Shown here: positions 1 to 64,000 of the stretch, one piece after another | How positions within the stretch are numbered: the first letter of the stretch is position 1 | How the letters are laid out: every line of letters starts with the position of its first letter | From: Arthrobacter sp. StoSoilB20 | GTDB lineage: Bacteria > Actinomycetota > Actinomycetes > Actinomycetales > Micrococcaceae | Assembly: GCF_019977295.1 (NCBI RefSeq) | Contig: NZ_AP024651.1 | Coordinates: 4,650,001-4,714,000, forward strand | Direction of reading: 5' to 3' | Length of the DNA stretch: 64,000 nt | Program-made: the position numbers and the translations under genes | Notes under the pieces: generated by a model | Seen by the model: only the letters and a program-made list of their open reading frames with translations | What the model was told of the DNA's origin: nothing | Databases searched by the model: none

Positions 1-20
1 CCAGCACGTGTAAGCCCGTA

Positions 21-40
21 CTCAGCCCCGCTGGGCTGAG
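21..40. other. short GC-rich hairpin
   Basis: CTCAGCCC and GGGCTGAG form a perfect 8-bp stem around a 4-nt loop. No T-run follows directly. It may belong to the end of a gene left of the window, and it sits just before the much stronger hairpin at 52-95. Confidence 0.35.
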
Positions 41-51
41 ATCGGAGAAGC

Positions 52-95
52 AGCGAAAAACCCGGAATGTCACATGGCATTCCGGGTTTTTCGCT
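52..95. terminator. bidirectional intrinsic terminator
   Basis: The arms 52-69 and 78-95 are a perfect 18-bp inverted repeat around an 8-nt loop. The A-run in the left arm and T-run in the right arm make it work on either strand. It lies downstream of the leftward metalloprotease gene and probably terminates it, and perhaps a rightward gene outside the window. From here to the stop at 223 nothing else was recognised. Confidence 0.85.
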
Positions 96-222
96 GTTCT
101 TCGAACCTGAGGGGCCAATGGCAACCGGGAAGGAGCGCTTCCCACTTCCACGTTGCCTCACCCAGCGCAACAATTCCGGGTGCTATACCTGAGGCTCACC
201 TCTGGACAACTCAGACGACGAC

Positions 223-2934
223 CTACCGCGGGTCCAACGCCACCGGCTTGAACTTTCCAGAACCCGTTCCGGAGTAGAGAAGCAGTGTTCCATCCCCGGC
301 CACGCCCACCAGGGACGGATCGCCTGTGCCCGTAAAGGCGTTGCCCAGGGCAGCAAAGGAAGTGAACATGTTCCACCCGGACCCCAGGTACTGCCGTGTC
401 AGGAAGCCCCCGGTGCCATTGCCCGGATAGAGCCACAGTGCACCATCGGTACCGCGGGCCAGGACGTCTTCCCGGCCGTCACCGTTGAAGTCGCTGCCCT
501 GCATGACGGCGTTGAAGATGTTCCAGCCAGTCCCGATCTGCTTCCACGGCTGGAATCCCCCGGCACCGTTGCCGGGGTAGAGCCACAAGGCTCCGTCCGC
601 GGCCCGTGCCAGGATGTCGGAGCGGCCATCGCCGGAGAAGTCGCCCGGTGCCAACAGCTCAGTGAATCCTTGCCAGCCCGCACCAATCTGTTTGCGGGCC
701 AGGAACTGCCCCTTCCCATCGGTCGGATAAAGCCACAGCGTCCCATCGGAGGCCCTGGCCACCAGATCCGGGTGCCTGTCGCCGTCGAAGTCGCCGACGC
801 TCAGAACCGACGTGAAGATGTTCCACCCGGTCCCCACCTGTACGCGTGGCAGGAAGCCACCCGAACCGTTCCCCGGGTAGAGCCACAGCATGCCGTTGGC
901 TCCCCGCGCCAGGATGTCGCCCACGGAGTCGCCGTCGAAATCACCGGCTTCCCACACCTGGCTGAATTGGTTCCAACCGCTTCCGATCGCCAGCCGCTCG
1001 GCAAAGCCGGTCCCGTCACCCGGGTAAAGCGTCATATCGGAACCAACGCCAAGGACATCCGCCTTGCCGTCGCCGGTAAATTCCTGCCCGCCAACAATGT
1101 CACCGGCCAGGTTCCAACCGGTTCCGACGGCGGTACGCGGCAGGAGGCTGCCCGCGCCGTCGCCGGGGTAGACGAAGAGGGCGCCGTCCGACGTGCGGGC
1201 AAGGAGTCCTGCCATGCCGCCACCGAAAGTGCCCGCCGCGGAAAGACTGGTGAACACATCCCAGCCTTGGCCGATCTGCCGCTGGTCCAGGAATCCACCC
1301 GAACCGTTGCCGGGATAAAGCCAGAGACGGCCGTCGGAACTGCCGGCAATGAGGTCTGCCCGGCCGTCGCCGTTGAAGTCACCGGGAGCCACCAACTGCG
1401 TAAAGCCCTGCCAGCCATACCCTGCCTGGCTTCGGGGCAGGAAGCCGCCCTTGCCATTGCCCGGGTAGAGCCATAAGGCGCCGTCGCTGCTGCGCGCCAG
1501 GATGTCGGCGAAGCCGTCGCCAGTGAAATCGGACGTGCCCAGGACCGCGTTGAAGATGTCCCAGCCGGAGCCTATCCGTACAGGGTCCTCGAGGCGGTTC
1601 CCGGGGAGGCCTGCGTAGAGGAGAAGCGAACCGTCCGCTTCGCGGGAAAGGACGTCGGCCAGCTTGTCACCGTCGAAATCTCCGGCGGAGAAGCTCATTC
1701 GTGTCTTGAGTTTCGTGTCCGCATTGATGGTGACCGTGGCGGAGGTTGAACTGACCGAGTTGATGGTCACCCTGGTACCTGTGTAGGTGGTGAAAGTGCT
1801 CCCGGCCTGCCAGGCGTGGTTCTGGCTGTACCAACCACTGAACGGCGTGGTGTCCGGCATGAGGATCAGCGACGAAGCAATCGTGGCACCGCCGCGCTGG
1901 ACAATTTTGACGCCTTTGTTGCCGCCTGAAAGGTAACTGTCGTAGCCAACCGGCTGCCGAAGTTCCAGGTAATAGACCTCCTTGCTGACGGGGTCCGTGA
2001 ACTTGAGGGCCCGCTGGGCTTCGGTGCCTCCCCAGGGCTTAAGCGTGTAGCTCTTGACTCCCGCGGCCACGCCGGTGTCGCGGATCTCATCGCCTCGCCC
2101 GAGTCCGCCGTAGTCCCAGAAAGTGGAGCTGATGACGGGCGAGTTCCATTGCGCAGCGCCCATGATGTCGGTGGTATCGCCGTACTCGCGGATGTAGCAG
2201 GACGGGTCCGTGAACTGGCCGTTGCTGTTGACTCCGACGTCGGACGCCCCGCTGGTGCACTGCAGCGCATCAGCGTGCATCATGCCGATGACATGGCCGA
2301 ACTCATGGCTCATGACGTTATTGGAGAAGTTGCTGATCTGCGGCATCAGGACGCGGCCGCTGTAACTGCCGCTGCTGTAGCCGGCGCCGAGCGCGTTTCC
2401 GGACAACGTGGTGGTGGGAATGAAGATCACCAGCGCCGTGTACGGGCTCGCCGACCACTTCAGCTCGCTGGTGATGGTGGAGATGATGGTGCTGTAGCTG
2501 TCGGTGGATTTCGCTTGGGATTGATGCCCGGCAACCTTGCTGTTGACCGTCATGGAGAGCTTGTTCGCTGTCATTGCCTGCCAGTAGGAACTGGTGGCGG
2601 CCACAGTCTTTTCGGCGTCGGCCATGGAGACAGTGTTGGAGTTGTCCGCGAGTTTTGCCGTCACCAGCCGGACACGGATGTCACCGCCCGGGCCAATCGC
2701 TGCTGCACCGTTGCTGAGGAGGGAGTCGACGTCGGACTGTCCCTTGGGTGCGCCGCCCACCGGCGGCTCTTCGAACGTGTGATCCGAGTGGGGCGTGCCC
2801 TCAATGAACTTCACGTTCGGATTGTCCGGGCCTGGGACAGGAACGGCTGTTGCAGGGGCCTGAACGAAAAACAGGCCGGTGGCAAACACCATCAAGCCTG
2901 TGGACAGCGCGATGGATCGCCGCAAAACACCCAT
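223..2934 (-). CDS. secreted zinc metalloprotease with FG-GAP/VCBS repeats
   Basis: Predicted secreted protease of 903 residues. A signal peptide (basic MGVLRRS, hydrophobic stretch, Ala-rich region near residue 30) precedes a catalytic domain. There HEFGHVIGMMH (His210, Glu211, His214, His220) matches the metzincin-type HExxHxxGxxH zinc site. From about residue 415 to the end there are ten repeats of roughly 49 residues with a GDFxGDGxAD loop and an LWLYPGNG strand, the FG-GAP/VCBS pattern that builds calcium-binding beta-propellers. The fourth repeat (GTFGGGM) has lost its acidic residues. The gene stands alone with a terminator behind it. The substrate cannot be read from the sequence. The protease and secretion calls are firm, the biological role open. 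Confidence 0.85.
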   Translation of the reverse strand: MGVLRRSIALSTGLMVFATGLFFVQAPATAVPVPGPDNPNVKFIEGTPHSDHTFEEPPVGGAPKGQSDVDSLLSNGAAAIGPGGDIRVRLVTAKLADNSNTVSMADAEKTVAATSSYWQAMTANKLSMTVNSKVAGHQSQAKSTDSYSTIISTITSELKWSASPYTALVIFIPTTTLSGNALGAGYSSGSYSGRVLMPQISNFSNNVMSHEFGHVIGMMHADALQCTSGASDVGVNSNGQFTDPSCYIREYGDTTDIMGAAQWNSPVISSTFWDYGGLGRGDEIRDTGVAAGVKSYTLKPWGGTEAQRALKFTDPVSKEVYYLELRQPVGYDSYLSGGNKGVKIVQRGGATIASSLILMPDTTPFSGWYSQNHAWQAGSTFTTYTGTRVTINSVSSTSATVTINADTKLKTRMSFSAGDFDGDKLADVLSREADGSLLLYAGLPGNRLEDPVRIGSGWDIFNAVLGTSDFTGDGFADILARSSDGALWLYPGNGKGGFLPRSQAGYGWQGFTQLVAPGDFNGDGRADLIAGSSDGRLWLYPGNGSGGFLDQRQIGQGWDVFTSLSAAGTFGGGMAGLLARTSDGALFVYPGDGAGSLLPRTAVGTGWNLAGDIVGGQEFTGDGKADVLGVGSDMTLYPGDGTGFAERLAIGSGWNQFSQVWEAGDFDGDSVGDILARGANGMLWLYPGNGSGGFLPRVQVGTGWNIFTSVLSVGDFDGDRHPDLVARASDGTLWLYPTDGKGQFLARKQIGAGWQGFTELLAPGDFSGDGRSDILARAADGALWLYPGNGAGGFQPWKQIGTGWNIFNAVMQGSDFNGDGREDVLARGTDGALWLYPGNGTGGFLTRQYLGSGWNMFTSFAALGNAFTGTGDPSLVGVAGDGTLLLYSGTGSGKFKPVALDPR

Positions 2935-3059
2935 TGAATCTCCCGGGGACGGAGCCTGTGGCTCCTGTGAGTCTCAAGAACCGAGATCAGGCTACAGCCG
3001 CAGCCCCACCACGCCGGGAAGGCAGGGCTGGGTCGATTGAAATGCAACCAACCCGGAAT

Positions 3060-3079
3060 CCTAACCGGACCCTAACCGG
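3060..3079. promoter_or_regulatory. 11-bp-phased direct repeat in a divergent intergenic region
   Basis: CCTAACCGG occurs at 3060-3068 and again at 3071-3079, an exact 11-bp period (one helical turn). Direct repeats of this phasing are typical of OmpR-type response regulator sites. It lies between the divergent metalloprotease gene and the small gene at 3162, so it could serve either. No regulator is identified. Confidence 0.3.
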
Positions 3080-3161
3080 CCCGAAATACCGTGGCAACAA
3101 TGCCGGGCCACACTGGAATAGCCGGCAAGTGCAGGCACAAGCTCCAGCCCAGGAGGCCACC

Positions 3162-3398
3162 ATGCTGAAGGAAGTCACAACTCACACAACACGTATACGC
3201 GCGATCAGCCAGCTCCACCGTGGAGACGAGATCGAAGCCCGCCTGTCCGTGGGACCCGCCTACGATGACGTGGTCATCCGCCGCGGACTGGTTCAGGAGA
3301 CCGCGCCGGGTATCGGCGTCGTCTGGATCATGGACCACGCCTCAGGGTTGAGGAAAGCCATCAATACCGACGAATGCAGTGTTTGGCGCGTCGCCTGA
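3162..3398 (+). CDS. small hypothetical protein, 78 aa
   Basis: I do not recognise the family. The start is set by a strong AGGAGG at 3151-3156 placed 5 nt before the ATG; the frame is open further upstream but without a ribosome site. The product (MLKEVTTHTTRIRAISQ...) is soluble and beta-rich, with GDEIEARLSVGPAYDD and a GIGVVWIMD stretch that suggest a small barrel-like fold. It has no signal peptide or membrane segment. It is monocistronic, divergent from the metalloprotease and convergent with the MoaD gene. The ribosome site and codon usage support a real gene; the function is unknown. Confidence 0.65.
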   Translation: MLKEVTTHTTRIRAISQLHRGDEIEARLSVGPAYDDVVIRRGLVQETAPGIGVVWIMDHASGLRKAINTDECSVWRVA

Positions 3399-3438
3399 AC
3401 CGGCCTGACCCCAAATCCCGCTTAGCCGTCAATCCTGC

Positions 3439-3726
3439 TTAGCCGCCGGCCACGGACTGGACAATCAGGACCTCCTGTCCGGCAGCGACCTCCGTATCAA
3501 GACCCTTCAGACGCCGCACCTCATCACCGTTCACGTAAATATTCACGAAACGGCGGAGGGACCCGGTTTCATCACGCAGACGCCTGGCCAGCACCGGGTA
3601 ATCTCCGGTCACCACATCAAGTAATTGTCCAACGGTCACAGCCCCGTCGGCGGACGCAGTCAGATAGGACTGTCCGCCGACGAGGGGCTGCAGGACACCA
3701 GGCAGCAGGACCGTAAAGTCAGCCAC
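3439..3726 (-). CDS. MoaD/ThiS family ubiquitin-like sulfur carrier protein
   Basis: A 95-residue beta-grasp protein ending in the diglycine VQSVAGG. In MoaD, ThiS and CysO that end is adenylated and thiocarboxylated by an E1-like enzyme. The internal RFVNIYVNGDEVRRL segment is typical of the family. It starts 8 nt after the stop of the BNR-repeat gene upstream, so the two are almost certainly cotranscribed. No MoeB/ThiF activator, MoaE or CysM is in the window, so the sulfur acceptor cannot be named. The fold and the C-terminal GG are certain; whether it serves molybdopterin, thiamine or cysteine synthesis is not. Confidence 0.85.
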   Translation of the reverse strand: MADFTVLLPGVLQPLVGGQSYLTASADGAVTVGQLLDVVTGDYPVLARRLRDETGSLRRFVNIYVNGDEVRRLKGLDTEVAAGQEVLIVQSVAGG

Positions 3727-3734
3727 AACGGGGC

Positions 3735-4973
3735 CTAACCCGGCACCGGCGCGCTGGCTTGATCGCCCGGAGTGGGGTCAATCTCCTGGGCCGCTGCCTC
3801 CACTATCACTGCGGCTTCGGCAATCACTGTGGCTTCCGCCGCAGCCAGTGGCGCTTCCACTCCTGCCGTGTTGTCCACCACTACGGCGGCCCTTACGCAC
3901 AGGACGTCCGGCAAGTGTGAGGCAACTTCCGTGAAGGTGCTGCCCTCATCAGCGCTGGCATAGACGGCACCTCCGCGGGTTCCGAAATACACCCCCACGG
4001 GCTCGGCCGTGTCCACGGACGCGGCATCGCGCAGTACGGCGTTGTACTCATGGTCCGGGAGACCGGCGTGCAGTTCGGTCCACGTGTTGCCGGCGTCATT
4101 GGTGCGGTGGACGCTGAGCTTGCTGTCCGGCGGGATGCGTTCGCCATCGGCCTTCAACGGAATCACCCACGCGGTTCCTTCGCGCCGCGGGTGCGTCAGC
4201 ATGACGAAGCCAAAATCCGCAGGCAACCCGTCCGCGATCGATTCCCAGTTCTCCCCGTTGTCATCCGAGCGGTACACGCCGTGATGGTTTTGAGCGTACA
4301 AACGGCCCTCGACGGCGGCGTCTGCCGCGATCTTGTGGACGCATTGCCCGAACTCAGGGTTGGGATCGGGCATGAAGTAGGCCGAGATTCCTTTGTTCCG
4401 GGGCTCCCATGAGGTCCCGCCGTCGAGCGATCTGTACACGCCGCCCGTACTCATGGCGATATGGACTTTCTCGCCGGACGGGTCAACCACGATCGAGTGT
4501 GCCGCCGCTCCCCCGTAACCGGCACCCCATTCGCTGCGGTGGGGGTGGTCCCACAGCCCGCGGTTCAACTCGAAGTGCTCACCGCCGTCGGTGGATTTCC
4601 ACACTGAAATCGGCTCGCACCCTGCCCACACGACGCCGGGCCGGGACTCGGCGTCGGGGTAGATCTGCCAGACGCGTTCCAGGGCTGCATCCGTGCCCTC
4701 CGGGAATTTGATGGCGCCTTGCTCCGGCTCGGTCCAACTGGCTCCAAGGTCGTCGGAGTGGGCGACGGTGGGCCCCCAATGCTCGGAACGGACTCCCACC
4801 ATGATCCGGGTTTTGCCGTTGCGCGTATCTATCCCGATGCTGGGTATCTCGCTCATCAGGAAGTGCGGGCCGGAGAGGGACCAATCCTTGCGGTCCGGGC
4901 TGGTTGCCAGCCACAGGCCCTTTTTGGTCCCGATAGCCAGGACATAACTCTCTGCGTTATCTGCGGTTGCCAT
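3735..4973 (-). CDS. BNR/Asp-box repeat beta-propeller protein (sialidase/sortilin-like fold)
   Basis: About 412 residues from the ATG at 4973 (MATADNAESY), which has a GGGA 4 nt upstream; in-frame TTG and ATG codons lie up to 5009. Asp boxes of the form SxDxGxxW recur: SDDLGASW, STDGGEHF, SLDGGTSW, SDDNGENW, TNDAGNTW and SADEGSTF, spaced as in six-bladed exo-sialidase/VPS10-type propellers. There is no signal peptide, so it is probably cytoplasmic. I see no Arg triad to support true sialidase activity. The C-terminus is an Ala/Val/Glu-rich tail. Tight coupling to the MoaD-like gene suggests a shared but unknown role. Confidence 0.8.
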   Translation of the reverse strand: MATADNAESYVLAIGTKKGLWLATSPDRKDWSLSGPHFLMSEIPSIGIDTRNGKTRIMVGVRSEHWGPTVAHSDDLGASWTEPEQGAIKFPEGTDAALERVWQIYPDAESRPGVVWAGCEPISVWKSTDGGEHFELNRGLWDHPHRSEWGAGYGGAAAHSIVVDPSGEKVHIAMSTGGVYRSLDGGTSWEPRNKGISAYFMPDPNPEFGQCVHKIAADAAVEGRLYAQNHHGVYRSDDNGENWESIADGLPADFGFVMLTHPRREGTAWVIPLKADGERIPPDSKLSVHRTNDAGNTWTELHAGLPDHEYNAVLRDAASVDTAEPVGVYFGTRGGAVYASADEGSTFTEVASHLPDVLCVRAAVVVDNTAGVEAPLAAAEATVIAEAAVIVEAAAQEIDPTPGDQASAPVPG

Positions 4974-5340
4974 GAGTCCCATCGAACCATCGGTGCGGGT
5001 GGGTGGCAACGGTTTTCCGGGCGTATGTGGATAGTCGCAGTTTTGGGATGCCCTCAGCAGATTCGGCCGGACTTTCCATTGCTTTCAAACTCTGGGCAGA
5101 GAACTCCTAACGGTTACAGTGTCGCCAAACTCCAGATCGTGACGCGGAAATAGAAAAAAACTTTTCTGGAGCCAGAACCACCGTTGTCCCCCGGCGCGGG
5201 AGAAAACGTGCTTGACTGTGGTTTTGCGGTCACGAGGCCGGAACAACGTTGTTGGGGGAACAGATGTTTTGCGAGGTCAGGGAGTCATGAAGCCGTCACA
5301 AGGGAACTCTGCGGTCCCAGCGCGTTAGCGGGGCCGCGCC
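4974..5340. other. divergent intergenic region, no gene seen
   Basis: It separates the leftward BNR gene from the rightward diguanylate cyclase. It contains a perfect 12-bp palindrome AACAACGTTGTT at 5242-5253 that could be an operator for the cyclase, and a TTGACT at 5212-5217 without a convincing -10 at 17 bp. No RNA fold resembling a known c-di-GMP riboswitch was recognised. Open frames here lack ribosome sites and coding character. Confidence 0.4.
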
Positions 5341-6549
5341 ATGGTTGCAGCAGCACTGCAAGAGGGAGCAATAGTCCTGGACCCCTTCTCCGTAAGGATG
5401 GTCCTCGGCCTGGTCACCCTGGCCCTGATCGTCATTTCCTGTGTGTCGTCCCAGCGGAGACACTCGGCATACGCCGGGTGGTGGCGGGTTGCCTTATGCC
5501 TGTTCTTTGTTGGCAACGCCGCCTTCCTCCTGAACGGGACGGCCTCGCAATTCTGGGCAAACCCCCTGGGCAAGGCCCTGGTTGTTGCCGGTACCTTCTG
5601 CCTCTGGGCGGGAGCCCGTACCTTAAGGGACCGCCGCGCCACCCCGTGGCTCCTGGTACCGGCTCCCCTGCTCAGCGGACTTGCCTCGGCATTGGATGAC
5701 CCGGGATCCGGAGTATGGTCGGGCGGCTTGACGTACCTCAGCCTGACCATGCTGGGAATCAGCCTGGCCGCCGTGGAACTGTGGTTCGCGAGGCCCGGAC
5801 GCTCGCGGATCACCACGTTCCTGTCCTTGATTGCCGCGCTGACTGCCTTGTACTACTTGTCCCGCGGCATCACCTTTATGGCAGCCGGGCCCAACAGCGC
5901 GGTGTTCCTTGACTTCTTTGGTTACGCGCCGGCGGCCCTCATGCATTTGATGCTCCTGGTGTCCGTGTCCTCCACCATGAATACGCTCAGCAACAAGCAG
6001 CTGATCAAACGCCTCCGGGAACGTGCCGAGCGTGACCACCTGACGGGCCTGCTCAACAGGGGCGCGTTCCTGGACCTGGCAGCCCGGTCCCTCGCCCGGC
6101 CGTCCGGCCGGGGGGCAGCTTTGATCCTCGCCGACCTGGACCATTTCAAGGCAATCAACGACGAGCATGGGCATTCAGCCGGTGACGCAGCCCTCCGCGC
6201 CTTCGCTGCAGCCTGCACCGCCTCGGTCAGGTCAACAGACCTCGTAGGGCGATATGGAGGGGAGGAGTTTATCCTCTTCCTGCCCGGCGCCTCCCAACAG
6301 AGGGCCGAGGCAATCGCCTCCGAAATCAGTGACCACCTGCAGTCCATGAGGGGTCCGGACGGGTTGCCCTTCCCGACAGTGAGCTATGGCGTGACCTCCA
6401 CGGGAACCGACGTCCAGGACCTTTCCTTCATGATCAACGTGGCCGACGCCGCCCTCTACAGCGCGAAGGCGCAGGGGCGGAACCGGGTGGTGGGAGCCGT
6501 GCCTGCGGGAACGGAACCCGCGCCCGAAGCCAGCCGTCCGCCGTCGTAA
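5341..6549 (+). CDS. membrane-bound diguanylate cyclase (GGDEF)
   Basis: 402 residues. The first ~215 form about seven hydrophobic helices with no recognised sensor family. A linker (LIKRLRERAERDHLTGLLNRGAF) leads into a complete GGDEF domain that makes c-di-GMP from two GTP. The signature is GGEEF at 306-310, with DLDHFKAINDEHGHSAGD upstream. RSTD at 297-300 lies five residues before the signature, the spacing of the allosteric I-site, so product inhibition is probably intact. There is no EAL or HD-GYP domain. The ATG at 5341 has only a weak ribosome site, so the true start is uncertain by some codons. Monocistronic. Confidence 0.9.
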   Translation: MVAAALQEGAIVLDPFSVRMVLGLVTLALIVISCVSSQRRHSAYAGWWRVALCLFFVGNAAFLLNGTASQFWANPLGKALVVAGTFCLWAGARTLRDRRATPWLLVPAPLLSGLASALDDPGSGVWSGGLTYLSLTMLGISLAAVELWFARPGRSRITTFLSLIAALTALYYLSRGITFMAAGPNSAVFLDFFGYAPAALMHLMLLVSVSSTMNTLSNKQLIKRLRERAERDHLTGLLNRGAFLDLAARSLARPSGRGAALILADLDHFKAINDEHGHSAGDAALRAFAAACTASVRSTDLVGRYGGEEFILFLPGASQQRAEAIASEISDHLQSMRGPDGLPFPTVSYGVTSTGTDVQDLSFMINVADAALYSAKAQGRNRVVGAVPAGTEPAPEASRPPS

Positions 6550-6661
6550 GTTCACATAGGTTGGTATCGCCTGGTGTGGCCTTATGCCTAGGCTGTGGGT
6601 GGCAAGTGAGAGTGGTTCCCACCCGTGAATCACGGAGGACAAACATTAACGGAGAGCGACG

Positions 6662-7441
6662 ATGACTGAAGCAAACACCAATGCACGTGCACAAAAGCTG
6701 AAAGCCCTGCACGAGGCCCCCGAAATCCTGAGCGTGGTGAACGTGTGGGACGCCATCAGCGCCCGGACCATCGCAGAGCTTCCTGGGACGCAGGCGATTG
6801 CGACGGCAGGACATTCCATTGCGGCGTCCTTCGGATATGCCGACGGGACCATGCCTTTGGACGTCGCGCTGGATGGAGTAAAGCGGATTGTCGACGCCGT
6901 AGATCACCCTGTCAGTGCAGACCTGGACGATGGCTACGACAACCCGGCCGAGACCATCCGCCGGGCGATTGCGATTGGAGTGGTCGGTGCAAACGTCGAA
7001 GACCGACTCCGTCCCTTCGACGAAGCCGTTGCTCGCGTCCAGGCAATCATCTCGGCTGCCGCAGATGAAGGAATCGCATTCCAGCTCAATGCGCGCACCG
7101 ATGCCATTGTGCGGGGCGGCGACCGCCCCATTGAAGAAAGCATCCAGGATGCCATCGCCCGCGGCCGCGCTTTCCTCGACGCCGGTGCTGCCCTGGTCTT
7201 CGTGCCCGGCGCCATGACCCGTGAGGTCATCGAGCCGCTGGTTGAAGGCCTCGGCCACGGCAAGCTTTCGGTGATCGGCGCCCCGGGAGCCCTTCCGGCT
7301 GCAGAACTCCAGGAACTCGGTGTGGCCCGGGTGTCCTACGGTCCGTTCACCCAGCGCGTGGCCTTGCGGGCACTGCAGGATCTTGCCTCGGATCTTTACG
7401 GCTCCGGCGTGATCCCGACCGACACTCCGGCGCTGAACTAG
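6662..7441 (+). CDS. isocitrate lyase/phosphoenolpyruvate mutase family protein
   Basis: 259 residues, TIM-barrel enzyme of the ICL/PEP mutase superfamily. The metal/substrate signatures are visible: SADLDDGYDN, ANVEDR and FQLNARTDA. The KKCGH-type catalytic Cys loop of isocitrate and methylisocitrate lyases is not present, so a C-C lyase or hydrolase acting on another 2-oxo acid (oxaloacetate hydrolase-like or carboxyphosphonoenolpyruvate mutase-like) is more likely; the exact reaction is open. GGAGAG lies 8 nt before the ATG. It is convergent with the LysR gene at 7485, and no phosphonate genes are nearby. Confidence 0.8.
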   Translation: MTEANTNARAQKLKALHEAPEILSVVNVWDAISARTIAELPGTQAIATAGHSIAASFGYADGTMPLDVALDGVKRIVDAVDHPVSADLDDGYDNPAETIRRAIAIGVVGANVEDRLRPFDEAVARVQAIISAAADEGIAFQLNARTDAIVRGGDRPIEESIQDAIARGRAFLDAGAALVFVPGAMTREVIEPLVEGLGHGKLSVIGAPGALPAAELQELGVARVSYGPFTQRVALRALQDLASDLYGSGVIPTDTPALN

Positions 7442-7484
7442 CCGGGCCACTCCTGGCCTGTTCCGTCGGTGGCGGCGGGACAGG

Positions 7485-8408
7485 TCAGGAGCCGGAGCGG
7501 GTGTCGAAGGCAGCTGCGGATTCCCGCAGAAGCCGGGCCACCGTGTCCACGGGCAGGCTCGCTGCCCGACGGCGATCGAAGCGTCGCAGGGCGATGTGCC
7601 GGGTGCCCAAACCAGGAACGTCCAGGATGTCCACATGGTCGTGGACCACTCCCGTGAGCGCAAGGGTGGGCACAATGGCCACCCCCTCACCGGCAGCGAC
7701 GAGTGCCAGCGCCGTCAGGGTGTCGTGGTACTGATGAACAGTCTCAATCCGTGCCCCCGTGGAGTGCCGGAGGCGTCCGAGCACTGCGGTATTGGCTGCT
7801 GATGACTCCACCCCCAGCCAGGGCAAGTGCAAGCGGCTGAGATCGATGTTATCCGTGCCCAGCAGGCTGCCTGCGGGCACCACAAGTTTCCACGGCTCAT
7901 CCATCAAGGGCTCCTGGACCATTCCGGCGGCCATCGGATGCTGCTCTGCCGCCGTCGAGTCCTGTTCGATCACCACGGCATCGAGCTGGCGCTGGCGAAT
8001 CAGCCTCATCACCGCAGGGAAGCTGTCCTCCACGATCTGGATCTGCAGCTGGGGGTATTGGCTGCGCCATTCCGGAAGGCGCGGGATCACTACTGTGCGC
8101 ATGAAGCTGGTGAAGCCGCCCACCCGTACAACGCCTGCGATATTCACTTCGCTCTGCATCCGGGCCCTTGCGACGTTGAGCGCACGCTCTATCTCTTCCC
8201 CCGCCTCTGCCATGGCCAGGCCCGCGGGTGTGAGCACTGACCCTTTGGGGGTTCGAAGGAGCAGCGACTGCCCCGCCTCGGCCTCAAGTTTGCTCAACTG
8301 CTGGGACACCGCGGAGGGCGTAATGCGCAGTTCATCGGCAGCTGCGAGGACGCCTCCGGTACGGGCGACAGCAAGAAGGACCAAGAGTCTGCGGGGGTCC
8401 ACATCCAT
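7485..8408 (-). CDS. LysR-family transcriptional regulator
   Basis: 307 residues. An N-terminal winged helix-turn-helix (about 1-60: RRLLVLLAVARTGGVLAAAD, then TPSAVSQQLSKLE) is followed by a periplasmic-binding-protein-like effector domain to the end. The gene points away from the small membrane-protein gene at 8592, so the 183-bp gap between them is the natural place for its binding site, and dyads are visible there. Effector and targets are unknown; the convergent PEP-mutase-family gene is another possible target. Confidence 0.9.
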   Translation of the reverse strand: MDVDPRRLLVLLAVARTGGVLAAADELRITPSAVSQQLSKLEAEAGQSLLLRTPKGSVLTPAGLAMAEAGEEIERALNVARARMQSEVNIAGVVRVGGFTSFMRTVVIPRLPEWRSQYPQLQIQIVEDSFPAVMRLIRQRQLDAVVIEQDSTAAEQHPMAAGMVQEPLMDEPWKLVVPAGSLLGTDNIDLSRLHLPWLGVESSAANTAVLGRLRHSTGARIETVHQYHDTLTALALVAAGEGVAIVPTLALTGVVHDHVDILDVPGLGTRHIALRRFDRRRAASLPVDTVARLLRESAAAFDTRSGS

Positions 8409-8429
8409 GTTAAGCGCTCCTAAACTCCG

Positions 8430-8462
8430 TCTTCAGAAGATTGCAATTGATCTAAAGGCAAT
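8430..8462. promoter_or_regulatory. candidate LysR-type operator
   Basis: ATTGC at 8440-8444 and GCAAT at 8458-8462 form an interrupted dyad (13-nt spacer), directly upstream of the lysR start. An overlapping palindrome TCTTCAGAAGA lies at 8430-8440. The position fits an autoregulatory LysR site that could also act on the divergent gene at 8592. Only the symmetry and location support it. Confidence 0.35.
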
Positions 8463-8591
8463 CCTCGCCCAATATTGACTCAAAAGCACGATTCAGCCTC
8501 GAAATACCGATCAGCTAATCAAGCCTCCACTCCGGATCACACGCCGCTCACCGGCGCCTTCCGGGGTGCCCAAATCCCGAAAGGAAATCCC

Positions 8592-8954
8592 ATGGAACTG
8601 CTGTTCGAAATCACCGGCTGGGCCGGCGCAGTGGCAATGCTCGGCGGCTACTTGTCAGTGTCCATGGGCTGGTTGCAGGCAGGCACCACCTTCCAAACCG
8701 TCAACCTCCTTGGTTCGTGCGCTTTCATCATCAATGGGACGCTCCACGGTGCATGGCCTTCCGTAGTGACCAACGTGGCCTGGTTCCTGATCTCAGCAGT
8801 GTCGCTGCTCCGGATGCGGGCAAAGGAACGGCAGGAGCGCGAGGCTCAGCAGGCACAGGTTCAGGAACGGGCTCAAAGGACCTCCTCCCTTGGCCCGGAC
8901 ACCGCCGCCCAGGTCATCGTCGCGGCCACCCGCCCCAGCGCCATCGCCGCATAG
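8592..8954 (+). CDS. small membrane protein, CBU_0592-like
   Basis: 120 residues. The start at 8592 is chosen because AAAGGA lies 7 nt upstream; the longer frame from 8475 has no ribosome site. Three hydrophobic helices (LFEITGWAGAVAMLGGYL, TVNLLGSCAFIINGTLHG, VVTNVAWFLISAVSLL) are followed by a charged Glu/Gln-rich cytoplasmic tail and a disordered end. The three-helix pattern with GW, LGGY and NLLGS signatures resembles the CBU_0592-type membrane domain, whose function is unknown. Divergent from the LysR gene. Confidence 0.7.
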   Translation: MELLFEITGWAGAVAMLGGYLSVSMGWLQAGTTFQTVNLLGSCAFIINGTLHGAWPSVVTNVAWFLISAVSLLRMRAKERQEREAQQAQVQERAQRTSSLGPDTAAQVIVAATRPSAIAA

Positions 8955-9082
8955 CCTCCGCCCGGCACCAAAGTCCTTCAACGGCACCGGCGCCGGCATC
9001 ACAAAAGGTAACGTCCCGACGTCGTGCCTGGTACCGGAGCCTATTCTGGGCAGTAGCCGCCGCCCAACCGTGAAGGAAGCCA

Positions 9083-10114
9083 ATGCCCACTCCCGAACAT
9101 CCCCTGCGCAAACTTGGTTTCCTCACCATCGGCCTGTTCGATCCCGCGGATCCGGCCGCAGGGCACCGGTCCACCTTGGAGATCATCGAGCTTGGGGAAC
9201 GGCTGGGTTTCGACAGCGCATGGCTCCGGCACCGGCATCTGCAGTTCGGGATTTCCTCGCCCGTTGCGGTCATGGCAGCAGCAAGCCAGCGCACCTCAAG
9301 GATTGAGCTGGGAACTGCCGTGACGCCGCTGGGTTGGGAAAACCCTTTGCGCCTGGCCGAAGACCTGGCCACCGTGGACCTTCTCTCTGGTGGACGCATC
9401 AACCCGGGGCTGAGCGTGGGGGAACCCATGAATTACGACACCGTGAAGCATGAGCTCTACCCGGACACGGCCGATGTAGAGGATTTCAGCTACGCCCGTG
9501 TGAACCGGCTTGCCCGTCTGGTCGCCGGGGAGAAAATCCGGGAATTTTCCGGCAAACAAGGCGTGGTGGAGGAATTTTCGCACCGCGTGGAACCACATTC
9601 TCCGGGCCTGCGTGCGCGGCTTTGGTACGGGGCTGCGAGCATGAAATCGGCGGTGTGGGCCGGGGAAAACGGCTTCAACCTGCTCTCCAGCAGCGTGATC
9701 TTCCCGGACAAGGACCAGGAACCGGACTTTGCCAAGGTCCAGCAGTCCCAGATCCGCGCCTATCGCGAAGCCGCAGCCCAAGGAGGCCATCCTGCCCGCG
9801 TCTCCCAAGGCCTGGTGGTGATTCCCACAGACTCGGCCTCACCGGACCAGCGGCAGAAATACCAGCGGTATGTGGACCAACGGACCCCACGTACCCGTGC
9901 GCCCCAGGGACCGAAGGGCATGATGTTCGCCCAGGACATTATCGGAACCAGCGAGGAGATCGCCGGGCAACTCTACGCCCACCAAGGTTTCCAAGAGGTG
10001 GACGAGGTGGCATTCGCGCTGCCCTTCAGCTTTGAGCACGAGGACTATGTGCAGATCCTCACCGACATCGCGGAGAAACTCGGGCCGGCCCTGGGGTGGA
10101 CGCCCGCCGCCTGA
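9083..10114 (+). CDS. luciferase-like (LLM class) flavin-dependent oxidoreductase
   Basis: 343 residues with the bacterial-luciferase TIM-barrel pattern: an N-terminal strand LGFLTIGLFD, then ERLGFDSAWLRHRH, SRIELGTAVTPLGWENP and LSGGRINPGLSVG, ending with a helix EDYVQILTDIAEKLG. Such enzymes use FMNH2 (often F420H2 in actinobacteria) and O2 to oxidise varied substrates. AAGGAAG precedes the ATG by 6 nt. Neighbours give no pathway. The substrate is unknown and FMN versus F420 cannot be settled by eye. Confidence 0.85.
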   Translation: MPTPEHPLRKLGFLTIGLFDPADPAAGHRSTLEIIELGERLGFDSAWLRHRHLQFGISSPVAVMAAASQRTSRIELGTAVTPLGWENPLRLAEDLATVDLLSGGRINPGLSVGEPMNYDTVKHELYPDTADVEDFSYARVNRLARLVAGEKIREFSGKQGVVEEFSHRVEPHSPGLRARLWYGAASMKSAVWAGENGFNLLSSSVIFPDKDQEPDFAKVQQSQIRAYREAAAQGGHPARVSQGLVVIPTDSASPDQRQKYQRYVDQRTPRTRAPQGPKGMMFAQDIIGTSEEIAGQLYAHQGFQEVDEVAFALPFSFEHEDYVQILTDIAEKLGPALGWTPAA

Positions 10115-10227
10115 CAGGCGTCGCGGGCAAGGCCGCGTCAGACCGGCGTCGCGGGTCAGGCCCCGCCAGACCGGCGTCGGGGCCACGCAGCGTCAGTCCG
10201 GCGTCGCGGGCCACGCAGCGTCAGTCC
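10113..10227. repeat. degenerate tandem repeat, ~28-bp unit, four copies
   Basis: A unit built on CAGWCCGGCGTCGCGGG and a tail such as CCACGCAGCGT recurs about every 27-28 bp between two convergent genes. Copies differ at several positions. It overlaps no recognised frame and has no spacer structure. It may act as a terminator or be a lineage-specific intergenic repeat. Confidence 0.6.
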
Positions 10228-10421
10228 ACAAACTCCGACTGTGTCTCGATAAAATCCCAGTCCGCCTCCGTCAGCACACCGCTGACCTTGTCCGGATGGG
10301 GACCCCCGGCTTCGGCAATATGCTGCAGTACGGGCAGGGGAAGCTCATCGACGCGCAGGTTTTCCCGCAACCATTCTTTGCTGTCCAGGTGCAGATCGAG
10401 CCACCACATGAAAATTTCCAT
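10221..10421 (-). CDS. small hypothetical protein, 66 aa
   Basis: I do not recognise this one. It encodes an acidic 66-residue protein starting MEIFMWWLDLHLDSKEWL and ending WDFIETQSEFVD, with no signal peptide or membrane helix. GAAAGAAGG lies about 7-8 nt before the ATG. Convergent with the luciferase-like gene and divergent from the CHAT gene. Codon use and the ribosome site favour a real gene; a function cannot be assigned. Confidence 0.55.
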   Translation of the reverse strand: MEIFMWWLDLHLDSKEWLRENLRVDELPLPVLQHIAEAGGPHPDKVSGVLTEADWDFIETQSEFVD

Positions 10422-10612
10422 CGCGGACCGCCTTCTTTCGGATGTGCCGTGGGTTCAAGTACGCCGCAGGCACGGATTAACCGTAGGCCGGGGCGGGGGT
10501 GTCTACAAGGGTCCGGCCCTTGTGGCCGGCCGCGCTTAGGGCCACTCTGTTCCTAGGGGAATTCCCGGCGTACGCTTCGTTGGCCGGACTCCCGTCACAC
10601 AAGGGATCCGCC

Positions 10613-13600
10613 ATGGACTGTGACATGGAGCTGGAGATTGATGCCGGCTCTGGACGCGGCGAATATGCGGTGCACGTGGTCCGTGCACCGGCGGGAGGCC
10701 ACGCTTCGGGCACGTTCACCCTGGACGTGGATGGCATCCTGGAACGGCTCCCCCAACTTGAAGCCACGGTCCTGGCCTCTGCCGTGGCTGCCCGAAGGAC
10801 CATGCCGGTGGCTGAAATGGCCGTCCGGGAAGTGGGACAACAGTTATTCCAGGCCCTGTTCACCCGCGAGGTTTACGGCACGTACCGGGCCAGCCTGGGC
10901 GCCGCGCAGCACGCCGGCCAGCAGCTCAGGGTGGTTCTAAGGTTGTCGGCGCCGGAACTGGCCACCATGCCCTGGGAGACCTTGTTCGACCCCGAAACTG
11001 AAACCTACCTCTGCCAGACCGAGCCCCTCCTCCGCCACATCCCCGCACCGGACTACAACCTGAATCCCTTGGATGTGGAGCCCCCTCTGCGCATCCTGGG
11101 AATTGTTGCCTCACCGCGGGACCTGCCCTCATTGGATGTCGCTGCCGAGAAAGAACACTTGGCCCGGGCCTTGGCTGGCCCCGTTTCCGAAGGCCGGGTG
11201 GAGCTGGTCTGGGCGAAAACGGGGACCTGGGATGATGTGCAGTCCTTGCTGTTGGCCGGGCCTTGGCATGTGGTCCATTTTGTGGGCCACGGCGACTACG
11301 ACTCCCGAACCGACGAAGGCAGGATAGCCCTGGTGGGTCCCGACGGCAGGGCAGCCATGGTCCGCGCCGTCAGGTTGATGGCCCTGCTCAGCGTCGCCGC
11401 GCCACGCCCGAGGTTGGTGGTGCTGAACTCCTGCTCATCCGGGGAAATGGGCCAATCAGACCTTTTCTCAGGGACGGCGTCGGCCCTGGTCAGGAGCGGC
11501 ATTGGCGCCGTCGCTGCCATGCAGTTCGCCATCAGCGACTACGCCGCCATCGCCTTCGCCCACGGCTTCTACGCCGCGATCGCCAACGGCCGCACCGTGG
11601 ATGAGGCGGCGCGCGTCGGCAGGATCTCAGTCATGGCCAGCCCCGACGGAACGCTCGAATGGGTCACCCCGGCCCTCTACGTCCGCGGCGGCACCACCCA
11701 ACTGTTCACGTTGAAAGGAACACCGCGCACTCCGGCGGCAGTTGAAGGCACGGCGCAGGTTGGAAGCGGGGCGTCCGTTGAAAGTTCGACGGCGGCCAGC
11801 ACCCCGGCCGGCCAAGCTGCGGCACCAACCGACGCAGGTTCGACGGCGGCCAGCACCCCGGGCGGCCAAGCTGCGGCACCAGCGGACGCAGGTTCGACGG
11901 CGGCCAACACCCCGGGCGGCCAAGCTGCGGCACCAGCCAACGCAGGTTCGACGGCGTCACCGCCCGACCCGGTAAAGGACCCCCGTTTACCGACCCAAAC
12001 GGCACCATGGGCATCTCCTCAGGTACCGGGCAGCCCCGGGCAAGGCACACAGCCCGGCGCCAACTCGCCGCAGGCCAGCGCCGGGCAAGGCCATATCGGG
12101 CAGGCCAACGACGGGCAGGCAGATACCAATCCAGTGCCCCAACCGCGGGCCGCCCAAGAGCAGGCCATGAAACGGGCGCAACTGAGGGCGCTGTATGTCC
12201 AAGCTTCCGCCGAGTTGAGGGCCCGCCGACTGGAACAGGCCGTGGAACTCTTCGAAGACCTCCTGACGCTTGAGCCCGGGTACCGGGACGCGACAACCCT
12301 GAGAGACAACGCGAGGCAAAGACTGGAACTGGATCGCACTTATCGCGAAGCACTGGAGGCTGAGGAGGCCGAAGATTGGCTGGCCGCAGCAGATGGCTTC
12401 GCCGCGGTCCAGGACCACCCCGCATTCCCTGACGCTGCCTCCCGACGGCAGGACTGCGAGCGCCGCCAACGAATCTCGGACCTGCAAGGTGAGCTCCGAT
12501 ACCATTCCTCCCTCGGCTCCTGGGAGGCGGTGCTGGACGTTTCAGCAGAGCTGGCTACCGTGGATCCGCTCGCCGCAGATCCGGACGGGCTCGCAACGGC
12601 AGCCCGGGAAGAACTGGAGAAAGCCAGGCCCACGGAGCCTTCGAACGTTGAGGTGGCCGGGACCGGGATGGATGCGGTGTCCGGGGAAAGGAAGCCGGAG
12701 GGCTCGTACACGGCAGCCGATCCCCCGGTTCGGCCGGCACGGAAAACGGCGGCATTTACCGCGCCCTCAACGGACCCGGGTCAAGCCCGTCGCCCATTGA
12801 AAGGCTCCGGCCGGACAATAGCCCCATCCGCAACAGGCCCGGCCCCCTCCGCCACCGCGGGCGAGGTCAGCGCACCCCCAGCCACAACGCACCCAGCCAC
12901 ATCCACATCCAAGGCCGAGGCACCCGCTGCCATCCCGCCGTCGAACGCCGGCGTTTCAAGAGGCGAACCGTCGATAACCGCCGCCCCAACACCAAGCCCT
13001 TCCGTGGCGGTCCCCGGAGACGGGCTGACGACACCCCGGTGGATGCCGCTGTTGTGGGGAGGTGTCGCACTGGTGGTGGCCGGCGGCCTTGGCGCATGCT
13101 TCGCGGTCTACTTCCTCTGGCTGGACGACAACTATTGGTACGAGAGCGGGGGCGATGGGTCCCTCCGCGTCGTCTACGGCCTGGTGGCACCCCTGGGGTA
13201 CGTGCTGTTGGCGTTGGCGGGACTTCCCGACCGCACCGCCGCCGGCAGGGTGGCGATGGTGGGCGTGGTGGTTTCCGGGGCTGTTTTTGGGCTTTCCGGA
13301 CTCAACGAAACGGTGGACGCCACCGCCGTCGTTGCCAGCTTTGTGCATGCGGGCCTGGGCGCGTGGGCGGGAATCCTGGCCTTGAGGTCCCGCACCTCCA
13401 CGCCGTTCGGATGGCTGCTCATGTGGCCCACGGTGACAGTCCCGCTGGTGTGGGTGCAGGACAAGGGAGTCTTCCTTGAATCCTGGTACCGGACGCATGC
13501 GTACTTTGTGTTGATTCAGCTTGTGGTTGTTTGTGCAGCGGGGGTCGGACTGGTGGTGGCGGCCCGCCGCCTTGCCGCAGCGGAGAAGGGACAGGAACAT

Positions 13601-13615
13601 GAGCAGGTTGGTTGA
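10613..13615 (+). CDS. CHAT-domain protease with helical repeats and C-terminal membrane domain
   Basis: 1000 residues from the ATG at 10613 (AAGGGA 7 nt upstream; an in-frame GTG at 10499 lacks a site). Residues ~1-365 form a CHAT domain, the caspase-like peptidase fold. The catalytic dyad is visible as His226 in HFVGHGDYD and Cys274 in VVLNSCSSGE, with DLFSGTASALVRSGIGAV after it. Residues ~375-510 are an Ala/Pro/Gly linker with three near-identical 18-residue repeats. Residues ~520-690 are TPR-like helices (EQAVELFEDLLTLEPGYRDA; AEDWLAAADGFAAV). A second low-complexity linker leads to about six membrane helices from ~812 to 990. It overlaps the Trypco1 gene by 17 bp. CHAT proteases are death or processing effectors in bacterial conflict systems; here activation presumably occurs at the membrane (inference). 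Confidence 0.88.
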   Translation: MDCDMELEIDAGSGRGEYAVHVVRAPAGGHASGTFTLDVDGILERLPQLEATVLASAVAARRTMPVAEMAVREVGQQLFQALFTREVYGTYRASLGAAQHAGQQLRVVLRLSAPELATMPWETLFDPETETYLCQTEPLLRHIPAPDYNLNPLDVEPPLRILGIVASPRDLPSLDVAAEKEHLARALAGPVSEGRVELVWAKTGTWDDVQSLLLAGPWHVVHFVGHGDYDSRTDEGRIALVGPDGRAAMVRAVRLMALLSVAAPRPRLVVLNSCSSGEMGQSDLFSGTASALVRSGIGAVAAMQFAISDYAAIAFAHGFYAAIANGRTVDEAARVGRISVMASPDGTLEWVTPALYVRGGTTQLFTLKGTPRTPAAVEGTAQVGSGASVESSTAASTPAGQAAAPTDAGSTAASTPGGQAAAPADAGSTAANTPGGQAAAPANAGSTASPPDPVKDPRLPTQTAPWASPQVPGSPGQGTQPGANSPQASAGQGHIGQANDGQADTNPVPQPRAAQEQAMKRAQLRALYVQASAELRARRLEQAVELFEDLLTLEPGYRDATTLRDNARQRLELDRTYREALEAEEAEDWLAAADGFAAVQDHPAFPDAASRRQDCERRQRISDLQGELRYHSSLGSWEAVLDVSAELATVDPLAADPDGLATAAREELEKARPTEPSNVEVAGTGMDAVSGERKPEGSYTAADPPVRPARKTAAFTAPSTDPGQARRPLKGSGRTIAPSATGPAPSATAGEVSAPPATTHPATSTSKAEAPAAIPPSNAGVSRGEPSITAAPTPSPSVAVPGDGLTTPRWMPLLWGGVALVVAGGLGACFAVYFLWLDDNYWYESGGDGSLRVVYGLVAPLGYVLLALAGLPDRTAAGRVAMVGVVVSGAVFGLSGLNETVDATAVVASFVHAGLGAWAGILALRSRTSTPFGWLLMWPTVTVPLVWVQDKGVFLESWYRTHAYFVLIQLVVVCAAGVGLVVAARRLAAAEKGQEHEQVG
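11780..11957 (+). repeat. 54-bp in-frame tandem repeat (3 copies plus partial)
   Basis: Units begin at 11780, 11834 and 11888, with a partial fourth at 11942. Each encodes about 18 residues of the type AGSTAASTPGGQAAAPAD. The second and third are nearly identical in DNA, so the array can change copy number without shifting frame. It lies in the linker between the CHAT domain and the helical repeats. Confidence 0.85.
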
Positions 13616-13940
13616 ATTCACTACCGACGACGGCGGCACGGTAGTTGTGGAGGTCGCTAACGCCGCGGGGAGCCTGGTAACAAGGGGCGGGGATCACGCC
13701 GGGGACCATTCGGGGGTCTTTGCCCGGGCCCAGCAGACCTTTGAGCGGGCCCTGGCCCATGTGCGCCCAGCGGTCCAAGGGGTGATCGATGAGCTTCTGA
13801 GCCTGGAAAACCGTCCGGATGAGGTAAGCGTGGAATTCGGGATAGACCTCCATGCCGAGGCGGGTGCGTTCATCGCTTCGGCGAGTACGGCATCGAACTT
13901 CAAGGTGCGACTGACGTGGAACAAGCCGACGGAAACCTGA
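13599..13940 (+). CDS. Trypco1 / CU044_2847 family protein
   Basis: 113 residues starting at the ATG at 13599, inside the end of the CHAT gene (17-bp overlap, ACAGGA ribosome site), so translationally coupled. The strand pattern RLVEFTTDDGGTVVVEV at the start and SVEFGIDLHAEAGAFIASA then NFKVRLTW at the end is the CU044_2847 pattern, also called trypsin-co-occurring domain 1. This domain is repeatedly linked to proteases, NTPases and effector-associated domains in predicted bacterial conflict systems. The likely role is adaptor or sensor for the CHAT protease. The family call is by pattern recognition. Confidence 0.85.
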   Translation: MSRLVEFTTDDGGTVVVEVANAAGSLVTRGGDHAGDHSGVFARAQQTFERALAHVRPAVQGVIDELLSLENRPDEVSVEFGIDLHAEAGAFIASASTASNFKVRLTWNKPTET

Positions 13941-13954
13941 TGCCCCTACGCCTC

Positions 13955-13969
13955 TGAACAGCCTGTTCA
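13955..13969. promoter_or_regulatory. 15-bp palindrome upstream of the stress-protein gene
   Basis: TGAACAG-C-CTGTTCA is a perfect 7-1-7 inverted repeat, 30 bp before the start of the universal stress protein gene. Its GAAC/GTTC half-sites are spaced by five bases, not the four of an actinobacterial LexA box, so it is more likely an operator for another regulator. Confidence 0.35.
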
Positions 13970-13998
13970 TTGGGGCACCCCGGCGCAACAATAAGGGT

Positions 13999-14505
13999 AT
14001 GGCTGTGGAAGATTTCAGCGGACCGATTCCCCTGGTGGTGGGAGTTCTTCCGGACCAGCACGTGGAGGTCCTGCAGACCGCCCGGACGTTGGCCGAGCGG
14101 CTCGGCGTGCCGTTGGTGTGCGCCTATGTGGACGAGGCCAGCTACCTCGTTGAGTGGGACCCCTCGCGGGAGACACACCGGATGTCGCTGCACCCTGAGA
14201 AGGACAACGCCGACGTCGAAGCCGTCCGGGGTGACCTCGGCAAAGCGATCGCGGAAGCGATGGACGGCGGCACCGCCGAGTGGACGTTGCGTCTGCTGGC
14301 GGGAGATCCGGCACGGGCACTGGGCAGGCTTGCCGCTGATATCAACGCTTCCATGATCATTGTGGGAACACCCGAGCCCGGGTTTGGCCACCGGATTTCC
14401 GAGGCCCTCAACGGCTCCGTGGCCGCTTGGTTGAGCCATCACCAACGTCGGCCGGTGCTGATTGTGCCCCAGAAAAAGCGGCCGGAAGCTCCCCATGGAA
14501 ACTAA
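13999..14505 (+). CDS. universal stress protein (UspA family)
   Basis: 168 residues with one Usp fold: an N-terminal strand IPLVVGVLPDQHVEVL, then LAERLGVPLVCAYVDEASY and LLAGDPARALGRLAAD, and the ATP-binding-type end MIIVGTPEPGFGHRISEALNGSVAAWLSHHQRRPVLIVP. The GxxG-(9x)-G(S/T) signature is partly kept (G-PEPG...GSVAAWL), so nucleotide binding is plausible. The ATG at 13999 has AAGGG very close; a GTG at 14005 would be better spaced. It is followed by a strong terminator. A 58-bp gap and a palindrome separate it from the Trypco1 gene, so it may have its own promoter. Confidence 0.85.
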   Translation: MAVEDFSGPIPLVVGVLPDQHVEVLQTARTLAERLGVPLVCAYVDEASYLVEWDPSRETHRMSLHPEKDNADVEAVRGDLGKAIAEAMDGGTAEWTLRLLAGDPARALGRLAADINASMIIVGTPEPGFGHRISEALNGSVAAWLSHHQRRPVLIVPQKKRPEAPHGN

Positions 14506-14596
14506 AGCGAAAGTAGTTATTCGAGGTGGTGGCGAAGGGGTTGCGGGCAACGTAGAGTGATTACTGCAGGGTAGCGAAAGCCCCTGCTCAAAGGCC

Positions 14597-14635
14597 GCTC
14601 CGGAGTGCGTATCCCCCAATAACGCACTCCGGAGC
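14597..14635 (+). terminator. intrinsic terminator after the stress-protein gene
   Basis: GCTCCGGAGTGCGT (14597-14610) and ACGCACTCCGGAGC (14622-14635) form a perfect 14-bp stem with an 11-nt loop, followed by TCTTTTGTTT. Confidence 0.9.
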
Positions 14636-14654
14636 TCTTTTGTTTAAGCAACCT

Positions 14655-14776
14655 TCTCTCACATCCCCTCCCCTTCAGCCGGACGCTCTTCCACATCCCC
14701 TCCCCTCCCGGCCAGCGCTCTCTCACATCCCCTCCCCTTCAGCCGGACGCTCTCTCACCTCCCACGCTGACGGACG
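14655..14776. repeat. 32-bp direct tandem repeat array
   Basis: Three full units start at 14655, 14687 and 14719, and a degenerate fourth at 14751, at an exact 32-bp period. Each begins TCTCTCACATCCCCTCCCC (unit 2 TCTTCCACAT) and ends CCGGACGC or a near variant. Units 1 and 3 are identical. The same 32-nt module occurs as an inverted pair at 42681-42773. There are no spacers, so this is not CRISPR. Confidence 0.85.
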
Positions 14777-14808
14777 ACGGCGGCGCTAATGGTGAGTGCC
14801 GTCGTCGA
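14772..14808. repeat. hairpin of the GGTGAGTGCCGWCGTCG family
   Basis: Directly after the 32-bp array, GACGACGG...GGCGCT pairs with AGTGCC...GTCGTC, with two G-T pairs. The right half closely matches the hairpin at 21136-21151, which suggests a dispersed intergenic element. From here to 15021 no gene is credible: open frames on both strands lack ribosome sites. Confidence 0.55.
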
Positions 14809-14830
14809 GCCTTATGGGGGCGGCCTTCAA

Positions 14831-14945
14831 CGGGTGGCGGCTTCAGGCCGCGTACCGTCGCCACCCGCTTTGGATCTCCGAGAACGGCAACACGCCCACC
14901 GCACCAGCGTGTCCAGCCGTCAGCCGATTCAAAGTGGGTGGCGAC
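14831..14945. repeat. inverted and direct copies of GTCGCCACCCGCTTTGG
   Basis: CGGGTGGCG (14831-14839) and CGCCACCCG (14859-14867) are perfectly inverted. The longer GTCGCCACCCGCTTTGG (14857-14873) is inverted again at 14930-14945, with one mismatch over 16 bases. A direct copy with 18 of 20 bases identical lies at 16050-16069 on the other side of the AEC transporter gene. These could be operator sites or a small element flanking that gene. Confidence 0.5.
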
Positions 14946-15021
14946 GGCAAGGCCTACTTTTGGAAACGGAGCTTCCACGGCGTGAGCGCCGACTCCAACG
15001 CGGATGGGAAATCACAACGGC

Positions 15022-15945
15022 TCAGCCGAACAGCCACGCTGCCCCAAGAAGCAGCGGCACGGCCAGGATGCTGGTGAACACCGCCGTGGATTGGGCAATG
15101 CCCTGGCCCACGCCGTACCGGACCGCGTAGAGCACCACGTTTTGGCCGGTGGGAAGGATGGCGCAGGCGGTGACCACGAACGTGCTGAACGGGTCCAGAT
15201 GGAACATGAATGCCGCCAGGATCCAGGCAAGCGCTGGCTGAACAGCAGATTTGAGGATCACGGCCACAGTGGTGGGCGCCCGATCGCCGATGCCGGGCCG
15301 GACGGAGAGCCCGTGCAGGGACATGCCGAAGATGATCAACATCAGCGGCACAGCCAACTGGGCCACAAGCGACAGGGGGTCGAGGATGAGCGAGGGCACT
15401 TCGATGCCCAAAGCGCTCACGCCCACCCCGAGAATTGCTGCCACGGTGACAGGGTTGCGGAACGGGATGGACAGCACGCGCCAGACGGAGACATGTTTGC
15501 CCGCGGGATCTGTGAGGTCGAGGATGGTCAAGGCGATGGGTGTCACGATGGCCAGCTGAAACAGCATGATGGGCGTGACGTACGTGGCGCTGCCGAGGAT
15601 ATACAAGGACAACGGCACCCCCAAATTGGTGGAGTTCACGATTCCCACGGACAGCGCGCCGATAGTGGTCCGCCGGACACCCCAGCGGCAAATGAGGCCA
15701 GCCACGGTAAACACGAGCATGACCGCCACCGCGGTGACCACCGAAATCAGGCCCGTGGCACTGAGGACATCTGAAATATGGCGCGAGGCAATCGCCGAAA
15801 ACATCAGGCAGGGCAGCCCCACCATGAAAGTCAGCGTCGAGAGAACCTTGCTGCCCTCGGGACCCAGTGCCTTGGTCCTGCCAAGGATGTAGCCAATGAG
15901 CAGCACCACGCTGACCACAAAGAAACCTTGAAGGACTCCGTCCAC
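15022..15945 (-). CDS. AEC-family (auxin efflux carrier) transporter
   Basis: 307 residues, almost entirely hydrophobic, with about ten membrane helices. The AEC pattern shows in the first helix (FFVVSVVLLIGYILGR), STLTFMVGLPCLMFSAIA and the NSTNLGVPLSLYI crossover motif. The second half repeats this topology (LILDPLSLVAQLAVPLMLIIFGMSL; VTACAILPTGQNVVLYA). AEC proteins export or import organic anions such as malate or malonate in bacteria. The start is GTG at 15945 with AAGGA 7 nt upstream. The gene is bracketed by copies of GTCRCCACCCRCTTTGGATC. Substrate unknown. Confidence 0.88.
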   Translation of the reverse strand: MDGVLQGFFVVSVVLLIGYILGRTKALGPEGSKVLSTLTFMVGLPCLMFSAIASRHISDVLSATGLISVVTAVAVMLVFTVAGLICRWGVRRTTIGALSVGIVNSTNLGVPLSLYILGSATYVTPIMLFQLAIVTPIALTILDLTDPAGKHVSVWRVLSIPFRNPVTVAAILGVGVSALGIEVPSLILDPLSLVAQLAVPLMLIIFGMSLHGLSVRPGIGDRAPTTVAVILKSAVQPALAWILAAFMFHLDPFSTFVVTACAILPTGQNVVLYAVRYGVGQGIAQSTAVFTSILAVPLLLGAAWLFG

Positions 15946-16049
15946 ACCGTTTTCCTTAATCCGTAACTCTGGAGGCCCGGCTGGTGACGCAGGCTGGCTG
16001 GGAACGGATTAACCCTATCGGGCAGGAAACGGCGGGGCTGCCACGCGTT

Positions 16050-16069
16050 GTCACCACCCACTTTGGATC
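16050..16069. repeat. copy of GTCACCACCCACTTTGGATC near the AEC promoter
   Basis: Matches 14857-14876 at 18 of 20 positions in the same orientation. It lies in the 186-bp gap between the AEC transporter start and the end of the LssY_C gene, where no gene is seen. Confidence 0.45.
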
Positions 16070-16131
16070 CGAAACCACCTCGACACGCCACAAAGGAAGG
16101 CGTGTCAGGCCGAACCAACACTCAAAGAAGG

Positions 16132-17436
16132 TCAGGAAGGCACACGCCGAACCACTACAGACGCAGGAACGGCCGGGACGCGCTGCCGCTTGGCATAGAC
16201 CCTGGCCCGCTGGCTGGACAACGCCAAGAGGACGAGGATGTCCGAAGCCAGGCCGGAGAGGCCGGCTTCCAGGGTGAGGTTGGCAGTCCCGGTGGAATAG
16301 TCGACGGCCTGCACCAGGATCGAGATGGAGCTCAAAGCCATGGCGATCACCCGGGCCCCATTGCTGCCAAGGAAGATCCGCCAGGCCAGGAAAACCTCGC
16401 CAAGTCCGAACAGCAGGACGATGACCGCCATGGTGACGATTACCGACGTCGTGGTTTCCGCATCCAGGACGACATCTTCAAGGCCAATGTCGCCGCCTGA
16501 CGTCAGCAGTGTCATCGCCAACGTAAAAGCGGCTATGGCCCGGATGGCAACCAGGACCGCACCGGTCACGATGGGTGCCGGACGCCGGTCACGGCTGTCG
16601 GTCCGGCTGGGCGGCTGGTCGGCGGGGACGGAGACGCTTCGGGCATCGACAATGGGTAGGTCGCCGTCGGTTGAAATGGAATCACCGCCGCCGTTGCGCG
16701 TGTGGTAGCCGGTGGAAAAGTCCTTGATGACGTGCACGGAGACGCTGGATTCGGCAGCCGACACGGTGGAAACGACGTGGTCCCGCTCCACGTCCGTGTT
16801 CTGCTCGATTTTGTGCGTGATCTGCAAGGTGAAGAGCGAGAAGCCGACACTGCGGTCGTATGTTCCGGCGGCGAGCCAGTCCACTTGGTGCCCGCCTGGA
16901 AGGAGCCACCCTTCAGGGCATCGCCAAAAGCGGACGTGGTGGCGTTTGCCGGGGGTGTTGTTGACCTCTTGCTGGTAGGCAAAGTCCTGCTGCCGGTCGA
17001 AGAGATACAACGGGCTGACCGGAGCCTCGGTATAGCTCTGCCGGAAGATGGTGGAACTGACGATGCGCCGGCTGCTGGCGAAGGTGACGTCGTCGGCCAG
17101 GGTCCACCCGGCGGACCTCATGATCGCATGGACTTGGGGTTCGGCCCCCAGCAATGCGACGTTGACGGGGTCACCCAGCAGCCCGTCGCTGGTCCGGGCG
17201 CGGCCAATGAAATACCCGGGAACGTAAATGGTGGTCAGGATCCGGTGCAGCCGCGGCAACAGCAGGTAGGCAAGGAATGCCCAGAATACGAAGGAGAACC
17301 ACAGTTGGCCCCACCCCAGATGGAAGCTTTCGCCCACCAGCAGGAATGCCAGCCATACCGTGGCGGCTCCACCGAGGACGAAGAACCCGTGGTCGAGCCT
17401 GCTGTCCGTGGCGTCCTTGTTCGGCGCTGTGTCCAT
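16132..17436 (-). CDS. LssY C-terminal domain membrane protein
   Basis: 434 residues. Two N-terminal membrane helices (FVLGGAATVWLAFLLVGESF; LWFSFVFWAFLAYLLLP) are followed by a soluble region matching the LssY_C pattern: VNVALLGAEPQVHAIMRSAGWTLAD, then SPLYLFDRQQDFAYQQE, RHHVRFWR and WLAAGTYDRSVGFS. About five more helices close the protein. In other bacteria LssY_C is found fused to PAP2 or DedA membrane proteins or stands alone; its reaction is not known. GGGGAGC precedes the ATG by 4 nt. It lies just downstream of the epimerase gene and may be cotranscribed with it. Confidence 0.8.
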   Translation of the reverse strand: MDTAPNKDATDSRLDHGFFVLGGAATVWLAFLLVGESFHLGWGQLWFSFVFWAFLAYLLLPRLHRILTTIYVPGYFIGRARTSDGLLGDPVNVALLGAEPQVHAIMRSAGWTLADDVTFASSRRIVSSTIFRQSYTEAPVSPLYLFDRQQDFAYQQEVNNTPGKRHHVRFWRCPEGWLLPGGHQVDWLAAGTYDRSVGFSLFTLQITHKIEQNTDVERDHVVSTVSAAESSVSVHVIKDFSTGYHTRNGGGDSISTDGDLPIVDARSVSVPADQPPSRTDSRDRRPAPIVTGAVLVAIRAIAAFTLAMTLLTSGGDIGLEDVVLDAETTTSVIVTMAVIVLLFGLGEVFLAWRIFLGSNGARVIAMALSSISILVQAVDYSTGTANLTLEAGLSGLASDILVLLALSSQRARVYAKRQRVPAVPASVVVRRVPS

Positions 17437-17492
17437 GAAGCTCCCCCCTGTGGCCCCTTAAGCTTGGGACTTCGGGTGGCAGTTGTACAGGC

Positions 17493-18467
17493 TTAGGCCC
17501 GCAGTTTCGGTACGTCGAGCTGGCCGTGGGCGATAAGCCACTGCAGGGATTCCAGGATTGCCTTCTCGGGTTCGTAGCGCGGCGCGTACCCGATCATCGA
17601 TACAGCCTTTTGGATGCTCACGCAGTGGTTGCGGGACAGGTGGGCCCAGCTGATATCGGCAGCTTCCGCAGTGGTGCTCCGGCGGAACTCCTCCCAGCCC
17701 ACCGTTTCCATACGAGGCTCCTGGCCAAACCACGATGCCGCCATGCCCACGTAACCCCGAACCGTCAACGCGGTGGGGGCAACAATGTTGAAATCTTCCC
17801 CGGCAGCCGATTCCCGGTTCAGGATGGCTTTCTCGAAGGCCTGGGCGACGTCGTCGGCGTGGACGTGGTGCATCAACTCGGTGCCGTTCCCCGGAACCTG
17901 GAGTGCGTGCCCTGCGGCAATCGTCTTCCACACTCCCGGGTCCAGGTTTCCCAACGGCCCGATCGGCTGCCATCCGGGACCCACGATGTGCCCGGGATGA
18001 ATCGACGTGGTGGCCAACCCGCCCGCTGCCGTCTCTTCCTTGAGCAGGCGTGCAATGTCCCGCTTCCGGATCCCATACTCATCCAGGGGCTCTGCAGCGG
18101 AGTCCGCGCCTTCCACAAGGGGCAACTTCAGGCTGATGCCGTAGCGCCAAATGGAGCCGCAATGCAGCAGATGGCCGGTCCCGCCGCGCAGGCGTCCAAG
18201 CAGCGCGCTGGCAGATTCGGGCGTGAAGCAAATGAGGTCAACCACGACGTCGGCACCCAGTTGCGCTACCCGGTCGCCAAAGCTGCCCTCCCGGTCCTCT
18301 TGCTCCCGGTCCGCGGTTACCTGGCGGACCTGCTGCCATTCAGGCGCAGCAATATAGGAATTGCCGGTCCCGCGGCTGATATTGATGACTTCATGCCCGG
18401 CCCGCACGAGCCTGGGTACAAGGAAGGACCCGATATGGCCGCTGCCACCGATCACCACGATTTTCAT
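17493..18467 (-). CDS. NAD-dependent epimerase/dehydratase family protein
   Basis: 324 residues from the ATG at 18467, chosen because GGAGA precedes it and the protein then opens with the Rossmann motif KIVVIGGSGHIGSFLVPRL; a TTG-started extension to 18647 crosses a hairpin and is not credible. The extended-SDR features are GADVVVDLICFTPESA, the Ser/Tyr region HCGSIWRYG, and YGIRKRDIARLL, where the usual YxxxK is YGIRK. It probably uses NAD(P) to act on a nucleotide sugar or related carbonyl, and the substrate cannot be told. Its own promoter lies in the 353-bp gap toward the GH13 gene. Confidence 0.82.
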   Translation of the reverse strand: MKIVVIGGSGHIGSFLVPRLVRAGHEVINISRGTGNSYIAAPEWQQVRQVTADREQEDREGSFGDRVAQLGADVVVDLICFTPESASALLGRLRGGTGHLLHCGSIWRYGISLKLPLVEGADSAAEPLDEYGIRKRDIARLLKEETAAGGLATTSIHPGHIVGPGWQPIGPLGNLDPGVWKTIAAGHALQVPGNGTELMHHVHADDVAQAFEKAILNRESAAGEDFNIVAPTALTVRGYVGMAASWFGQEPRMETVGWEEFRRSTTAEAADISWAHLSRNHCVSIQKAVSMIGYAPRYEPEKAILESLQWLIAHGQLDVPKLRA

Positions 18468-18585
18468 TGTTCTCCGATCTCCACGAGCCACGGTACTGGC
18501 AGGTGAGGGCCTTTCGGTAGGGCCGAACGCAGTTCCTGGAAAGTGGAGTGGCGGTCCTTCTAAAGAACAGCAAAAAGCACCCTTT

Positions 18586-18629
18586 GAAGCCCGACGTCGG
18601 CACTCACCCGGGTGCCGACGTCGGGCTTC
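18586..18629. terminator. perfect 18-bp hairpin of the CGACGTCGGCAC family
   Basis: The arms 18586-18603 and 18612-18629 are perfectly complementary around an 8-nt loop, and CTTCTTT follows on the + strand. It sits between the divergent epimerase and GH13 genes, so it is not at the end of either; it may be a relic terminator or a mobile hairpin. The rest of the 18468-18820 gap holds no gene. Confidence 0.7.
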
Positions 18630-18820
18630 TTTGCAGTTGGCCTCCAAGCACTGAACGTCAAGCCGCTGAATAATAACGAGACTTACTTGTTCGCGGGTTC
18701 GACAAACCGCAGGCCAACGTGACTAGCATGAATAGTCCGGGGCAGCCCGGGTACGTGACCTCTTGAACGACCCCCTCGGACGGTCGGCGTTGACGCGGCG
18801 ACCACGTAAAGGAGAAAACT

Positions 18821-21112
18821 GTGCGGGAGCCTGCAGTCAGCGAGAGCGTGTCAGAAACCAGCGGAACTCCGGAAGAAAATTCGGAGGAAACGCCACAGGA
18901 AACGCCCGATGAAAGCGTGAGCGAACCGGCGGAAATCACTTTCGACGAGCAGTTCTACCCGGCCCGCCCCAAGGCGCTGAGGCCCATTGCCCGCAGGCGG
19001 CAATTTTTCGCGGCCCGCCCTTCCCTTGAATTCGACGGCCTGAACTCCACCTATGTGGATTGGCTCCGGAACCAGTCCATGCTGGGGGACGCCAACACCA
19101 TGGCCCGGCAGCTTTCCGGCCAGGCGAGCATGTGGCAGAACTCCTATGCCAGGCCCAACCCCCGCGCTGCCGTGGAGCGCGCACCTGTCTGGTTCACGGC
19201 CTACCCGTTGTCCTTCATCACCAAGGATGGCCAGTCCTTCCTCTCGGCGCTGGGTGATCCCGAGCTTTGGGATGCGTTCAGCAAGATCGGCATTCGCGGT
19301 TTGCACACAGGCCCGGTGAAGCTGGCCGGCGGCATCCGTGGCTGGTCGCAGACTCCCAGCGTGGACGGGCATTTTGACCGCATCTCCATGGCGATCGATC
19401 CCGCGTTCGGCACCGAAGAAGAGTTCCGCCAAATGTGCGAGGTCGCCAACAAGCACGGCGGAACCATCATTGACGACATCGTCCCGGGGCACACCGGCAA
19501 GGGTGCCGACTTCCGGCTGGCTGAGATGAACTTCCGCGACTACCCGGGGATCTACCACATGGTGGACATCCCCGAGGAAGACTGGCACCTGTTGCCGGAC
19601 GTCCCCGAGGGCGCGGACTCGGTGAACATCAGCCCGGCTGCCGAGGAAGCCCTGCAGAAGGCGGGCTACATCATCGGGCGGCTGCAGCGGGTCATTTTCT
19701 ATGAACCCGGCGTGAAGGAAACCAACTGGAGCGCCACCAAGCCAATCATCGACACCACCGGAAAGACCCGCCGCTGGGTCTACCTCCACTACTTCAAGTC
19801 CGGACAGCCTTCCATCAACTGGCTGGACCCAACCTTCGCAGGCATGCGCCTGGTTGTCGGCGACGCCTTGCACTCGCTGCTGGACCTCGGCACCGGTGCG
19901 TTGCGGCTCGATGCCAACGGATTCCTCGGCGTCGAAAAGAGTGCGGAGGAGGAGCCGGGCTGGTCGGAGGGCCACCCGTTGTCGGAGGCCGCAAACCAGC
20001 TGATCGGGTCCATGATCCGTAAAGTGGGCGGGTTCTCCTTCCAGGAACTGAACCTCACCATTGATGACATCAAAGCCCAGTCGGAGTCCGGGCCCGACCT
20101 CTCGTACGACTTCATCACCCGGCCCGCGTACCACTACGCCTTCGTCACCGGAGATACCGAATTCCTGCGTTTGACCCTGCGCCTCTCCATGGAGATCGGG
20201 GTGGACCAGGCTTCCCTGGTCCATGCCCTCCAGAACCACGACGAGCTCACCTACGAGTTGCTGCACTTCGCAGCCGGCCACAGGGAGGACATTTTTGAGC
20301 TGGGCGGCGAAGAACTGACCGGCGCCGAAGTTGCCGAGAAGGTGCAGGAAACCCTGCGGGAACGCCTCACGGGCGCGAACGGCCCGTACAACGCACTCTT
20401 CACCACAAACGGCATCGCCTGCACCACGGTCAGCTTCATCACGGCCGCGCTGGGTATCACGGACCAGGACGCCATCACCCCCGAGCAGGAAGCCCAGGTA
20501 CGGGATGCCCACGTGCTGTTGTCCATGTATAACGCGCTGCAGCCGGGCGTCTTCGCGCTCTCCGGCTGGGACCTCACCGGCATCACGGCCCTGGACCGCG
20601 AGACCGTCAAGGAGCTGACGTCGCAGGGTGACACCCGCTGGATCAACCGCGGCGCCCACGACCTCATGGGAACCAGCCCCGAAGCGAAGACCTCGCTGGC
20701 AGGCATGGCCCGGGCCCGCAGCCTCTACGGCTCGTTGCCTGAGCAGCTCAACGATCCAAGCTCCTACGCACGTCGGCTCCAGCAGATCCTCACAGTGCGG
20801 GAGGAGTCGGGCATCGCCACCAGCACCTTGCTGGACGTGCCCGAGGTCTCCAACCGGGGGCTGCTGGTGTTGGTCAACCAGCTCGCCGACGGAGCACTCC
20901 AGGTCACCGTGCTGAACTTCTCGGACCAGGACATCGCCGGCAGCATCCAGTCCTCACACCTCGTTCCGGGAGCTGCCGTGCATGACCTGTTCAGCGGCGA
21001 GGACGTCGGCCAGGTGGATGATCTGTGCAGCTTCTTCCTCCAGCTCGGGCCGTTCCAAGGCACGGCGCTGCTGTTGAAGGACCCTGTTGTGGAGGAAGAG
21101 TCCGCCGAATAG
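18821..21112 (+). CDS. GH13 family enzyme, trehalose synthase/alpha-glucosyltransferase-like
   Basis: 763 residues starting at GTG 18821 (AAGGAG 7 nt upstream). A ~50-residue acidic N-terminal tail precedes an alpha-amylase-type barrel. Catalytic residues are visible: nucleophile Asp364 in LRLDANGF, acid/base Glu409 in SFQELNLT and stabilising Asp474 in QNHDELTYE. The [19 protein letters not shown] segment is the N-terminal signature. The C-terminal ~110 residues form a beta-sandwich-like domain. The length and the ELTYELLHF region resemble trehalose synthase-like enzymes that interconvert maltose and trehalose, but the barrel is divergent and no maltokinase or GlgE lies nearby. The GH13 call is certain, the reaction tentative. 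Confidence 0.8.
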
Positions 21113-21118
21113 AACGCA

Positions 21119-21151
21119 CGACGTCGGCACTCACGGTGAGTGCCGACGTCG
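21119..21151. terminator. 33-bp palindrome between convergent genes
   Basis: CGACGTCGGCACTCAC and GTGAGTGCCGACGTCG flank a single central G. It lies in the 49-bp gap between the convergent GH13 gene and the sigma-linked membrane protein gene and should stop transcription from both sides, although no T-run follows. It is the clearest member of the GGTGAGTGCCGWCGTCG family. Confidence 0.75.
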
Positions 21152-21161
21152 CGGTTTGGTG

Positions 21162-21908
21162 TTATTCAGGCTGCGTCGAAACCGGGGCATCGCGCCAGGA
21201 CTGAACCAGGAAACCGCCGCCTGATGGAAGGCACTCGTTGGGCGGCAGGCCCTCGGGAGTGCCGCCACCGCCGAACGAGAATTCATCGCCGATGTTGAAC
21301 GCCACGCCGTCCGGCAGCACAACCCCCTCGTTAGTGACTTTGGTTCCGAAGGGGAAGATCAGTCCATGGAATTTTCCGTCCCCTGGGTTGCTGACTATGC
21401 AGCCGCCGCTGCTCAGTCCCAAGGTTCCCGTGGCGAGCGCTTCCATGAAGACGTTTACGTCTTCGTCCGTGGAAACAGCCGCCTTATTGCCGTTGCCACC
21501 GGTAATAATCCTGGCGTTCCCCGTCGCATCTTTGAGCCCCGTAATCTCCGGCAGGGGCGAAAGGCCTGGCGGGTTCGACGCGTCCTCCTGAACAGTACCG
21601 GACTGCGTTGCAGCCGGCGCAGCTTGCTCGTTGGGGGGAGCCGGCATGGAGGACGTCAGGACCACACCCAGAACAACTGCTGCTGCCGCGGCCGCCAACC
21701 CTGCACCGGCCAGCACCCGGAGGCGGCGTCCCTTGGGCGAGCGTCGGTGGAGATCTTCTACGAAGCCCCCGACAGAAAGCTGCTCTGCATCGGTGCGCAT
21801 GACGGCCAGGCTCTTCTCCCGGCTCCGGGCCAGTTCATCCTCTGTTACCGTCAAGGCGGGATCGGCAGAAGCCAGGCGGTCCAGGGTAGACGTTTCGTTG
21901 TTACGCAT
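21162..21908 (-). CDS. sigma-coupled single-pass membrane protein (candidate anti-sigma factor)
   Basis: 248 residues from the ATG at 21908, which overlaps the end of the sigma-factor gene by 8 bp, so the two are translationally coupled. A cytoplasmic ~70-residue N-terminus (TLDRLASADPALTVTEDELARSREK) is followed by one membrane helix (VLAGAGLAAAAAAVVLGVVL) and an extracytoplasmic part with a Gly-rich end. Position and topology are those of an anti-sigma factor, but the HxxxCxxC zinc motif of the common ZAS class is absent. It may be a divergent regulator or an exported partner. Confidence 0.7.
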   Translation of the reverse strand: MRNNETSTLDRLASADPALTVTEDELARSREKSLAVMRTDAEQLSVGGFVEDLHRRSPKGRRLRVLAGAGLAAAAAAVVLGVVLTSSMPAPPNEQAAPAATQSGTVQEDASNPPGLSPLPEITGLKDATGNARIITGGNGNKAAVSTDEDVNVFMEALATGTLGLSSGGCIVSNPGDGKFHGLIFPFGTKVTNEGVVLPDGVAFNIGDEFSFGGGGTPEGLPPNECLPSGGGFLVQSWRDAPVSTQPE

Positions 21909-22431
21909 TGCGGGGATCCTCCGTGGTGTGGTCCGTCCGAAGCAGTTTGCTGAGCTCTTTCCGCGCCCTGTGTAGCCGCATCCTGACCGCTGTGGCCGTG
22001 ACATCGAGCAGGTCGGAAACCTCGGCAGAACTGAATCCATCCCAGTACGTCAGGAGAAGGACCTCGCGTTCCTCCGGTCTGAGCCGGTCCAGCGCTTCCC
22101 TCACCTCGCCGTCGTCCGTACCCAGCTCGTGGGTTCGCTGCCGCTCCAGTTGCTGCGTGAGGTTGTGGGAGCGAACGGCTGAACGGTAGTGGTTACGGAG
22201 GACGTTCCGGGCAATTCCGAACACCACGAGGACGGAGAGTTCCTGGTCCTGACGGGACTTTTCCCAAGCGATCCGGAAAACGTCGGCGGTGAGGTCCTCC
22301 GCCGTCGACGCACCGTCGGTTCGACGCCGGAAATAGCGGTACACCTTGTCGTGGCACGCCGCGTGTGCCGCCAGGAAATGCTTCTGCCTGGCTGGCTCCA
22401 CACGATCCCCCTGCTCCATTTGCAAGCTCAT
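21901..22431 (-). CDS. ECF-type RNA polymerase sigma factor
   Basis: 176 residues with the two ECF domains. Sigma2 is visible as DKVYRYFRRRTDGASTAEDLTADVFRIAW, where the DAED-type motif reads STAEDLTADVF. Sigma4 contains RLRPEEREVLLLTYWDGFSSAEVSDLLDVTATAVRMRLHRARKEL, the helix-turn-helix that reads the -35 element. The 8-bp overlap with the next gene suggests coordinate production with its regulator. The stimulus is unknown. PPK2 lies upstream on the same strand after a 58-bp gap. Confidence 0.92.
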   Translation of the reverse strand: MSLQMEQGDRVEPARQKHFLAAHAACHDKVYRYFRRRTDGASTAEDLTADVFRIAWEKSRQDQELSVLVVFGIARNVLRNHYRSAVRSHNLTQQLERQRTHELGTDDGEVREALDRLRPEEREVLLLTYWDGFSSAEVSDLLDVTATAVRMRLHRARKELSKLLRTDHTTEDPRNA

Positions 22432-22489
22432 ACCCCGTTAATGTCCGGCCGTAGGAAGAATGTAACCAACTTCCGGAAAAGGCCCGAGG

Positions 22490-23425
22490 TTAGTCGCCTA
22501 CGGCGTCGCGGCCACGGCGGAGGATCAGCGGATCGGCGTCGTAGACCACGGAAGTGTCCTTGTCCTCATACTCGAACTGATTGAGGAAATAGCGCATGGC
22601 GTTGATGCGGGCGCGCTTCTTGTCGTTGGATTTGATGGTGATCCACGGTGCGTGGTCCGAGTCCGTGTGCAGGAAGGTCTGTTCCTTGGCGTCGGTGTAC
22701 TCTTCCCAGCGGTCCAATGACGCAAGGTCCATGGGCGAGAGCTTCCAGCGGCGGACGGGATCGATCTGGCGGATGGCGAAACGGGTGCGCTGCTCCTGCC
22801 TGGTAACGGAAAACCAGAACTTGGTCACGTGGATACCGGCGTCCACCAGCATCTTTTCGAAGACCGGCGCCTGCCCCATGAAGGTGCGGTATTCGTCATC
22901 GGTGCAGAAGCCCATGACTTTCTCCACGTTGGCCCGGTTGTACCAGGAGCGGTCGAACATGACGATCTCGCCGGCCGTGGGAAGGTGCTGGATATAGCGC
23001 TGGAAATACCACTGGCCCTGCTCGCGGTCCGACGGCTTGGCAAGCGCCACAGTCCGGGCGGAGCGCGGATCCAGATGCTCCGTGAAACGCTTGATGGTGC
23101 CGCCCTTGCCTGCCGCGTCCCTGCCTTCGAACACGATCACATGCTTGAGTCCGCGATCCTGGCCCCAGTACTGGAATTTCAGCAGCTCGATCTGGAGCCG
23201 GTACTTCTCGATCTCGTACTCGTCCCGCGTCATCCGCTGTTCGTAGGGATAATCCTCGTTCCAGGTCTCCACCGCCGATCCACCGGGGTCGATCAGGTCG
23301 GGGTCTTCCCCCTGCCCGCCGCTGATGGTGTAGCCCAGCTCCACTAAGTGATCGATGGTCTCCCTCAGGTTGTCCCTGACCCACCAATTGTCCAAAGAAG
23401 TGGATAGTGCGTTTGCCTCCGTCAT
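22490..23425 (-). CDS. ppk2: polyphosphate kinase 2 (PPK2)
   Basis: 311 residues from the ATG at 23425, preceded by AGGAGG at close spacing. PPK2 uses polyphosphate and nucleotides reversibly to make NTPs. The Walker A loop is EGRDAAGKGGTIKRF, Walker B is EIVMFDRSWYNRANVEKVMGF, and the lid region includes RRWKLSPMDLASLDRWEEYTDAKE. The single domain of about 300 residues fits class I PPK2, which prefers nucleoside diphosphates. Upstream on the same strand lie a membrane protein and an HTH-like protein; spacing of about 80 bp allows a common transcript. Confidence 0.93.
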   Translation of the reverse strand: MTEANALSTSLDNWWVRDNLRETIDHLVELGYTISGGQGEDPDLIDPGGSAVETWNEDYPYEQRMTRDEYEIEKYRLQIELLKFQYWGQDRGLKHVIVFEGRDAAGKGGTIKRFTEHLDPRSARTVALAKPSDREQGQWYFQRYIQHLPTAGEIVMFDRSWYNRANVEKVMGFCTDDEYRTFMGQAPVFEKMLVDAGIHVTKFWFSVTRQEQRTRFAIRQIDPVRRWKLSPMDLASLDRWEEYTDAKEQTFLHTDSDHAPWITIKSNDKKRARINAMRYFLNQFEYEDKDTSVVYDADPLILRRGRDAVGD

Positions 23426-23504
23426 GCGGTCCTCCTGGTCAGCCGTGTAGTGCCCGGAGCCTAGCAATGACTGGTGACGGGAACGTGAACAGAATTGCAG
23501 GCCA

Positions 23505-24182
23505 TCAATCGTGGTTGCGGCGGGACTCCGTTGTGGTGAAAAGCAGCCAGATCAACCAGACGCCCACAAGGATGGCGGCACCGGGCAGCATCTCCGGGAC
23601 ACCAGGGGCATCCCCCGGCGGAAGGAGGACGAATCCCAGGCACAGGGCGATCGCCACTACAACCGTGCTCAGGACCTGGGGAACAATCTCCAGCGTCCTG
23701 CGGCGGACAAGCTTGACCACCAACTCCAAGACCATGATCAGCACAATGGCCGCACCCATTCCCAAGGGGTACGCGCTGAAGCCGGGGACGAAGTCCTGCC
23801 CGGAAGCCCAGAGCATGAAAACCACCAGCCCGGCAAGGAGTGCCATCGAGGTGACGAGCGCTGCGCTGATCCTCAGGCCAGGCAACCGCCGCTGCCGGTC
23901 ATGCCGTTTCCGTGGAATGTAGTCCCAGGCGCCGCGGGTGAGCCTGGAACCGACCCACCCCGCAATCACCACCAGAACGAGCGGGACCAGCACGGGTGTG
24001 ACGTAGTTGTTGCTGACTGCCCAGAAGAAGGCTAGGAGCGCCGTGTAGACCTGGGGTGTGGCGAAGACGCCCAACCACCAGCCCAGCAGGAACTCCTTGC
24101 GGGCTGCCGGCAGGTCAAGTGGATGGACCAGAAAGTGGGTTTGCGGGTCCGGTAATTGGACCTTCTCTTCGATCGGATTCAT
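23505..24182 (-). CDS. multipass membrane protein, unknown function
   Basis: 225 residues from the ATG at 24182 (GGAGG 5 nt upstream), which overlaps the stop of the preceding gene in an ATGA. Five to six membrane helices are evident (PQVYTALLAFFWAV; VLVPLVLVVIAGW; ALVTSMALLAGLVVFML; MGAAIVLIMVLELVV; VVVAIALCLGFVLL; AAILVGVWLIWLLF), with a basic loop RKRHDRQRR. No family recognised. The ATGA overlap ties it to the HTH-like protein upstream. Confidence 0.65.
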   Translation of the reverse strand: MNPIEEKVQLPDPQTHFLVHPLDLPAARKEFLLGWWLGVFATPQVYTALLAFFWAVSNNYVTPVLVPLVLVVIAGWVGSRLTRGAWDYIPRKRHDRQRRLPGLRISAALVTSMALLAGLVVFMLWASGQDFVPGFSAYPLGMGAAIVLIMVLELVVKLVRRRTLEIVPQVLSTVVVAIALCLGFVLLPPGDAPGVPEMLPGAAILVGVWLIWLLFTTTESRRNHD

Positions 24183-24637
24183 TGTGTCCTCCAAGGGACC
24201 TTCTCAATGTAGGGCGGACGAAGACCTGCCCGTGCAATTTCGTATACCTTCTGGCGCGCCACTCCGAGCTCTCCGGCCACGGTGACGGCGCTGTATTCAT
24301 CCAGGAGCTCAGCGACAGCCGCTGACCTGACTCCGGACGCCCTGGAATTCAAATGTGCGGCAAAGGCACTGACTTCCGCGGACAGCAGGGCCACGGCCAA
24401 AGGCCCGCCGAATGCTTCTGCCCAACCAGGACTGCCCGCTGCGGCAGCCGCGTATATGGCATCGCCGCCATCGTTCAAGACGGAGCGCACCTGCTCCGGG
24501 GTGATCCCCCGTTCTGCAAACCTGTTGGCTGCTGCTTCACGGGAGCCGTCGTCGGCTGCACGATGGGTGAGCACCTGCTGCCACTGCGGATCAGCGCCTG
24601 GCGAAGTTAAGCTGTCACCCCCGGGTTGACTGACCAT
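24179..24637 (-). CDS. hypothetical protein with C-terminal helix-turn-helix-like segment
   Basis: 152 residues if the ATG at 24637 is used; that ATG has a poor ribosome site, and the GTG about 22 codons later is an alternative. The C-terminal third, AELLDEYSAVTVAGELGVARQKVYEIARAG, reads as a helix-turn-helix (AGELGVARQKVYEIA). The rest is Ala-rich and helical (EQVRSVLNDGGDAIYAAAAAG). It lies between two 17-bp dyads at its 5' end, as an autoregulator would. Coupled by ATGA to the downstream membrane protein. No family named. Confidence 0.6.
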   Translation of the reverse strand: MVSQPGGDSLTSPGADPQWQQVLTHRAADDGSREAAANRFAERGITPEQVRSVLNDGGDAIYAAAAAGSPGWAEAFGGPLAVALLSAEVSAFAAHLNSRASGVRSAAVAELLDEYSAVTVAGELGVARQKVYEIARAGLRPPYIEKVPWRTQ

Positions 24638-24684
24638 GCGTCCATGGTGCCCGCACTTAAGAAGCCCGTCAACCCCCGGGTGAC
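24614..24684. promoter_or_regulatory. pair of 17-bp dyads around the start of the HTH-like gene
   Basis: GTCACCCCCGGGTTGAC (24614-24630) and GTCAACCCCCGGGTGAC (24668-24684) each have the form GTCAMCC-N3-GGKTGAC and are nearly reverse complements of each other. Their centres are 54 bp apart, about five helical turns. The upstream one contains a TTGAC that could be the -35 of the leftward promoter. This looks like a looping operator pair. Confidence 0.5.
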
Positions 24685-24688
24685 AAAT

Positions 24689-25225
24689 TCACTGCCCGGC
24701 AGTGGCGAGCTCAATCCAGTAGCGCCTGAAGCGCTGGCCTTCCTCATCCAAGCGAACGTCTTCGAGCTGGCCGCCGTTGCGCTCGATGGTCCTGGCGGAC
24801 GCCGCATTGCTGTCATCACAGGTCAAGAGGACCCGCCCGGGCCCTCCCCCGGCTGCCAGCCCGGCACATACTTCCCGCAAAGCCCAGGTTGCTGCCCCAC
24901 GGCCACGATCGGAAGGACGCACGCCGTACCCAATATGTCCGCCCGAGTTCAGCAGGGCCGGTGTCAAGTAGTGACGGAAGGCGATGGCCCCCACATACCG
25001 TGAGCCATCAGTTATCCAGCGATAAGTGCAGGGGACGATGCCGTTCACTTCTTCGGCATGTTCAGCCTCAAGCAACTTATCCACCCATGCAGCGAAACCT
25101 TCCGCCGTGCTGATGTCATCGCCGGCAAACAGCCCGGCACCATCCTGATGCGTGCCATCCCATTCGCGGTGGGACTCGATGAATGACTCGTAGAAGGAAA
25201 CGTCCGGGGCAACAAGCGTCAACAT
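24689..25225 (-). CDS. GNAT family N-acetyltransferase
   Basis: 178 residues with a single GNAT fold. The acetyl-CoA loop is visible in GYGVRPSDRGRGAATWALREV (R/Q-x-x-G-x-G/A form), followed by VLLTCDDSNAASARTIERNGGQLED, the usual beta5-alpha4 segment. The N-terminus (SFYESFIESHREWDGTHQDGAG) and TYRWITDGSRYVGAIAFRHYL follow the pattern of acetyltransferases predicted from genomes; the acceptor is unknown. It lies 51 bp upstream of the HTH-like gene on the same strand. Confidence 0.85.
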   Translation of the reverse strand: MLTLVAPDVSFYESFIESHREWDGTHQDGAGLFAGDDISTAEGFAAWVDKLLEAEHAEEVNGIVPCTYRWITDGSRYVGAIAFRHYLTPALLNSGGHIGYGVRPSDRGRGAATWALREVCAGLAAGGGPGRVLLTCDDSNAASARTIERNGGQLEDVRLDEEGQRFRRYWIELATAGQ

Positions 25226-25303
25226 CCCTCGACCCTACCCCGGCGCGCAAACTCGTCCCGGGACAGCTGATTGGTCCTGCAGAACATTCGCCCGGCAACA
25301 GGC

Positions 25304-26212
25304 CTACGCCTGCGTCGAACCCCGGGGCAATTTCCGGCCCTGGACCGCGGCATGGGTCTTCTGGAGCGCCGAAACCGAGGCGTCATAGGAATGCTGGGCG
25401 ACTCCCACGAAGAGGCAGTCCACCACCATCATCTGGGCGATGCGGCTGCCCATGGCCCCGGACCTGAAGGGCGTCTCGCGTGCGGCGGTATTCAGCACAA
25501 TATCCGCCGCGCGCCCCAACGCCGAGTCGGCGTGATTGGTGACCGCGATAGTGGTTGCCCCTGCCGCCTTCGCTGCCGCGAGGAAGTCCACCGTGTCCAC
25601 GGTGGTGCCCGAATGGGAGACGGCGACAGCAACGCCGTCGTGGTCCAAAAGCGCCGCAGAGGCCAGCGCCGCATGCGGGTCAGACCAAGCAAAGGACGTC
25701 CGGCCGATCCTGTGCAGTTTCTGCTGCAGGTCCTCGCCCACCAGGCCTCCTGCCCCAACGCCGAAGATGTCGGTCTTCCGCGAAGCGGAGATGGCCTTCA
25801 CAGCCTGGGCGAGGTGGTCGACGTCGAGCACTTGTGCCGTGTCGGCGATGGACATGGTCTCGTTGAAGGCGATCTTGGAGACGATATCCCGCAGCGAATC
25901 GGACGTGTTGATGTCCTCGTAGACTCCCGCCGGGACGCTGTTGGCGAGGCTTTCGCGAGCGGTTTCCCGGGCGAGGTCCAGGCGCAGATCGGAATACCCG
26001 CTGTAGCCCACTTTTTTGTAGAAGCGCACAACGGACGTGGTGGATGTTCCGCCCTGTTCAGCGAGATCAGCGATTGACATCATGGCGGCCCGGGAAGGAT
26101 CAGCGAGCACCAACTCTGCGACGGCGCGCTCGGAAGGGCGCAGGGAGGGCAATGCGGAGCGTATCCGCACCAAAACGGTCCGCGACAACTGCACGTTCGG
26201 TGCCTCTTCCAT
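25304..26212 (-). CDS. MurR/RpiR family transcriptional regulator
   Basis: 302 residues from the ATG at 26212 (AAGGA 7 nt upstream). The N-terminal RpiR-type helix-turn-helix covers about residues 10-85 (LRPSERAVAELVLADPSRAAMMSIADLAEQGGTSTTSVVRFYKKVGY). The SIS domain after ~120 carries IFGVGAGGLVGEDL and VAVSHSGTTVDTVDFLAAAKAAGA, which bind phosphosugars. It is divergent from namZ-nagZ, and two palindromes lie between. By analogy with MurR the ligand is probably MurNAc 6-phosphate, making it the local repressor of cell-wall sugar salvage (inference). Confidence 0.88.
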   Translation of the reverse strand: MEEAPNVQLSRTVLVRIRSALPSLRPSERAVAELVLADPSRAAMMSIADLAEQGGTSTTSVVRFYKKVGYSGYSDLRLDLARETARESLANSVPAGVYEDINTSDSLRDIVSKIAFNETMSIADTAQVLDVDHLAQAVKAISASRKTDIFGVGAGGLVGEDLQQKLHRIGRTSFAWSDPHAALASAALLDHDGVAVAVSHSGTTVDTVDFLAAAKAAGATTIAVTNHADSALGRAADIVLNTAARETPFRSGAMGSRIAQMMVVDCLFVGVAQHSYDASVSALQKTHAAVQGRKLPRGSTQA

Positions 26213-26263
26213 GGAGCTTCCTTTCAGACGGGTCAGCCCAGCCCACAGTAGCGGCCCGTGCAT

Positions 26264-26331
26264 GTAAATAATTTACCCAACCATCGCATTGCAGGTAAAC
26301 GATTGACGCACAACTCCACAGCGAATACGGT
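26264..26331 (+). promoter_or_regulatory. namZ promoter with two RpiR-type operators
   Basis: GTAAATAATTTAC (26264-26276) is a perfect 13-bp palindrome, and GTAAACGATTGAC (26295-26307) is a near copy. Their centres are 31 bp apart, three helical turns. The second overlaps the -35 of a good promoter: TTGACG at 26303-26308, 17 bp, TACGGT at 26326-26331. Position between the divergent MurR-like gene and namZ makes it the likely operator of that regulator. Confidence 0.7.
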
Positions 26332-26386
26332 CGGTGTAAGCGACATCACAAAAGTTGTCATGCCCTGCTCATCTGAAAGGCTCCCC

Positions 26387-27682
26387 ATGACACTCAACCG
26401 CCGAAAATTACTCCACGCATCGGGACTCGCTGCCGCAACAGCCGTCGTCGCACCCTTTGCCCCCGGCGCTACTGCTGCCAGCCTCCAAACCACCCGCCCC
26501 GGGAAGCCCGGCACCACAATCAACGGCGCCGACGTCGCCGCCGCGGACAAATGGAGCATTTTTGCCGGCCGGCGGGTGGGAGTCATCACCAACCCCACCG
26601 GAGTCCTGGCAAACTTCCACTCGATCGTTGACGACATGGCGGATAACGGCGTGGACGTAAGGGCCGTTTTCGGCCCCGAGCACGGGTTCCGCGGCACCGC
26701 CCAGGACGGCGGCAGCGAAGGCACCTCAGTGGATCCCCGCACCGGCATCACCGTTTACGATTCTTACGGCGCCGAAGTGGACGGCTACGTGGGCTTCTAC
26801 GAGAAATCCGGCGTGGACACCATCTGCTTCGACATCCAGGACGTGGGCGCGCGGTTCTACACCTACATCTGGACCATGTGGGGAGCCATGCAGGCCGCCT
26901 CCAGGACGGGCGCCAGGTTCGTGGTCCTTGACCGGCCGAACCCCATCGGCGGACAGGCGCGCGGCCCGGTCCTGCAGCCGGGATTCGAGTCGGGAGTGGG
27001 AAAGCTGGGGATCGCCCTCCAACACGGCATGACCGTAGGCGAGCTGGCCAAGTACTTCAATGCAGTGCACTTGCCCGCAGCCGGCCTCACTCCCCTCCAG
27101 GACCTCCACATAGTGGAAGTGCAGGGATGGCGCCGCGAAATGACCGGACCGGACAACCGCGCCGCGTGGATCCTGCCCAGCCCCAACATGCCCACTCCCG
27201 AGACCGCGCTCCTGTACCCGGGTACAGCGCTCTTTGAGGCCACCAACATGTCCGAAGGCCGCGGGACCACCCGGCCTTTCGAACTGATCGGCGCTCCTTA
27301 CGTGGATTACCGCTGGGCCGAGGCACTGAACAGCAAGGGCCTCGCAGGTGTCACGTTCCGCGAAGCCTACTTCCAGCCCACCCTCTCCAAGAACCAGGGA
27401 ATCATCTGCGGTGGAGTCCAGGTACACATCACCGATCCTGCCCGCGTAGAAGCCTTGGAAATCGGCACGCACATGCTGGTGGAAGCAAAGCGGTTGTACC
27501 CCGGCTTCGGTTGGCGCGGCGACGCCGGGCGCTGGATGGGGCTGCTGAGCGGGTCGGCCCGCTTTGCCGAACAACTCGACGCCGGTGCTGACGCCCGGAC
27601 CATCATGGACAGCTGGCGGGCGGAACTGGGTCAATTCGTCCGCGATACCCGCCAATACCTCCTCTACAACGGACCCCGCTAA
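26387..27682 (+). CDS. namZ: exo-beta-N-acetylmuramidase NamZ (DUF1343/YbbC family)
   Basis: 431 residues from the ATG at 26387 (GAAAGG 6 nt upstream). A Tat-type signal peptide is evident (NRRKLLHASGLAAATAVVAPFAPGA), so the enzyme is exported folded. The DUF1343 pattern follows: RRVGVITNPTGVLANF, FGPEHGFRGTAQDG, CFDIQDVGARFYTYIWTM, VLDRPNPIGG and TNMSEGRGTTRPFELIGAPY. Family members such as B. subtilis YbbC release MurNAc from the ends of MurNAc-GlcNAc chains. It is followed after 24 bp by nagZ, so the two would degrade glycan chains stepwise outside the cell. Confidence 0.9.
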   Translation: MTLNRRKLLHASGLAAATAVVAPFAPGATAASLQTTRPGKPGTTINGADVAAADKWSIFAGRRVGVITNPTGVLANFHSIVDDMADNGVDVRAVFGPEHGFRGTAQDGGSEGTSVDPRTGITVYDSYGAEVDGYVGFYEKSGVDTICFDIQDVGARFYTYIWTMWGAMQAASRTGARFVVLDRPNPIGGQARGPVLQPGFESGVGKLGIALQHGMTVGELAKYFNAVHLPAAGLTPLQDLHIVEVQGWRREMTGPDNRAAWILPSPNMPTPETALLYPGTALFEATNMSEGRGTTRPFELIGAPYVDYRWAEALNSKGLAGVTFREAYFQPTLSKNQGIICGGVQVHITDPARVEALEIGTHMLVEAKRLYPGFGWRGDAGRWMGLLSGSARFAEQLDAGADARTIMDSWRAELGQFVRDTRQYLLYNGPR

Positions 27683-27706
27683 CCAGCCGGAACACTCACG
27701 ATCGGA

Positions 27707-29755
27707 ATGGGAACCCTCATGCTCAGAAAAGGAACTACGTTGATGACGGCCGCCGCCACGGCGCTGCTCATGACAGGCGCGGGAGTGGTGGCAGGGGGCG
27801 CCGCCGCAGCCGCCCCCACCACGGCACGCACGACGACGGTCGCTGCCTCGCCGGACATCGAGGCGATGATTGCCGGCATGTCGCTGGACGAGAAGATCGG
27901 CCAGATGACCTGGACGCACGTCTACGGTTCATCGGCCGACGACACGTCCATGGCGGCCAGCAACCAGGCCCGCTACGGCGTCAATACGCCCGCCGAAGTC
28001 GTGGCCAAGTACAACCTTGGCGGCGTCCTCTACTTCGCCTGGTCCGGGAACACCAACAATCCCCGGCAGGTGGCCGGCCTGTCCAACGGGCTGCAGCAAA
28101 CGGCTGTAGGCCAGGACGGGACGGGCATTCCGTTGGCCGTCACCATCGACCAGGAAGGCGGCCTGGTTGCCCGGATCGGGTCACCGGCCACCGTCCTCCC
28201 CGGAAACATGGCCCTGGGTGCCACGGCAGATAAGGAACTTGCCAGGGCGCAGGGCGAAATCCTGGGGTCGGAGATGCGCGCCATGGGCATCAATGTGGAC
28301 TTCGCACCCGTCCTGGACCTCAATTCGAACCCGGACAACCCCGTGATCGGCATCCGTTCCATGGGTGAAGACCCGGCGCTGGTCAGCGCCCAAGGCGTGG
28401 CACAGATCGACGGCATGCAGGAACACAACGTGGGCGCTGCTGCCAAGCACTTCCCCGGCCACGGCGATACATCGGTGGACTCCCACTATGGACTGCCCAC
28501 CGTCACCTACGACCGCGAGACCCTGAACCAGCACCTGAAACCCTTCAAAGCAGCCATCGACGGCGGCGTGGACATGGTCATGACAGCCCACATCATTGTT
28601 GAGGCCATCGACCCGGAAATGCCCGGCACCCTGTCGCACAAGGTTCTGACCGGTTTGCTCCGGGACGAGCTCGGATTCAAGGGCCTGGTCACCACGGATG
28701 CACTGGATATGGCCGCGATGGCCGCCGAATGGCCCCAGGAAGAAATCGCGGTCAAGGCCATCCAGGCCGGCTCGGACATCCTCCTGAACTCCCCGGATGC
28801 GGACGCCTCGTTCGCAGGGGTCCGCGCCGCCGTCGAGTCCGGTGAGCTGACGGAGAGCCGCCTTGATGAGTCCGTCCGCCGGATTCTTGAGTGGAAGGTC
28901 AAGCGGGGAGTCTTCGAGCAGCCGATGGCGGACCCCAACGCCGTGGACCAGTTGGTAGGAACCGCAGGCAACCTCGCCACGGCCAACCAGATCTCGGACC
29001 GGGCGGCGACGCTGCTCCGCAACGAGGACAGGGTCCTCCCCCTCGCCCCCGGAAGCTCGGTACTCATGGTGGGCGCCGGTTCCGGCAAGCCTGAAACTGC
29101 CGCTCCCCTCCTGAAGGAACAAGGCTTCGCCGTCGCCGAAGACTACGAAGCCGGAGCCTCGCCCTCTGCCGCATATCGGGCACGGGCGGTAGCGGCCGCA
29201 CGCGGCGTCGATGCCGTGGTCTTCGCCTCGTACAACGCCACTGCCAACGCGGCCCAGCAACAAATGGTGGCAGAACTGGCGGCGACCGGAACCCCCGTGA
29301 TCGTCGTTGCGACACGAAATCCCTATGACATCAGCGTCTATCCTGGTGCAGCCGCCGTCCTCAACAGCTACGGCGTCAACGCGGTAAACTTCCACGGCGT
29401 GGCCCGCGCCATCTCCGGTGCGGTGAACCCCGGCGGCAAGCTGCCGGTCAACATACCCGAAGCAGGCGGCGACGGCGTCCTGTTGCCTTTGGGCTTCGGC
29501 CTCCAGTACGAAACCACGACGCCGGCAGCCGTCGCCTTCACGGACAAGCCGGGCCGGGGCCAGGACGCCTACACCGTCCCATCGGTGGACGGCGTGACCT
29601 ACCTGGTGGACGGCAAGGAAATCTCCGCCGGAACGTACAAGAAGCCTGAAGGCACGGTGACTGTCACGGCCGTACGCGGCAAGGGGTACGTGTTCACCGA
29701 AGGCGCCGTCACCGAATGGAGCCACACGTTCACCACGGGACTTCCCAAACCGTAG
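27707..29755 (+). CDS. nagZ: GH3 beta-N-acetylglucosaminidase NagZ, secreted
   Basis: 682 residues; the ATG at 27719 (MLRKG, GGGAA upstream) is an alternative start. A Sec signal peptide runs to about residue 40. The GH3 catalytic domain carries the NagZ loop KHFPGHGD (247-254) followed by TSVDSH, which supplies the His/Asp general acid typical of NagZ, and nucleophile Asp331 in TTDALDMAAMA. A second alpha/beta domain follows (LPLAPGSSVLMVGAGSGK to the end), ending in a small beta domain. It removes GlcNAc from peptidoglycan fragments, complementing NamZ. Confidence 0.92.
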   Translation: MGTLMLRKGTTLMTAAATALLMTGAGVVAGGAAAAAPTTARTTTVAASPDIEAMIAGMSLDEKIGQMTWTHVYGSSADDTSMAASNQARYGVNTPAEVVAKYNLGGVLYFAWSGNTNNPRQVAGLSNGLQQTAVGQDGTGIPLAVTIDQEGGLVARIGSPATVLPGNMALGATADKELARAQGEILGSEMRAMGINVDFAPVLDLNSNPDNPVIGIRSMGEDPALVSAQGVAQIDGMQEHNVGAAAKHFPGHGDTSVDSHYGLPTVTYDRETLNQHLKPFKAAIDGGVDMVMTAHIIVEAIDPEMPGTLSHKVLTGLLRDELGFKGLVTTDALDMAAMAAEWPQEEIAVKAIQAGSDILLNSPDADASFAGVRAAVESGELTESRLDESVRRILEWKVKRGVFEQPMADPNAVDQLVGTAGNLATANQISDRAATLLRNEDRVLPLAPGSSVLMVGAGSGKPETAAPLLKEQGFAVAEDYEAGASPSAAYRARAVAAARGVDAVVFASYNATANAAQQQMVAELAATGTPVIVVATRNPYDISVYPGAAAVLNSYGVNAVNFHGVARAISGAVNPGGKLPVNIPEAGGDGVLLPLGFGLQYETTTPAAVAFTDKPGRGQDAYTVPSVDGVTYLVDGKEISAGTYKKPEGTVTVTAVRGKGYVFTEGAVTEWSHTFTTGLPKP

Positions 29756-29770
29756 GCCCGGGAAGAAGGA

Positions 29771-30781
29771 CTACACCACAGAGGAGTTCATCAGTGCGAC
29801 CGTGATGAGCAGGGCAACCCCGAACATGGGCAGGCAAAGGACCACGTTGGTCAGCCGGTTGTCCCTCATCACGGCCACGAACTCGCGGAGGAAGGCACTG
29901 GGCACGAAGTACCTGGCAGTGGGAGCACCCACTACCTCGGCGTTGATTTTCTGGCGCCGGGACAGGAGGGCTGCGCGGAGAACATGGTAATTGTTGGTGC
30001 ACACCAGCACCGGTCCCTGGATACCTTTGTCGGCAAGCAAGGCAACCGAATAGGCCAGGTTCTCGCGGGTGGTGGTGGCCTGGTTTTCTTCCAGCACATC
30101 GACGGCCGACGCCCCCTTGGCCACCAGATATTCCTTCATTGCGGTGGACTCGGGCCGCGGTTCGTCCGGGCCTTGGCCACCGGAAGGCACCAGGACGGGC
30201 CTGACCGGTGCGCCGCCGTCGTAAATTTCCAAAGCCTTGTTCAGGCGCGCGGCGAGCAATGGCGGGACTTTGCCGTCAATCAGGCCGGAGCCCAGGACAA
30301 TCACGGCCGCCGGATTCGCGCTGAACCGCATCCTTGAATACACCAGCGCATACCCGAGGAACACCACAAAGGCGCAGCCCAGGTAAGCGCAGAGGAAGAA
30401 CGCCAAGGCGGCGAGACCCGCCAGGACGGGCTGCCCGCTCAGCACGAACAGGAAGGCCACAACGGGAGCGAGGAACACTGCCAGGCCCACGGCGATGGGC
30501 AGGAAGCTGCTGATGCCGGGACCCTCCCTGTGGACCATGGTGATGCCGTTGGCGATCAGGAAGCCGGCGAACACAAAAATGCTCACCACCGGGACCACTA
30601 CGATCACCAGGTTCAGCCACTCGAACCACGGGTTCAGGTCGATGAGGAAGTCCAAGAGCGCCTGAAGCAGCAACCAGGCCGCCACCAGCAGGAGCACCCC
30701 GTTGCGGAGCCTGCGCCGATCGGACTGGTAGGAGGCAAGGAAGAGCCCCGCAAAGAGAAGTCCAAGGACCAGGTTCAGCAT
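29771..30781 (-). CDS. YdcF family membrane protein (DUF218)
   Basis: 336 residues. Five to six N-terminal membrane helices occupy about 1-155, and a final helix lies at the C-terminus. Between them is the YdcF/SanA-type domain: AAVIVLGSGLIDGKVPPLLAARLNKALEIY, VLVPSGGQGPDEPRPESTAMKEYLVAKG, ENQATTTRENLAYS and VLVCTNNYHVLRAALLSRR. The family is linked to cell-envelope or S-adenosylmethionine-binding roles, but no enzyme activity is firmly established. It is convergent with nagZ and only 15 bp away. Confidence 0.85.
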   Translation of the reverse strand: MLNLVLGLLFAGLFLASYQSDRRRLRNGVLLLVAAWLLLQALLDFLIDLNPWFEWLNLVIVVVPVVSIFVFAGFLIANGITMVHREGPGISSFLPIAVGLAVFLAPVVAFLFVLSGQPVLAGLAALAFFLCAYLGCAFVVFLGYALVYSRMRFSANPAAVIVLGSGLIDGKVPPLLAARLNKALEIYDGGAPVRPVLVPSGGQGPDEPRPESTAMKEYLVAKGASAVDVLEENQATTTRENLAYSVALLADKGIQGPVLVCTNNYHVLRAALLSRRQKINAEVVGAPTARYFVPSAFLREFVAVMRDNRLTNVVLCLPMFGVALLITVALMNSSVV

Positions 30782-30846
30782 GGTCCAAGCCTATGCGCAG
30801 GTGTGGTCCCCGATGCCGCGGTAGTTGGTCACCACATGAGTAAAGT

Positions 30847-30867
30847 TCGACGTCGGCACAGCCTCAC
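30847..30867. repeat. half-copy of the CGACGTCGGCACTCAC element
   Basis: TTCGACGTCGGCAC then AGCC then TCAC matches the left arm of the hairpin at 21119, with a 4-base insertion. It ends within the truncated toxin remnant, so it marks the break point of that gene. There is no second arm here. Confidence 0.45.
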
Positions 30868-30944
30868 TTGGCTTGGATGGAGGCGAATCGGAGTTCGTAC
30901 TCGCTCTTCGTGGTCGGACGCTCAACCTTCTCGTTCTTCGACAT
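30864..30944 (-). pseudogene. remnant of a type II toxin gene (N-terminus only)
   Basis: An ATG at 30944, 3 nt after the antitoxin stop, opens a 26-codon frame whose end reads TKSEYELRFASIQAK before a TGA. The SEYELRFAS-type start is what I associate with RelE-like toxins paired with this kind of antitoxin in actinobacteria. The body of the toxin is missing, and the DNA beyond the stop resembles the dispersed GTGCCGACGTCG element. The toxin identity rests on a short stretch and on position. Confidence 0.5.
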
Positions 30945-30947
30945 TCG

Positions 30948-31456
30948 CTATGGACGCTGGACGGATTCCGAGGCGTCCAACCACTCCACCGGTTCCCTGC
31001 CGAGCCCCGCTGCAAGGGCTGTCGCCGTTTCGCGCCATGACGTCAGTTCTGCAATCGCCAGATGAGGCTGATTGGTTGCAAAGGATGCCCTTGCTGCCGC
31101 CAGCACCTTCTCGGCACACGCCACCCGGTCATCCGGGCTCAGTGCCAGCATCCAAGGAAAACGATCGCTCATACGGTCCGCGAGCGTTCCCTCCATGCTC
31201 GTCGAAACAGCGACCAGTTGTGCCGCGAGTTCGAGCAGGGAAACGCGCGCCGCATTGGCACTTTCCGACATCAGCACCAGAGATTCGCCATCACGACGCG
31301 TGACCTTCACGGGATGGTCTGCAGCAGCCGCAAAACGTCCGCCGAGGATCGGCTCAGTTCAGAAGACTGAAATGACGTGCGGGCTCTAAAGGACTCGGAC
31401 GCTGCCGTAGCCCGGGAAGGTCGGATTGTTCTTGCAGATTTTGTGGCTGCACCCAT
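30948..31456 (-). pseudogene. frameshifted Phd-type antitoxin gene
   Basis: Two adjoining frames together make one antitoxin. The first (ATG 31456 to TGA at 31307) ends its conserved part with SSELSRSSADV. The second, open to 30948, continues AAAADHPVKVTRRDGESLVLM and then a helical tail of about 105 residues. Restoring one base in the A-run at 31332-31335 (T-run on the coding strand) joins them as ...SADVFAAAADHPVKVTRRDG, the normal prevent-host-death pattern. A GTG at 31310 could start the second part alone, but without its DNA-binding N-terminus. The toxin behind it is also broken, so the module is most likely dead. A sequencing error in the homopolymer is the alternative. Confidence 0.7.
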
Positions 31457-31505
31457 GCAATAACACTAGCTCAGAACGTATTCTGAAGTTCAGACCAGCT
31501 GGCAC

Positions 31506-32165
31506 TCACGCTGGTCGTGTCTGTGCGATCCTTTGGGCGAAGTCGTCCAACGCCGCAGCCACAGCATCCGGGTGGCTCAGTGTGGCGTAATGGCCGCCCG
31601 GGATCTCCACCGGTACGGTTCCCAACCGGTCCTGTACTTGGCGCCGCATGAACGGCGCCGGAAAGAACAGGTCGTCACGGCACAAAATGGCCAGTGTGGG
31701 GACGTCCGGATGCCGGCCGGGCCAAGGTCCTGACATCCAGGCCCCCTGCTGATCGCGCTCCTTGCCACGGGCTTGCTGTGCAAGATCGTCCGGAACGAGG
31801 TTGAAGAACGCCTCGTCGGGGATGGTCTCGCGGTCATGCCCGGTATTGGTCCACCATTCACCGAAGGTCTCACCCGGCATGGGAATCATTGCCGAGAGGT
31901 ACACCAGGCCGTCCGAATTGAGTTCATCGCAGACCAAAGGCGCCGTAAAGCCACCCAGCGAGTGACCAACCACGATGGTGTGCCGGGCGCCGTCGGCCGC
32001 CTCCGTTGCGGCGCGGGTGTAGTCCTTAAGCATCGCGTTCTTGTTTTCGATGGGCAGGTCCACCGCAATGACCTCATGGCCCGCAGTCTCGAGCATGGGC
32101 TGGACCAAGTGCCAGTCCCACGACGTGGAACCGCCCCCATGAATCAGTACGAAAACCGCCATCAT
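31506..32165 (-). CDS. alpha/beta hydrolase
   Basis: About 219 residues; MMAVFVLIHGGG at 32165/32162 is taken as the start because the fold begins there, though an ATG at 32174 is also possible. The nucleophile elbow is GHSLGG, the acid lies in LAILCRDDLFFPAPF, and the catalytic His is in IPGGHYATLSHPDAVA. The oxyanion region is HGGGSTSWDW. This resembles small esterases of the salicylate/pheophorbide esterase-like group often annotated as alpha/beta hydrolases. Substrate unknown. It is divergent from the copper operon, whose operator lies in the gap. Confidence 0.85.
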   Translation of the reverse strand: MMAVFVLIHGGGSTSWDWHLVQPMLETAGHEVIAVDLPIENKNAMLKDYTRAATEAADGARHTIVVGHSLGGFTAPLVCDELNSDGLVYLSAMIPMPGETFGEWWTNTGHDRETIPDEAFFNLVPDDLAQQARGKERDQQGAWMSGPWPGRHPDVPTLAILCRDDLFFPAPFMRRQVQDRLGTVPVEIPGGHYATLSHPDAVAAALDDFAQRIAQTRPA

Positions 32166-32283
32166 CCCACCCATTCCGACATCGCTCCACTGGTGTCTGC
32201 GTCGGCGATAAAGCAGCATCGACGGCGCTGACTCCCAGTATGGGACGAGTCTGGGTTTTACCCCAGGCCCAATTCCCGAAAAG

Positions 32284-32329
32284 ATACCCCCGGGGGGTAC
32301 TTGACTCATACCCCCCATGGGTATAGATT
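32284..32329 (+). promoter_or_regulatory. copper operon promoter with CsoR-type operators
   Basis: Two GC-rich dyads, ATACCCCCGGGGGGTAC (32284-32300) and ATACCCCCCATGGGTAT (32308-32324), match the TAnCCCC...GGGnTA form of CsoR sites. Between and over them lies TTGACT (32301-32306), 17 bp, then TAGATT (32324-32329). The second operator fills the spacer. The ATG of csoR is 7 bp after the -10, so the transcript is probably leaderless. Copper would release CsoR and switch on csoR-copZ-copA. Confidence 0.8.
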
Positions 32330-32335
32330 CTAAAT

Positions 32336-32701
32336 ATGAGCACGCCAGACCTGAGCATGAGCCAACCGGATGCACCCGCCGTCGAGGTGGAACCGGAGCA
32401 CACCGCACCCCACGGGTACACCAGCAACAAGGACGCGTACCTCAAACGCTTGAAACGGATCGAGGGGCAAGTCCGCGGAATCGCGCGGATGGTGGAGGAC
32501 GACAAATACTGCATCGACATCCTCACCCAAGTGGCCGCAGCCACCAAGGCCCTCCATGCCGTCAGCCTGGGACTCGTCGAAGAGCACATCGGCCATTGCG
32601 TCGTTGGTGCCGCCTCCGAGCCCAACCCTGAAGCCCGAGCCGAACAGATCGACGCCAAAGTGAAGGAGGCCACCGATGCCATCGGGCGCCTGCTGCGGTA
32701 A
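32336..32701 (+). CDS. csoR: CsoR-type copper-sensing repressor
   Basis: 121 residues. After a ~28-residue disordered lead, the four-helix DUF156 fold appears: YLKRLKRIEGQVRGIARMVEDDKYCIDILTQVAAATKALHAVSLGLVEEHIGHCV. The Cys-His-Cys copper ligands of CsoR correspond to the Cys in DDKYCIDI, the first His of EEHIGHC and its Cys. No ribosome site is visible, and the start lies where the promoter would begin transcription. First gene of the copper operon, 46 bp before copZ. Confidence 0.92.
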   Translation: MSTPDLSMSQPDAPAVEVEPEHTAPHGYTSNKDAYLKRLKRIEGQVRGIARMVEDDKYCIDILTQVAAATKALHAVSLGLVEEHIGHCVVGAASEPNPEARAEQIDAKVKEATDAIGRLLR

Positions 32702-32747
32702 TTCCGCCAACAACCACCACACCATCCAACTCACCAAGGAGACCACC

Positions 32748-32981
32748 ATGAGCCAGACCATCCAGACCAACGTCAACGTTTCCGGCATGACCTGCGGCCA
32801 CTGCGTCTCCAGCGTGAGCGAAGAACTTGAGTCGCTTAACGGCGTCGAAAATGTGGCCGTAGACCTCAACCCCGGTGGATTGTCCACCGTGACCATCACA
32901 TCAACCAAGGAGCTCTCGCCGTCTGAAATTGGCGAAGCCGTGGCAGAAGCCGGCTACCTGGTGGTAGCCAACGAAGCTTAG
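32748..32981 (+). CDS. copZ: copper chaperone (heavy-metal-associated domain)
   Basis: 77 residues from the ATG at 32748 (AAGGAGA 5 nt upstream). It is a single ferredoxin-like HMA domain with the metal loop GMTCGHCVSSV near the N-terminus and the usual end IGEAVAEAGYLV. It carries Cu(I) to the ATPase encoded 8 bp downstream. The gene order csoR-copZ-copA is standard in actinobacteria. Confidence 0.93.
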   Translation: MSQTIQTNVNVSGMTCGHCVSSVSEELESLNGVENVAVDLNPGGLSTVTITSTKELSPSEIGEAVAEAGYLVVANEA

Positions 32982-32989
32982 GAGTCCTC

Positions 32990-35554
32990 TTGAGTAGCCA
33001 GGAGACTTTCAACCAACCTGCACACAGGATCATCGAACTGGACATCGAGGGCATGACCTGCGCCTCGTGCGTCAATCGAGTGGAACGAAAACTGGGCAAA
33101 CTTGAAGGAGTCGAGGCCAGCGTCAACTTGCCCCTCGAATCAGCCCACGTCACCGTCCCGGCAACCGTGACAGACCAGCAAATCGTGGACACAGTCAACG
33201 CGACAGGCTACAAAGCCACCGTCCGCCAAGCCCCACCCCCAAACACCCGCGAACCCCACCCCCACGAGACCCACACCAGCCACCCCACGGATCACGAGGG
33301 CCACGGACATAAGTCCACCCCACAGACCCAGGAGCATGGCGCGGCTGTAACCGAGCAGGCACCCGCACATAGCGGCACCGCCGGTGGCGTGCGGCAGCAT
33401 GCAGGCACGAGCGAGCACGCCGCCAGCGGCACTGCCGGTGGCGTGCGGCAGCATGCGTCTAAGGGAGGAACGACCGAGCATGCCGAGCACGGCACCAGCG
33501 GCGCCGCGGAAGCCAACCACACCGAGCACACCCAGCACACCCAGCACACCGCCCACGAAGACCACATGGCCCACGGCCCCGCCGCCTCGACGCTCCGCCC
33601 GCGCCTGATTGTTGCGGCGCTTCTGACAATTCCAGTGTTTGCCATCTCCATGATTCCCGCCCTCCAATTCGCCAACTGGGGCTGGGTTGCCGGAGCACTG
33701 GCCCTGCCGGTGGTGAGCTGGGCTGCCTGGCCGTTCCACCGCGCTGCCGCAGTGAATGCCCGACACTTTGCCTCAACCATGGACACCCTGGTCTCCATTG
33801 GTGTCATTGCGGCGTACTTGTACTCTGCGTGGCAGTTGTTTGCCGATCCCCGGATGACTGAACACCCCGGCATGGAAAGCATGTCCGGCGGCGGCCTGTA
33901 CTTCGAGGTCGCGGCTGTGGTCACCACTTTCCTGCTGCTGGGCCGCTACCTTGAGGCGAACGCGAAGGCCAAGGCCGGCAATGCGCTCAAGGCCCTCCTG
34001 AATTTGGGCGCCAAGGACGCCACCATCCTGGTGGACGGCGTGGAGGAGAAGATCCCTGCCGATCAACTTTTGGTGGACGACGTCATAGTGGTCCGCCCCG
34101 GTGAGAAGATCGCCACCGATGGCGTGGTCACGGATGGTGCTTCCGCCGTCGATGCTTCACTGGTGACCGGCGAATCGGTGCCCGTGGAAGTCGGTCCGGG
34201 CAGCGCTGTGACAGGTGCAACGATCAACACTTCGGGCCGCCTGCTGGTGCGGGCAACCCGCGTTGGGTCGGACACGACGCTCGCCCAGATGGGTCGACTG
34301 GTCAGCCAGGCACAGACTGGAAAAGCGCCCATTGCGCGGCTTGCGGACAGGATCAGTTCGGTGTTCGTGCCGATCGTGCTGGTCATCGCCCTGGTCACGT
34401 TCCTGCTGTGGCTGTTCTTCTCCGGTGACCTCAACGCAGCCTTCACGGCTGCCGTCGCGGTCCTGGTGATCGCCTGCCCCTGCGCCTTGGGCCTGGCGAC
34501 TCCGGTGGGACTGCTGACGGGAACCGGCCGTGGAGCCCAACTGGGCATCCTCATCAAGGGGCCGCAGGTTCTTGAGGACACCCGGCACGTGGACACCATC
34601 CTGCTGGACAAGACGGGCACCGTGACCAGCGGGAAGCTCGCCGTGGACCACACCGTGGGCCTCAACGGCTACTCATCGGCCACCGTACTGACGCTGGCTG
34701 GAGCGGTTGAAGCCGCCTCTGAACACCCGATCGCCCACGCGATTGCGGCCTCGGCGCAGGAAGCAACCCACGACGGCGGCAGCCTGCCTCGCGTTGAAGG
34801 CTTCAGTTCCGCACCGGGCGGCGGCGTCCGGGGAACCGTTGCTTTCGAGGGAACCACCAAGACCGTGGTTGTCGGGCGCTCCGGCTGGCTCGAGGAGAAC
34901 GGCATCACGCTCGACTCCAGCCAGCGGGAAGCACTCGCTGCAGAGGAAAACGCGGGCGCCACGGCAATCTGGGTTGCGGTTGACGGCCAGCCGGCCGGCA
35001 TCATCAGCCTGAGCGATACCATCAAGCCCGGTTCGGCAGCGGCAATCCAAAAGTTGAAGGACCTGGGCATCCGTCCCATCCTGTTGACCGGCGACAACGC
35101 TGCCGTGGCCGCGCAAGTAGCGGCCGCCGTCGGGATTTCAGCGGACGATGTCTTCGCCGGTGTCCTGCCCGAAGGCAAGGTCGAGGCAGTCCGGAAACTC
35201 CAGGCCTCCGGGGCCACCGTGGCCATGGCCGGTGACGGCGTGAATGACGCTGCCGCCTTGGCACAGTCGGACCTTGGCATCGCGATGGGCTCGGGCACGG
35301 ATGTTGCCATCGAGGCATCCGATCTCACGGTGATGGGTAGCGACCTTGGTCAGCTGGTGCAGGCAATTGAGTTGTCCCGCAAGACCCTGTCCACCATCAA
35401 GACCAACCTGTTCTGGGCGTTCTTCTACAACGCAATCGGCATCCCGGTGGCGGCACTGGGATTCCTGAACCCCATGATCGCCGGCGCAGCGATGGCAGCG
35501 AGCTCGGTGCTGGTAGTAGCCAACTCGCTGAGGCTGCGCTCCTTCGGTAAGTAG
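32990..35554 (+). CDS. copA: copper-translocating P1B-type ATPase
   Basis: 854 residues, starting at TTG 32990 with AGGAG 5 nt upstream. One HMA domain (GMTCASCVNRV) is followed by an unusual ~120-residue His-rich insert that contains two near copies of GTAGGVRQHA and a THQTQHT-like run. Eight membrane helices follow, with the Cu(I) signature CPC in IACPCALGLATP. Cytosolic motifs are TGES, DKTGT, SEHPIAHAI, TGDN and GDGVND. Role: Cu(I) export across the cytoplasmic membrane. The His-rich insert may buffer metal. It is transcribed with csoR and copZ. Confidence 0.95.
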   Translation: MSSQETFNQPAHRIIELDIEGMTCASCVNRVERKLGKLEGVEASVNLPLESAHVTVPATVTDQQIVDTVNATGYKATVRQAPPPNTREPHPHETHTSHPTDHEGHGHKSTPQTQEHGAAVTEQAPAHSGTAGGVRQHAGTSEHAASGTAGGVRQHASKGGTTEHAEHGTSGAAEANHTEHTQHTQHTAHEDHMAHGPAASTLRPRLIVAALLTIPVFAISMIPALQFANWGWVAGALALPVVSWAAWPFHRAAAVNARHFASTMDTLVSIGVIAAYLYSAWQLFADPRMTEHPGMESMSGGGLYFEVAAVVTTFLLLGRYLEANAKAKAGNALKALLNLGAKDATILVDGVEEKIPADQLLVDDVIVVRPGEKIATDGVVTDGASAVDASLVTGESVPVEVGPGSAVTGATINTSGRLLVRATRVGSDTTLAQMGRLVSQAQTGKAPIARLADRISSVFVPIVLVIALVTFLLWLFFSGDLNAAFTAAVAVLVIACPCALGLATPVGLLTGTGRGAQLGILIKGPQVLEDTRHVDTILLDKTGTVTSGKLAVDHTVGLNGYSSATVLTLAGAVEAASEHPIAHAIAASAQEATHDGGSLPRVEGFSSAPGGGVRGTVAFEGTTKTVVVGRSGWLEENGITLDSSQREALAAEENAGATAIWVAVDGQPAGIISLSDTIKPGSAAAIQKLKDLGIRPILLTGDNAAVAAQVAAAVGISADDVFAGVLPEGKVEAVRKLQASGATVAMAGDGVNDAAALAQSDLGIAMGSGTDVAIEASDLTVMGSDLGQLVQAIELSRKTLSTIKTNLFWAFFYNAIGIPVAALGFLNPMIAGAAMAASSVLVVANSLRLRSFGK

Positions 35555-35579
35555 CCCCAGGAACGGAAGCAGGGCCCGG

Positions 35580-35852
35580 CTAGGCTGTCCCGAAACGGAC
35601 GGCCGACCGGGCCTTTGCCTTGGCTGCTTCCTCGTCCCGGTTCTTCGCCGGAGCATTGCTCACCAAGGAGTCCAGGAGATGTTGCGTAATATGCGCGATC
35701 TCGTGGACAGCCTCCGCGAAGGCTTCCTCGTTGGCCTTGGAAGGCTTGGTGGATCCGCTGATTTTGCGCACATACTGCAGCGCTGCGGCCTCCACTTCGG
35801 CATTCGTGGCATGCGGTTCGAAGTTATGCAGGGTCCTGATATTGCGGCACAT
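35580..35852 (-). CDS. DUF2277 domain-containing protein
   Basis: 90 residues that match DUF2277: MCRNIRTLHNFEPHATNAEVEAAALQYVRKISG at the start, then KPSKANEEAFAEAVHEI and TQHLLDSL. The CRNIRxLxNFEPPAT opening is diagnostic and the family has no known function. The C-terminal tail is basic and Ala-rich. Convergent with copA (25-bp gap). The start is ATG with a weak ribosome site. Confidence 0.88.
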   Translation of the reverse strand: MCRNIRTLHNFEPHATNAEVEAAALQYVRKISGSTKPSKANEEAFAEAVHEIAHITQHLLDSLVSNAPAKNRDEEAAKAKARSAVRFGTA

Positions 35853-36010
35853 AACCCCATGCTAACTATGGGCAGTGCTGCATGGGGAGGGGTGCCCATC
35901 GACGGTTTTTGGATTCCCGGGATAGGTTTTAGTTATTGGATCTTCCGGATGAGCCGGAGGCCGCTGGGGATGCCGAAGAGCTCGGGTCCGAACAAATGAA
36001 GGAGAATCTC

Positions 36011-36274
36011 ATGGCTATTTGGGGTGCAGATGTTGATCAGCTTCGTCAGCTCGGTAACAAGCTGAAGGCAGGTGCCGAGAACATCGAGCAGCAGCGTTCA
36101 CAGCTCAAGGGCGCGCTTGATGGCACCGACTGGAAGGGCCCGGACGCTGACAAGTTCCGCGGCGAGTGGGACAGCCAGCACGCTTCGAACCTGAAGAAGG
36201 TTGCCGACGCACTTCGCGAAGCCGGCGACCGCGCTCAGAAGAACGCTGAGCAGCAGCAGCAGGCTTCCAACTAA
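36011..36274 (+). CDS. WXG100 family (ESAT-6-like) protein
   Basis: 87 residues from the ATG at 36011, preceded by AAGGAG with 6-nt spacing. Two amphipathic helices are joined by the WxG turn in GTDWKGPDADKFRGEWDSQ, and the C-terminus has a Gln/Asn tail. WXG100 proteins are substrates of type VII secretion. No EccC, EccD, EccB, mycosin or second WXG100 gene is in the window, so it is an orphan here. A strong terminator follows directly, showing it is monocistronic. Confidence 0.92.
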   Translation: MAIWGADVDQLRQLGNKLKAGAENIEQQRSQLKGALDGTDWKGPDADKFRGEWDSQHASNLKKVADALREAGDRAQKNAEQQQQASN

Positions 36275-36284
36275 GACAGTTGGG

Positions 36285-36316
36285 AAGAACCCGGACGCAC
36301 CAGCGTCCGGGTTCTT
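36285..36316 (+). terminator. intrinsic terminator after the WXG100 gene
   Basis: AAGAACCCGGACGC and GCGTCCGGGTTCTT form a perfect 14-bp stem with an ACCA loop. The A-run and T-run at the base allow it to serve the convergent EamA gene too. Confidence 0.92.
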
Positions 36317-36331
36317 TGCTGTTAAAGCCGC

Positions 36332-37351
36332 TTAGCTGCGGGGCGACTCGGTGACGGAACCGCTCGGGACGGGTTCGACGTCGTTCGGGTGGTCCAGGAC
36401 GCGGGCGGCGCGGCGGTCGCCCCGGAGCTCGTCAACCCGGACCAGGACGACGCCGCCCACAATGAGGAGGCCGCCCAGCAATTGAATTGGCCCCGGGAGT
36501 TCGCCCAGCAGCAGCCATGCCCAGATCACGGCGAACAGCACTTCGGTCAGTGAGACGAAGGATGCCACCTTCGAACCCAGGCTCCTCGCGGCCATGATGC
36601 CGGAAACGTAGGCGAGCACTGTGGCCAGGATGATGAGCCCGACGGCGGACACCCACCACGGAGTGGTCCACGGGCCAAGGGTTGTGTCGGCAGCGCTGAA
36701 CGTCATGGGGAGCAGCCCCAACAGGCCTACCAGCCACATCACCACTGCACCGACCAGGAGGCCGCCGGAAGCGAGCACCAGTGGAGGCAGGGTGTCATTC
36801 TCCTTGGCGGTAATGAAGAAGTAGATCACCAGGCACACGGCCGCTGCCATGCCCCACAGGACTCCGACGAAGTCCACCTTCACGGCACCTGTCAGGTCAA
36901 GCACCAGGACCAATCCGCAAAGCGAGAGCAGGGTCCCGGCAGCCGTCAGCGCGCGAGGCCGCCGCCGGCTGGCAATCCAGAGCCAGAGGACAATCATCAC
37001 CGGAGCCAGGTACTCGAGCAGCAGGGCAACACCTACGGACAACCGCGCCACGGCGTTGAAGTAGAACAGTTGGCACCCTGCCACACCGATCAGTCCGAAG
37101 AGCAGGATGGTGAGCCAGTTGTCCTTGAGTTGGTGCCAGCGGCCACGAAGAACCACGACGGCGGGTATCAGCAGGATCAGCGCAGCACCTGTAAGGCGCA
37201 CGGCAACTGCGGCGCCGGGTGACCAGCCGGTTTCCAGCATCGACTTGGCGAATGAGCCGGACGTGCCAAAGACAGCGGAAGAAAAGAGTGCGATGCCGAG
37301 TCCTGATGCCAGGAAACCTTTTGCATCAGCCTTCGTCGTTGGAGCTGACAC
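36332..37351 (-). CDS. EamA/DMT family transporter
   Basis: 339 residues with ten membrane helices in two homologous five-helix EamA halves. Clear signatures are LFGLIGVAGCQLFYFNAVARLSVGVALLLEYLAPVMIVLW in the first half and LAYVSGIMAARSLGSKVASFVSLTEVLFAVIWAWLLLGELPGPIQLLGGLLIVGGV in the second. Such carriers export amino acids or other metabolites. The last ~25 residues are a charged cytoplasmic tail. Divergent from the CGNR zinc-finger gene, 71 bp apart. Confidence 0.9.
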   Translation of the reverse strand: MSAPTTKADAKGFLASGLGIALFSSAVFGTSGSFAKSMLETGWSPGAAVAVRLTGAALILLIPAVVVLRGRWHQLKDNWLTILLFGLIGVAGCQLFYFNAVARLSVGVALLLEYLAPVMIVLWLWIASRRRPRALTAAGTLLSLCGLVLVLDLTGAVKVDFVGVLWGMAAAVCLVIYFFITAKENDTLPPLVLASGGLLVGAVVMWLVGLLGLLPMTFSAADTTLGPWTTPWWVSAVGLIILATVLAYVSGIMAARSLGSKVASFVSLTEVLFAVIWAWLLLGELPGPIQLLGGLLIVGGVVLVRVDELRGDRRAARVLDHPNDVEPVPSGSVTESPRS

Positions 37352-37422
37352 AGCAGCCTCCTGTCAGGAGTAAAGTGGGCTTATGGTCATGACAGTACTC
37401 CCGAAACTTGTAAGGAGTCAAA

Positions 37423-37971
37423 GTGCTTTTTGCGCCTGACACCGAAGTTGCCCTTCGCAGCGTCGTCAACCTGATCAACACCGCAGCCAATGGGCAGGAA
37501 TCACTCGTCACCCTTGAGGACCTCGATGCATTCCTGAAAGCGGAAGAGTTCACCGGTTCGCGGGTCAATTCCCCTGCCGAGCTGAACAGCATCAAACACC
37601 TTCGCAGCGAACTCACGGCCCTCTGGAGCGCCGATGAGGACACGGCCGCAAAGTCCGTCAACAAGATCCTGGCCGACGCCAAGGCACTCCCCCAGCTGGT
37701 AAAGCACGATCACTGGGACTGGCACCTCCACGCCACCACCCCCGAAGCTCCCCTGGCAGACCGGATGGGCACCGAAGCCGCCATGGGCATCATTGACGTG
37801 ATCCGCAGCAGGGAAATGGAGCGCATGCGGGTGTGCGCTGCAGAGGACTGCGACGCCGTGGTGCTGGACCTGAGCCGCAACCGCTCCAAGCTCTACTGCG
37901 ACACCGGCAACTGCGCCAACCGCGCCCACGTCGCCGCGTACCGGGCCAGGAAGGCCGCCGGGGGCGAATAG
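37423..37971 (+). CDS. CGNR zinc finger / ABATE domain protein
   Basis: 182 residues, starting at GTG 37423 (AAGGAG in TAAGGAGTC upstream). The N-terminal ABATE domain (LRSVVNLINTAANGQESLVTLEDLDAFL) is followed by a helical part with HWDWHLHATTPEAPLADRM. The C-terminal zinc finger reads MRVCAAEDCDAVVLDLSRNRSKLYCDTGNCANRAHVAAYRARK, where CxxxxC and the CDTGNCANR variant of CGNR supply ligands. These are predicted stress-linked transcription regulators. It is divergent from the EamA transporter and could control it. Confidence 0.9.
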   Translation: MLFAPDTEVALRSVVNLINTAANGQESLVTLEDLDAFLKAEEFTGSRVNSPAELNSIKHLRSELTALWSADEDTAAKSVNKILADAKALPQLVKHDHWDWHLHATTPEAPLADRMGTEAAMGIIDVIRSREMERMRVCAAEDCDAVVLDLSRNRSKLYCDTGNCANRAHVAAYRARKAAGGE

Positions 37972-37980
37972 AAGGGCATA

Positions 37981-38487
37981 ATGGCGGGCATGGGGGAACA
38001 ACGCATCGGGCCTGGAATCAATCACCACGGACAAACCAGGTTGCGTGTTGCTTCTTTCCGGCAAATTGCCGTCGTTTACCCATTCGTAGCTACGGCTTGG
38101 ATTGCTGCGATGCTAACGCCGCCGATGATCGGCGTCGACACCATACTTGGCGTCTTATTGGCCGTGACCCATGTTCCGGTCTTTGCTATCGGCCTGGCAT
38201 TGCTGACTGGCCTGCCGCTGCGACTCAACCAACGCCTTTCACGCTGGTGGATGGGAAATGGCCGCTGTTACATCTTGCTCGCTGCCGCCGCGACACTCCT
38301 CATGATTTCGGGCTATTCCCGGCGGATTCGCCAAACGGGGGTGATCGACGGAATGCCATACGACGAGGTGACCCCCGACATGGGACTTGTGGCCGCCGGC
38401 TGCTTCATCATCACATTCCTGGCTGTGAACGCTTCGCTCCCTCTCCGATTCAAGAAGCGCACCGACGTGGGGAGCATGGCACCATGA
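37981..38487 (+). CDS. four-helix membrane protein, paralogue 1
   Basis: 168 residues, unknown family. Four membrane helices are visible (QIAVVYPFVATAWIAAML; VLLAVTHVPVFAIGLALL; CYILLAAAATLLMISGY; GLVAAGCFIITFLAVNASL). Conserved with its neighbour are GLPLRL, RWWxGN, IRQTGxIDGMPYDEVTPD and VNASLPLR. It overlaps the next gene by ATGA. The two genes are a tandem duplication, as protein identity in these segments is clear. No function can be offered. Confidence 0.7.
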   Translation: MAGMGEQRIGPGINHHGQTRLRVASFRQIAVVYPFVATAWIAAMLTPPMIGVDTILGVLLAVTHVPVFAIGLALLTGLPLRLNQRLSRWWMGNGRCYILLAAAATLLMISGYSRRIRQTGVIDGMPYDEVTPDMGLVAAGCFIITFLAVNASLPLRFKKRTDVGSMAP

Positions 38488-39101
38488 GTGACCTCCACGG
38501 CGGGTCAGCCGCGGAACCGCCAACCAACCCCGTGGGACCACCCCGATATCCGGTCGTCGCGGAAAGGCATCATCCGCAGGCAACCGGACAACCACTGCCA
38601 CAGCCTGGCGCCCCACGGCCTTTGACTCTGCGGGAACTTCCCCGGGAGCGGTCAGGCAGCACGGGCCTGGCACCTTTCAGCCAACTGGCTCTCGCCTTCG
38701 CAGTGCTCGCACCAACCTGGGTTAGCTTCCAGTTTTCTTTGATGGTGGGCTATGACGGACTGCTAAGTTTCATCGGTCTGGCGCTGAGCGGCCTCATCAT
38801 TCCGCCGTTGGCGATCGTGGCCGCGGTTGTTGTCGGCCTGCCGCTTCGACTCATCCCCGCAGTGAACCGTTGGTGGTCAGGAAACCTGCGCGTATATGCG
38901 TCTCTGGCAACCATCACCATCGGCCTCATGGCGGCCGGATTCGTTATGACAGTCCGCCAGGTTGGCGACTTGGACGGAATCGCCTATGACACCGTCACCC
39001 CGGACCCCTACCTCCTATGCGCCGGTTGGCTTCTGGCGGCCCTGCTCCTGGTCAACGCGTCGCTCCCCCTTCGGTGGTCGAAGAAATCAAGAGCGGCCTG
39101 A
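38484..39101 (+). CDS. four-helix membrane protein, paralogue 2
   Basis: 205 residues, starting in the ATGA overlap at 38484. A ~60-residue Pro-rich cytoplasmic N-terminus (MSDLHGGSAAEPPTNPVG) not found in paralogue 1 precedes four helices with the shared blocks GLPLRL, RWWSGN, VRQVGDLDGIAYDTVTPD and VNASLPLRW. It ends in a basic tail (SKKSRAA). Same unknown family as the preceding gene, and the pair is probably cotranslated. Confidence 0.7.
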   Translation: MSDLHGGSAAEPPTNPVGPPRYPVVAERHHPQATGQPLPQPGAPRPLTLRELPRERSGSTGLAPFSQLALAFAVLAPTWVSFQFSLMVGYDGLLSFIGLALSGLIIPPLAIVAAVVVGLPLRLIPAVNRWWSGNLRVYASLATITIGLMAAGFVMTVRQVGDLDGIAYDTVTPDPYLLCAGWLLAALLLVNASLPLRWSKKSRAA

Positions 39102-39150
39102 TCCCTCGAACCACCCGCCGCACCGTTGAAGGCAGAGACCAGCAGCCCAC

Positions 39151-39185
39151 AAAAAAGCGCTCCCCCACCAAGGTGAGGAAGCGCT
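39151..39185 (-). terminator. intrinsic terminator of the leftward membrane-protein gene
   Basis: AGCGCT plus flanking C/G stretches (39156-39169 against 39172-39185) form a ~14-bp stem with two imperfect pairs. The A-run at 39151-39156 is the T-run on the minus strand. It lies right after the end of the gene at 39192. Confidence 0.8.
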
Positions 39186-39191
39186 CGAAGG

Positions 39192-39530
39192 TCAGCGGCC
39201 GGCGTCGTGCGTTTCCGTGCCATCATCCGGAGCACCAGGGCCGCCATGGTTGGGGCGCTTGGAACTGAGGTTGACGCCGGATCCCTTGCCGAGGTGGTCG
39301 GCGTTTTCCTTGTGGCTCATGGACAACATGGCCGCCACAACGAGGCTCACGATGAACGCGATGCCGGCGCCCGTGAAGGCGAGGTCGAACCGCGGGGCCT
39401 TCGCGCTGCCGCCGGAAGCGAAGATGAGAACAGCCACGAAAGCCAGTACCGCAAAGAACGCGGAGAACATGAGCGGTCCCTTGACCGAGGTCCGCATCTT
39501 GCGCGGTTCTCCTGGTGTCTGGTCAGCCAC
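39192..39530 (-). CDS. small two-helix membrane protein
   Basis: About 112 residues. GGAGGA lies 6 nt before a GTG at 39530 and only 1 nt before an ATG at 39536, so the GTG is preferred. Two membrane helices (GPLMFSAFFAVLAFVAVLIFA; LAFTGAGIAFIVSLVVAAML) are followed by a hydrophilic tail rich in Asp, Gly and His (NHGGPGAPDDGTETHD). No family recognised. It is the last of three leftward genes after the MATE transporter and the HdeD-like protein. Confidence 0.65.
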   Translation of the reverse strand: MADQTPGEPRKMRTSVKGPLMFSAFFAVLAFVAVLIFASGGSAKAPRFDLAFTGAGIAFIVSLVVAAMLSMSHKENADHLGKGSGVNLSSKRPNHGGPGAPDDGTETHDAGR

Positions 39531-39604
39531 GGTCATTCCTCCAATGATGGCGGTTAGTGTCCGCCGGTCTGCAAAAGTTCTACAACGAGTAGAACGTCCA
39601 GCTA

Positions 39605-40186
39605 CTAGTTTACGGCCTCGGGCGAAGCGCCGGGAGCAGCGGCCTGGGAAGTGCCGGAGGCTGTCTTGGCATCGTGCCGCAAAGTCAGCCCTGACAGGAT
39701 CCACAGCACACCGGAAATGATGGCCCCTCCACCGGCGACACCCAGGAGCGCGTGGGCTCCGAGGGAGGTGAAGAACGGCAACAGAACTGCGGTTCCGACG
39801 GAAATGACGCCGGAAACGAGCCAGTCCCGCGCCAACATGTCCCGTTTCCGGAAACCATGGGCGAATTCAAGGAGCCCCAGCACCAGCAGGGCCAGCATCG
39901 CCGACAAAGCTACGCCTGCGTCCGACTGCGTTACCAGCGCCACGAGTCCAGCCAAGGCCACCACTGCGGGGACTGCCACCGGCAAAGCACGCGACATCCA
40001 CACCGCGCCTGCGGTGGCGAGCAGATACAGGCCCACGGCCCACGCCAGGACATGCACGGACGGGGTGGCCCAGAAGATCGTGACCGCGCCGAACACCAGC
40101 GCAACAGTGGCACGGATCAGCACGGGTTTCCAGAGTCCGGCCGCGGAGGCAGAAGGAGTCTGGGCAGGAGTCGCTGGGAGAGTCAC
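39605..40186 (-). CDS. DUF308/HdeD-like membrane protein
   Basis: 193 residues with six short membrane helices arranged in pairs (IRATVALVFGAVTIFWA; LAWAVGLYLLATAGAVW; VAVPAVVALAGLVALV; ALSAMLALLVLGLLEF; LVSGVISVGTAVLLPFF; LLGVAGGGAIISGVLWILSG). This paired-helix, RGxxAxxxGxxxL-like style is that of DUF308/HdeD proteins, linked to acid resistance in enterobacteria. It begins 9 bp after the MATE gene, so the two form an operon. Family assignment moderate. Confidence 0.6.
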   Translation of the reverse strand: MTLPATPAQTPSASAAGLWKPVLIRATVALVFGAVTIFWATPSVHVLAWAVGLYLLATAGAVWMSRALPVAVPAVVALAGLVALVTQSDAGVALSAMLALLVLGLLEFAHGFRKRDMLARDWLVSGVISVGTAVLLPFFTSLGAHALLGVAGGGAIISGVLWILSGLTLRHDAKTASGTSQAAAPGASPEAVN

Positions 40187-40195
40187 CCGTCCAGT

Positions 40196-41536
40196 TTAGT
40201 GCGAACCCAGCACCATCCACCGATCCGTACGTGCGCGCAGCCCCAAAGTCACCCCGCGGGCCAGCATGTAGCCCAGCGCAAACGCCGCCCACAGCCACAG
40301 GAGCCCCGCCTCGCCGTCGGGCCTTAGTTGGTGGACTGCCACCAACAGCGGCACATAGACGGCAAGATTTACGACGCCGGCAATCGCCAGGTAGCGCGCG
40401 TCGCCGGCGCCGATGAGGACTCCATCGAGGACGAAAACGTAGCCGGCCAGGGGCTGTCCCACCGCGAGGACCCAGAGGGCAACGGTGAGGGCTGAGCGTA
40501 CGCCGGCGTCGGGGGTGAAGAGGTAGCCGGCCCACGGCGCCGCGATGGCCAGCAGCACCCCGGTTATCACCCCGAATCCCAAGCCCCAGCGGATCATGGT
40601 GCGCGTCAGTTCCCTGACCCGGCCGGCGTTCCGGGCGCCAAGTTCCTTGCCGATCAACGCCTGCGCGGCAATGGCCAAGGCATCCAGGGCGAAGGCGAGG
40701 AACGAGAAAATAGTCATGGCCAACTGGTGGGCCGCGAGGTTCACGGCGCCCTGGGCTGTGACCACCAGGACCGTAGCGAGGATGGCGAGGCGAAGGCTCA
40801 GGGTGCGGAGCATGAGCCACGAACCCACCTTGGTCATGGCGCGGATGCCATGCCAGTCGGGCCTCAGGGACACGCCGTGTTGCCGGGCGTTGCGGCTGAC
40901 CATCACCAGATAGACGGCAGCCATGGCCCATTGGGCGATGCTGGTACCGATCGCGGAACCCGTCACGGACATGTTCAGGCCGTAGACGAAGAACAGGTTG
41001 AGGGCGATGTTAACGGCGAAGCCCGCAGTTGCCACGACAAGCGGCGTCCTGGTGTCCTGGAGTCCGCGAAGAACACCCGTGCCGGCAAAAATGAGGAGCA
41101 TCGCGGCCAGGCCAGGCATGGACCAGCGCAGGTAATCGACGGCGAATTGCTGCACGTCTCCTGTCGCTCCCATGAACCCCACCAGGGGCTCGGCGGCCAC
41201 GAACCCGGCCACGGCGAGCGCGAGCCCGAGCAGTAGAGCCAACCACACGCCGTCGCGCCCTGCTGCCAAAGCCTTGCCCAACTTGCCGTCGCCGATCGCG
41301 CGGGCCACTGCCGGCGTCGTCGAGTAGGCCAGGAAGACCATCAGCCCCACGGCGGTGTGCAGAATGGTGGACGCGAGCCCCACGCCGGCCAGTTGGTCGA
41401 CGCCCAGATGCCCGACGATTGCCGAGTCGGCCAGCAGGAACAGGGGCTCGGCTATGAGTGCGCCGAACGCGGGGACGGCCAGGCGGAGGATCTCGCGGGC
41501 GTTGGAGCGGGTGGGGGCGGTTGTGGTTTGAGGCAC
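40196..41536 (-). CDS. MATE family efflux transporter (DinF-like)
   Basis: 446 residues with twelve membrane helices in two MATE halves. Signatures include LRLAVPAFGALIAEPLFLLADSAIVGHLGVDQLAGVGLAS at the start, LVGFMGATGDVQQFAVDYLRW, and KVGSWLMLRTLSLRLAILATVLVVTAQG opening the second half. MATE exporters use sodium or proton gradients; the DinF subgroup exports cationic and oxidised compounds. First gene of a leftward operon with the HdeD-like gene. Confidence 0.92.
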   Translation of the reverse strand: MPQTTTAPTRSNAREILRLAVPAFGALIAEPLFLLADSAIVGHLGVDQLAGVGLASTILHTAVGLMVFLAYSTTPAVARAIGDGKLGKALAAGRDGVWLALLLGLALAVAGFVAAEPLVGFMGATGDVQQFAVDYLRWSMPGLAAMLLIFAGTGVLRGLQDTRTPLVVATAGFAVNIALNLFFVYGLNMSVTGSAIGTSIAQWAMAAVYLVMVSRNARQHGVSLRPDWHGIRAMTKVGSWLMLRTLSLRLAILATVLVVTAQGAVNLAAHQLAMTIFSFLAFALDALAIAAQALIGKELGARNAGRVRELTRTMIRWGLGFGVITGVLLAIAAPWAGYLFTPDAGVRSALTVALWVLAVGQPLAGYVFVLDGVLIGAGDARYLAIAGVVNLAVYVPLLVAVHQLRPDGEAGLLWLWAAFALGYMLARGVTLGLRARTDRWMVLGSH

Positions 41537-41577
41537 TAAACCAGACTAGTCCGCCGCGGGCCGGGTACATTTGGGCC

Positions 41578-42150
41578 GTGTCACATGAGCATCCCGTCAC
41601 CGTTTCCGTAGCCCGCACCATCCTCCCGGGCTACACCCGCCAAGCCAACGCCTGGGCCCATGCCGGCCAGGAACTCGCCCGCGAATGGCCCGGATATTTG
41701 GGGTCGGGGTGGGTTCGCAATGGGGTGGATTCCACTGAATGGCACATGCTTTATCGGTTCTCAGACGCCGAGTCGCTGCAGGAGTGGGAGGACTCCGAGG
41801 AACGGCGTTGGTGGATTGACAGCGCCAGGGACATGATGGAAACCACCCGGGTGGAGCGTCACACGGGGATTGAGGGCTGGTTCTCGCAGCCTGGCGACGT
41901 CTCGGTGGTGGTGCCCGAAACGGTGGTGCCGCCGCGTTGGAAGCAGGCCATCAGCATCTTCCTGCCGTTCTTCCCGCTGAGCTTGCTGGCCAACTTCCTG
42001 CTTCATCCGTTGACGCAGGACTGGCCGTTGGTGTTCGCGGTGCTCCTGAACATCGTGATCCTTACGCCGCTGATGACGTACATTTTCCTGCCGATCACCA
42101 CCCGGCTGCTGCAGCCGTGGCTCCAAGCGAAACCGCGCCGCAGCCGCTAG
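41578..42150 (+). CDS. antibiotic biosynthesis monooxygenase-like domain protein with membrane tail
   Basis: 190 residues starting at GTG 41578. The first ~110 form an ABM-type alpha/beta barrel half (VTVSVARTILPGYTRQANAWAHAGQELAREWPGYLGSGWV, then YRFSDAESLQEWEDSEERRWWID). Two C-terminal membrane helices follow (ISIFLPFFPLSLLANFLL; VFAVLLNIVILTPLMTYIFL). This fusion recurs in actinobacteria without an assigned role. No ribosome site is visible. A TACATT 5 nt before the GTG suggests a leaderless transcript. Confidence 0.78.
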   Translation: MSHEHPVTVSVARTILPGYTRQANAWAHAGQELAREWPGYLGSGWVRNGVDSTEWHMLYRFSDAESLQEWEDSEERRWWIDSARDMMETTRVERHTGIEGWFSQPGDVSVVVPETVVPPRWKQAISIFLPFFPLSLLANFLLHPLTQDWPLVFAVLLNIVILTPLMTYIFLPITTRLLQPWLQAKPRRSR

Positions 42151-42180
42151 CTGGGAGTTTGGTCATAAAAAGCCACGATT

Positions 42181-42196
42181 AGTTGACACTTCAACT
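42181..42196. promoter_or_regulatory. AGTTGA inverted repeat upstream of the DoxX gene
   Basis: AGTTGACACTTCAACT is a 6-4-6 inverted repeat 22 bp before the doxX-like start. It resembles MarR-type operators that often govern DoxX genes. A TTGACA inside it could also be a -35, but no -10 lies at a suitable distance. Confidence 0.4.
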
Positions 42197-42217
42197 TATC
42201 TCCGGGAGGGTTGAAGG

Positions 42218-42652
42218 ATGAACAAGTCCAGCTTGACCACCACAGCCCTGACCATCCTGCGCGTTATTGCAGGATTTCTCTTCGCCGCGCACGGTTGGCA
42301 GAAGTTCAACGAATTCACCATCGCAGGCACCCAGGCCTCCTTCGCGCAGATGGGTGTCCCCGGAGCCTCGACAGTAGCCCCCATCGTTGCCACCTTGGAG
42401 CTGGTGGGTGGCATTGCGCTGATCATCGGGTTCCTGACCCGCGTGTTCGCAACGCTCCTGGCCGTCAACATGCTCGGCGCCCTCTTCCTGGTGCACGCAC
42501 CGGCCGGCATCTTCGTCGGCAACGGCGGGTATGAGCTGGTGCTGCTCTTCGCCGGCGCAGCCCTGGCCCTCGCACTGGCAGGTGCAGGCAAAATCTCCGC
42601 CGACGCAGCACTGTTCGGTCGCTCCGGATCAAAGCTCCGCGTTCTCGCGTAG
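42218..42652 (+). CDS. DoxX family membrane protein
   Basis: 144 residues with four membrane helices. The DoxX signature is clear: LRVIAGFLFAAHGWQKF, then PIVATLELVGGIALIIGFLTRVFATLLAVNMLGAL and GYELVLLFAGAALALALAGAG. DoxX proteins take part in thiosulfate oxidation in archaea and in oxidative-stress membrane complexes in mycobacteria; in this context the role is open. GGGAGG lies 9 nt before the ATG, and an AGTTGA dyad marks the promoter. A large hairpin follows the gene. Confidence 0.9.
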   Translation: MNKSSLTTTALTILRVIAGFLFAAHGWQKFNEFTIAGTQASFAQMGVPGASTVAPIVATLELVGGIALIIGFLTRVFATLLAVNMLGALFLVHAPAGIFVGNGGYELVLLFAGAALALALAGAGKISADAALFGRSGSKLRVLA

Positions 42653-42680
42653 CCAGTTCCCCGCCAGCCCCCACCGATCC

Positions 42681-42773
42681 TCTCTCACATAAACGTCCCT
42701 TAACGCCAACGCTCTCTCCCTTGCTTCAAGAAAGGGAGAGAGCGTCGGTGTTTAAGGCAGGGGATGTGAGAGA
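42681..42773. repeat. inverted pair of 32-nt modules, large hairpin
   Basis: TCTCTCACAT at 42681 starts a 32-nt unit ending in CGCCAACGC. The mirror unit on the other strand starts at 42773 and ends CACCGACGC. Inside, ACGCTCTCTCCCTT (42709-42722) pairs perfectly with 42732-42745. Unit length, start and end match the direct array at 14655. The hairpin stands between the convergent doxX and aztD genes and may terminate both. Confidence 0.8.
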
Positions 42774-42777
42774 CGGT

Positions 42778-44091
42778 CTAGCCCTTGACGCCCGTCAGCT
42801 CGTTCGGCACGTGCTCCAGCTGGGCCGATTTCACTACCTTTCCGGCACTCAAGTCCACCGCGTGGATGGTTCGCGTCGCAGGCTCGGTGACGTACGCCGT
42901 CGAGCCTTGAACGAACAGCGTGGGCCGCGGGTCCTGCCATGTGGTCGATTCCTCCCATGCCCCAACCACCGGAATGGTGGAATTGATGGTGCCGGTCAGC
43001 GGATCGATGACACGCAATCCACCATCCGTGCCGAGTACCAGCGCTTCACCAGCAGGCCCGCGGCCCAATGAGCGGAAGGAGTAGCTGGTGCCAATATCCA
43101 CCAACTGGAGACTGGCCGTCTCTGTGTTGACCAGCGAGATCCGGGTGGGCCGCTCCAGCTCGGCAGCCTTATCCACCTTGTAGTCGCCCAGGATCACTGG
43201 CGATTTTTCGGAGCCCGCCTGATTTCCCATCCGACCATAAGCATCCGGGCTCGCTACCTTGGTAATGGCACCATCCTTGTAGATGAGCATTCCGTTTTCG
43301 CAGCCAACCACCACGGCTTCGTTCGCCGCTACGGCCTCACCATGAACGCCAGGGCAGTCCTCGTTACGCAGGACTTCCTTTCGGTCCTGGCCCTTGCCTG
43401 CGGAAAGGACTGCGATACCGGAACGGCCTTCCTCATTGCCAAGGGTTACCAGGAGCCCGCCATCCTCAAGCTCCACGGCCACTCCGTGATGGGCCTCCGG
43501 AGTGGTGTAAACGTCGGTAGAGGGTAATTTTCCATCCTCCACGGCAGCTGCCAACGCGGAAGTTTCAAAGCTCTCCACCTTGCCGGAACCATCATTGAAC
43601 AGCACCGCCTTGCCCCCGTGCAGCACTACGTGCCCGGCCTTGTCTGCCCCGAATGCCAGGTCAGTCAGCCGGGGATCAGTCACGTAATGATGGCTGTGAT
43701 CGCCGTGCGGCTCGGTCCAGGCACCGGCGTCGAAAAGTCGGAAGGAGTCCCCCGTGGATACGAAGACGTGGCGCCCGTCGCCAGCGGGGTTCAAGCGGTT
43801 GAACCCGGAAATTTCAGCACTTCCCACCGGCTTGAGCGAGGCTGCGTCCAGAACCGAGATGCCGGCGTCGTGCGTGTAAACGAGCCGCGGAGTCGGCGCT
43901 CCGGCCTCCTTTGCACTGGGGGATGACGTTGGCGGGGGCGCTTGGTCAACCGGGTTGCCGGCTGAGCCACCAGGGGCGGCGCACGCTGTCAGCAAGAGAG
44001 CAGCGAGCCCGACGGCGGCAATCGGCTGGGCGCGAAGCCGGCGTTTCCGCGGGGTCAGGACTAGGGGCGAGGGGGTGAGGTGATGAGGCAT
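42778..44091 (-). CDS. aztD: zinc metallochaperone AztD
   Basis: 437 residues from the ATG at 44091. A basic lead and a lipobox-like LLLTAC near residue 40 indicate an exported lipoprotein. The mature part is a seven-bladed beta-propeller pattern (RLVYTHDAGISVLDAASLKPVGS; GDGRHVFVSTGDSFRLFDAG) with the His-rich metal loop HGDHSHHYVTDP typical of AztD, which delivers zinc to the AztC binding protein of an ABC importer. AztABC are not in the window. The promoter contains a Zur-like box, consistent with induction by zinc starvation. No ribosome site is visible, and the transcript looks leaderless. Confidence 0.85.
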   Translation of the reverse strand: MPHHLTPSPLVLTPRKRRLRAQPIAAVGLAALLLTACAAPGGSAGNPVDQAPPPTSSPSAKEAGAPTPRLVYTHDAGISVLDAASLKPVGSAEISGFNRLNPAGDGRHVFVSTGDSFRLFDAGAWTEPHGDHSHHYVTDPRLTDLAFGADKAGHVVLHGGKAVLFNDGSGKVESFETSALAAAVEDGKLPSTDVYTTPEAHHGVAVELEDGGLLVTLGNEEGRSGIAVLSAGKGQDRKEVLRNEDCPGVHGEAVAANEAVVVGCENGMLIYKDGAITKVASPDAYGRMGNQAGSEKSPVILGDYKVDKAAELERPTRISLVNTETASLQLVDIGTSYSFRSLGRGPAGEALVLGTDGGLRVIDPLTGTINSTIPVVGAWEESTTWQDPRPTLFVQGSTAYVTEPATRTIHAVDLSAGKVVKSAQLEHVPNELTGVKG

Positions 44092-44097
44092 GGTTAA

Positions 44098-44125
44098 ATG
44101 ATATTCATTCTCATCTAAGGTGCAA
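44098..44125 (-). promoter_or_regulatory. aztD promoter with Zur/Fur-like box, leaderless start
   Basis: On the minus strand TTGCAC (44125-44120), 16 bp, TATCAT (44103-44098) form a promoter, and the aztD ATG begins 7 nt after the -10. The imperfect 7-1-7 repeat TGATATT-C-ATTCTCA (44099-44113) overlaps the -10 and spacer, as expected of a Zur or Fur repressor site. Confidence 0.65.
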
Positions 44126-44207
44126 CATGACCGCCAAATGGTTGTCATATTGCACGCTGACGGCACCCACGCCTCCCCCGGACCGTTTCAGTGATAGAAA
44201 TGGCCAG

Positions 44208-44540
44208 ATGACCACGATCCTCACCGGTGTTGGTGCCAGTACCGGGACCACCCAGGGCCCTGCCCGCCTCATCCACGGTCCCGACGAATTCAGCCGCTTG
44301 CAACCCGGCGACGTCCTGGTCTGCCGCACCACAGACCCCGCGTGGACGCCCCTCTTCGGAATGGCCTCCGCCGTAGTGACGCAAACCGGCGGAATGCTCT
44401 CCCACGCCGCAATCGTGGCCCGCGAGTACGGAATTCCTGCCGTCCTGGGCGTCCGCGATGCATTGGACCTGCTGACGGACGGAAGCCCCCTGCACGTGGA
44501 CGGCACGCAGGGAACCATCACCGTCACGGACAGCAAATGA
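44208..44540 (+). CDS. stand-alone PEP-utilizing enzyme mobile (swivelling) domain
   Basis: 110 residues from the ATG at 44208. This is just the phosphohistidine domain of PEP synthase/PPDK-like enzymes: GASTGTTQGPARLIHGPDEFSRLQPGDVLVCRTTDPAWTPLF, then TQTGGMLSHAAIVAREYGIPAVLGV, where the His of MLSHAA is the phosphorylated residue. The nucleotide-binding ATP-grasp domain that normally precedes it is absent from the window. It ends in an ATGA overlap with the next gene, so the two products act together. It may swivel to a partner encoded elsewhere or have a regulatory use. Confidence 0.88.
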   Translation: MTTILTGVGASTGTTQGPARLIHGPDEFSRLQPGDVLVCRTTDPAWTPLFGMASAVVTQTGGMLSHAAIVAREYGIPAVLGVRDALDLLTDGSPLHVDGTQGTITVTDSK

Positions 44541-45100
44541 CGCTTCTCACCCTGCATTCCGTACGCCTTCTTGGATTCGCAGATACTGACGCGGTGGCAG
44601 AACGCTTCGCCCGGGATCGCGCCATGGTGGAGTCGGAACTCATCGACGCCGGTGTGAACGGCTTCGTGTCATACAGCACCTTTGCGGGGAGCAGCGGGTG
44701 GTCGCTGTCGAGCCGGGGCAGGGCCGAGAATGAGCGGCTCCTTGCCGATGAACTGGACAAAGCCGGCGCCCGCGATACCGTGCTGGCCGTCCACGACGCA
44801 TTCGGCGGGTTGAACAAGTCAGTTGTGGAGGCTTGCAGCGCCGTCCAGCTGCAGGCAGCAGCCAAGGATCACGCTACGAACGTCCTGAGCGAGGCCCTGA
44901 CCGCGTGGCATCCCTCCGAAGCGAAACTCACCGGTGCGCTGCCCCGATTCGAAGGCTACGCCGAGCGGTTGATGCAAGCACTAAAGCACGCTCCCCATGA
45001 CACCGCGTGGCTCACGGCCACGGACCGTGACTCCTTCCACCGCGTCTGGTTCGAGCTCCACGAGGACCTCATCGCCACCCTGGGAATTCAACGCAGCTGA
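44537..45100 (+). CDS. winged-helix-like protein coupled to the PEP mobile domain
   Basis: 187 residues starting in the ATGA overlap. The N-terminal ~80 residues (VRLLGFADTDAVAERFARDRAMVESELIDAG, then FAGSSGWSLSSRGRAENERLLADEL) look like a winged helix in which WSLSSRGR forms the wing. The helical rest contains VHDAFGGLNKSVVEACSAVQL. I have seen this kind of protein beside PEP-utilizing mobile domains in actinobacteria, but its function is not established. It could be a regulator or structural partner of the phosphotransfer domain. Confidence 0.6.
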   Translation: MTLLTLHSVRLLGFADTDAVAERFARDRAMVESELIDAGVNGFVSYSTFAGSSGWSLSSRGRAENERLLADELDKAGARDTVLAVHDAFGGLNKSVVEACSAVQLQAAAKDHATNVLSEALTAWHPSEAKLTGALPRFEGYAERLMQALKHAPHDTAWLTATDRDSFHRVWFELHEDLIATLGIQRS

Positions 45101-45162
45101 CGCCTACGGGCCCACACGTCTTAGTCACGTAACAGAAACCTGCCGACAGTAAGATTCCAACC

Positions 45163-46137
45163 ATGAGCGATGACGCCGCCAATTCAGTGACCCTCCGCTT
45201 CCTGGCGGCCCCCATGGACATCGGACACAGCGGGTCCGTCGACGCCGGCACGGTCCTTGAGTGGGTGGACAAGGCAGCGTACGCAGCAGCAGTGGGCTGG
45301 TCAAAGTCGTACTGCGTCACCGCCTACGTGGGCAACATCCACTTCACGGATCCGGTCAACAGCGGCGACATGGTTGAGGTGACCTCCACCATCGTCTACA
45401 CCGGCCGGTCCTCCATGCATATCCACACCGTGGTCAGCTCGCGTGATCCCAAAGGCGGTCCCGAGACGATGCACAGCCAATGCATGGTCATCTTCGTGGC
45501 CGTGGGCCCGGACGGGAAACCAATTCCTGTCCCTCAGTTTGAGCCGTCAACGCCTGATGAGATTGAGCAGCGCGACCACGCCTTGGCGCGCATCGAAGTC
45601 CGCGAGCAGATCGTCAACGCAATGAACGCCCAGGAATACACCGACGCGGGGACCGCCGAAAGGGTCACGCTGCGGTTCATGGCGTCCCCTACTGATGTGA
45701 ACTGGGGTGGCAAGGTCCACGGTGGCATCGTCATGAAGTGGATCGATGAGGCCGCGTATGTGTGCGCCTCCCGGTACTGCGGAAAGGACACCGTGGCCGT
45801 CTTCTCCGGCGGCGTCCGGTTCTACCGGCCCTTGCTGATCGGCCACGTAGTAGAGGTAGAGGCCCGACTCGTCTACACCGGCGCCAAGGGCATGCACATC
45901 GCAGTCCACGTCCGTTCCGGTGATCCGAAAACCCGTGAAATGAACCTGACCACCTACTGCCTCACGGTGATGGTGGCCCGCGATGACACCGGCACTGCTG
46001 TACCTATTCCCGAATGGGTTCCGGTATCGGACGAGGACAAGAAGCTGCACGCCCACGCCCGCGAACTCCTGGAAATCCGGGGACGGGCGCCCGGAAACCG
46101 GCTGCCGGACCACTTGTTGAAGGCAGCTGGCAGCTGA
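45163..46137 (+). CDS. acyl-CoA thioesterase, double hotdog
   Basis: 324 residues with two hotdog domains in tandem. Domain 1 (~5-130) reads VTLRFLAAPMDIGHSGSVDAGTVLEWVDKAAY. Domain 2 (~165-290) reads VTLRFMASPTDVNWGGKVHGGIVMKWIDEAAY and keeps the HGGxxMKWIDEAA catalytic block, while domain 1 has DAG/WVDKAA, so it is probably degenerate. This is the YciA/BFIT-type arrangement that hydrolyses acyl-CoA to free acid and CoA. It shares an A with the start of the next gene (TGATG). Confidence 0.9.
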   Translation: MSDDAANSVTLRFLAAPMDIGHSGSVDAGTVLEWVDKAAYAAAVGWSKSYCVTAYVGNIHFTDPVNSGDMVEVTSTIVYTGRSSMHIHTVVSSRDPKGGPETMHSQCMVIFVAVGPDGKPIPVPQFEPSTPDEIEQRDHALARIEVREQIVNAMNAQEYTDAGTAERVTLRFMASPTDVNWGGKVHGGIVMKWIDEAAYVCASRYCGKDTVAVFSGGVRFYRPLLIGHVVEVEARLVYTGAKGMHIAVHVRSGDPKTREMNLTTYCLTVMVARDDTGTAVPIPEWVPVSDEDKKLHAHARELLEIRGRAPGNRLPDHLLKAAGS

Positions 46138-46337
46138 TGGATGTCGTTTTTGTGGTGGCCGTCTTCGCGGCGGTGTTTGCCGTTGCCCTCGGCAGCATAG
46201 TTTGGACCAACGTGCAGCAGGGCAGGCGGGCGAAGGTGAAACCGCCGGCGCACAGGGGGGCGTTCCAATCCCAGCGCGGACGGGTATACAAGCATGGCTC
46301 CACCAGCCACAACGCAACTCCGGGAAGCGGCACGTAG
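46137..46337 (+). CDS. small single-pass membrane protein, 66 aa
   Basis: Starts in the TGATG junction with the thioesterase gene, so translation is coupled. One membrane helix (VVFVVAVFAAVFAVALGSIVW) is followed by a basic cytoplasmic tail (QQGRRAKVKPPAHRGAF). No family recognised. It ends 6 bp before the convergent GntR gene. Confidence 0.65.
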   Translation: MDVVFVVAVFAAVFAVALGSIVWTNVQQGRRAKVKPPAHRGAFQSQRGRVYKHGSTSHNATPGSGT

Positions 46338-46343
46338 GGCGGA

Positions 46344-47000
46344 CTACCCCACCAAATTCTCCGCCGCACCGTCCATGTGGGCGATGATCGTTTCCCTAGC
46401 CTTGGCCGCGTTTCCGGTCTCAATGGCTGCAACAATGTCGTGGTGACGCCCGACGCTCATGTTCCGGGTGGCGCGTTCCAGCCCGGCGAACATGATGGAC
46501 ATGCGGATGGAACCCTCCAGCGATTCCCACGAGTGCAGGAGCGTTTCGTTGCCGGACAGCCGGCACAGGGTGCGATGGAACTCGAGGTCGGATTCGATCC
46601 GTTCCTCCAGGGAAGATGCAGCAGCCTTCTCCATCGCATCGACGGCGGCACGCAGCTCTGCGAGCGCGGCCTCCTTGTCGGGCATATCGCTCAACGTCCG
46701 TGCCGCGAGGGACTCCAATACTCCACGGACAGCGAAGATATCGCGGATTTCCTTGACGTCCAGGTGCCGCACTGACATGCGGCCGCGTGCTCCGGCGGAG
46801 ATCAGGCCTTCCTGTTCCAGCTGGCGAAGGGCTTCGCGGAGCGTCCCGCGGCTGATTTGGAGCATCTCGGACAGCTCGGTTTCCACCAGGTGCCGTCCGG
46901 GTTCCAGCTCACCACTGGTGATCGCGGTCCGCAGTGCTGCGAGCGCCTGTTCTCGCAGGCTCTTCTTTTCAAGTCCCAGCAGGGATGCGGTGACGGCCAT
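46344..47000 (-). CDS. GntR-family regulator, FadR/FCD type
   Basis: 218 residues. The N-terminal winged helix (KSLREQALAALRTAITSGELEPGRHLVETELSEMLQISRGTLREALRQLEQEGL) and FCD effector domain (~90-215; EIRDIFAVRGVLESLAART, SDLEFHRTLCRLSGNETLL, VGRHHDIVAAIETGNAAKARETIIAHMD) are complete, with the Asp/His metal ligands of the FCD class. Its own upstream region and the divergent promoter at 50474-50556 share GACAGT/GTCAAC-type repeats, so it is the likely regulator of the whole sugar cluster 47112-54524. The effector is probably a sugar acid or phosphate (inference). Confidence 0.88.
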   Translation of the reverse strand: MAVTASLLGLEKKSLREQALAALRTAITSGELEPGRHLVETELSEMLQISRGTLREALRQLEQEGLISAGARGRMSVRHLDVKEIRDIFAVRGVLESLAARTLSDMPDKEAALAELRAAVDAMEKAAASSLEERIESDLEFHRTLCRLSGNETLLHSWESLEGSIRMSIMFAGLERATRNMSVGRHHDIVAAIETGNAAKARETIIAHMDGAAENLVG

Positions 47001-47028
47001 GGTGGGTCCTCGGTTCTATGGGCAACTG

Positions 47029-47057
47029 CTGACAGTCGGGTGTTAACTGTCGATACT
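47029..47057. promoter_or_regulatory. candidate GntR autoregulatory operator
   Basis: GACAGT (47031-47036) and ACTGTC are inverted around a 9-nt spacer, and GTTAACTGTCGA matches on the other strand the TCGACAGT/GACAGTTAAC motifs of the divergent promoter at 50474-50562. It lies 30-55 bp upstream of the gntR start. Confidence 0.55.
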
Positions 47058-47065
47058 ACGTGCAG

Positions 47066-47101
47066 ATGCGCGGGACAGGCAGTAAGTCCTGTCCCGCGCA
47101 T
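47066..47101. terminator. hairpin after the transketolase genes
   Basis: The arms 47066-47079 and 47088-47101 (core GCGCGGGACAGG) are a perfect 14-bp inverted repeat with an 8-nt loop, 10 bp after the stop of the leftward transketolase C-terminal gene. No T-run follows, so it may be an attenuating or 3'-stabilising structure. Confidence 0.7.
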
Positions 47102-47111
47102 GCGGCGCACC

Positions 47112-48131
47112 TCAGCCGAGCTCTGCGAGCACCTTCGCGACGATCCTGTCCACGGACAGTCCGTAGCGCTCATGCAGGGTGGGCAGCGCACCGGCGTCGA
47201 GGAACTGGTCCGGAAGCGCAATGGGAACCACGCGCTTGCCCAGGCCGGAGGTTACGACAACGGAGGCAACAGTTTCGAACAGGCCGCCAACAACGGTGTG
47301 GTTTTCCAGCGTGACGGCGAGGCGGTCGGTGTTCAGCTCGGCCAGGACAGTAGCGGAGTCGAAGGGCTTGATGGTGGGCGTGTGAACCACGGCAACATCG
47401 ACGTTGTGCTTGGCCAGGGCATCTGCCGCCTGCAGGGCACGCATGGTCATCAAACCCGAGGAAACGAACACAACATCATTGCCGCCGCGCAGGACCTTGG
47501 CCTTGCCGAGCTCGAACGTGTAGTCGTACTCATCCAGGACCGTGGGCACATTGCCGCGCAGCAAGCGCAGGTACGTGGGCCCCTCGGAGGCCGCCAGCTG
47601 GGGAACGGCCTGCTCGATGTCCACCGAGTCACAGGGGTCCACGATGGTCAGGTTGGGCATTCCGCGGAAGATGGCCATGTCCTCGGTGGCCTGGTGGCTC
47701 GGTCCGTACCCGGTGGTCAGGCCGGGCAGGCCGCCGATGATGTTGACGTTGAGGTTCGGCTCGGCGATGTCCAGGCAAAGGAAGTCGTAAGCGCGCCGTG
47801 CCGCGAACACCGAATAGGTGGAAGCGAACGGGATCAGGCCGGTCTCGGCCATGCCGGCGGCGGCACCGAACAGGAGCTGCTCAGCCATGCCCATTTGGAA
47901 GAAGCGTTCAGGGAAGGCATTGGCGAAGATATGCATGTCCGTGTACTTGCCCAGGTCCGCGGTCAGGCCCACAATCCGCGGATCAGCCTCTGCGGCTTTG
48001 ACCAAGGCATGGCCGAACGGTGCTGACGTGGTCTTCTGCCCGGGGTCCGCGAAGGACGCGATCATGGCGGAAGTCTTCAGCTTGGGCTTCACGGTGGCGG
48101 TGGTGTCGGGGGCTTCAGTGGTGGCGCTCAT
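47112..48131 (-). CDS. transketolase, C-terminal subunit
   Basis: 339 residues from the ATG at 48131, inside the end of the N-terminal subunit gene (ATGA). It contains the pyrimidine-binding domain with the catalytic Glu in FFQMGMAEQLLFGAAAGMA, the GPSHQATEDMAIFRGMPNL loop, and the C-terminal domain (LENHTVVGGLFETVASVV). With its partner it forms a two-subunit TPP enzyme that transfers a two-carbon ketol group. Split transketolases like this are used in sugar-specific catabolic operons, for instance that for D-apulose 4-phosphate. Substrate to be determined. Confidence 0.9.
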   Translation of the reverse strand: MSATTEAPDTTATVKPKLKTSAMIASFADPGQKTTSAPFGHALVKAAEADPRIVGLTADLGKYTDMHIFANAFPERFFQMGMAEQLLFGAAAGMAETGLIPFASTYSVFAARRAYDFLCLDIAEPNLNVNIIGGLPGLTTGYGPSHQATEDMAIFRGMPNLTIVDPCDSVDIEQAVPQLAASEGPTYLRLLRGNVPTVLDEYDYTFELGKAKVLRGGNDVVFVSSGLMTMRALQAADALAKHNVDVAVVHTPTIKPFDSATVLAELNTDRLAVTLENHTVVGGLFETVASVVVTSGLGKRVVPIALPDQFLDAGALPTLHERYGLSVDRIVAKVLAELG

Positions 48132-49024
48132 CGGGCGGCCGTCCCTTCGTATCCTGCGGTCAGCTGTTCGCGGCAGATCTGCCACTCGTGCTCTTCGATG
48201 CGCATGAAGTGCGCCTTTTCGCGGGTCTCCAGCAGCGGCACGCCGCGTCCCACCTTGGTATCGCAGAGGATCACCGAGGGCCGCCCGACCGGAGCCGCGA
48301 CGGCAGCGATGTTGTCGAACGCGGCCAGCAGCGCACCGACGTCGTTCCCGTCCACACGCTGGGTGTACCACCCGAACGATTCCCACTTTTCCGTCACTGG
48401 TTCGGTGCGGAGCACGGTGTCAGTGGCGCCATCGGCCTGGAGCGCGTTGATGTCCACCATGGCGGTCAGGTTTCCGAGTTGGTGGTGGTGCGCACCCATG
48501 GCCGCTTCCCAGGTGGAACCTTCGTCCAGCTCACCGTCGGAGAGAAAGTTGATCACGCGGGATCCCGAGCTCTGGAGCCGCAGGCCAAGCGCCATTCCGA
48601 CGGCGACCGTCAGCCCGTGCCCCAGCGAACCGCCGGAGATTTCCATGCCGGGCGTGTAGGTGGACATCCCGGACATCGGCAGGCGGGAGTCGTCGGATCC
48701 GTAGGTTTCGAGCTCGGCCACGGGAACGATTCCGGCTTCGGCCAGCGCGGCGTAGTGCCCGATTGCGTAATGCCCGGTGGAAAGCAGGAACCTGTCGCGG
48801 CCCTCCCAGTGCGGGTCTTCGGCGCGGTACGTCAGCTGGTCAGCGTAGACCGCGGCGAGCATGTCGGCTGCACCCAGCGCCTGGCCAACATACCCCTGGC
48901 CTTGGACCTCGCCCATGTTCAGGGCGTGGTGCCGGATGCGGTAGGCGGCGGCGCGGATACGGTCCACGCGCTCGGGTTCTGGGTTTGCTGCAGCCGTAGC
49001 CGCTTCGACTGATGAGAGAGTCAT
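48128..49024 (-). CDS. transketolase, N-terminal subunit
   Basis: 298 residues. The TPP-diphosphate domain is clear: AADMLAAVYADQL, RDRFLLSTGHYAIGHYAALAEAG, SGGSLGHGLTVAVGMALG, and the GDGELDEGSTWEAAMGAHHH...MVDINALQ motif that binds Mg-TPP. It overlaps the C-terminal subunit gene by 4 bp and is 64 bp downstream of the MHS transporter, so transporter, N- and C-subunits are one leftward operon from the promoter near 50450. Confidence 0.92.
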   Translation of the reverse strand: MTLSSVEAATAAANPEPERVDRIRAAAYRIRHHALNMGEVQGQGYVGQALGAADMLAAVYADQLTYRAEDPHWEGRDRFLLSTGHYAIGHYAALAEAGIVPVAELETYGSDDSRLPMSGMSTYTPGMEISGGSLGHGLTVAVGMALGLRLQSSGSRVINFLSDGELDEGSTWEAAMGAHHHQLGNLTAMVDINALQADGATDTVLRTEPVTEKWESFGWYTQRVDGNDVGALLAAFDNIAAVAAPVGRPSVILCDTKVGRGVPLLETREKAHFMRIEEHEWQICREQLTAGYEGTAAR

Positions 49025-49088
49025 TGGGTTTCCTTCCGGAGCCGGGCGCGTACCGATGGGGAGAACGCGCCCGACGTCGATTGGTGCT

Positions 49089-50426
49089 TTAGGCGTTTAC
49101 CGTCTGGGGAGTTTTGCTGGCGGCTTCTTCGGCGAGTGCACGCTCGCGCTTGCCCCAGGTTTCCCTGGTGATCAGCGCTGCCCACAGGCCGATTGCTGCG
49201 TAGACGCTGAAGAGCAGTGCCGGGCCCATCCAGCCCATGCTGACGAACAGCAGCGTGGTGATGAAAGGCGTGAAGCCGGAGACCATGGCGGAGATCTGGT
49301 AGGACAGCGAGGCGCCGGAGGAGCGGGTCTTGGCCTGGAACAGTTCGGGGAACCAGGCACCCTGCGCGCCGGCAAGGGAGTTCTGGCACACGGCGTAGGC
49401 GATCACGATCGTGGCGATGATCAGGAAGAACAGGCCGGTGTTGACCAGCATGAACATCGGGATACCGAACAATACTGCGAAGGCCGTGGACCAGATGTAG
49501 ACGGGCCGGCGACCAACGCGGTCCGTGAGCTTGCCCCAGAAGTAGGTGGCGAAGATTCCGATGCCGGCCGCGATGCAGAGGGCCACAAGCGTCTCGGTCT
49601 TGTCCGCCAGCTTGTTGGTGTGGAGGTAGGAGATCATGTAGGTCACGGAGACCGCGTAGCCGGCCGTTTCAGCAATGCGCAGTCCGATGCCGCGGACGAT
49701 GTTGCGCCAGTCGGTCTTGATGACCTCCACAATGGGGGACTTCACGATGTCGCCCTTGCTCTTGACGTCCTCGAATACCGGGGACTCCGGAACCTTGGAA
49801 CGGATGATCAGTCCAACAGCCACCAGGATGATGCTGGCGAGGAACGGGACACGCCATGCCCACTCGCTGCCGAGTCCAACGCTGCTGAGGAAGACCAGGT
49901 TTGCGAGCAGCAGGCCAACCGGGAAGCCGGCCTGCACGATTCCCGTGAACTGGCCCTTCTTCCGCCATGGTGCGTGCTCGTAGCTCATGAGGATGGCACC
50001 GCCCCATTCGGCTCCGAAGGCCAGGCCCTGAATGACGCGGACCAGTACCAGCAGTGCGGGGGCCAGGAGGCCCACTTGCTGGTAGGTAGGCAACAGGCCG
50101 ATCGCGAAGGTGGCCAGGCCCATGAGAATAAGTGAGGCCACCAGGACCGGCTTGCGGCCGAGCTTATCGCCGAGGTGCCCACCGATGATGCCGCCAAGGG
50201 GACGGGCAGCGAAGCCGACGCCGAGGGTCGCGAAGGAGGCCAGTGTGCCTGTCACCGGGTCGGCGCCCGGGAAGAATGCCGTACCGAAGTACAGTGCAGC
50301 GGCGGTGCCGAAACCGATGAAGTCGTAGGTTTCGATGACTGCGCCAACGCCGGAACCGACGGCGACGCGCTTTGCTTCCTTGGTTCCATGAACCGGACCA
50401 CGCATGGTCAGAGCTTCATTGCTCAT
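49089..50426 (-). CDS. MFS transporter, metabolite:H+ symporter (MHS) type
   Basis: 445 residues with twelve membrane helices. The MHS pattern is visible in VAVGSGVGAVIETYDFIGFGTAAALYFGTAFFPG, RPLGGIIGGHLGDKLGRKPVLVASLILMGLATFAIGLLPTY and FGAEWGGAILMSYEHAPWRKKGQFTGIVQAGFPVGLLLANLVFL. MHS carriers bring in organic acids, osmolytes or related small solutes with protons. Leading gene of the transketolase operon, which suggests it imports the substrate of this pathway. Confidence 0.9.
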   Translation of the reverse strand: MSNEALTMRGPVHGTKEAKRVAVGSGVGAVIETYDFIGFGTAAALYFGTAFFPGADPVTGTLASFATLGVGFAARPLGGIIGGHLGDKLGRKPVLVASLILMGLATFAIGLLPTYQQVGLLAPALLVLVRVIQGLAFGAEWGGAILMSYEHAPWRKKGQFTGIVQAGFPVGLLLANLVFLSSVGLGSEWAWRVPFLASIILVAVGLIIRSKVPESPVFEDVKSKGDIVKSPIVEVIKTDWRNIVRGIGLRIAETAGYAVSVTYMISYLHTNKLADKTETLVALCIAAGIGIFATYFWGKLTDRVGRRPVYIWSTAFAVLFGIPMFMLVNTGLFFLIIATIVIAYAVCQNSLAGAQGAWFPELFQAKTRSSGASLSYQISAMVSGFTPFITTLLFVSMGWMGPALLFSVYAAIGLWAALITRETWGKRERALAEEAASKTPQTVNA

Positions 50427-50473
50427 GTGTGTCTTTCCCTTTCAAGAGTGTGGTGCTTCTTCGGCAACCCCAC

Positions 50474-50556
50474 TGTCGACAGTCAACATAATACGACAAC
50501 TGTGACCGACGACACCAGCAATGTCAACAGTCAACTTAGAAGGTTGACTGTTGACA
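50474..50556. promoter_or_regulatory. operator array in the divergent promoter of the sugar cluster
   Basis: TGTCAACAGTCAAC (50522-50535) and GTTGACTGTTGACA (50543-50556) are a perfect 14-bp inverted repeat with a 7-nt spacer. A further copy, TGTCGACAGTCAAC, lies at 50474-50487. All sit between the leftward MHS-transketolase operon and the rightward isomerase-SDR-kinase-RpiB operon and share motifs with the gntR upstream region. They are the likely binding sites of the FCD-type GntR regulator. Confidence 0.75.
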
Positions 50557-50630
50557 GTTAACGGAAGTAACGTGGTGTCCATCACTAAGGTCCCTCTCTG
50601 GCGAGGGCCCAAATTTGAGGATCAACGACG

Positions 50631-51473
50631 ATGTTTCATCAACGACTTGGCTGTTCGTCCATCAGCTTCCGCCACCAGGATCTGGCAAGTGCCCTGCACA
50701 CGATGCGCAGCCTCGGCTTCGAAGAAATCGACCTCGGCGCACTTCCGGGCGTCTGCGACCATGTGCCGTATGTACTGGACGCTGCGGCAGTCGAGGCCGT
50801 TGCCGCCGTCGTCAATAGCTCAGGACTGCGCGTCCGTTCGGTGAACGGCGATATCGGGGACCTCAATGAAACGCTCGACGCCGGTGCCCGGGAAGCGCGC
50901 GAACGGCACCTTGGGATGCTGCTCGCCCTGGCCGCCAAGACCGGGGCGAAAGCGCTGGTACTGCCCTGCGGGGCAATCGACCACGATCCCGTGCGCAGCC
51001 TGGAAGAAGACATCGACCTCGTGGCGGAGCAGCTGATCCATGCCTCTTCCCGTTCAGCAGAGTTCGGCGTCGAGCTCTGGACCGAATCCCTGCACTACTA
51101 CCGGCTGTGTTGGAACACGGAACGGGCACAGCTGCTGGCCGACCGCCTGGCCGGTTCCGGCGTCGGAATCGTCATGGACTTCAGCCACATCGTTGCTTCC
51201 GGTGGCGACCCCGTGGACTTCGTGGACCGCTTCGCCCCACTGGTGAAGCACGTCCATCTCCGGGACGCAGTTCCGGCCACGGAAACCGAACCCGGCAACA
51301 TCAACCTCAGCATCGGCAACGGCAACGCAGACTTCGCTGCAGGCCTGGCAGCACTGGGGAACGTCGGCTACACAGGCCACTTCTCCCTGGAACTCGAAAC
51401 CCGGGACGTCACCCACGACGAACGCCCGGCGGCCGCCGCCAAGGCAGCCAGCTTCATCACAGACCTCATCTAA
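50631..51473 (+). CDS. sugar phosphate isomerase/epimerase (xylose isomerase-like TIM barrel)
   Basis: 280 residues of the AP-endonuclease-2/xylose isomerase-like fold: LGCSSISFRHQDLASALHTMRSLGFEEIDLG at the start, GAKALVLPCGAID, VELWTESLHYYRLCWN with the first metal Glu, GIVMDFSHIVASGGDPVDFVDRFAPLVKHVHLRDA with Asp/His ligands, and HFSLELETRD with the last Glu. Such enzymes interconvert aldoses and ketoses or their phosphates using a divalent metal. First gene of the rightward operon (28-bp gap to the SDR). Confidence 0.85.
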   Translation: MFHQRLGCSSISFRHQDLASALHTMRSLGFEEIDLGALPGVCDHVPYVLDAAAVEAVAAVVNSSGLRVRSVNGDIGDLNETLDAGAREARERHLGMLLALAAKTGAKALVLPCGAIDHDPVRSLEEDIDLVAEQLIHASSRSAEFGVELWTESLHYYRLCWNTERAQLLADRLAGSGVGIVMDFSHIVASGGDPVDFVDRFAPLVKHVHLRDAVPATETEPGNINLSIGNGNADFAAGLAALGNVGYTGHFSLELETRDVTHDERPAAAAKAASFITDLI

Positions 51474-51501
51474 ACCCGCCACCTCATATTCAAGGAGCAC
51501 C

Positions 51502-52275
51502 ATGACCACCATCCAGCGCACCGCCGTCCTCACCGGAGCTACCTCCGATCGCGGCATTGGCCTCACCACCGCCCGCCGCTACGCCAACCAGGGCTGGGGC
51601 ATCGTCATCCTGGACCTGGACGGCGAGAAGTCTGCCAAGGTTGCCGCCGAGATTGCCAACGAGTTCAACGTTCCGGCGTTCGGCTACGAGATCGACGTTG
51701 CCAACGAAGCCTCCGTCATTGCAGCCCAAGCCGCCGTCGCCGCCGAAGTTGCCGCAGACAACCTCCCTCCCGTCGGAGCACTGGCCAACATCGCCGGCAT
51801 CACCTCCCCCGTCCCATTCCTGGAAACCACCCTCGAACTGTGGCACAAGGTCATGGACGTCAACGCCACCGGAACCTACCTCGTCACCAAGGCCTTCCTG
51901 CCGGACATGATCGCCAACGGTTGGGGCCGCATTGTGAACATGTCCTCGGTCTCGGCCCAACGCGGCGGCGGCGTCTTCGGCAAGGTGCCCTACTCCGCTG
52001 CGAAGGCCGCCATCCTGGGCTTCACCAAGGCACTGGCCCGCGAAATCGGCGAGACCGGTGTGACCGTAAACGCCATCACCCCCGGGGCCGTGGACACCAA
52101 CATCCGCGTGGGCAGCACCGAGGAGCAGGAAGCCGCCATCAACGCCGGCATCCCGCTGGGCCGCAACGCCACCACCGAGGAAGTAGCAGCAGTCATCACT
52201 TTCCTCTCCTCCGAAGACTCGGCTTACCTGACCGGCACCACCATCGACATCAACGGCGGCAGCCACATCCACTGA
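51502..52275 (+). CDS. short-chain dehydrogenase/reductase
   Basis: 257 residues with the classical SDR layout: TGATSDRGIGLTTARRYANQGWG (TGxxxGxG), IVILDLDGEKS (Asp suggests NAD preference), NIAGI, the catalytic Ser in VNMSSVSA and Tyr-x3-Lys in PYSAAKAAILGF, and the end EDSAYLTGTTIDINGG. AAGGAGC precedes the ATG by 6 nt. In this operon it probably oxidises a polyol or reduces the matching ketose; tetritol dehydrogenation is one possibility. It is 33 bp upstream of the kinase. Confidence 0.88.
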   Translation: MTTIQRTAVLTGATSDRGIGLTTARRYANQGWGIVILDLDGEKSAKVAAEIANEFNVPAFGYEIDVANEASVIAAQAAVAAEVAADNLPPVGALANIAGITSPVPFLETTLELWHKVMDVNATGTYLVTKAFLPDMIANGWGRIVNMSSVSAQRGGGVFGKVPYSAAKAAILGFTKALAREIGETGVTVNAITPGAVDTNIRVGSTEEQEAAINAGIPLGRNATTEEVAAVITFLSSEDSAYLTGTTIDINGGSHIH

Positions 52276-52308
52276 CTCTCGTCGCCCGCACCAGCACCAG
52301 GAGCCCCA

Positions 52309-54057
52309 ATGACCAGAATCTTCAACGATCCAGCTGATTTTGCGGACGAGGCCTTGGCCGGCTTCTGCGATGCCCACTCGGACCTTGTCCGGCACGTTCC
52401 GGGCGGCGCGGTACGCCGGCACCGCCCGTCAGCGCCCAAGGTCGCCGTTATCACCGGCGGCGGATCCGGACACTACCCGGCCTTCGCCGGCATCATCGGC
52501 CCGGGCTTCGCTGACGGCGCCGTGGTGGGCAACATCTTCACCTCCCCGTCAGCCCAGCAGGCCTACTCAGTGGCCCAAGCGGCCAACTCCGGAGCCGGTG
52601 TGGTGTTCACCTACGGGAACTATGCCGGTGACGTGATGAATTTCGGCATGGCGGGCGAACGCCTGAACGCCGAGGGGATCCCGACGGAAAACGTTCTGGT
52701 GACTGATGACATCGCCAGCGCATCCCCCGCAGAGTCAGAGAAGCGTCGCGGTATTGCCGGTGACTTCGTAGTCTTCAAAGTCATGGGTGCAGCGGCCGAA
52801 GCCGGGCTTGACCTTGAGTCTGTGGTTCGTTTGGGTCGAAAGGCCAACAGCCTCACCAGGACCATCGGCACAGCCTTCAGCGGCTGCACCTTCCCCGGTG
52901 CCGACCAGCCCTTGTTCCGCCTTCCCGAGGGGCAGATGGGCCTGGGACTTGGCATCCACGGCGAGCCTGGACTGTTCGATACCGAGCTGCCATCCGCCGT
53001 CGAGCTCGGCCGGGAACTGGTGCGGCGCGTGCTGGCTGAAGCGCCCCCGGACGGTTCACGCCGCCTGGCTGTGATCCTCAATGGCCTGGGTTCCACCAAG
53101 CACGAGGAACTTTTTGTCCTCTGGCGAACCGTGGCTCCGCTGCTTCGCGAAGCCGGCTACACCCTGGTGATGCCGGAGGTTGGCGAGCTGGTGACCAGCC
53201 TGGACATGGCTGGCGCCTCGCTGACACTGACGTGGTTGGATGAGGAACTCGAGCAGTACTGGACCGCTCCGGCGCTGACTCCGGCCTACCGCAGGGGTGC
53301 CCTGGGGTTCGAGGTTCCTTCCGCAGTTGCTGCAGACGCCGAACTGGATGCTGCGACCACCGCCGACTACTCCTCAACAGAGGAGTCGCGCTCATACGCC
53401 GCGCACTGCTTGCATGCCTTGGACACTACTGCAGCCCTGTTGCGCATCTCCGAAGCGATGCTGGGCGACATGGACGCAATAGCAGGCGACGGCGACCACG
53501 GCCGCGGGATGGTCCGTGGCTCGGCCGCAGCCCTGGACGCAGCAGCAGTTGCTTCTGAGCGCGGCGCCGGAGCCGGCTCGCTGCTGGCCGCTGCCGGAGA
53601 CGCGTGGGCCGACAAAGCCGGAGGAACGTCAGGCGTGCTGTGGGGCGCGGGATTGCGCGCCTTTGGTGAGCGGTTGGGAGATGCGGAAATCCCGACGCCG
53701 GATGTCCTCGCCTAGGCTGTCCGGGCCTTCGCCGACCGCATCGCAAGCCTCGGAAAGGCGGAGCTTGGCGACAAGACCATGATGGACGCTTTGCTGCCCT
53801 TTGCCTCCTCCCTTGAAGAGCGAATCAGCGCCGGCACCCACCTGGAGCAAGCCTGGTCCGCCGCTGCGGCCGACGCCACCCGGGCCGCTGCGTCCACTGC
53901 GGAACTTCGCCCCTTGAAGGGCCGTGCCCGGCCGCTGGCGGAGAAGAGCCTCGGTACCCCGGATCCCGGGGCGACATCGCTCGCCATGGTGTTTGCCGCC
54001 GTCGGTCCTCACTTCACTGCCGTTCCCGTTGCAGCCCCCGTTGCAGCAACCACCTAG
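52309..54057 (+). pseudogene. dihydroxyacetone kinase-type (DhaK-DhaL fusion) with in-frame amber codon
   Basis: The full frame would give 582 residues. The DhaK half has VITGGGSGHYPAFAGIIGPG and the covalent-substrate His in LGLGIHGEPG. The DhaL half starts near residue 360, with the Mg-ATP motif AIAGDGDHGRGMV. At 53713-53715 a TAG interrupts DhaL at codon 469 (LATAGDA... then PDVLA, stop), and the same frame continues AVRAFADRIASLGKAELGDKTMMDALLPFASSLEER to 54057 with normal codon use. One base (GAG to TAG) would explain it. The short product lacks the last ~110 residues of the ATP domain, so it is probably inactive unless the stop is read through or is a sequencing error. In operon with SDR and rpiB. 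Confidence 0.8.
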
Positions 54058-54065
54058 GAGAACTT

Positions 54066-54524
54066 ATGCGCATCGTTGTGGGCGCCGACGAAGCCGGCGT
54101 TGACTACAAAGACAGGATCCTGGCCGACCTTGAGGCTGACTCCCGGATCACTGAAGTGATCGATATCGGAGTAAACCGGGCCGATGAGGACTTCACCAGG
54201 CCGTACCCCTACGTTGGCATCGCGGCCGGTGAAATGATCCGCGACGGCAAGGCCGACCGGGCCATCCTGTTCTGCGGCACGGGAATCGGGGTTGCAATTG
54301 CTGCCAACAAGGTTCCCGGTATCAGGGCCACAGCCGCTCACGATTCGTTCTCCGTTGAACGCTCCATCTTGTCCAATGACTGCCAGGTCCTCACCATGGG
54401 CCAGCGGGTTGTGGGCGTGGAGTTGGCCCGCCGGTTGGCCAGGGAGTGGATCGGCTACGTCTTCGACCCTTCGTCCGGGTCAGCTGCGAAAGTGAAGGTC
54501 CTCAGCGACTTCGAGGGCTGCTGA
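54066..54524 (+). CDS. RpiB/LacA-type sugar phosphate isomerase
   Basis: 152 residues. It carries VVGADEAGVDYKDRI (RpiB GxDHAGxxLK region), YPYVGIAAGEMIRDGKADRAILFCGTGIGVAIAANKVPGIRAT with the catalytic Cys and the GTGIG phosphate loop, then HDSFSVERSILSNDCQVLTMG. In tetritol catabolism the related enzymes convert D-erythrulose 4-phosphate to D-erythrose 4-phosphate, and beside an erythrulose-type kinase this is more likely than ribose 5-phosphate. The AGGAG ribosome site overlaps the kinase stop codon. Last gene of the operon. Confidence 0.88.
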   Translation: MRIVVGADEAGVDYKDRILADLEADSRITEVIDIGVNRADEDFTRPYPYVGIAAGEMIRDGKADRAILFCGTGIGVAIAANKVPGIRATAAHDSFSVERSILSNDCQVLTMGQRVVGVELARRLAREWIGYVFDPSSGSAAKVKVLSDFEGC

Positions 54525-54547
54525 AAACCTCCTGAGCATGGAAAAAA

Positions 54548-54581
54548 GCCGCGCAGGCGGTAAGAAATCCTCCTGCGCGGC
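54548..54581 (-). terminator. intrinsic terminator of the lipoprotein gene
   Basis: GCCGCGCAGG (54548-54557) and CCTGCGCGGC (54572-54581) form a perfect 10-bp stem. The A-run just left of it is a T-run on the minus strand. It may also catch transcripts from rpiB. Confidence 0.88.
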
Positions 54582-54597
54582 CCTCGAGGCGTAAGAC

Positions 54598-55329
54598 CTA
54601 CTTGATCAGCGCGGCTGCCTGATCCATAAGGGCACCGGCCGCTTCCGGCCCGCCGTCCACACCCTCGCTGGCGGACGCCGTGGCGGAGATCAGGACACCA
54701 TCTTTGACCGCATGGGCAATGTAGATTGCACCCACCCTTCCGTCAGGAAGGGCCATGACGGTCTTGTAACCCGCTGTTCCGGGAACTTTGCCCATGCCTT
54801 CAACCTTCTCGGTAGAGGTAGTGAGCGTCTGCCCTTCAGCGGAGTACGAGACCTTTTTGCACTCCTCCGCCTGGGATTTGCTCTTCTCCAAGTCGTCACG
54901 GAGGCGGGCGGCATCGACGCCGGAGGTCATTGAGACACTGCTGATGAAACCGTTGGCCTTGGTGCGGGTGGTGCCGGCCACCGCGGAACCATCGATGGTG
55001 CGCGGCGCCCCGAGCAGGAATGGATCCTTGCAGGCGGCGGGTTCAATGGTGGCTCCCGCGAATCCCTTGACCACCGAGTCATACTGCGCCAGCAGCTCGT
55101 CGCCGGAGAGGACGGCGGGGGTGGTGCCATCGGCGAGCTTGACCTGCCCGACCAATCCGATGAGCTCTTCCTTGGTGTACTGCTTCACGGGCGTCGGCGC
55201 CGGAGCAGCAGCCTCACTTGCCGGGGCGGACGTTGATCCTTGTGGGGCCGCCGTCCCACCACCACAGGCCGTGAGAGCCATAATTACCAGTGCCGATGCC
55301 CCGAATCCGAGCAGCGAATTTTTCTTCAT
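54598..55329 (-). CDS. putative lipoprotein, unknown function
   Basis: 243 residues from the ATG at 55329 (GGGGA upstream). The lipoprotein signal is clear: MKKNSLLG, a hydrophobic run and the lipobox LTACGGG. After an Ala/Ser/Pro linker the mature part contains a helical region (YTKEELIGLVGQVKLADGTTP) and a beta domain; two Cys (EPAACKDPF, AEECKKVSY) may form a disulfide. It resembles actinobacterial sensor-like lipoproteins of unknown role. It lies downstream of dnaB's end on the same strand, separated by about 100 bp, with its own terminator. Confidence 0.75.
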   Translation of the reverse strand: MKKNSLLGFGASALVIMALTACGGGTAAPQGSTSAPASEAAAPAPTPVKQYTKEELIGLVGQVKLADGTTPAVLSGDELLAQYDSVVKGFAGATIEPAACKDPFLLGAPRTIDGSAVAGTTRTKANGFISSVSMTSGVDAARLRDDLEKSKSQAEECKKVSYSAEGQTLTTSTEKVEGMGKVPGTAGYKTVMALPDGRVGAIYIAHAVKDGVLISATASASEGVDGGPEAAGALMDQAAALIK

Positions 55330-55425
55330 GTGTTTCCCCAATAATTCTTAGTGATACGCCCGCAGACACGGACTCACTTAGACTACTGGCCCGGCTTGGC
55401 TGCCCTGGACTGCGCCGTTTGAGGG

Positions 55426-56814
55426 CTAGAAGCCGCCGCCACCGGCGCCTGAGTCGCCTGCCATATTGGCAAAACGCGAGTAGTGGCCCTGGAACGCAAC
55501 CACAATGTCCTTGGTGGGACCGTTACGGTGCTTGGCGATGAGGATGTCCGCTTCACCGGCGCGCGGCGATTCCTTGTCATAGACATCCTCACGGTGCAGC
55601 AGGATAACCATGTCGGCGTCCTGCTCGATCGAGCCGGATTCACGGAGGTCGGACACCATGGGGCGCTTGTCCTGACGCTGCTCGGAACCACGGTTCAGCT
55701 GCGAGAGGGCGATGACGGGAACCTGGAGCTCCTTGGCGAGCAACTTAAGCGCACGCGAGAACTCGGAAACTTCCTGCTGGCGGGATTCCACCTTTTTGCC
55801 GGAGCTCATGAGCTGGAGGTAGTCCAGGATGACCAGTTTGAGGTCGTGCTGCTGCTTCAGGCGGCGGCATTTTGCCCGGATCTCCATGAGGGACATGTTG
55901 GGGCTGTCGTCAATGAACAATGGAGCATCGTTCATGCGGCCCATGGTGGTGGCGATCTTGGACCATTGCTCGTCCTTGATGGTGCCCTTGCGGAGGTCCT
56001 GCAGGCCAATCGTGGCTTCCGCAGAGAGAAGGCGCATGGCGATCTCGTTCCGGCCCATTTCCAAGGAGAACATGACTGTAGCCAGGTTGTTCTTGATGGC
56101 GGCGGAACGGGCGAAGTCCAGCGCGAACGTGGACTTACCCACGGCGGGACGTGCTGCAATAACGATCATCTGGCCGGGGTGGAGTCCGTGCGTCAGTTCA
56201 TCCAACTCGTAGAAGCCGGTAGGGACGCCGGTCATGCCTTCGCCGCGGTGGCCGGAGGCTTCGATCTCGTCCACGGTGGATTCCATGACGTCCTTCAACG
56301 CCACGTAGTCCTCGGCGGTACGCTTTTCCGCCACCGCGTAGACCTCGGCCTGGGCCTGGTTGACCAGGTCTTCCACTTCGCCGTCCTGGCCGTAACCCAT
56401 CTGGACGATTTTGGTGCCGGCATTAACGAGGCGGCGGAGGACTGCGCGCTCGGCAACGATCTCGGCGTAGTACCCGGCGTTGGCTGCCGTGGGCACGGTC
56501 TGAATGAGCTCGTGAAGGTAGGCAGGACCACCGATCCTGTTGATTTCCCCGCGCTTGGTCAGTTCATCCGAGACGGTGACGGCGTCGGCAGGTTCACCAC
56601 GACCATAGAGGTCGATGATGGACTCATAGATGGTCTCGTGCGCCGGACGGTAAAAGTCGTGGCCGCGGACAATTTCGACCACATCCGCGATTGCGTCCTT
56701 GGACAGCATCATGCCGCCGAGCACAGATTGCTCGGCAGGAATGTCCTGGGGAGGTTTCCGGCTCGAGTCCGAAGCGCGTGTGCCCTCGATTGAGTCCAAG
56801 TGCGTAACTGACAA
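55426..56814 (-). CDS. dnaB: replicative DNA helicase
   Basis: 462 residues. The N-terminal DnaB domain begins PPQDIPAEQSVLGGMMLSKDAIADVVEI. The RecA-like motor carries Walker A PAVGKSTFALDF (Lys227), H1a/H2 regions MFSLEMGRNEIAMRLLSAEA, Walker B KLVILDYLQLM, H3 VPVIALSQLNRGSEQR and H4 RESGSIEQDADMVILLHR. It unwinds DNA at the fork after loading by the initiator complex. No intein is present, although actinobacterial dnaB often has one. The usual rplI neighbour is absent; instead a 584-bp region rich in DnaA-box-like sites lies upstream. Confidence 0.96.
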   Translation of the reverse strand: MSVTHLDSIEGTRASDSSRKPPQDIPAEQSVLGGMMLSKDAIADVVEIVRGHDFYRPAHETIYESIIDLYGRGEPADAVTVSDELTKRGEINRIGGPAYLHELIQTVPTAANAGYYAEIVAERAVLRRLVNAGTKIVQMGYGQDGEVEDLVNQAQAEVYAVAEKRTAEDYVALKDVMESTVDEIEASGHRGEGMTGVPTGFYELDELTHGLHPGQMIVIAARPAVGKSTFALDFARSAAIKNNLATVMFSLEMGRNEIAMRLLSAEATIGLQDLRKGTIKDEQWSKIATTMGRMNDAPLFIDDSPNMSLMEIRAKCRRLKQQHDLKLVILDYLQLMSSGKKVESRQQEVSEFSRALKLLAKELQVPVIALSQLNRGSEQRQDKRPMVSDLRESGSIEQDADMVILLHREDVYDKESPRAGEADILIAKHRNGPTKDIVVAFQGHYSRFANMAGDSGAGGGGF

Positions 56815-57398
56815 AGCCGTCCTCCATTTGTGTACCGCTGCAGAGATCTACTCCCTGGCGGCCCGTAAAGCGCAGTGTGTGGCTACGAGGTCCGCCTGGT
56901 GTCTCTGACGATGCCAGACAGGGCGGACAAAATAGCGTATCCACAAGTTATCCACAGCTGATATCTCCCACCTGCCGCCAGAAGTGGCTATTTCAGGGTC
57001 CGGGGAAACTCAACAGGGGATATCCAGGTCCAAAATGGACACTCCAGACACGTTACAGCAGGTGCCTGACACCCCCTGTGGAAAACCTGTGGAATACAAG
57101 CCCCACGTTGTGCACAGACTGTGCGTTACCCTGTGGATAGAGAAATTCTTTTGCAGGAAAACAGCCTCTGACCTGCGGAAACGCACTTCACAAGCTGTGG
57201 ACTCAAGAAAGATTTGCCGCTGATTAATCCACAGACCCCGCGTCCAACCACGCATGGAGGGGCGCAAAAAACACACCAAACATGCCTCAAATGTGATGCA
57301 TCTTACAAAGTCGCTTGAATTTGACACGACTCTCTCGGAAGCTTATGCCGTTCATGGAATGTGCTGTGGATAACCAACTTCTGGCATAAGCTCTAGGC
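56815..57398. other. non-coding region with DnaA-box cluster upstream of dnaB
   Basis: Nine 9-mers close to TTATCCACA lie here: perfect copies at 56948-56956 and 57365-57373 (reverse), and one-to-two mismatch copies at 56937, 57077, 57088, 57109, 57132, 57196 and 57225 on both strands. AGCTTATGCC (57340-57349) and GGCATAAGCT (57383-57392) form a 10-bp inverted repeat around the last box. TTGACA at 57321 may be a -35 for the rightward gene. No protein gene is credible. The region could be a DnaA-controlled dnaB promoter or part of an origin-like site; the chromosomal dnaA-dnaN locus is not in view. Confidence 0.65.
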
Positions 57399-57878
57399 AT
57401 GGGGATGAACTTTGGTGATGTGTTGACGATTGCCCTTCCGCTTCTAGTCCTCGTCGGCCTGCTGTGGGCGCTCACGGCGGCCTTCAAACCGCGCGATACC
57501 GGCGTCTCTGACGCCGAGAGGTATCAGCGGGAACTGGCAGCCCGCTCGGCTGCGCACCAAGCGTCCCAAGTCCAGGAAGCACTGGCTTTGCGGGCCCGCA
57601 TCGAGGCCACCACCAAGCCGAGCCAGAACGAGGCAAGCCACCGGGAACAGGCAGAGAACGCCAGGACCGCCATCCAAGCCCAGGCCGGGAGGTCAGCATC
57701 GGCGGGGCAGGCCGGACACCAGCCCGCCGTCCTTCCCAATGGCCAGCTGAACCCACAGCTTGCTTTCGAGCTCCAAAACCTGGTTCGCAGCGGGAAAAAG
57801 ATCGAGGCCATCAAGGTTCTGCGCCAAGCCACCCACTCAGACCTGCTTACCGCCAAGAACTACGTAGATCGGCTCTGA
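57399..57878 (+). CDS. membrane-anchored protein with bL12-CTD-like domain (1)
   Basis: 159 residues. One N-terminal membrane helix (VLTIALPLLVLVGLLWALTAAF) is followed by a helical, Gln/Ala-rich linker (~40-105) and a C-terminal segment GKKIEAIKVLRQATHSDLLTAKNYVDRL. That segment has the IKxxRxxTxxxLxxAKxxVD pattern of the ribosomal protein bL12 C-terminal domain. The ATG at 57405 is an alternative start. It is 7 bp upstream of a second protein of similar design, and divergent from dnaB. The role is unknown; in bL12 this surface recruits translation factors. Confidence 0.72.
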   Translation: MGMNFGDVLTIALPLLVLVGLLWALTAAFKPRDTGVSDAERYQRELAARSAAHQASQVQEALALRARIEATTKPSQNEASHREQAENARTAIQAQAGRSASAGQAGHQPAVLPNGQLNPQLAFELQNLVRSGKKIEAIKVLRQATHSDLLTAKNYVDRL

Positions 57879-57885
57879 CAACGCC

Positions 57886-58461
57886 ATGGATTCCATCCTC
57901 ATCCCGCTCCTGATCCTCGTTGCGGTCATTGCGGGCGTGCTCCTGCTCATTCGCTCGTTCACCAAGCGTTCCGCCGAATCCAAGGCGGACGCAGCAGCGG
58001 CCAACATCCCTACGGATCCCGTGGAGCTTGCCAGGGAATCTGCCGCCAAGCTGAACCAGGAGCAGCACCGGCAGCTGTACTCCCTGATTGCGCGGGGCCA
58101 AGGCATGGCAGCCATCAAGCTATACCTCCAGTCCACCGGAGAAGGCCTGCGAGCATCGCGCGATGCCGTAGGTGCCCTCGCAGCGCACCCGCAGCCGTTC
58201 ACGCCCGAGGTCCCCGCCAAGGACCTGCTGGCCGAGGACGATGACGAGCCGGAGCGTTTCCCGTACCGGTACCGGGCCATCGTCAGCAAAGGCGAGGTGA
58301 CCCGGGAAGTGAGCAGCAACATGCTCAATGACGAGATCTACGGAAGAATCCGCACGCTCGCCAAAAGCGGCGATGTCGAGGGCGCTGCCATCGCGCTGAC
58401 ACGCCACTCGGACATCACCATCAAGCAGGCCCGCGAGTTTATTGAACTGTTGGACGACTAG
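57886..58461 (+). CDS. membrane-anchored protein with two bL12-CTD-like segments (2)
   Basis: 191 residues. An N-terminal helix (ILIPLLILVAVIAGVLLLI) anchors it. Residues ~65-95 (YSLIARGQGMAAIKLYLQSTGEGLRASRDAVGAL) and ~160-191 (IRTLAKSGDVEGAAIALTRHSDITIKQAREFIELL) both follow the same pattern as the C-terminus of the preceding protein, around a central acidic stretch EDDDEPERF. The two genes form an operon. Family relation between them is clear, function unknown. Confidence 0.72.
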   Translation: MDSILIPLLILVAVIAGVLLLIRSFTKRSAESKADAAAANIPTDPVELARESAAKLNQEQHRQLYSLIARGQGMAAIKLYLQSTGEGLRASRDAVGALAAHPQPFTPEVPAKDLLAEDDDEPERFPYRYRAIVSKGEVTREVSSNMLNDEIYGRIRTLAKSGDVEGAAIALTRHSDITIKQAREFIELLDD

Positions 58462-58467
58462 GAAGCC

Positions 58468-58836
58468 CTAGAAGTCGAACAGGTCCCCGAGGAAGCCTTC
58501 CTTCTTCTTGCGCTTGCGGCCATATCCATCGCGGTCGTAGCCATCACGCCTGTCCCCATCCCGACGGTCGTAGTCACGCCTGTCCCTGTCGTCATAGCGC
58601 GGCTGCTGGGGACGGGATTCGAACGGGTTGTAAAGGGGCGGCGGCGCAATAGGGGGCTGGGCCGGTGCAGCTGCAGGACGGGCGGCCGCAGGGCCTGTTT
58701 CCGCGGCGACGCGGTCAATGATCTTGTCCAACTCGCCACGGTCCAGCCATACACCCCTGCATTGCGGGCAGTAGTCGATCTCCACGCCGCTTCGTTCGCT
58801 CATCACCAGGTCAATGGAATCCACAGGACATTTCAT
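58468..58836 (-). CDS. TFIIB-type zinc-ribbon protein
   Basis: 122 residues from the ATG at 58836. The N-terminal zinc ribbon reads MKCPVDSIDLVMSERSGVEIDYCPQCRGVWLDRGELDKII, where the first CP and the later CPQC supply ligands; GVWLDRGEL is the hallmark of the zf-TFIIB family. The rest is a Pro/Ala linker and a repetitive Arg/Asp/Tyr tail (YDDRDRRDYDRRDGDRR) ending in KRKKKEGFLGDLFDF. Likely a nucleic-acid or protein adaptor; role unknown. Convergent with the bL12-like pair (6-bp gap). Confidence 0.88.
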   Translation of the reverse strand: MKCPVDSIDLVMSERSGVEIDYCPQCRGVWLDRGELDKIIDRVAAETGPAAARPAAAPAQPPIAPPPLYNPFESRPQQPRYDDRDRRDYDRRDGDRRDGYDRDGYGRKRKKKEGFLGDLFDF

Positions 58837-58932
58837 GTCTGCCCCAACGATCAACCGTGCCAAATAGTTCAGGCCAGCCAAGGACCGGAACTCCCCCAGG
58901 CAGCCTCTTCCGTGACTGCTTCCCGGACAGGT

Positions 58933-59559
58933 CTAACGGCCCGCTGAGATCCCTGCCAGCAGCTGCTCAAACGGCAATGACTCAAGGGCATCATTCTTGC
59001 GGTTTGGCTGGGGGCCACTGAGCAGTTGCACCAGCTCACCCGCAGCCCTGTCCACGCGCGCCGAGAGGGGCGAGCCGCCGTCGTCGGTGTTTCCCCAGTC
59101 CTGCGGCCCCGCGAAGACGCCGGTCGCCGCAATCCTGGTGCGGAGGTAGGTGAACAGCGGCCGCATGGCGTAATCGAGCACCATCTGGTGGCGGTCCGTG
59201 CCGCCTGTAGCGCCGAGGAGAACGGCTTTGCCGTCCAGGGACTTCGGATCAAGGACGTCGATGAACGACTTGAAGAGTCCGCTGTAGGAGGCGCTGAAGA
59301 CAGGACTCACGGCGATGATGGCGTCGGACTGGTCGACGCCGGCAATCACCTCAGCCAGACGGGGCGCGGCATAGCCGGTCACAAAGTTGTTGGCGATGTC
59401 CACCGCGAGGTCGCGCAGTTCGATGATGTCGATCGTGGCGTCGTAGCCTGCCGCACGCAGCTGTCGCTCGGCGGAGGCGGCCAGTTGGTCGGCCAGCAGG
59501 CGGCTCGACGACGGGACACCGAGTCCGGCGGAAAGTACGGTGATGCGGCGGGTTTCCAT
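58933..59559 (-). CDS. NAD(P)H-dependent FMN reductase (CE1759-like)
   Basis: 208 residues from the ATG at 59559 (AGGAGA 5 nt upstream). Flavodoxin-like fold with the FMN loop VLSAGLGVPSSSRLLADQLAA, then AIIAVSPVFSASYSGLFKSFIDVLDP and GKAVLLGATGGTDRHQMVLDYAMRPLFTYL. It is the type of reductase that supplies FMNH2 to luciferase-like monooxygenases, one of which is encoded at 9083, though a link is speculative. The C-terminus holds a Lys/Asn-rich end. Monocistronic. Confidence 0.9.
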   Translation of the reverse strand: METRRITVLSAGLGVPSSSRLLADQLAASAERQLRAAGYDATIDIIELRDLAVDIANNFVTGYAAPRLAEVIAGVDQSDAIIAVSPVFSASYSGLFKSFIDVLDPKSLDGKAVLLGATGGTDRHQMVLDYAMRPLFTYLRTRIAATGVFAGPQDWGNTDDGGSPLSARVDRAAGELVQLLSGPQPNRKNDALESLPFEQLLAGISAGR

Positions 59560-59649
59560 GGCATTCTCCTGTTGCTTGTTCATCCAGTTTACATGCGTTT
59601 GCATCTAAATCAATGAACAGGGGGCTGCCCTGAAGTATTCCCTGAACCC

Positions 59650-60606
59650 CTATCTCCCCTTCAGTTCGGTCAGGAACGCCACCGTGGCCGCGGAAATCTG
59701 CCCTTGCGCATCCTCGCGATCCACAGAAGGGTCGCGGTCGCCGGGCTGGGGCCCATAGCTGCCGAAGAACGCGTGGTTACCGCCCTGGACCTCCACGAAC
59801 GTGGAATCCAAGGGCAGCAGTTCGCGGGAAGCATTGATCTTTTCCGGCGTGCTGAGTCCGTCCTTCGAGCCGGAGATGGACAGCACCTTCAGCCCGGCGC
59901 GGTCGCGCATGGAATCCAGCGGATAGGAGGCGTAGAGCAGCAGGCCGTTAACGTCCTGGTTGCCCAGCGCGAACGAGCTCGCACTGACGCCGCCCAACGA
60001 ATGGCCGCCTACCGTCCACGTGGAAATCTCCGGATGCGCCGCCATCGCACCACTGGCTTGGTTGCCGTCCAGCAAACTGAGATTAAGGGGTGTCTTCAAA
60101 ATCACCACCAACACTCCTGCATCCGCTGCGGGCTTGAGAATATCCACGTAGGCCCTGGCTTCAACCCGGGCGCCCGGGTAGAAGACGAGGCCCTTGGTGG
60201 CCTGTCCACCTTCGGGCGCCAGGACGATCGCCGTCGGCTCCTCAGCCATAGAGACGCCGGCCGCTGCCCCGGCTGCGGCCGGCGGCTGGTACGCGAAAGG
60301 GTTCAGCCACACCAGCATGGCCACCAGCGCGAGCACCGCCACGCGCCCTGCCCACGCCCCGACGGCCCGCCATGCAGAACGCTTCAGGGAAACGCGGCGG
60401 CGCCGCCACAACAGGACAGCCCAAAGAAGGCCGACGACGGCGGCAGTCACCAACAGCGCGGGCATCAACGGGTGGCCGCGCAGAACGGCGGGATTCCCGA
60501 TCAGCATCCACAGGGGAACAAGGACCAGAGCCGCCGCGCACACTCCGGACGCCCAGTAAAGAACGGGCCTGCGAGTGGCTTGAATGGCGTCAGGAGAGGA
60601 AGTCAT
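59650..60606 (-). CDS. membrane-anchored alpha/beta hydrolase
   Basis: 318 residues. Three N-terminal membrane helices (VLYWASGVCAAALVLVPLWML; LLVTAAVVGLLWAVLLW; VAVLALVAMLVWLNP) lead to an extracytoplasmic hydrolase domain: GLVFYPGARVEARAYVDILKPAADAGVLVVILK, nucleophile elbow GGHSLGGVSAS, acid region LSISGSKDGLSTPEK and His in EVQGGNHAFFGSYGPQPGD. This matches the alpha/beta hydrolase fold-5 family. Substrate unknown. Confidence 0.85.
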   Translation of the reverse strand: MTSSPDAIQATRRPVLYWASGVCAAALVLVPLWMLIGNPAVLRGHPLMPALLVTAAVVGLLWAVLLWRRRRVSLKRSAWRAVGAWAGRVAVLALVAMLVWLNPFAYQPPAAAGAAAGVSMAEEPTAIVLAPEGGQATKGLVFYPGARVEARAYVDILKPAADAGVLVVILKTPLNLSLLDGNQASGAMAAHPEISTWTVGGHSLGGVSASSFALGNQDVNGLLLYASYPLDSMRDRAGLKVLSISGSKDGLSTPEKINASRELLPLDSTFVEVQGGNHAFFGSYGPQPGDRDPSVDREDAQGQISAATVAFLTELKGR

Positions 60607-60668
60607 ACTCCAATAATAGTTCCATCATGGAGATACTTTGAGCCTTCCGCATGTGGGACGCTGAAGTT

Positions 60669-61745
60669 TTAGCGCCGCGGGGCGTGTGTGGAGAGGAAAG
60701 CAAACGTCCTGTCCCGCGCCTCGCGGGCCTCGTCAAAGTTCAAGTGGAACTGGTACTCGTGCGGCAGTTCGGGCTCGTGGGTGGCGGGCCAGAACAGCTC
60801 GGTCACCTGAACGCCGGCATCCTTGAGGCGGTTGCTGTAGGGAACCGACTGCAGCCAGGTGAGTCCGTCACCGTTCCCACCACTGATGAAAGTGGGCGGG
60901 AAATCGTCCGTGACGAAGTCAATGGTGGACATGGTGGCCCCGGCATAGGTGGCGGACCAATCCTTGGTGCCCGTGTACGCCCACAAGGACGTCTTGAAAC
61001 CCCAGGCAACGATCCCGCTGAGGTCTGCCATGGCCCGGAGGTCATAGACACCGCAATGCAGGATGGTGGCCGCCAACTCCGACTTCTGGAGGGCCGGCTC
61101 GATCCCCATCAGGTTGGCATACTCCGGGTTTACGGTCAGGGTGGTCATCTGGCTGGCGAGCTGGGCACCGGCAGAGTCGCCGGCCAGGACAATCCTGCTG
61201 GTGTCCACATTCAGTTCGGCTGCATGGGCCTTGATGTAGGCCAAGGCCTCGTTGATGTCACGCACGGCAGTGGGGTACGTGGCTTCGGGCGCGATGGGGT
61301 AACTCATGCCAATAGTGGTGTATCCCTCGGCAGCGATGATTTGGAGGTACGGATTCACGTCCCGTTGCGCACCGGAAATCCATGCTCCTCCGTGAATCCA
61401 CACCACCGTGGGAAGGGGCGCCGTGGTTCCCTCGGGACTGAAGACGTCAAAGGTTGAACCGGGCTTGTAGACCACTCCGGGCTGGGTCTGCAGCGGGGTA
61501 TCAGGGATGTACGGTGTCATTTCATCGATGGTTGCCTGTGCCCCGCGCTCAAAGACGCTCCGGATCAGCATGGCCGATGGCCATGGCGTCGCCGACAACA
61601 CCAGCAGGACGATCAGTACCAGCACGATCGCGATGTCCAGCTTCTTCAGCCGGAAGGACCGTTTTCGCCCCGGCCGCGACAACCGACCCGCGCCTGCTGG
61701 TTGGTTTTTACCCGTGCTGGCTTGGATTGATTCCAACGGTCCCAT
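60669..61745 (-). CDS. alpha/beta hydrolase, HSL/carboxylesterase-like, membrane-anchored
   Basis: 358 residues from the ATG at 61745 (GGGGGAG about 7 nt upstream). One N-terminal membrane helix (IAIVLVLIVLLVLSATPW) anchors an extracytoplasmic esterase. The HSL-type oxyanion motif is WIHGGAWISG, the nucleophile lies in LAGDSAGAQLAS, the acid near SGGNGDGLTWLQS and His in THEPELPHEYQFHL. It resembles BD-FAE/isoprenylcysteine methylesterase-like hydrolases. It lies 62 bp upstream of the other hydrolase on the same strand. Confidence 0.86.
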   Translation of the reverse strand: MGPLESIQASTGKNQPAGAGRLSRPGRKRSFRLKKLDIAIVLVLIVLLVLSATPWPSAMLIRSVFERGAQATIDEMTPYIPDTPLQTQPGVVYKPGSTFDVFSPEGTTAPLPTVVWIHGGAWISGAQRDVNPYLQIIAAEGYTTIGMSYPIAPEATYPTAVRDINEALAYIKAHAAELNVDTSRIVLAGDSAGAQLASQMTTLTVNPEYANLMGIEPALQKSELAATILHCGVYDLRAMADLSGIVAWGFKTSLWAYTGTKDWSATYAGATMSTIDFVTDDFPPTFISGGNGDGLTWLQSVPYSNRLKDAGVQVTELFWPATHEPELPHEYQFHLNFDEAREARDRTFAFLSTHAPRR

Positions 61746-61808
61746 CACACACTCCCCCGGTCGGTGCACCTGTGGACCATGCTACGGCCGCCAAGGCGTT
61801 TGCCGACG

Positions 61809-62321
61809 TCAGTCCGACGGTCGCGCCGCCCGCAGCAGGACGCCTTCGCCGCCGTCGAACTTTACCGTGTGGAATGCGGCACCGCGGGCAACCTCGGTAA
61901 ACCCCCACCGCCGGTGCAAAGCCAACGAGGCCTCGTTGCGCGCATTGACCACGTACCAGGCACCCTCAGCCCGCTCCCACACCCACTCAAGGCGGGCCTG
62001 GGTCAGCTCCACAGCCACTCCCCGCCGCCGGAACCCGGGTCGGACCGTGACGCCACCCAAATAGTGCCCAGCTGGTGCCGGGCCGTCGCCATGGTCCCAG
62101 TAGTGCGTTTTCGCCCAGCCCACGACGCCGGAACCTCCAGCCGCCGTCGTGTCATCCTGCGCTTCGGCCACTAGGACCAGACGGGCGGGGTCCACCATAC
62201 CAGCGGTCATATTCGCGGCGAACGGCCCCGATCCGGTTGCGGAAATACGACCCGCGTCCAGCTCCACAGCCAGTATGCCCGCCACGTCAGCGGGCAGGGC
62301 GGGTCGGATCGTGAAGGACAT
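61809..62321 (-). CDS. GNAT family N-acetyltransferase
   Basis: 170 residues: FTIRPALPADVAGILAVELDAGRIS at the start, YLGGVTVRPGFRRRGVAVELTQARLEWV with the acetyl-CoA RxxGxA loop, and AWYVVNARNEASLALHRRWGFTEVAR as the final beta-alpha unit. Position-specific features resemble ribosomal-protein or aminoglycoside-type GNATs, but the acceptor cannot be named. Divergent from the CoA transferase. Confidence 0.88.
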   Translation of the reverse strand: MSFTIRPALPADVAGILAVELDAGRISATGSGPFAANMTAGMVDPARLVLVAEAQDDTTAAGGSGVVGWAKTHYWDHGDGPAPAGHYLGGVTVRPGFRRRGVAVELTQARLEWVWERAEGAWYVVNARNEASLALHRRWGFTEVARGAAFHTVKFDGGEGVLLRAARPSD

Positions 62322-62347
62322 CGGCCCAGTCTAATCAGCGGAATTGC

Positions 62348-62375
62348 TTGCACTATGAGGGCCAGCTCATAGAGT
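62348..62375 (+). promoter_or_regulatory. promoter and operator dyad of the CoA-transferase operon
   Basis: TTGCAC (62348-62353), 16 bp, TAGAGT (62370-62375) form a plausible promoter. Within it CTATGAG (62353-62359) and CTCATAG (62366-62372) are a perfect 7-bp inverted repeat with a 6-nt spacer, so a repressor bound there would block the polymerase. Confidence 0.5.
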
Positions 62376-62420
62376 GGAATCTGGCCACCGACGCCTGAAC
62401 GGCACCTACGAAAGCAGACC

Positions 62421-63671
62421 ATGACACAGCCAGCAATCGCCCCTCTGGACGGTGTCCGGGTCCTGGAACTCGGCAACTACATCGCGGCACCCACGGCAGG
62501 ACGCCTGCTGGCCGATTTCGGGGCCGAGGTCATCAAGGTGGAGCGGCCCGGGAGCGGCGACGAGCTGCGCAACTGGCGCCTGCACAAAGGCACCACGTCC
62601 ATGCTCTACCGGACGCTGAACCGCAACAAGAAGTCCGTGGTCCTGGACCTTCGCACCGATGCGGGCAGGAAGGCGGTGCTCGAACTCGTTGCCAAGTGCG
62701 ACATCCTGCTGGAGAACTTCAGGCCAGGCACCTTGGAAAAGTGGGGCCTGGGACCGGACGTCCTCAACCAAGCGAATCCGGACCTGATCATCACCCGCAT
62801 CTCAGCCTTTGGGCAGACCGGACCGCTGTCGGAGCGGCCCGGCTTCGCCGCCGTCGCCGAAGCGTACGGCGGGTTCCGCAATCTCGTGGGTGACCCGGAC
62901 CGTGCTCCTGTCCGGGTAGGCGTTTCCATTGGCGACTCGATCGCGGGACTGTATGCCGCCTTCGGTTCCGTGATGAGCCTGTACCAGCGTGAAGCACGAC
63001 GCCGGGACTCAGCAGGCGCTGTCCCCCTCACCGAGCGGATTATCGACGTCGCGCTGAACGAGGCCATGTTCTCCATGATGGAATCGCTGATCCCGGACTA
63101 TCAGGCGTACGGCGTGGACCGGCAACGCGTGGGTGGCCGAATGGAGGGGATTGCGCCGTCCAACGCATACCTGTGCAAGGACGGTTCCAGTATTGTGGTG
63201 GCCGGCAACGGCGACTCGATCTTTCAGCGGTACATGCAGACCATTGGGCGCCCGGACCTGGCGGAGGACCCTTCCCTGCAATCGAATGCCGGGCGCTGGG
63301 CGCAACGCGAAGAACTGGATCAGGCGATCGGAGAATGGACCGCTGGGCTCTCCGCTGCCGAGGCTCTCGCGGCGCTTGAGGCTGCAGGGGTTCCAGCCGG
63401 GCCCATCTACACGGCGGCCGATATCAGCACGGACAACCAGTACGCTGCCCGGAACATGATCCAGAAGTTCGACGTCTCTACCGGCGAGGAAGTCCTCCCC
63501 GACGTCGGCTTTCCCGGCATTGTTCCGGTCATTGGCAACCAGTCCCTGCCCATCCGGAACCTGGGACCCGACCTGGGTGAAAATACCCAGGAGATCCTTG
63601 GTGGGCTCCTGAACATGGATGCCGCACAGATCAAGGCCGCTACCGGCCACAAGGAGGCCCTCCACCCATGA
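62421..63671 (+). CDS. CaiB/BaiF-type (family III) CoA transferase
   Basis: 416 residues. Signatures are LDGVRVLELGNYIAAPTAGRLLADFGAEVIKVERPGSGDELR, LNRNKKSVVLDLRTDAGR, CDILLENFRPGTLEKWGLG, and the catalytic-Asp region at about 165-180 (GVSIGDSIAGLYAAFG). Family III enzymes move CoA between carboxylic acids by a mixed anhydride at that Asp. The gene overlaps the HMG-CoA-lyase-like gene by ATGA, so donor activation and C-C cleavage probably act in one pathway, for example of a branched dicarboxylate such as citramalate or HMG. Confidence 0.93.
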   Translation: MTQPAIAPLDGVRVLELGNYIAAPTAGRLLADFGAEVIKVERPGSGDELRNWRLHKGTTSMLYRTLNRNKKSVVLDLRTDAGRKAVLELVAKCDILLENFRPGTLEKWGLGPDVLNQANPDLIITRISAFGQTGPLSERPGFAAVAEAYGGFRNLVGDPDRAPVRVGVSIGDSIAGLYAAFGSVMSLYQREARRRDSAGAVPLTERIIDVALNEAMFSMMESLIPDYQAYGVDRQRVGGRMEGIAPSNAYLCKDGSSIVVAGNGDSIFQRYMQTIGRPDLAEDPSLQSNAGRWAQREELDQAIGEWTAGLSAAEALAALEAAGVPAGPIYTAADISTDNQYAARNMIQKFDVSTGEEVLPDVGFPGIVPVIGNQSLPIRNLGPDLGENTQEILGGLLNMDAAQIKAATGHKEALHP

Positions 63672-64000
63672 ACCCGTACGAAAGCCCCCTGGCCTCAACG
63701 CTGGGCAACGTGATCCTGCGTGACGTCACGCTGCGCGACGGACTCCAGCTCACCGGCAAGCTCCTGCCCACCGAACAGAAGATCCAGACCGTACGGGAAC
63801 TGCTGCGGCTGGGAGTGCCCGCCATCGAGCTGGGCTCCATGGCCCGCGCAGACCTGGTCCCCACCATGGCCAACACCCTGGACGTAGTCCGGGCCCTCAC
63901 GCCGGAGGAACTGGAAAAGTGTTGGATCTGGGTAGCCACACCCGGACACGTAGCCAAGGCGTCAGCGGCTGGTGCCCGTAATTTCCAGTACTGCTTGTCT
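63668..64000 (+). CDS. hydroxymethylglutaryl-CoA lyase-like protein (partial)
   Basis: The first 111 codons are present and the window ends inside the gene. VILRDVTLRDGLQLTGKLLPTEQKIQTVRELLRLGVPAIELGSM is the HMGL-like signature, with RDxxLRDGLQ providing metal and catalytic residues. It starts in an ATGA overlap with the CoA transferase gene. It probably cleaves HMG-CoA or a similar 3-hydroxyacyl-CoA (such as citramalyl-CoA). The rest of the protein must be read outside the window. Confidence 0.88.
   Translation, partial: MNPYESPLASTLGNVILRDVTLRDGLQLTGKLLPTEQKIQTVRELLRLGVPAIELGSMARADLVPTMANTLDVVRALTPEELEKCWIWVATPGHVAKASAAGARNFQYCLS

Follow-up and report, generated by a model that had tools for sequence, protein, structure and literature searches.

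By analogy of plan, the best match among known systems for the two-gene locus analyzed here appears to be the EACC1-caspase System 4, with CHAT in place of the caspase and Trypco1 in place of EACC1. In the section that Kaur et al. (2020; PMC7159879) devote to it, System 4 consists of two genes, a protease of the caspase superfamily that is constant at its N-terminus and has many alternative C-termini, and a small constant partner, and it is prevalent in actinobacteria. Some of these C-termini are a transmembrane (TM) helix plus an outside binding domain, and the variable C-termini are read in that section as effectors deployed via auto-proteolysis. In the passages of the same paper on such systems, it is argued that a constant caspase-like core carrying a variable part is a mark of conflict systems, and Trypco1-trypsin pairs belong to VMAP ternary systems. 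In the relevant passages of a second paper (PMC10907252), a CHAT/Trypco2 locus of Thiohalocapsa has a diversity-generating retroelement and a TIR domain, the targets treated there have lectin-type variable domains, and the occurrence of Trypco genes in the vicinity of caspase-like peptidases is noted. No description of a CHAT-Trypco1 pair was found in open-licence papers (supplements aside), and Trypco did not occur in the passages of PMC8195603 that were searched.

The window is a stretch of 64,000 nucleotides from Arthrobacter sp. StoSoilB20, in which the first-pass annotation had singled out a CHAT protease gene coupled to a Trypco1 gene as the best candidate for an undescribed system. Considering the sources above, the novelty would lie in the CHAT-Trypco1 version, whereas the plan itself (constant protease, swappable C-terminus and small partner) had already been published as System 4. 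The CHAT gene (10613..13615, + strand) encodes 1000 residues from its ATG and was delimited by translation, Pfam and an AlphaFold2 model (mean pLDDT 77.7). Its protease module (residues 1-367; 10613..11713, + strand) is predicted to be cytosolic. Pfam CHAT (PF12770) matched residues 73-344 with 100.9 bits against a cut-off of 24 (E 1e-28), and the model showed a CHAT fold at 1-367, with pLDDT mostly above 90 and values of 72 and 83 in two blocks of 271-290 around Cys274, that matches SAVED-CHAT, Craspase TPR-CHAT and separase. In sequence alignments, the proposed dyad, His226 (codon 11288..11290, + strand) and Cys274 (codon 11432..11434, + strand), fell on the GHG His and NxC Cys of SAVED-CHAT 8tl0; Cys274 was present in 94 and His226 in 93 of the 94 aligned rows (window counted in). 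Both the profile and the intact dyad thus place the protein among CHAT proteases, as had been claimed. A CHAT relative in Rhodococcus aetherivorans (L028:1693-4083) has Tyr at the position of His226 and, judging from this replacement, is probably inactive.

The remainder of the protein also corresponds to the repeat-rich linker, TPR-like helices and about six C-terminal membrane helices that had been noted on first reading. A 54-bp (18-residue) tandem repeat with 3.2 copies (11784..11956, + strand) lies in a disordered linker, and is followed by a TPR-like helical repeat (residues 512-671; 12146..12625, + strand) that is common to WD40-type relatives, and by a fast-evolving six-helix membrane module (residues 805-998; 13025..13606, + strand) without Pfam match. 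Only one TPR match, under the Pfam cut-off, was obtained for the helical repeat, which is flanked by disordered linkers on both sides in the AlphaFold2 model. The long hydrophobic helices that the model places at 810-998 are read as six TM helices, and the protein is, by prediction, membrane-anchored; no hydrophobic N-terminus was seen by eye. Charges of the loops were mostly consistent with an N-in/C-in topology, the third outer loop being not charge-poor (mean K+R 2.15, D+E 2.23). Coverage of the repeat-carrying linker varied widely among relatives.

The second gene (13599..13940, + strand) overlaps the first by 17 bp (13599-13615) and encodes a Trypco1 (CU044_2847 family) protein of 113 residues, both as stated in the first-pass annotation. 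The profile searches it had proposed placed the two proteins far over the family cut-offs, the small one with 98.4 bits against 24.6 for PF19493 (E 4e-28) and 73.5 bits against 23 for NCBIfam CU044_2847; its predicted structure was poor (pLDDT 57). CHAT and Trypco1 domains each occur once in the genome (E up to 0.001). Among 14 control genomes, Methanosarcina acetivorans was the sole carrier of CHAT and also the sole carrier of Trypco1.

The pair shares with System 4 a constant N-terminal protease with a variable C-terminus (see below), as far as the system is described in the section cited, but the protease here is a CHAT protein, and the EACC1-associated caspase profile NF047832 gave 17.3 bits against a cut-off of 140. 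In the same description, System 4 has a 5' EACC1 gene whose product contains one TM helix, whereas the small partner here matches Trypco1/CU044_2847 only and is encoded downstream; across relatives, Trypco1 was usually 3' of CHAT. The System 4 section (PMC7159879) makes no mention of the lectin and six-TM modules found in the CHAT family. With the VMAP ternary systems, as presented in the passages of that paper, the locus has in common that Trypco1 adjoins a protease gene; those systems have a trypsin fold together with MoxR and vWA genes, whereas CHAT is present here and no MoxR, vWA or VMAP gene was found by Pfam among the five flanking genes scanned. The Thiohalocapsa locus, in the passages of PMC10907252 that treat it, likewise combines a CHAT protein with a Trypco gene, but it differs in having Trypco2, a retroelement and TIR, and does not belong to an actinobacterium. 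Compared with the SAVED-CHAT filament protease (8tl0), the window protein has a membrane module in place of SAVED; no SAVED domain was found on it by Pfam, and PDLC02016 matched residues 215-363 only. In contrast with Craspase TPR-CHAT/Csx29, CHAT precedes the TPR part and membrane helices are added, and no Cas7-11 gene was present among the five flanking genes scanned. The HetF profile (NF045509) gave 50.7 bits against a cut-off of 1200.

A neighbourhood survey of homologues, which had also been suggested, supported the tie between the two genes. Relatives of the CHAT protein were collected by a scan of genome contigs, from which the best 80 of 99 were kept, yielding 79 loci, and Trypco1 was searched in these loci with a profile built in this analysis. 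On the basis of gene calls, 40 of the 79 loci had Trypco1 no more than 1 kb from CHAT, and it was present in 19 out of 19 loci of the six-TM class. It could be seen at the ORF level in two further loci (L028, weak, and L066). The 39 loci in which gene calls place no Trypco1 this close include these two and some at contig ends, and one locus (L023) has Trypco1 at 1355 bp; on this count, CHAT may work without Trypco1. With one distinct locus added (L096), 41 loci contributed a total of 42 distinct Trypco1 genes, 32 of which were downstream and 6 upstream of CHAT on the same strand, and 4 on the opposite strand.

That Trypco1 is functionally unconnected to the CHAT gene, its proximity being due to chance or hitchhiking, appears very improbable. 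Adjacency recurs in several actinobacterial families and in either gene order, with overlap or a spacing of at most 60 bp in 33 of the 42 cases, and one relative lacks the two genes jointly at the corresponding site (see below), all of which argues against it. On the other hand, Trypco1 does keep other company. In a phylum sample of 396 genomes, 25 genomes contained 39 Trypco1 matches, at least 15 of which were within 1 kb of a match to the trypsin-fold domain Trypsin_2 and 3 of which adjoined CHAT; CHAT is therefore a minority but recurrent partner of Trypco1. Among 197 genomes drawn from the same family, 20 had CHAT, 12 had Trypco1, 6 had both and 4 had them adjacent. For the genus of the window, 12 genomes were listed in this draw, with the pair in 3 and no CHAT in 9, and 4 of the latter carried another Trypco1 elsewhere. 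Nine family loci had Trypco1 without adjoining CHAT, and in the four that were scanned, the scanned neighbours were metabolic enzymes or a helicase, which would also favor chance. In these Micrococcaceae loci (L098, L099, L102 and L106), Trypco1 was beside sugar, phosphoribosyltransferase, AMP-binding or similar genes, and no protease gene was recognised among the scanned neighbours. In a tree of 75 Trypco1 rows, the CHAT-linked label needed 4 changes compared with 24.2 in shuffles, and CHAT-linked Trypco1 sorted largely apart from trypsin-linked Trypco1, although this tree is built on few columns and has long branches and 30 of 71 inner branches unresolved. Distances of CHAT and Trypco1 were only weakly correlated over 22 distant pairs (r=0.32; 62 of 2000 permutations were as high), which speaks against the partnership. 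By comparison of the loci, CHAT and Trypco1 are the constant core of a two-gene unit.

The site itself appeared to be variable. In one relative (G063), the left flank (6001-8816), a patch at 10220-10443 and the region of the universal stress protein (Usp) gene (13978-14649) were present with 79-86% identity. No match longer than 60 bp was found there in window positions 10444-13977, and CHAT and Trypco1 are therefore jointly absent from the site; the luciferase-like gene is also missing from this genome. The conserved neighbour and the joint absence both support the earlier proposal of a two-gene, membrane-tethered protease unit. The Usp gene of the window (13999-14505) is just downstream of the pair; Usp was a neighbour of CHAT in 17 loci, yet it is retained where the pair is lost. 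On the other side, a small ORF of 66 residues (10221-10421, - strand), recognised by eye, had a match no more than about 5 kb from Usp in seven of seven relatives. Between this ORF and Usp there is either nothing, the CHAT-Trypco1 pair or other genes: in the seven relatives examined, the interval was at most 200 bp (an empty site) in three and contained other genes in four, and the occupants that were scanned were transport- or redox-type genes, a phosphatase gene, or genes that matched nothing in Pfam. The surroundings of the pair recur among Micrococcaceae, and the neighbourhood looks vertically inherited, with joint losses of the pair.

The five flanking genes were of metabolic, regulatory or transport types according to Pfam. 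A defence island was not seen: no defence-type genes were present among the ten neighbours scanned with PADLOC, whose models matched two of the ten, both named metabolic enzymes (an oxidoreductase and GlgB), and no separate killing effector is encoded. Such surroundings leave room for a membrane-held signalling protease of the envelope or of development, which would report a stress or ligand and process a regulator, such as an anti-sigma factor or division protein, and would not kill. A parallel is offered by DdvA (8rot), by its title a transmembrane anti-sigma factor, and it is because of this parallel and the absence of defence neighbours that signalling stays alive. However, we consider it rather unlikely: the patchy presence of CHAT (20/197) and Trypco1 (12/197) in the family genomes and the joint losses argue against an essential regulator, and no sigma or anti-sigma gene was recognised by eye among the recurrent neighbours. 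DdvA is not known to be associated with Trypco1.

The CHAT part of the window protein was 73-99% identical to that of seven six-TM relatives, and still 59-70% identical to that of four relatives with unrelated C-termini. Among all relatives, C-termini included the six-TM module, WD40 or NHL propellers, Kelch, and one predicted TM helix followed by 97-317 residues; some others, by accession, would be phosphatase-type domains. In a tree of 81 CHAT domains, a crude architecture label needed 16 changes (shuffled mean 40.9), Trypco1 adjacency needed 13, and the six-TM class formed one clade. After cleaning, for which four rows cut short by contig ends and one with a doubtful TM were removed and WD40 was merged into the no-TM class, the C-terminal class needed 11 changes over 76 rows. 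Judging by these sequence comparisons, the C-terminus is interchangeable on a constant CHAT protease. By BLAST, 19 of 33 one-TM tails formed one family with two invariant cysteines, and a search of solved structures with the profile of these 19 retrieved the lectins PllA (5odu; E 6e-7) and LecA/PA-IL (E 6e-4 to 2e-3); with E up to 1 allowed, 4 of the 19 also matched Pfam PA-IL, the best of them at 4e-6. The similarity to PA-IL/LecA lectins concerns the predicted ectodomain of one-TM relatives and not the window protein. Other one-TM relatives have predicted outside NHL/propeller domains.

Evolutionary rates were compared between the window and eight six-TM relatives. The dN values were 0.016-0.067 for CHAT, 0.004-0.084 for Trypco1 and 0.119-0.381 for the membrane module; for Usp, LLM and LysR in the flanks, in those relatives that have them, they were 0.011-0.091. 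CHAT and Trypco1 are thus constrained like flanking genes between close relatives, and dN of the module was 3.7-24 times that of CHAT in all eight comparisons. It should be noted that dS (0.5-1.2 for CHAT and 0.75-1.7 for the module) is near saturation, which makes absolute rates rough and weakens rate comparisons, while the contrast within the gene holds. The higher dS of the module than of CHAT in L005 (1.67 and 0.52) hints at its replacement by recombination. For the well-conserved TPR part (12146-12625), dS was saturated and not computable in five of the eight comparisons.

The first-pass annotation had also called the membrane domain pore-like. No sign of a pore was found, and the fast evolution of the module together with its exchange for lectin or propeller domains fits a sensing role better. 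An effector role of the C-terminus, in which CHAT would cut its own linker and free a membrane-active six-TM piece, is in our view quite improbable. It would agree with the long disordered linkers that flank the TPR repeat in the model, and with the System 4 section of Kaur et al. (2020; PMC7159879), where auto-proteolysis is taken to deploy the variable C-termini as effectors. However, lectins and beta-propellers are by type modules for binding rather than killing, and the first linker showed little conservation among 11 relatives (identity 0.84 in the closest one and 0.13-0.52 in the other 10), so that no conserved cleavage site is apparent.

We therefore favor, at about even chance, a two-gene membrane surveillance protease composed of constant CHAT and Trypco1 and a replaceable sensor. 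The six-helix module would sense an event at the membrane or in the envelope, the TPR part may relay the signal or cluster the protein, and CHAT, on the cytosolic face, would then cleave itself and/or cell proteins, with Trypco1 as a dedicated regulator that could be an adaptor, an inhibitor or the first substrate. The outcome might most likely be growth arrest or cell death in a conflict response, toward which we lean because this combination of a constant caspase-like core and a variable part is what marks conflict systems in the argument of Kaur et al. cited above; the conflict or cell-death role put forward earlier is plausible but undemonstrated. Somewhat more tentatively, the relatives could constitute an unnamed actinobacterial receptor-protease family, in which a constant cytosolic CHAT and its own Trypco1 lineage are combined with exchangeable sensors, among them outside LecA-like lectins, beta-propellers and, in the window protein, a rapidly changing six-helix module that would itself read a fast-varying membrane threat. 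If the surveillance reading is true, bacteria would use caspase-like proteases at the cytosolic end of cell-surface receptors, exchanging the outer or membrane portion and keeping the protease and its partner the same. In its layout, such a family would be the bacterial equivalent of caspase-coupled death receptors. For Trypco1, which owes its name solely to its association with trypsin, CHAT would be a second partner, and the simple two-gene unit of a soil bacterium would allow the role of this domain as adaptor, inhibitor or substrate to be tested.

Several relatives showed further arrangements. In Agromyces ramosus (L039:4168-12040), four CHAT-one-TM-lectin genes lie in a row around a single Trypco1, which perhaps serves all four receptor genes. 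Five Agromyces loci have an NYN-LOTUS (RNase-type) gene next to the CHAT gene or genes, and in four of them it follows immediately; scans covered three of these five loci (L036:7998-9038, L039:12170-13255 and L041:7928-8947). Downstream of four Streptomyces CHAT genes that lack Trypco1, members of a small protein family are encoded (L071:8244-8759, L072:8346-8774, L073:8603-9067 and L074:8346-8762), for which no significant Pfam match was found; with their one hydrophobic segment, these proteins are reminiscent of EACC1 as described.
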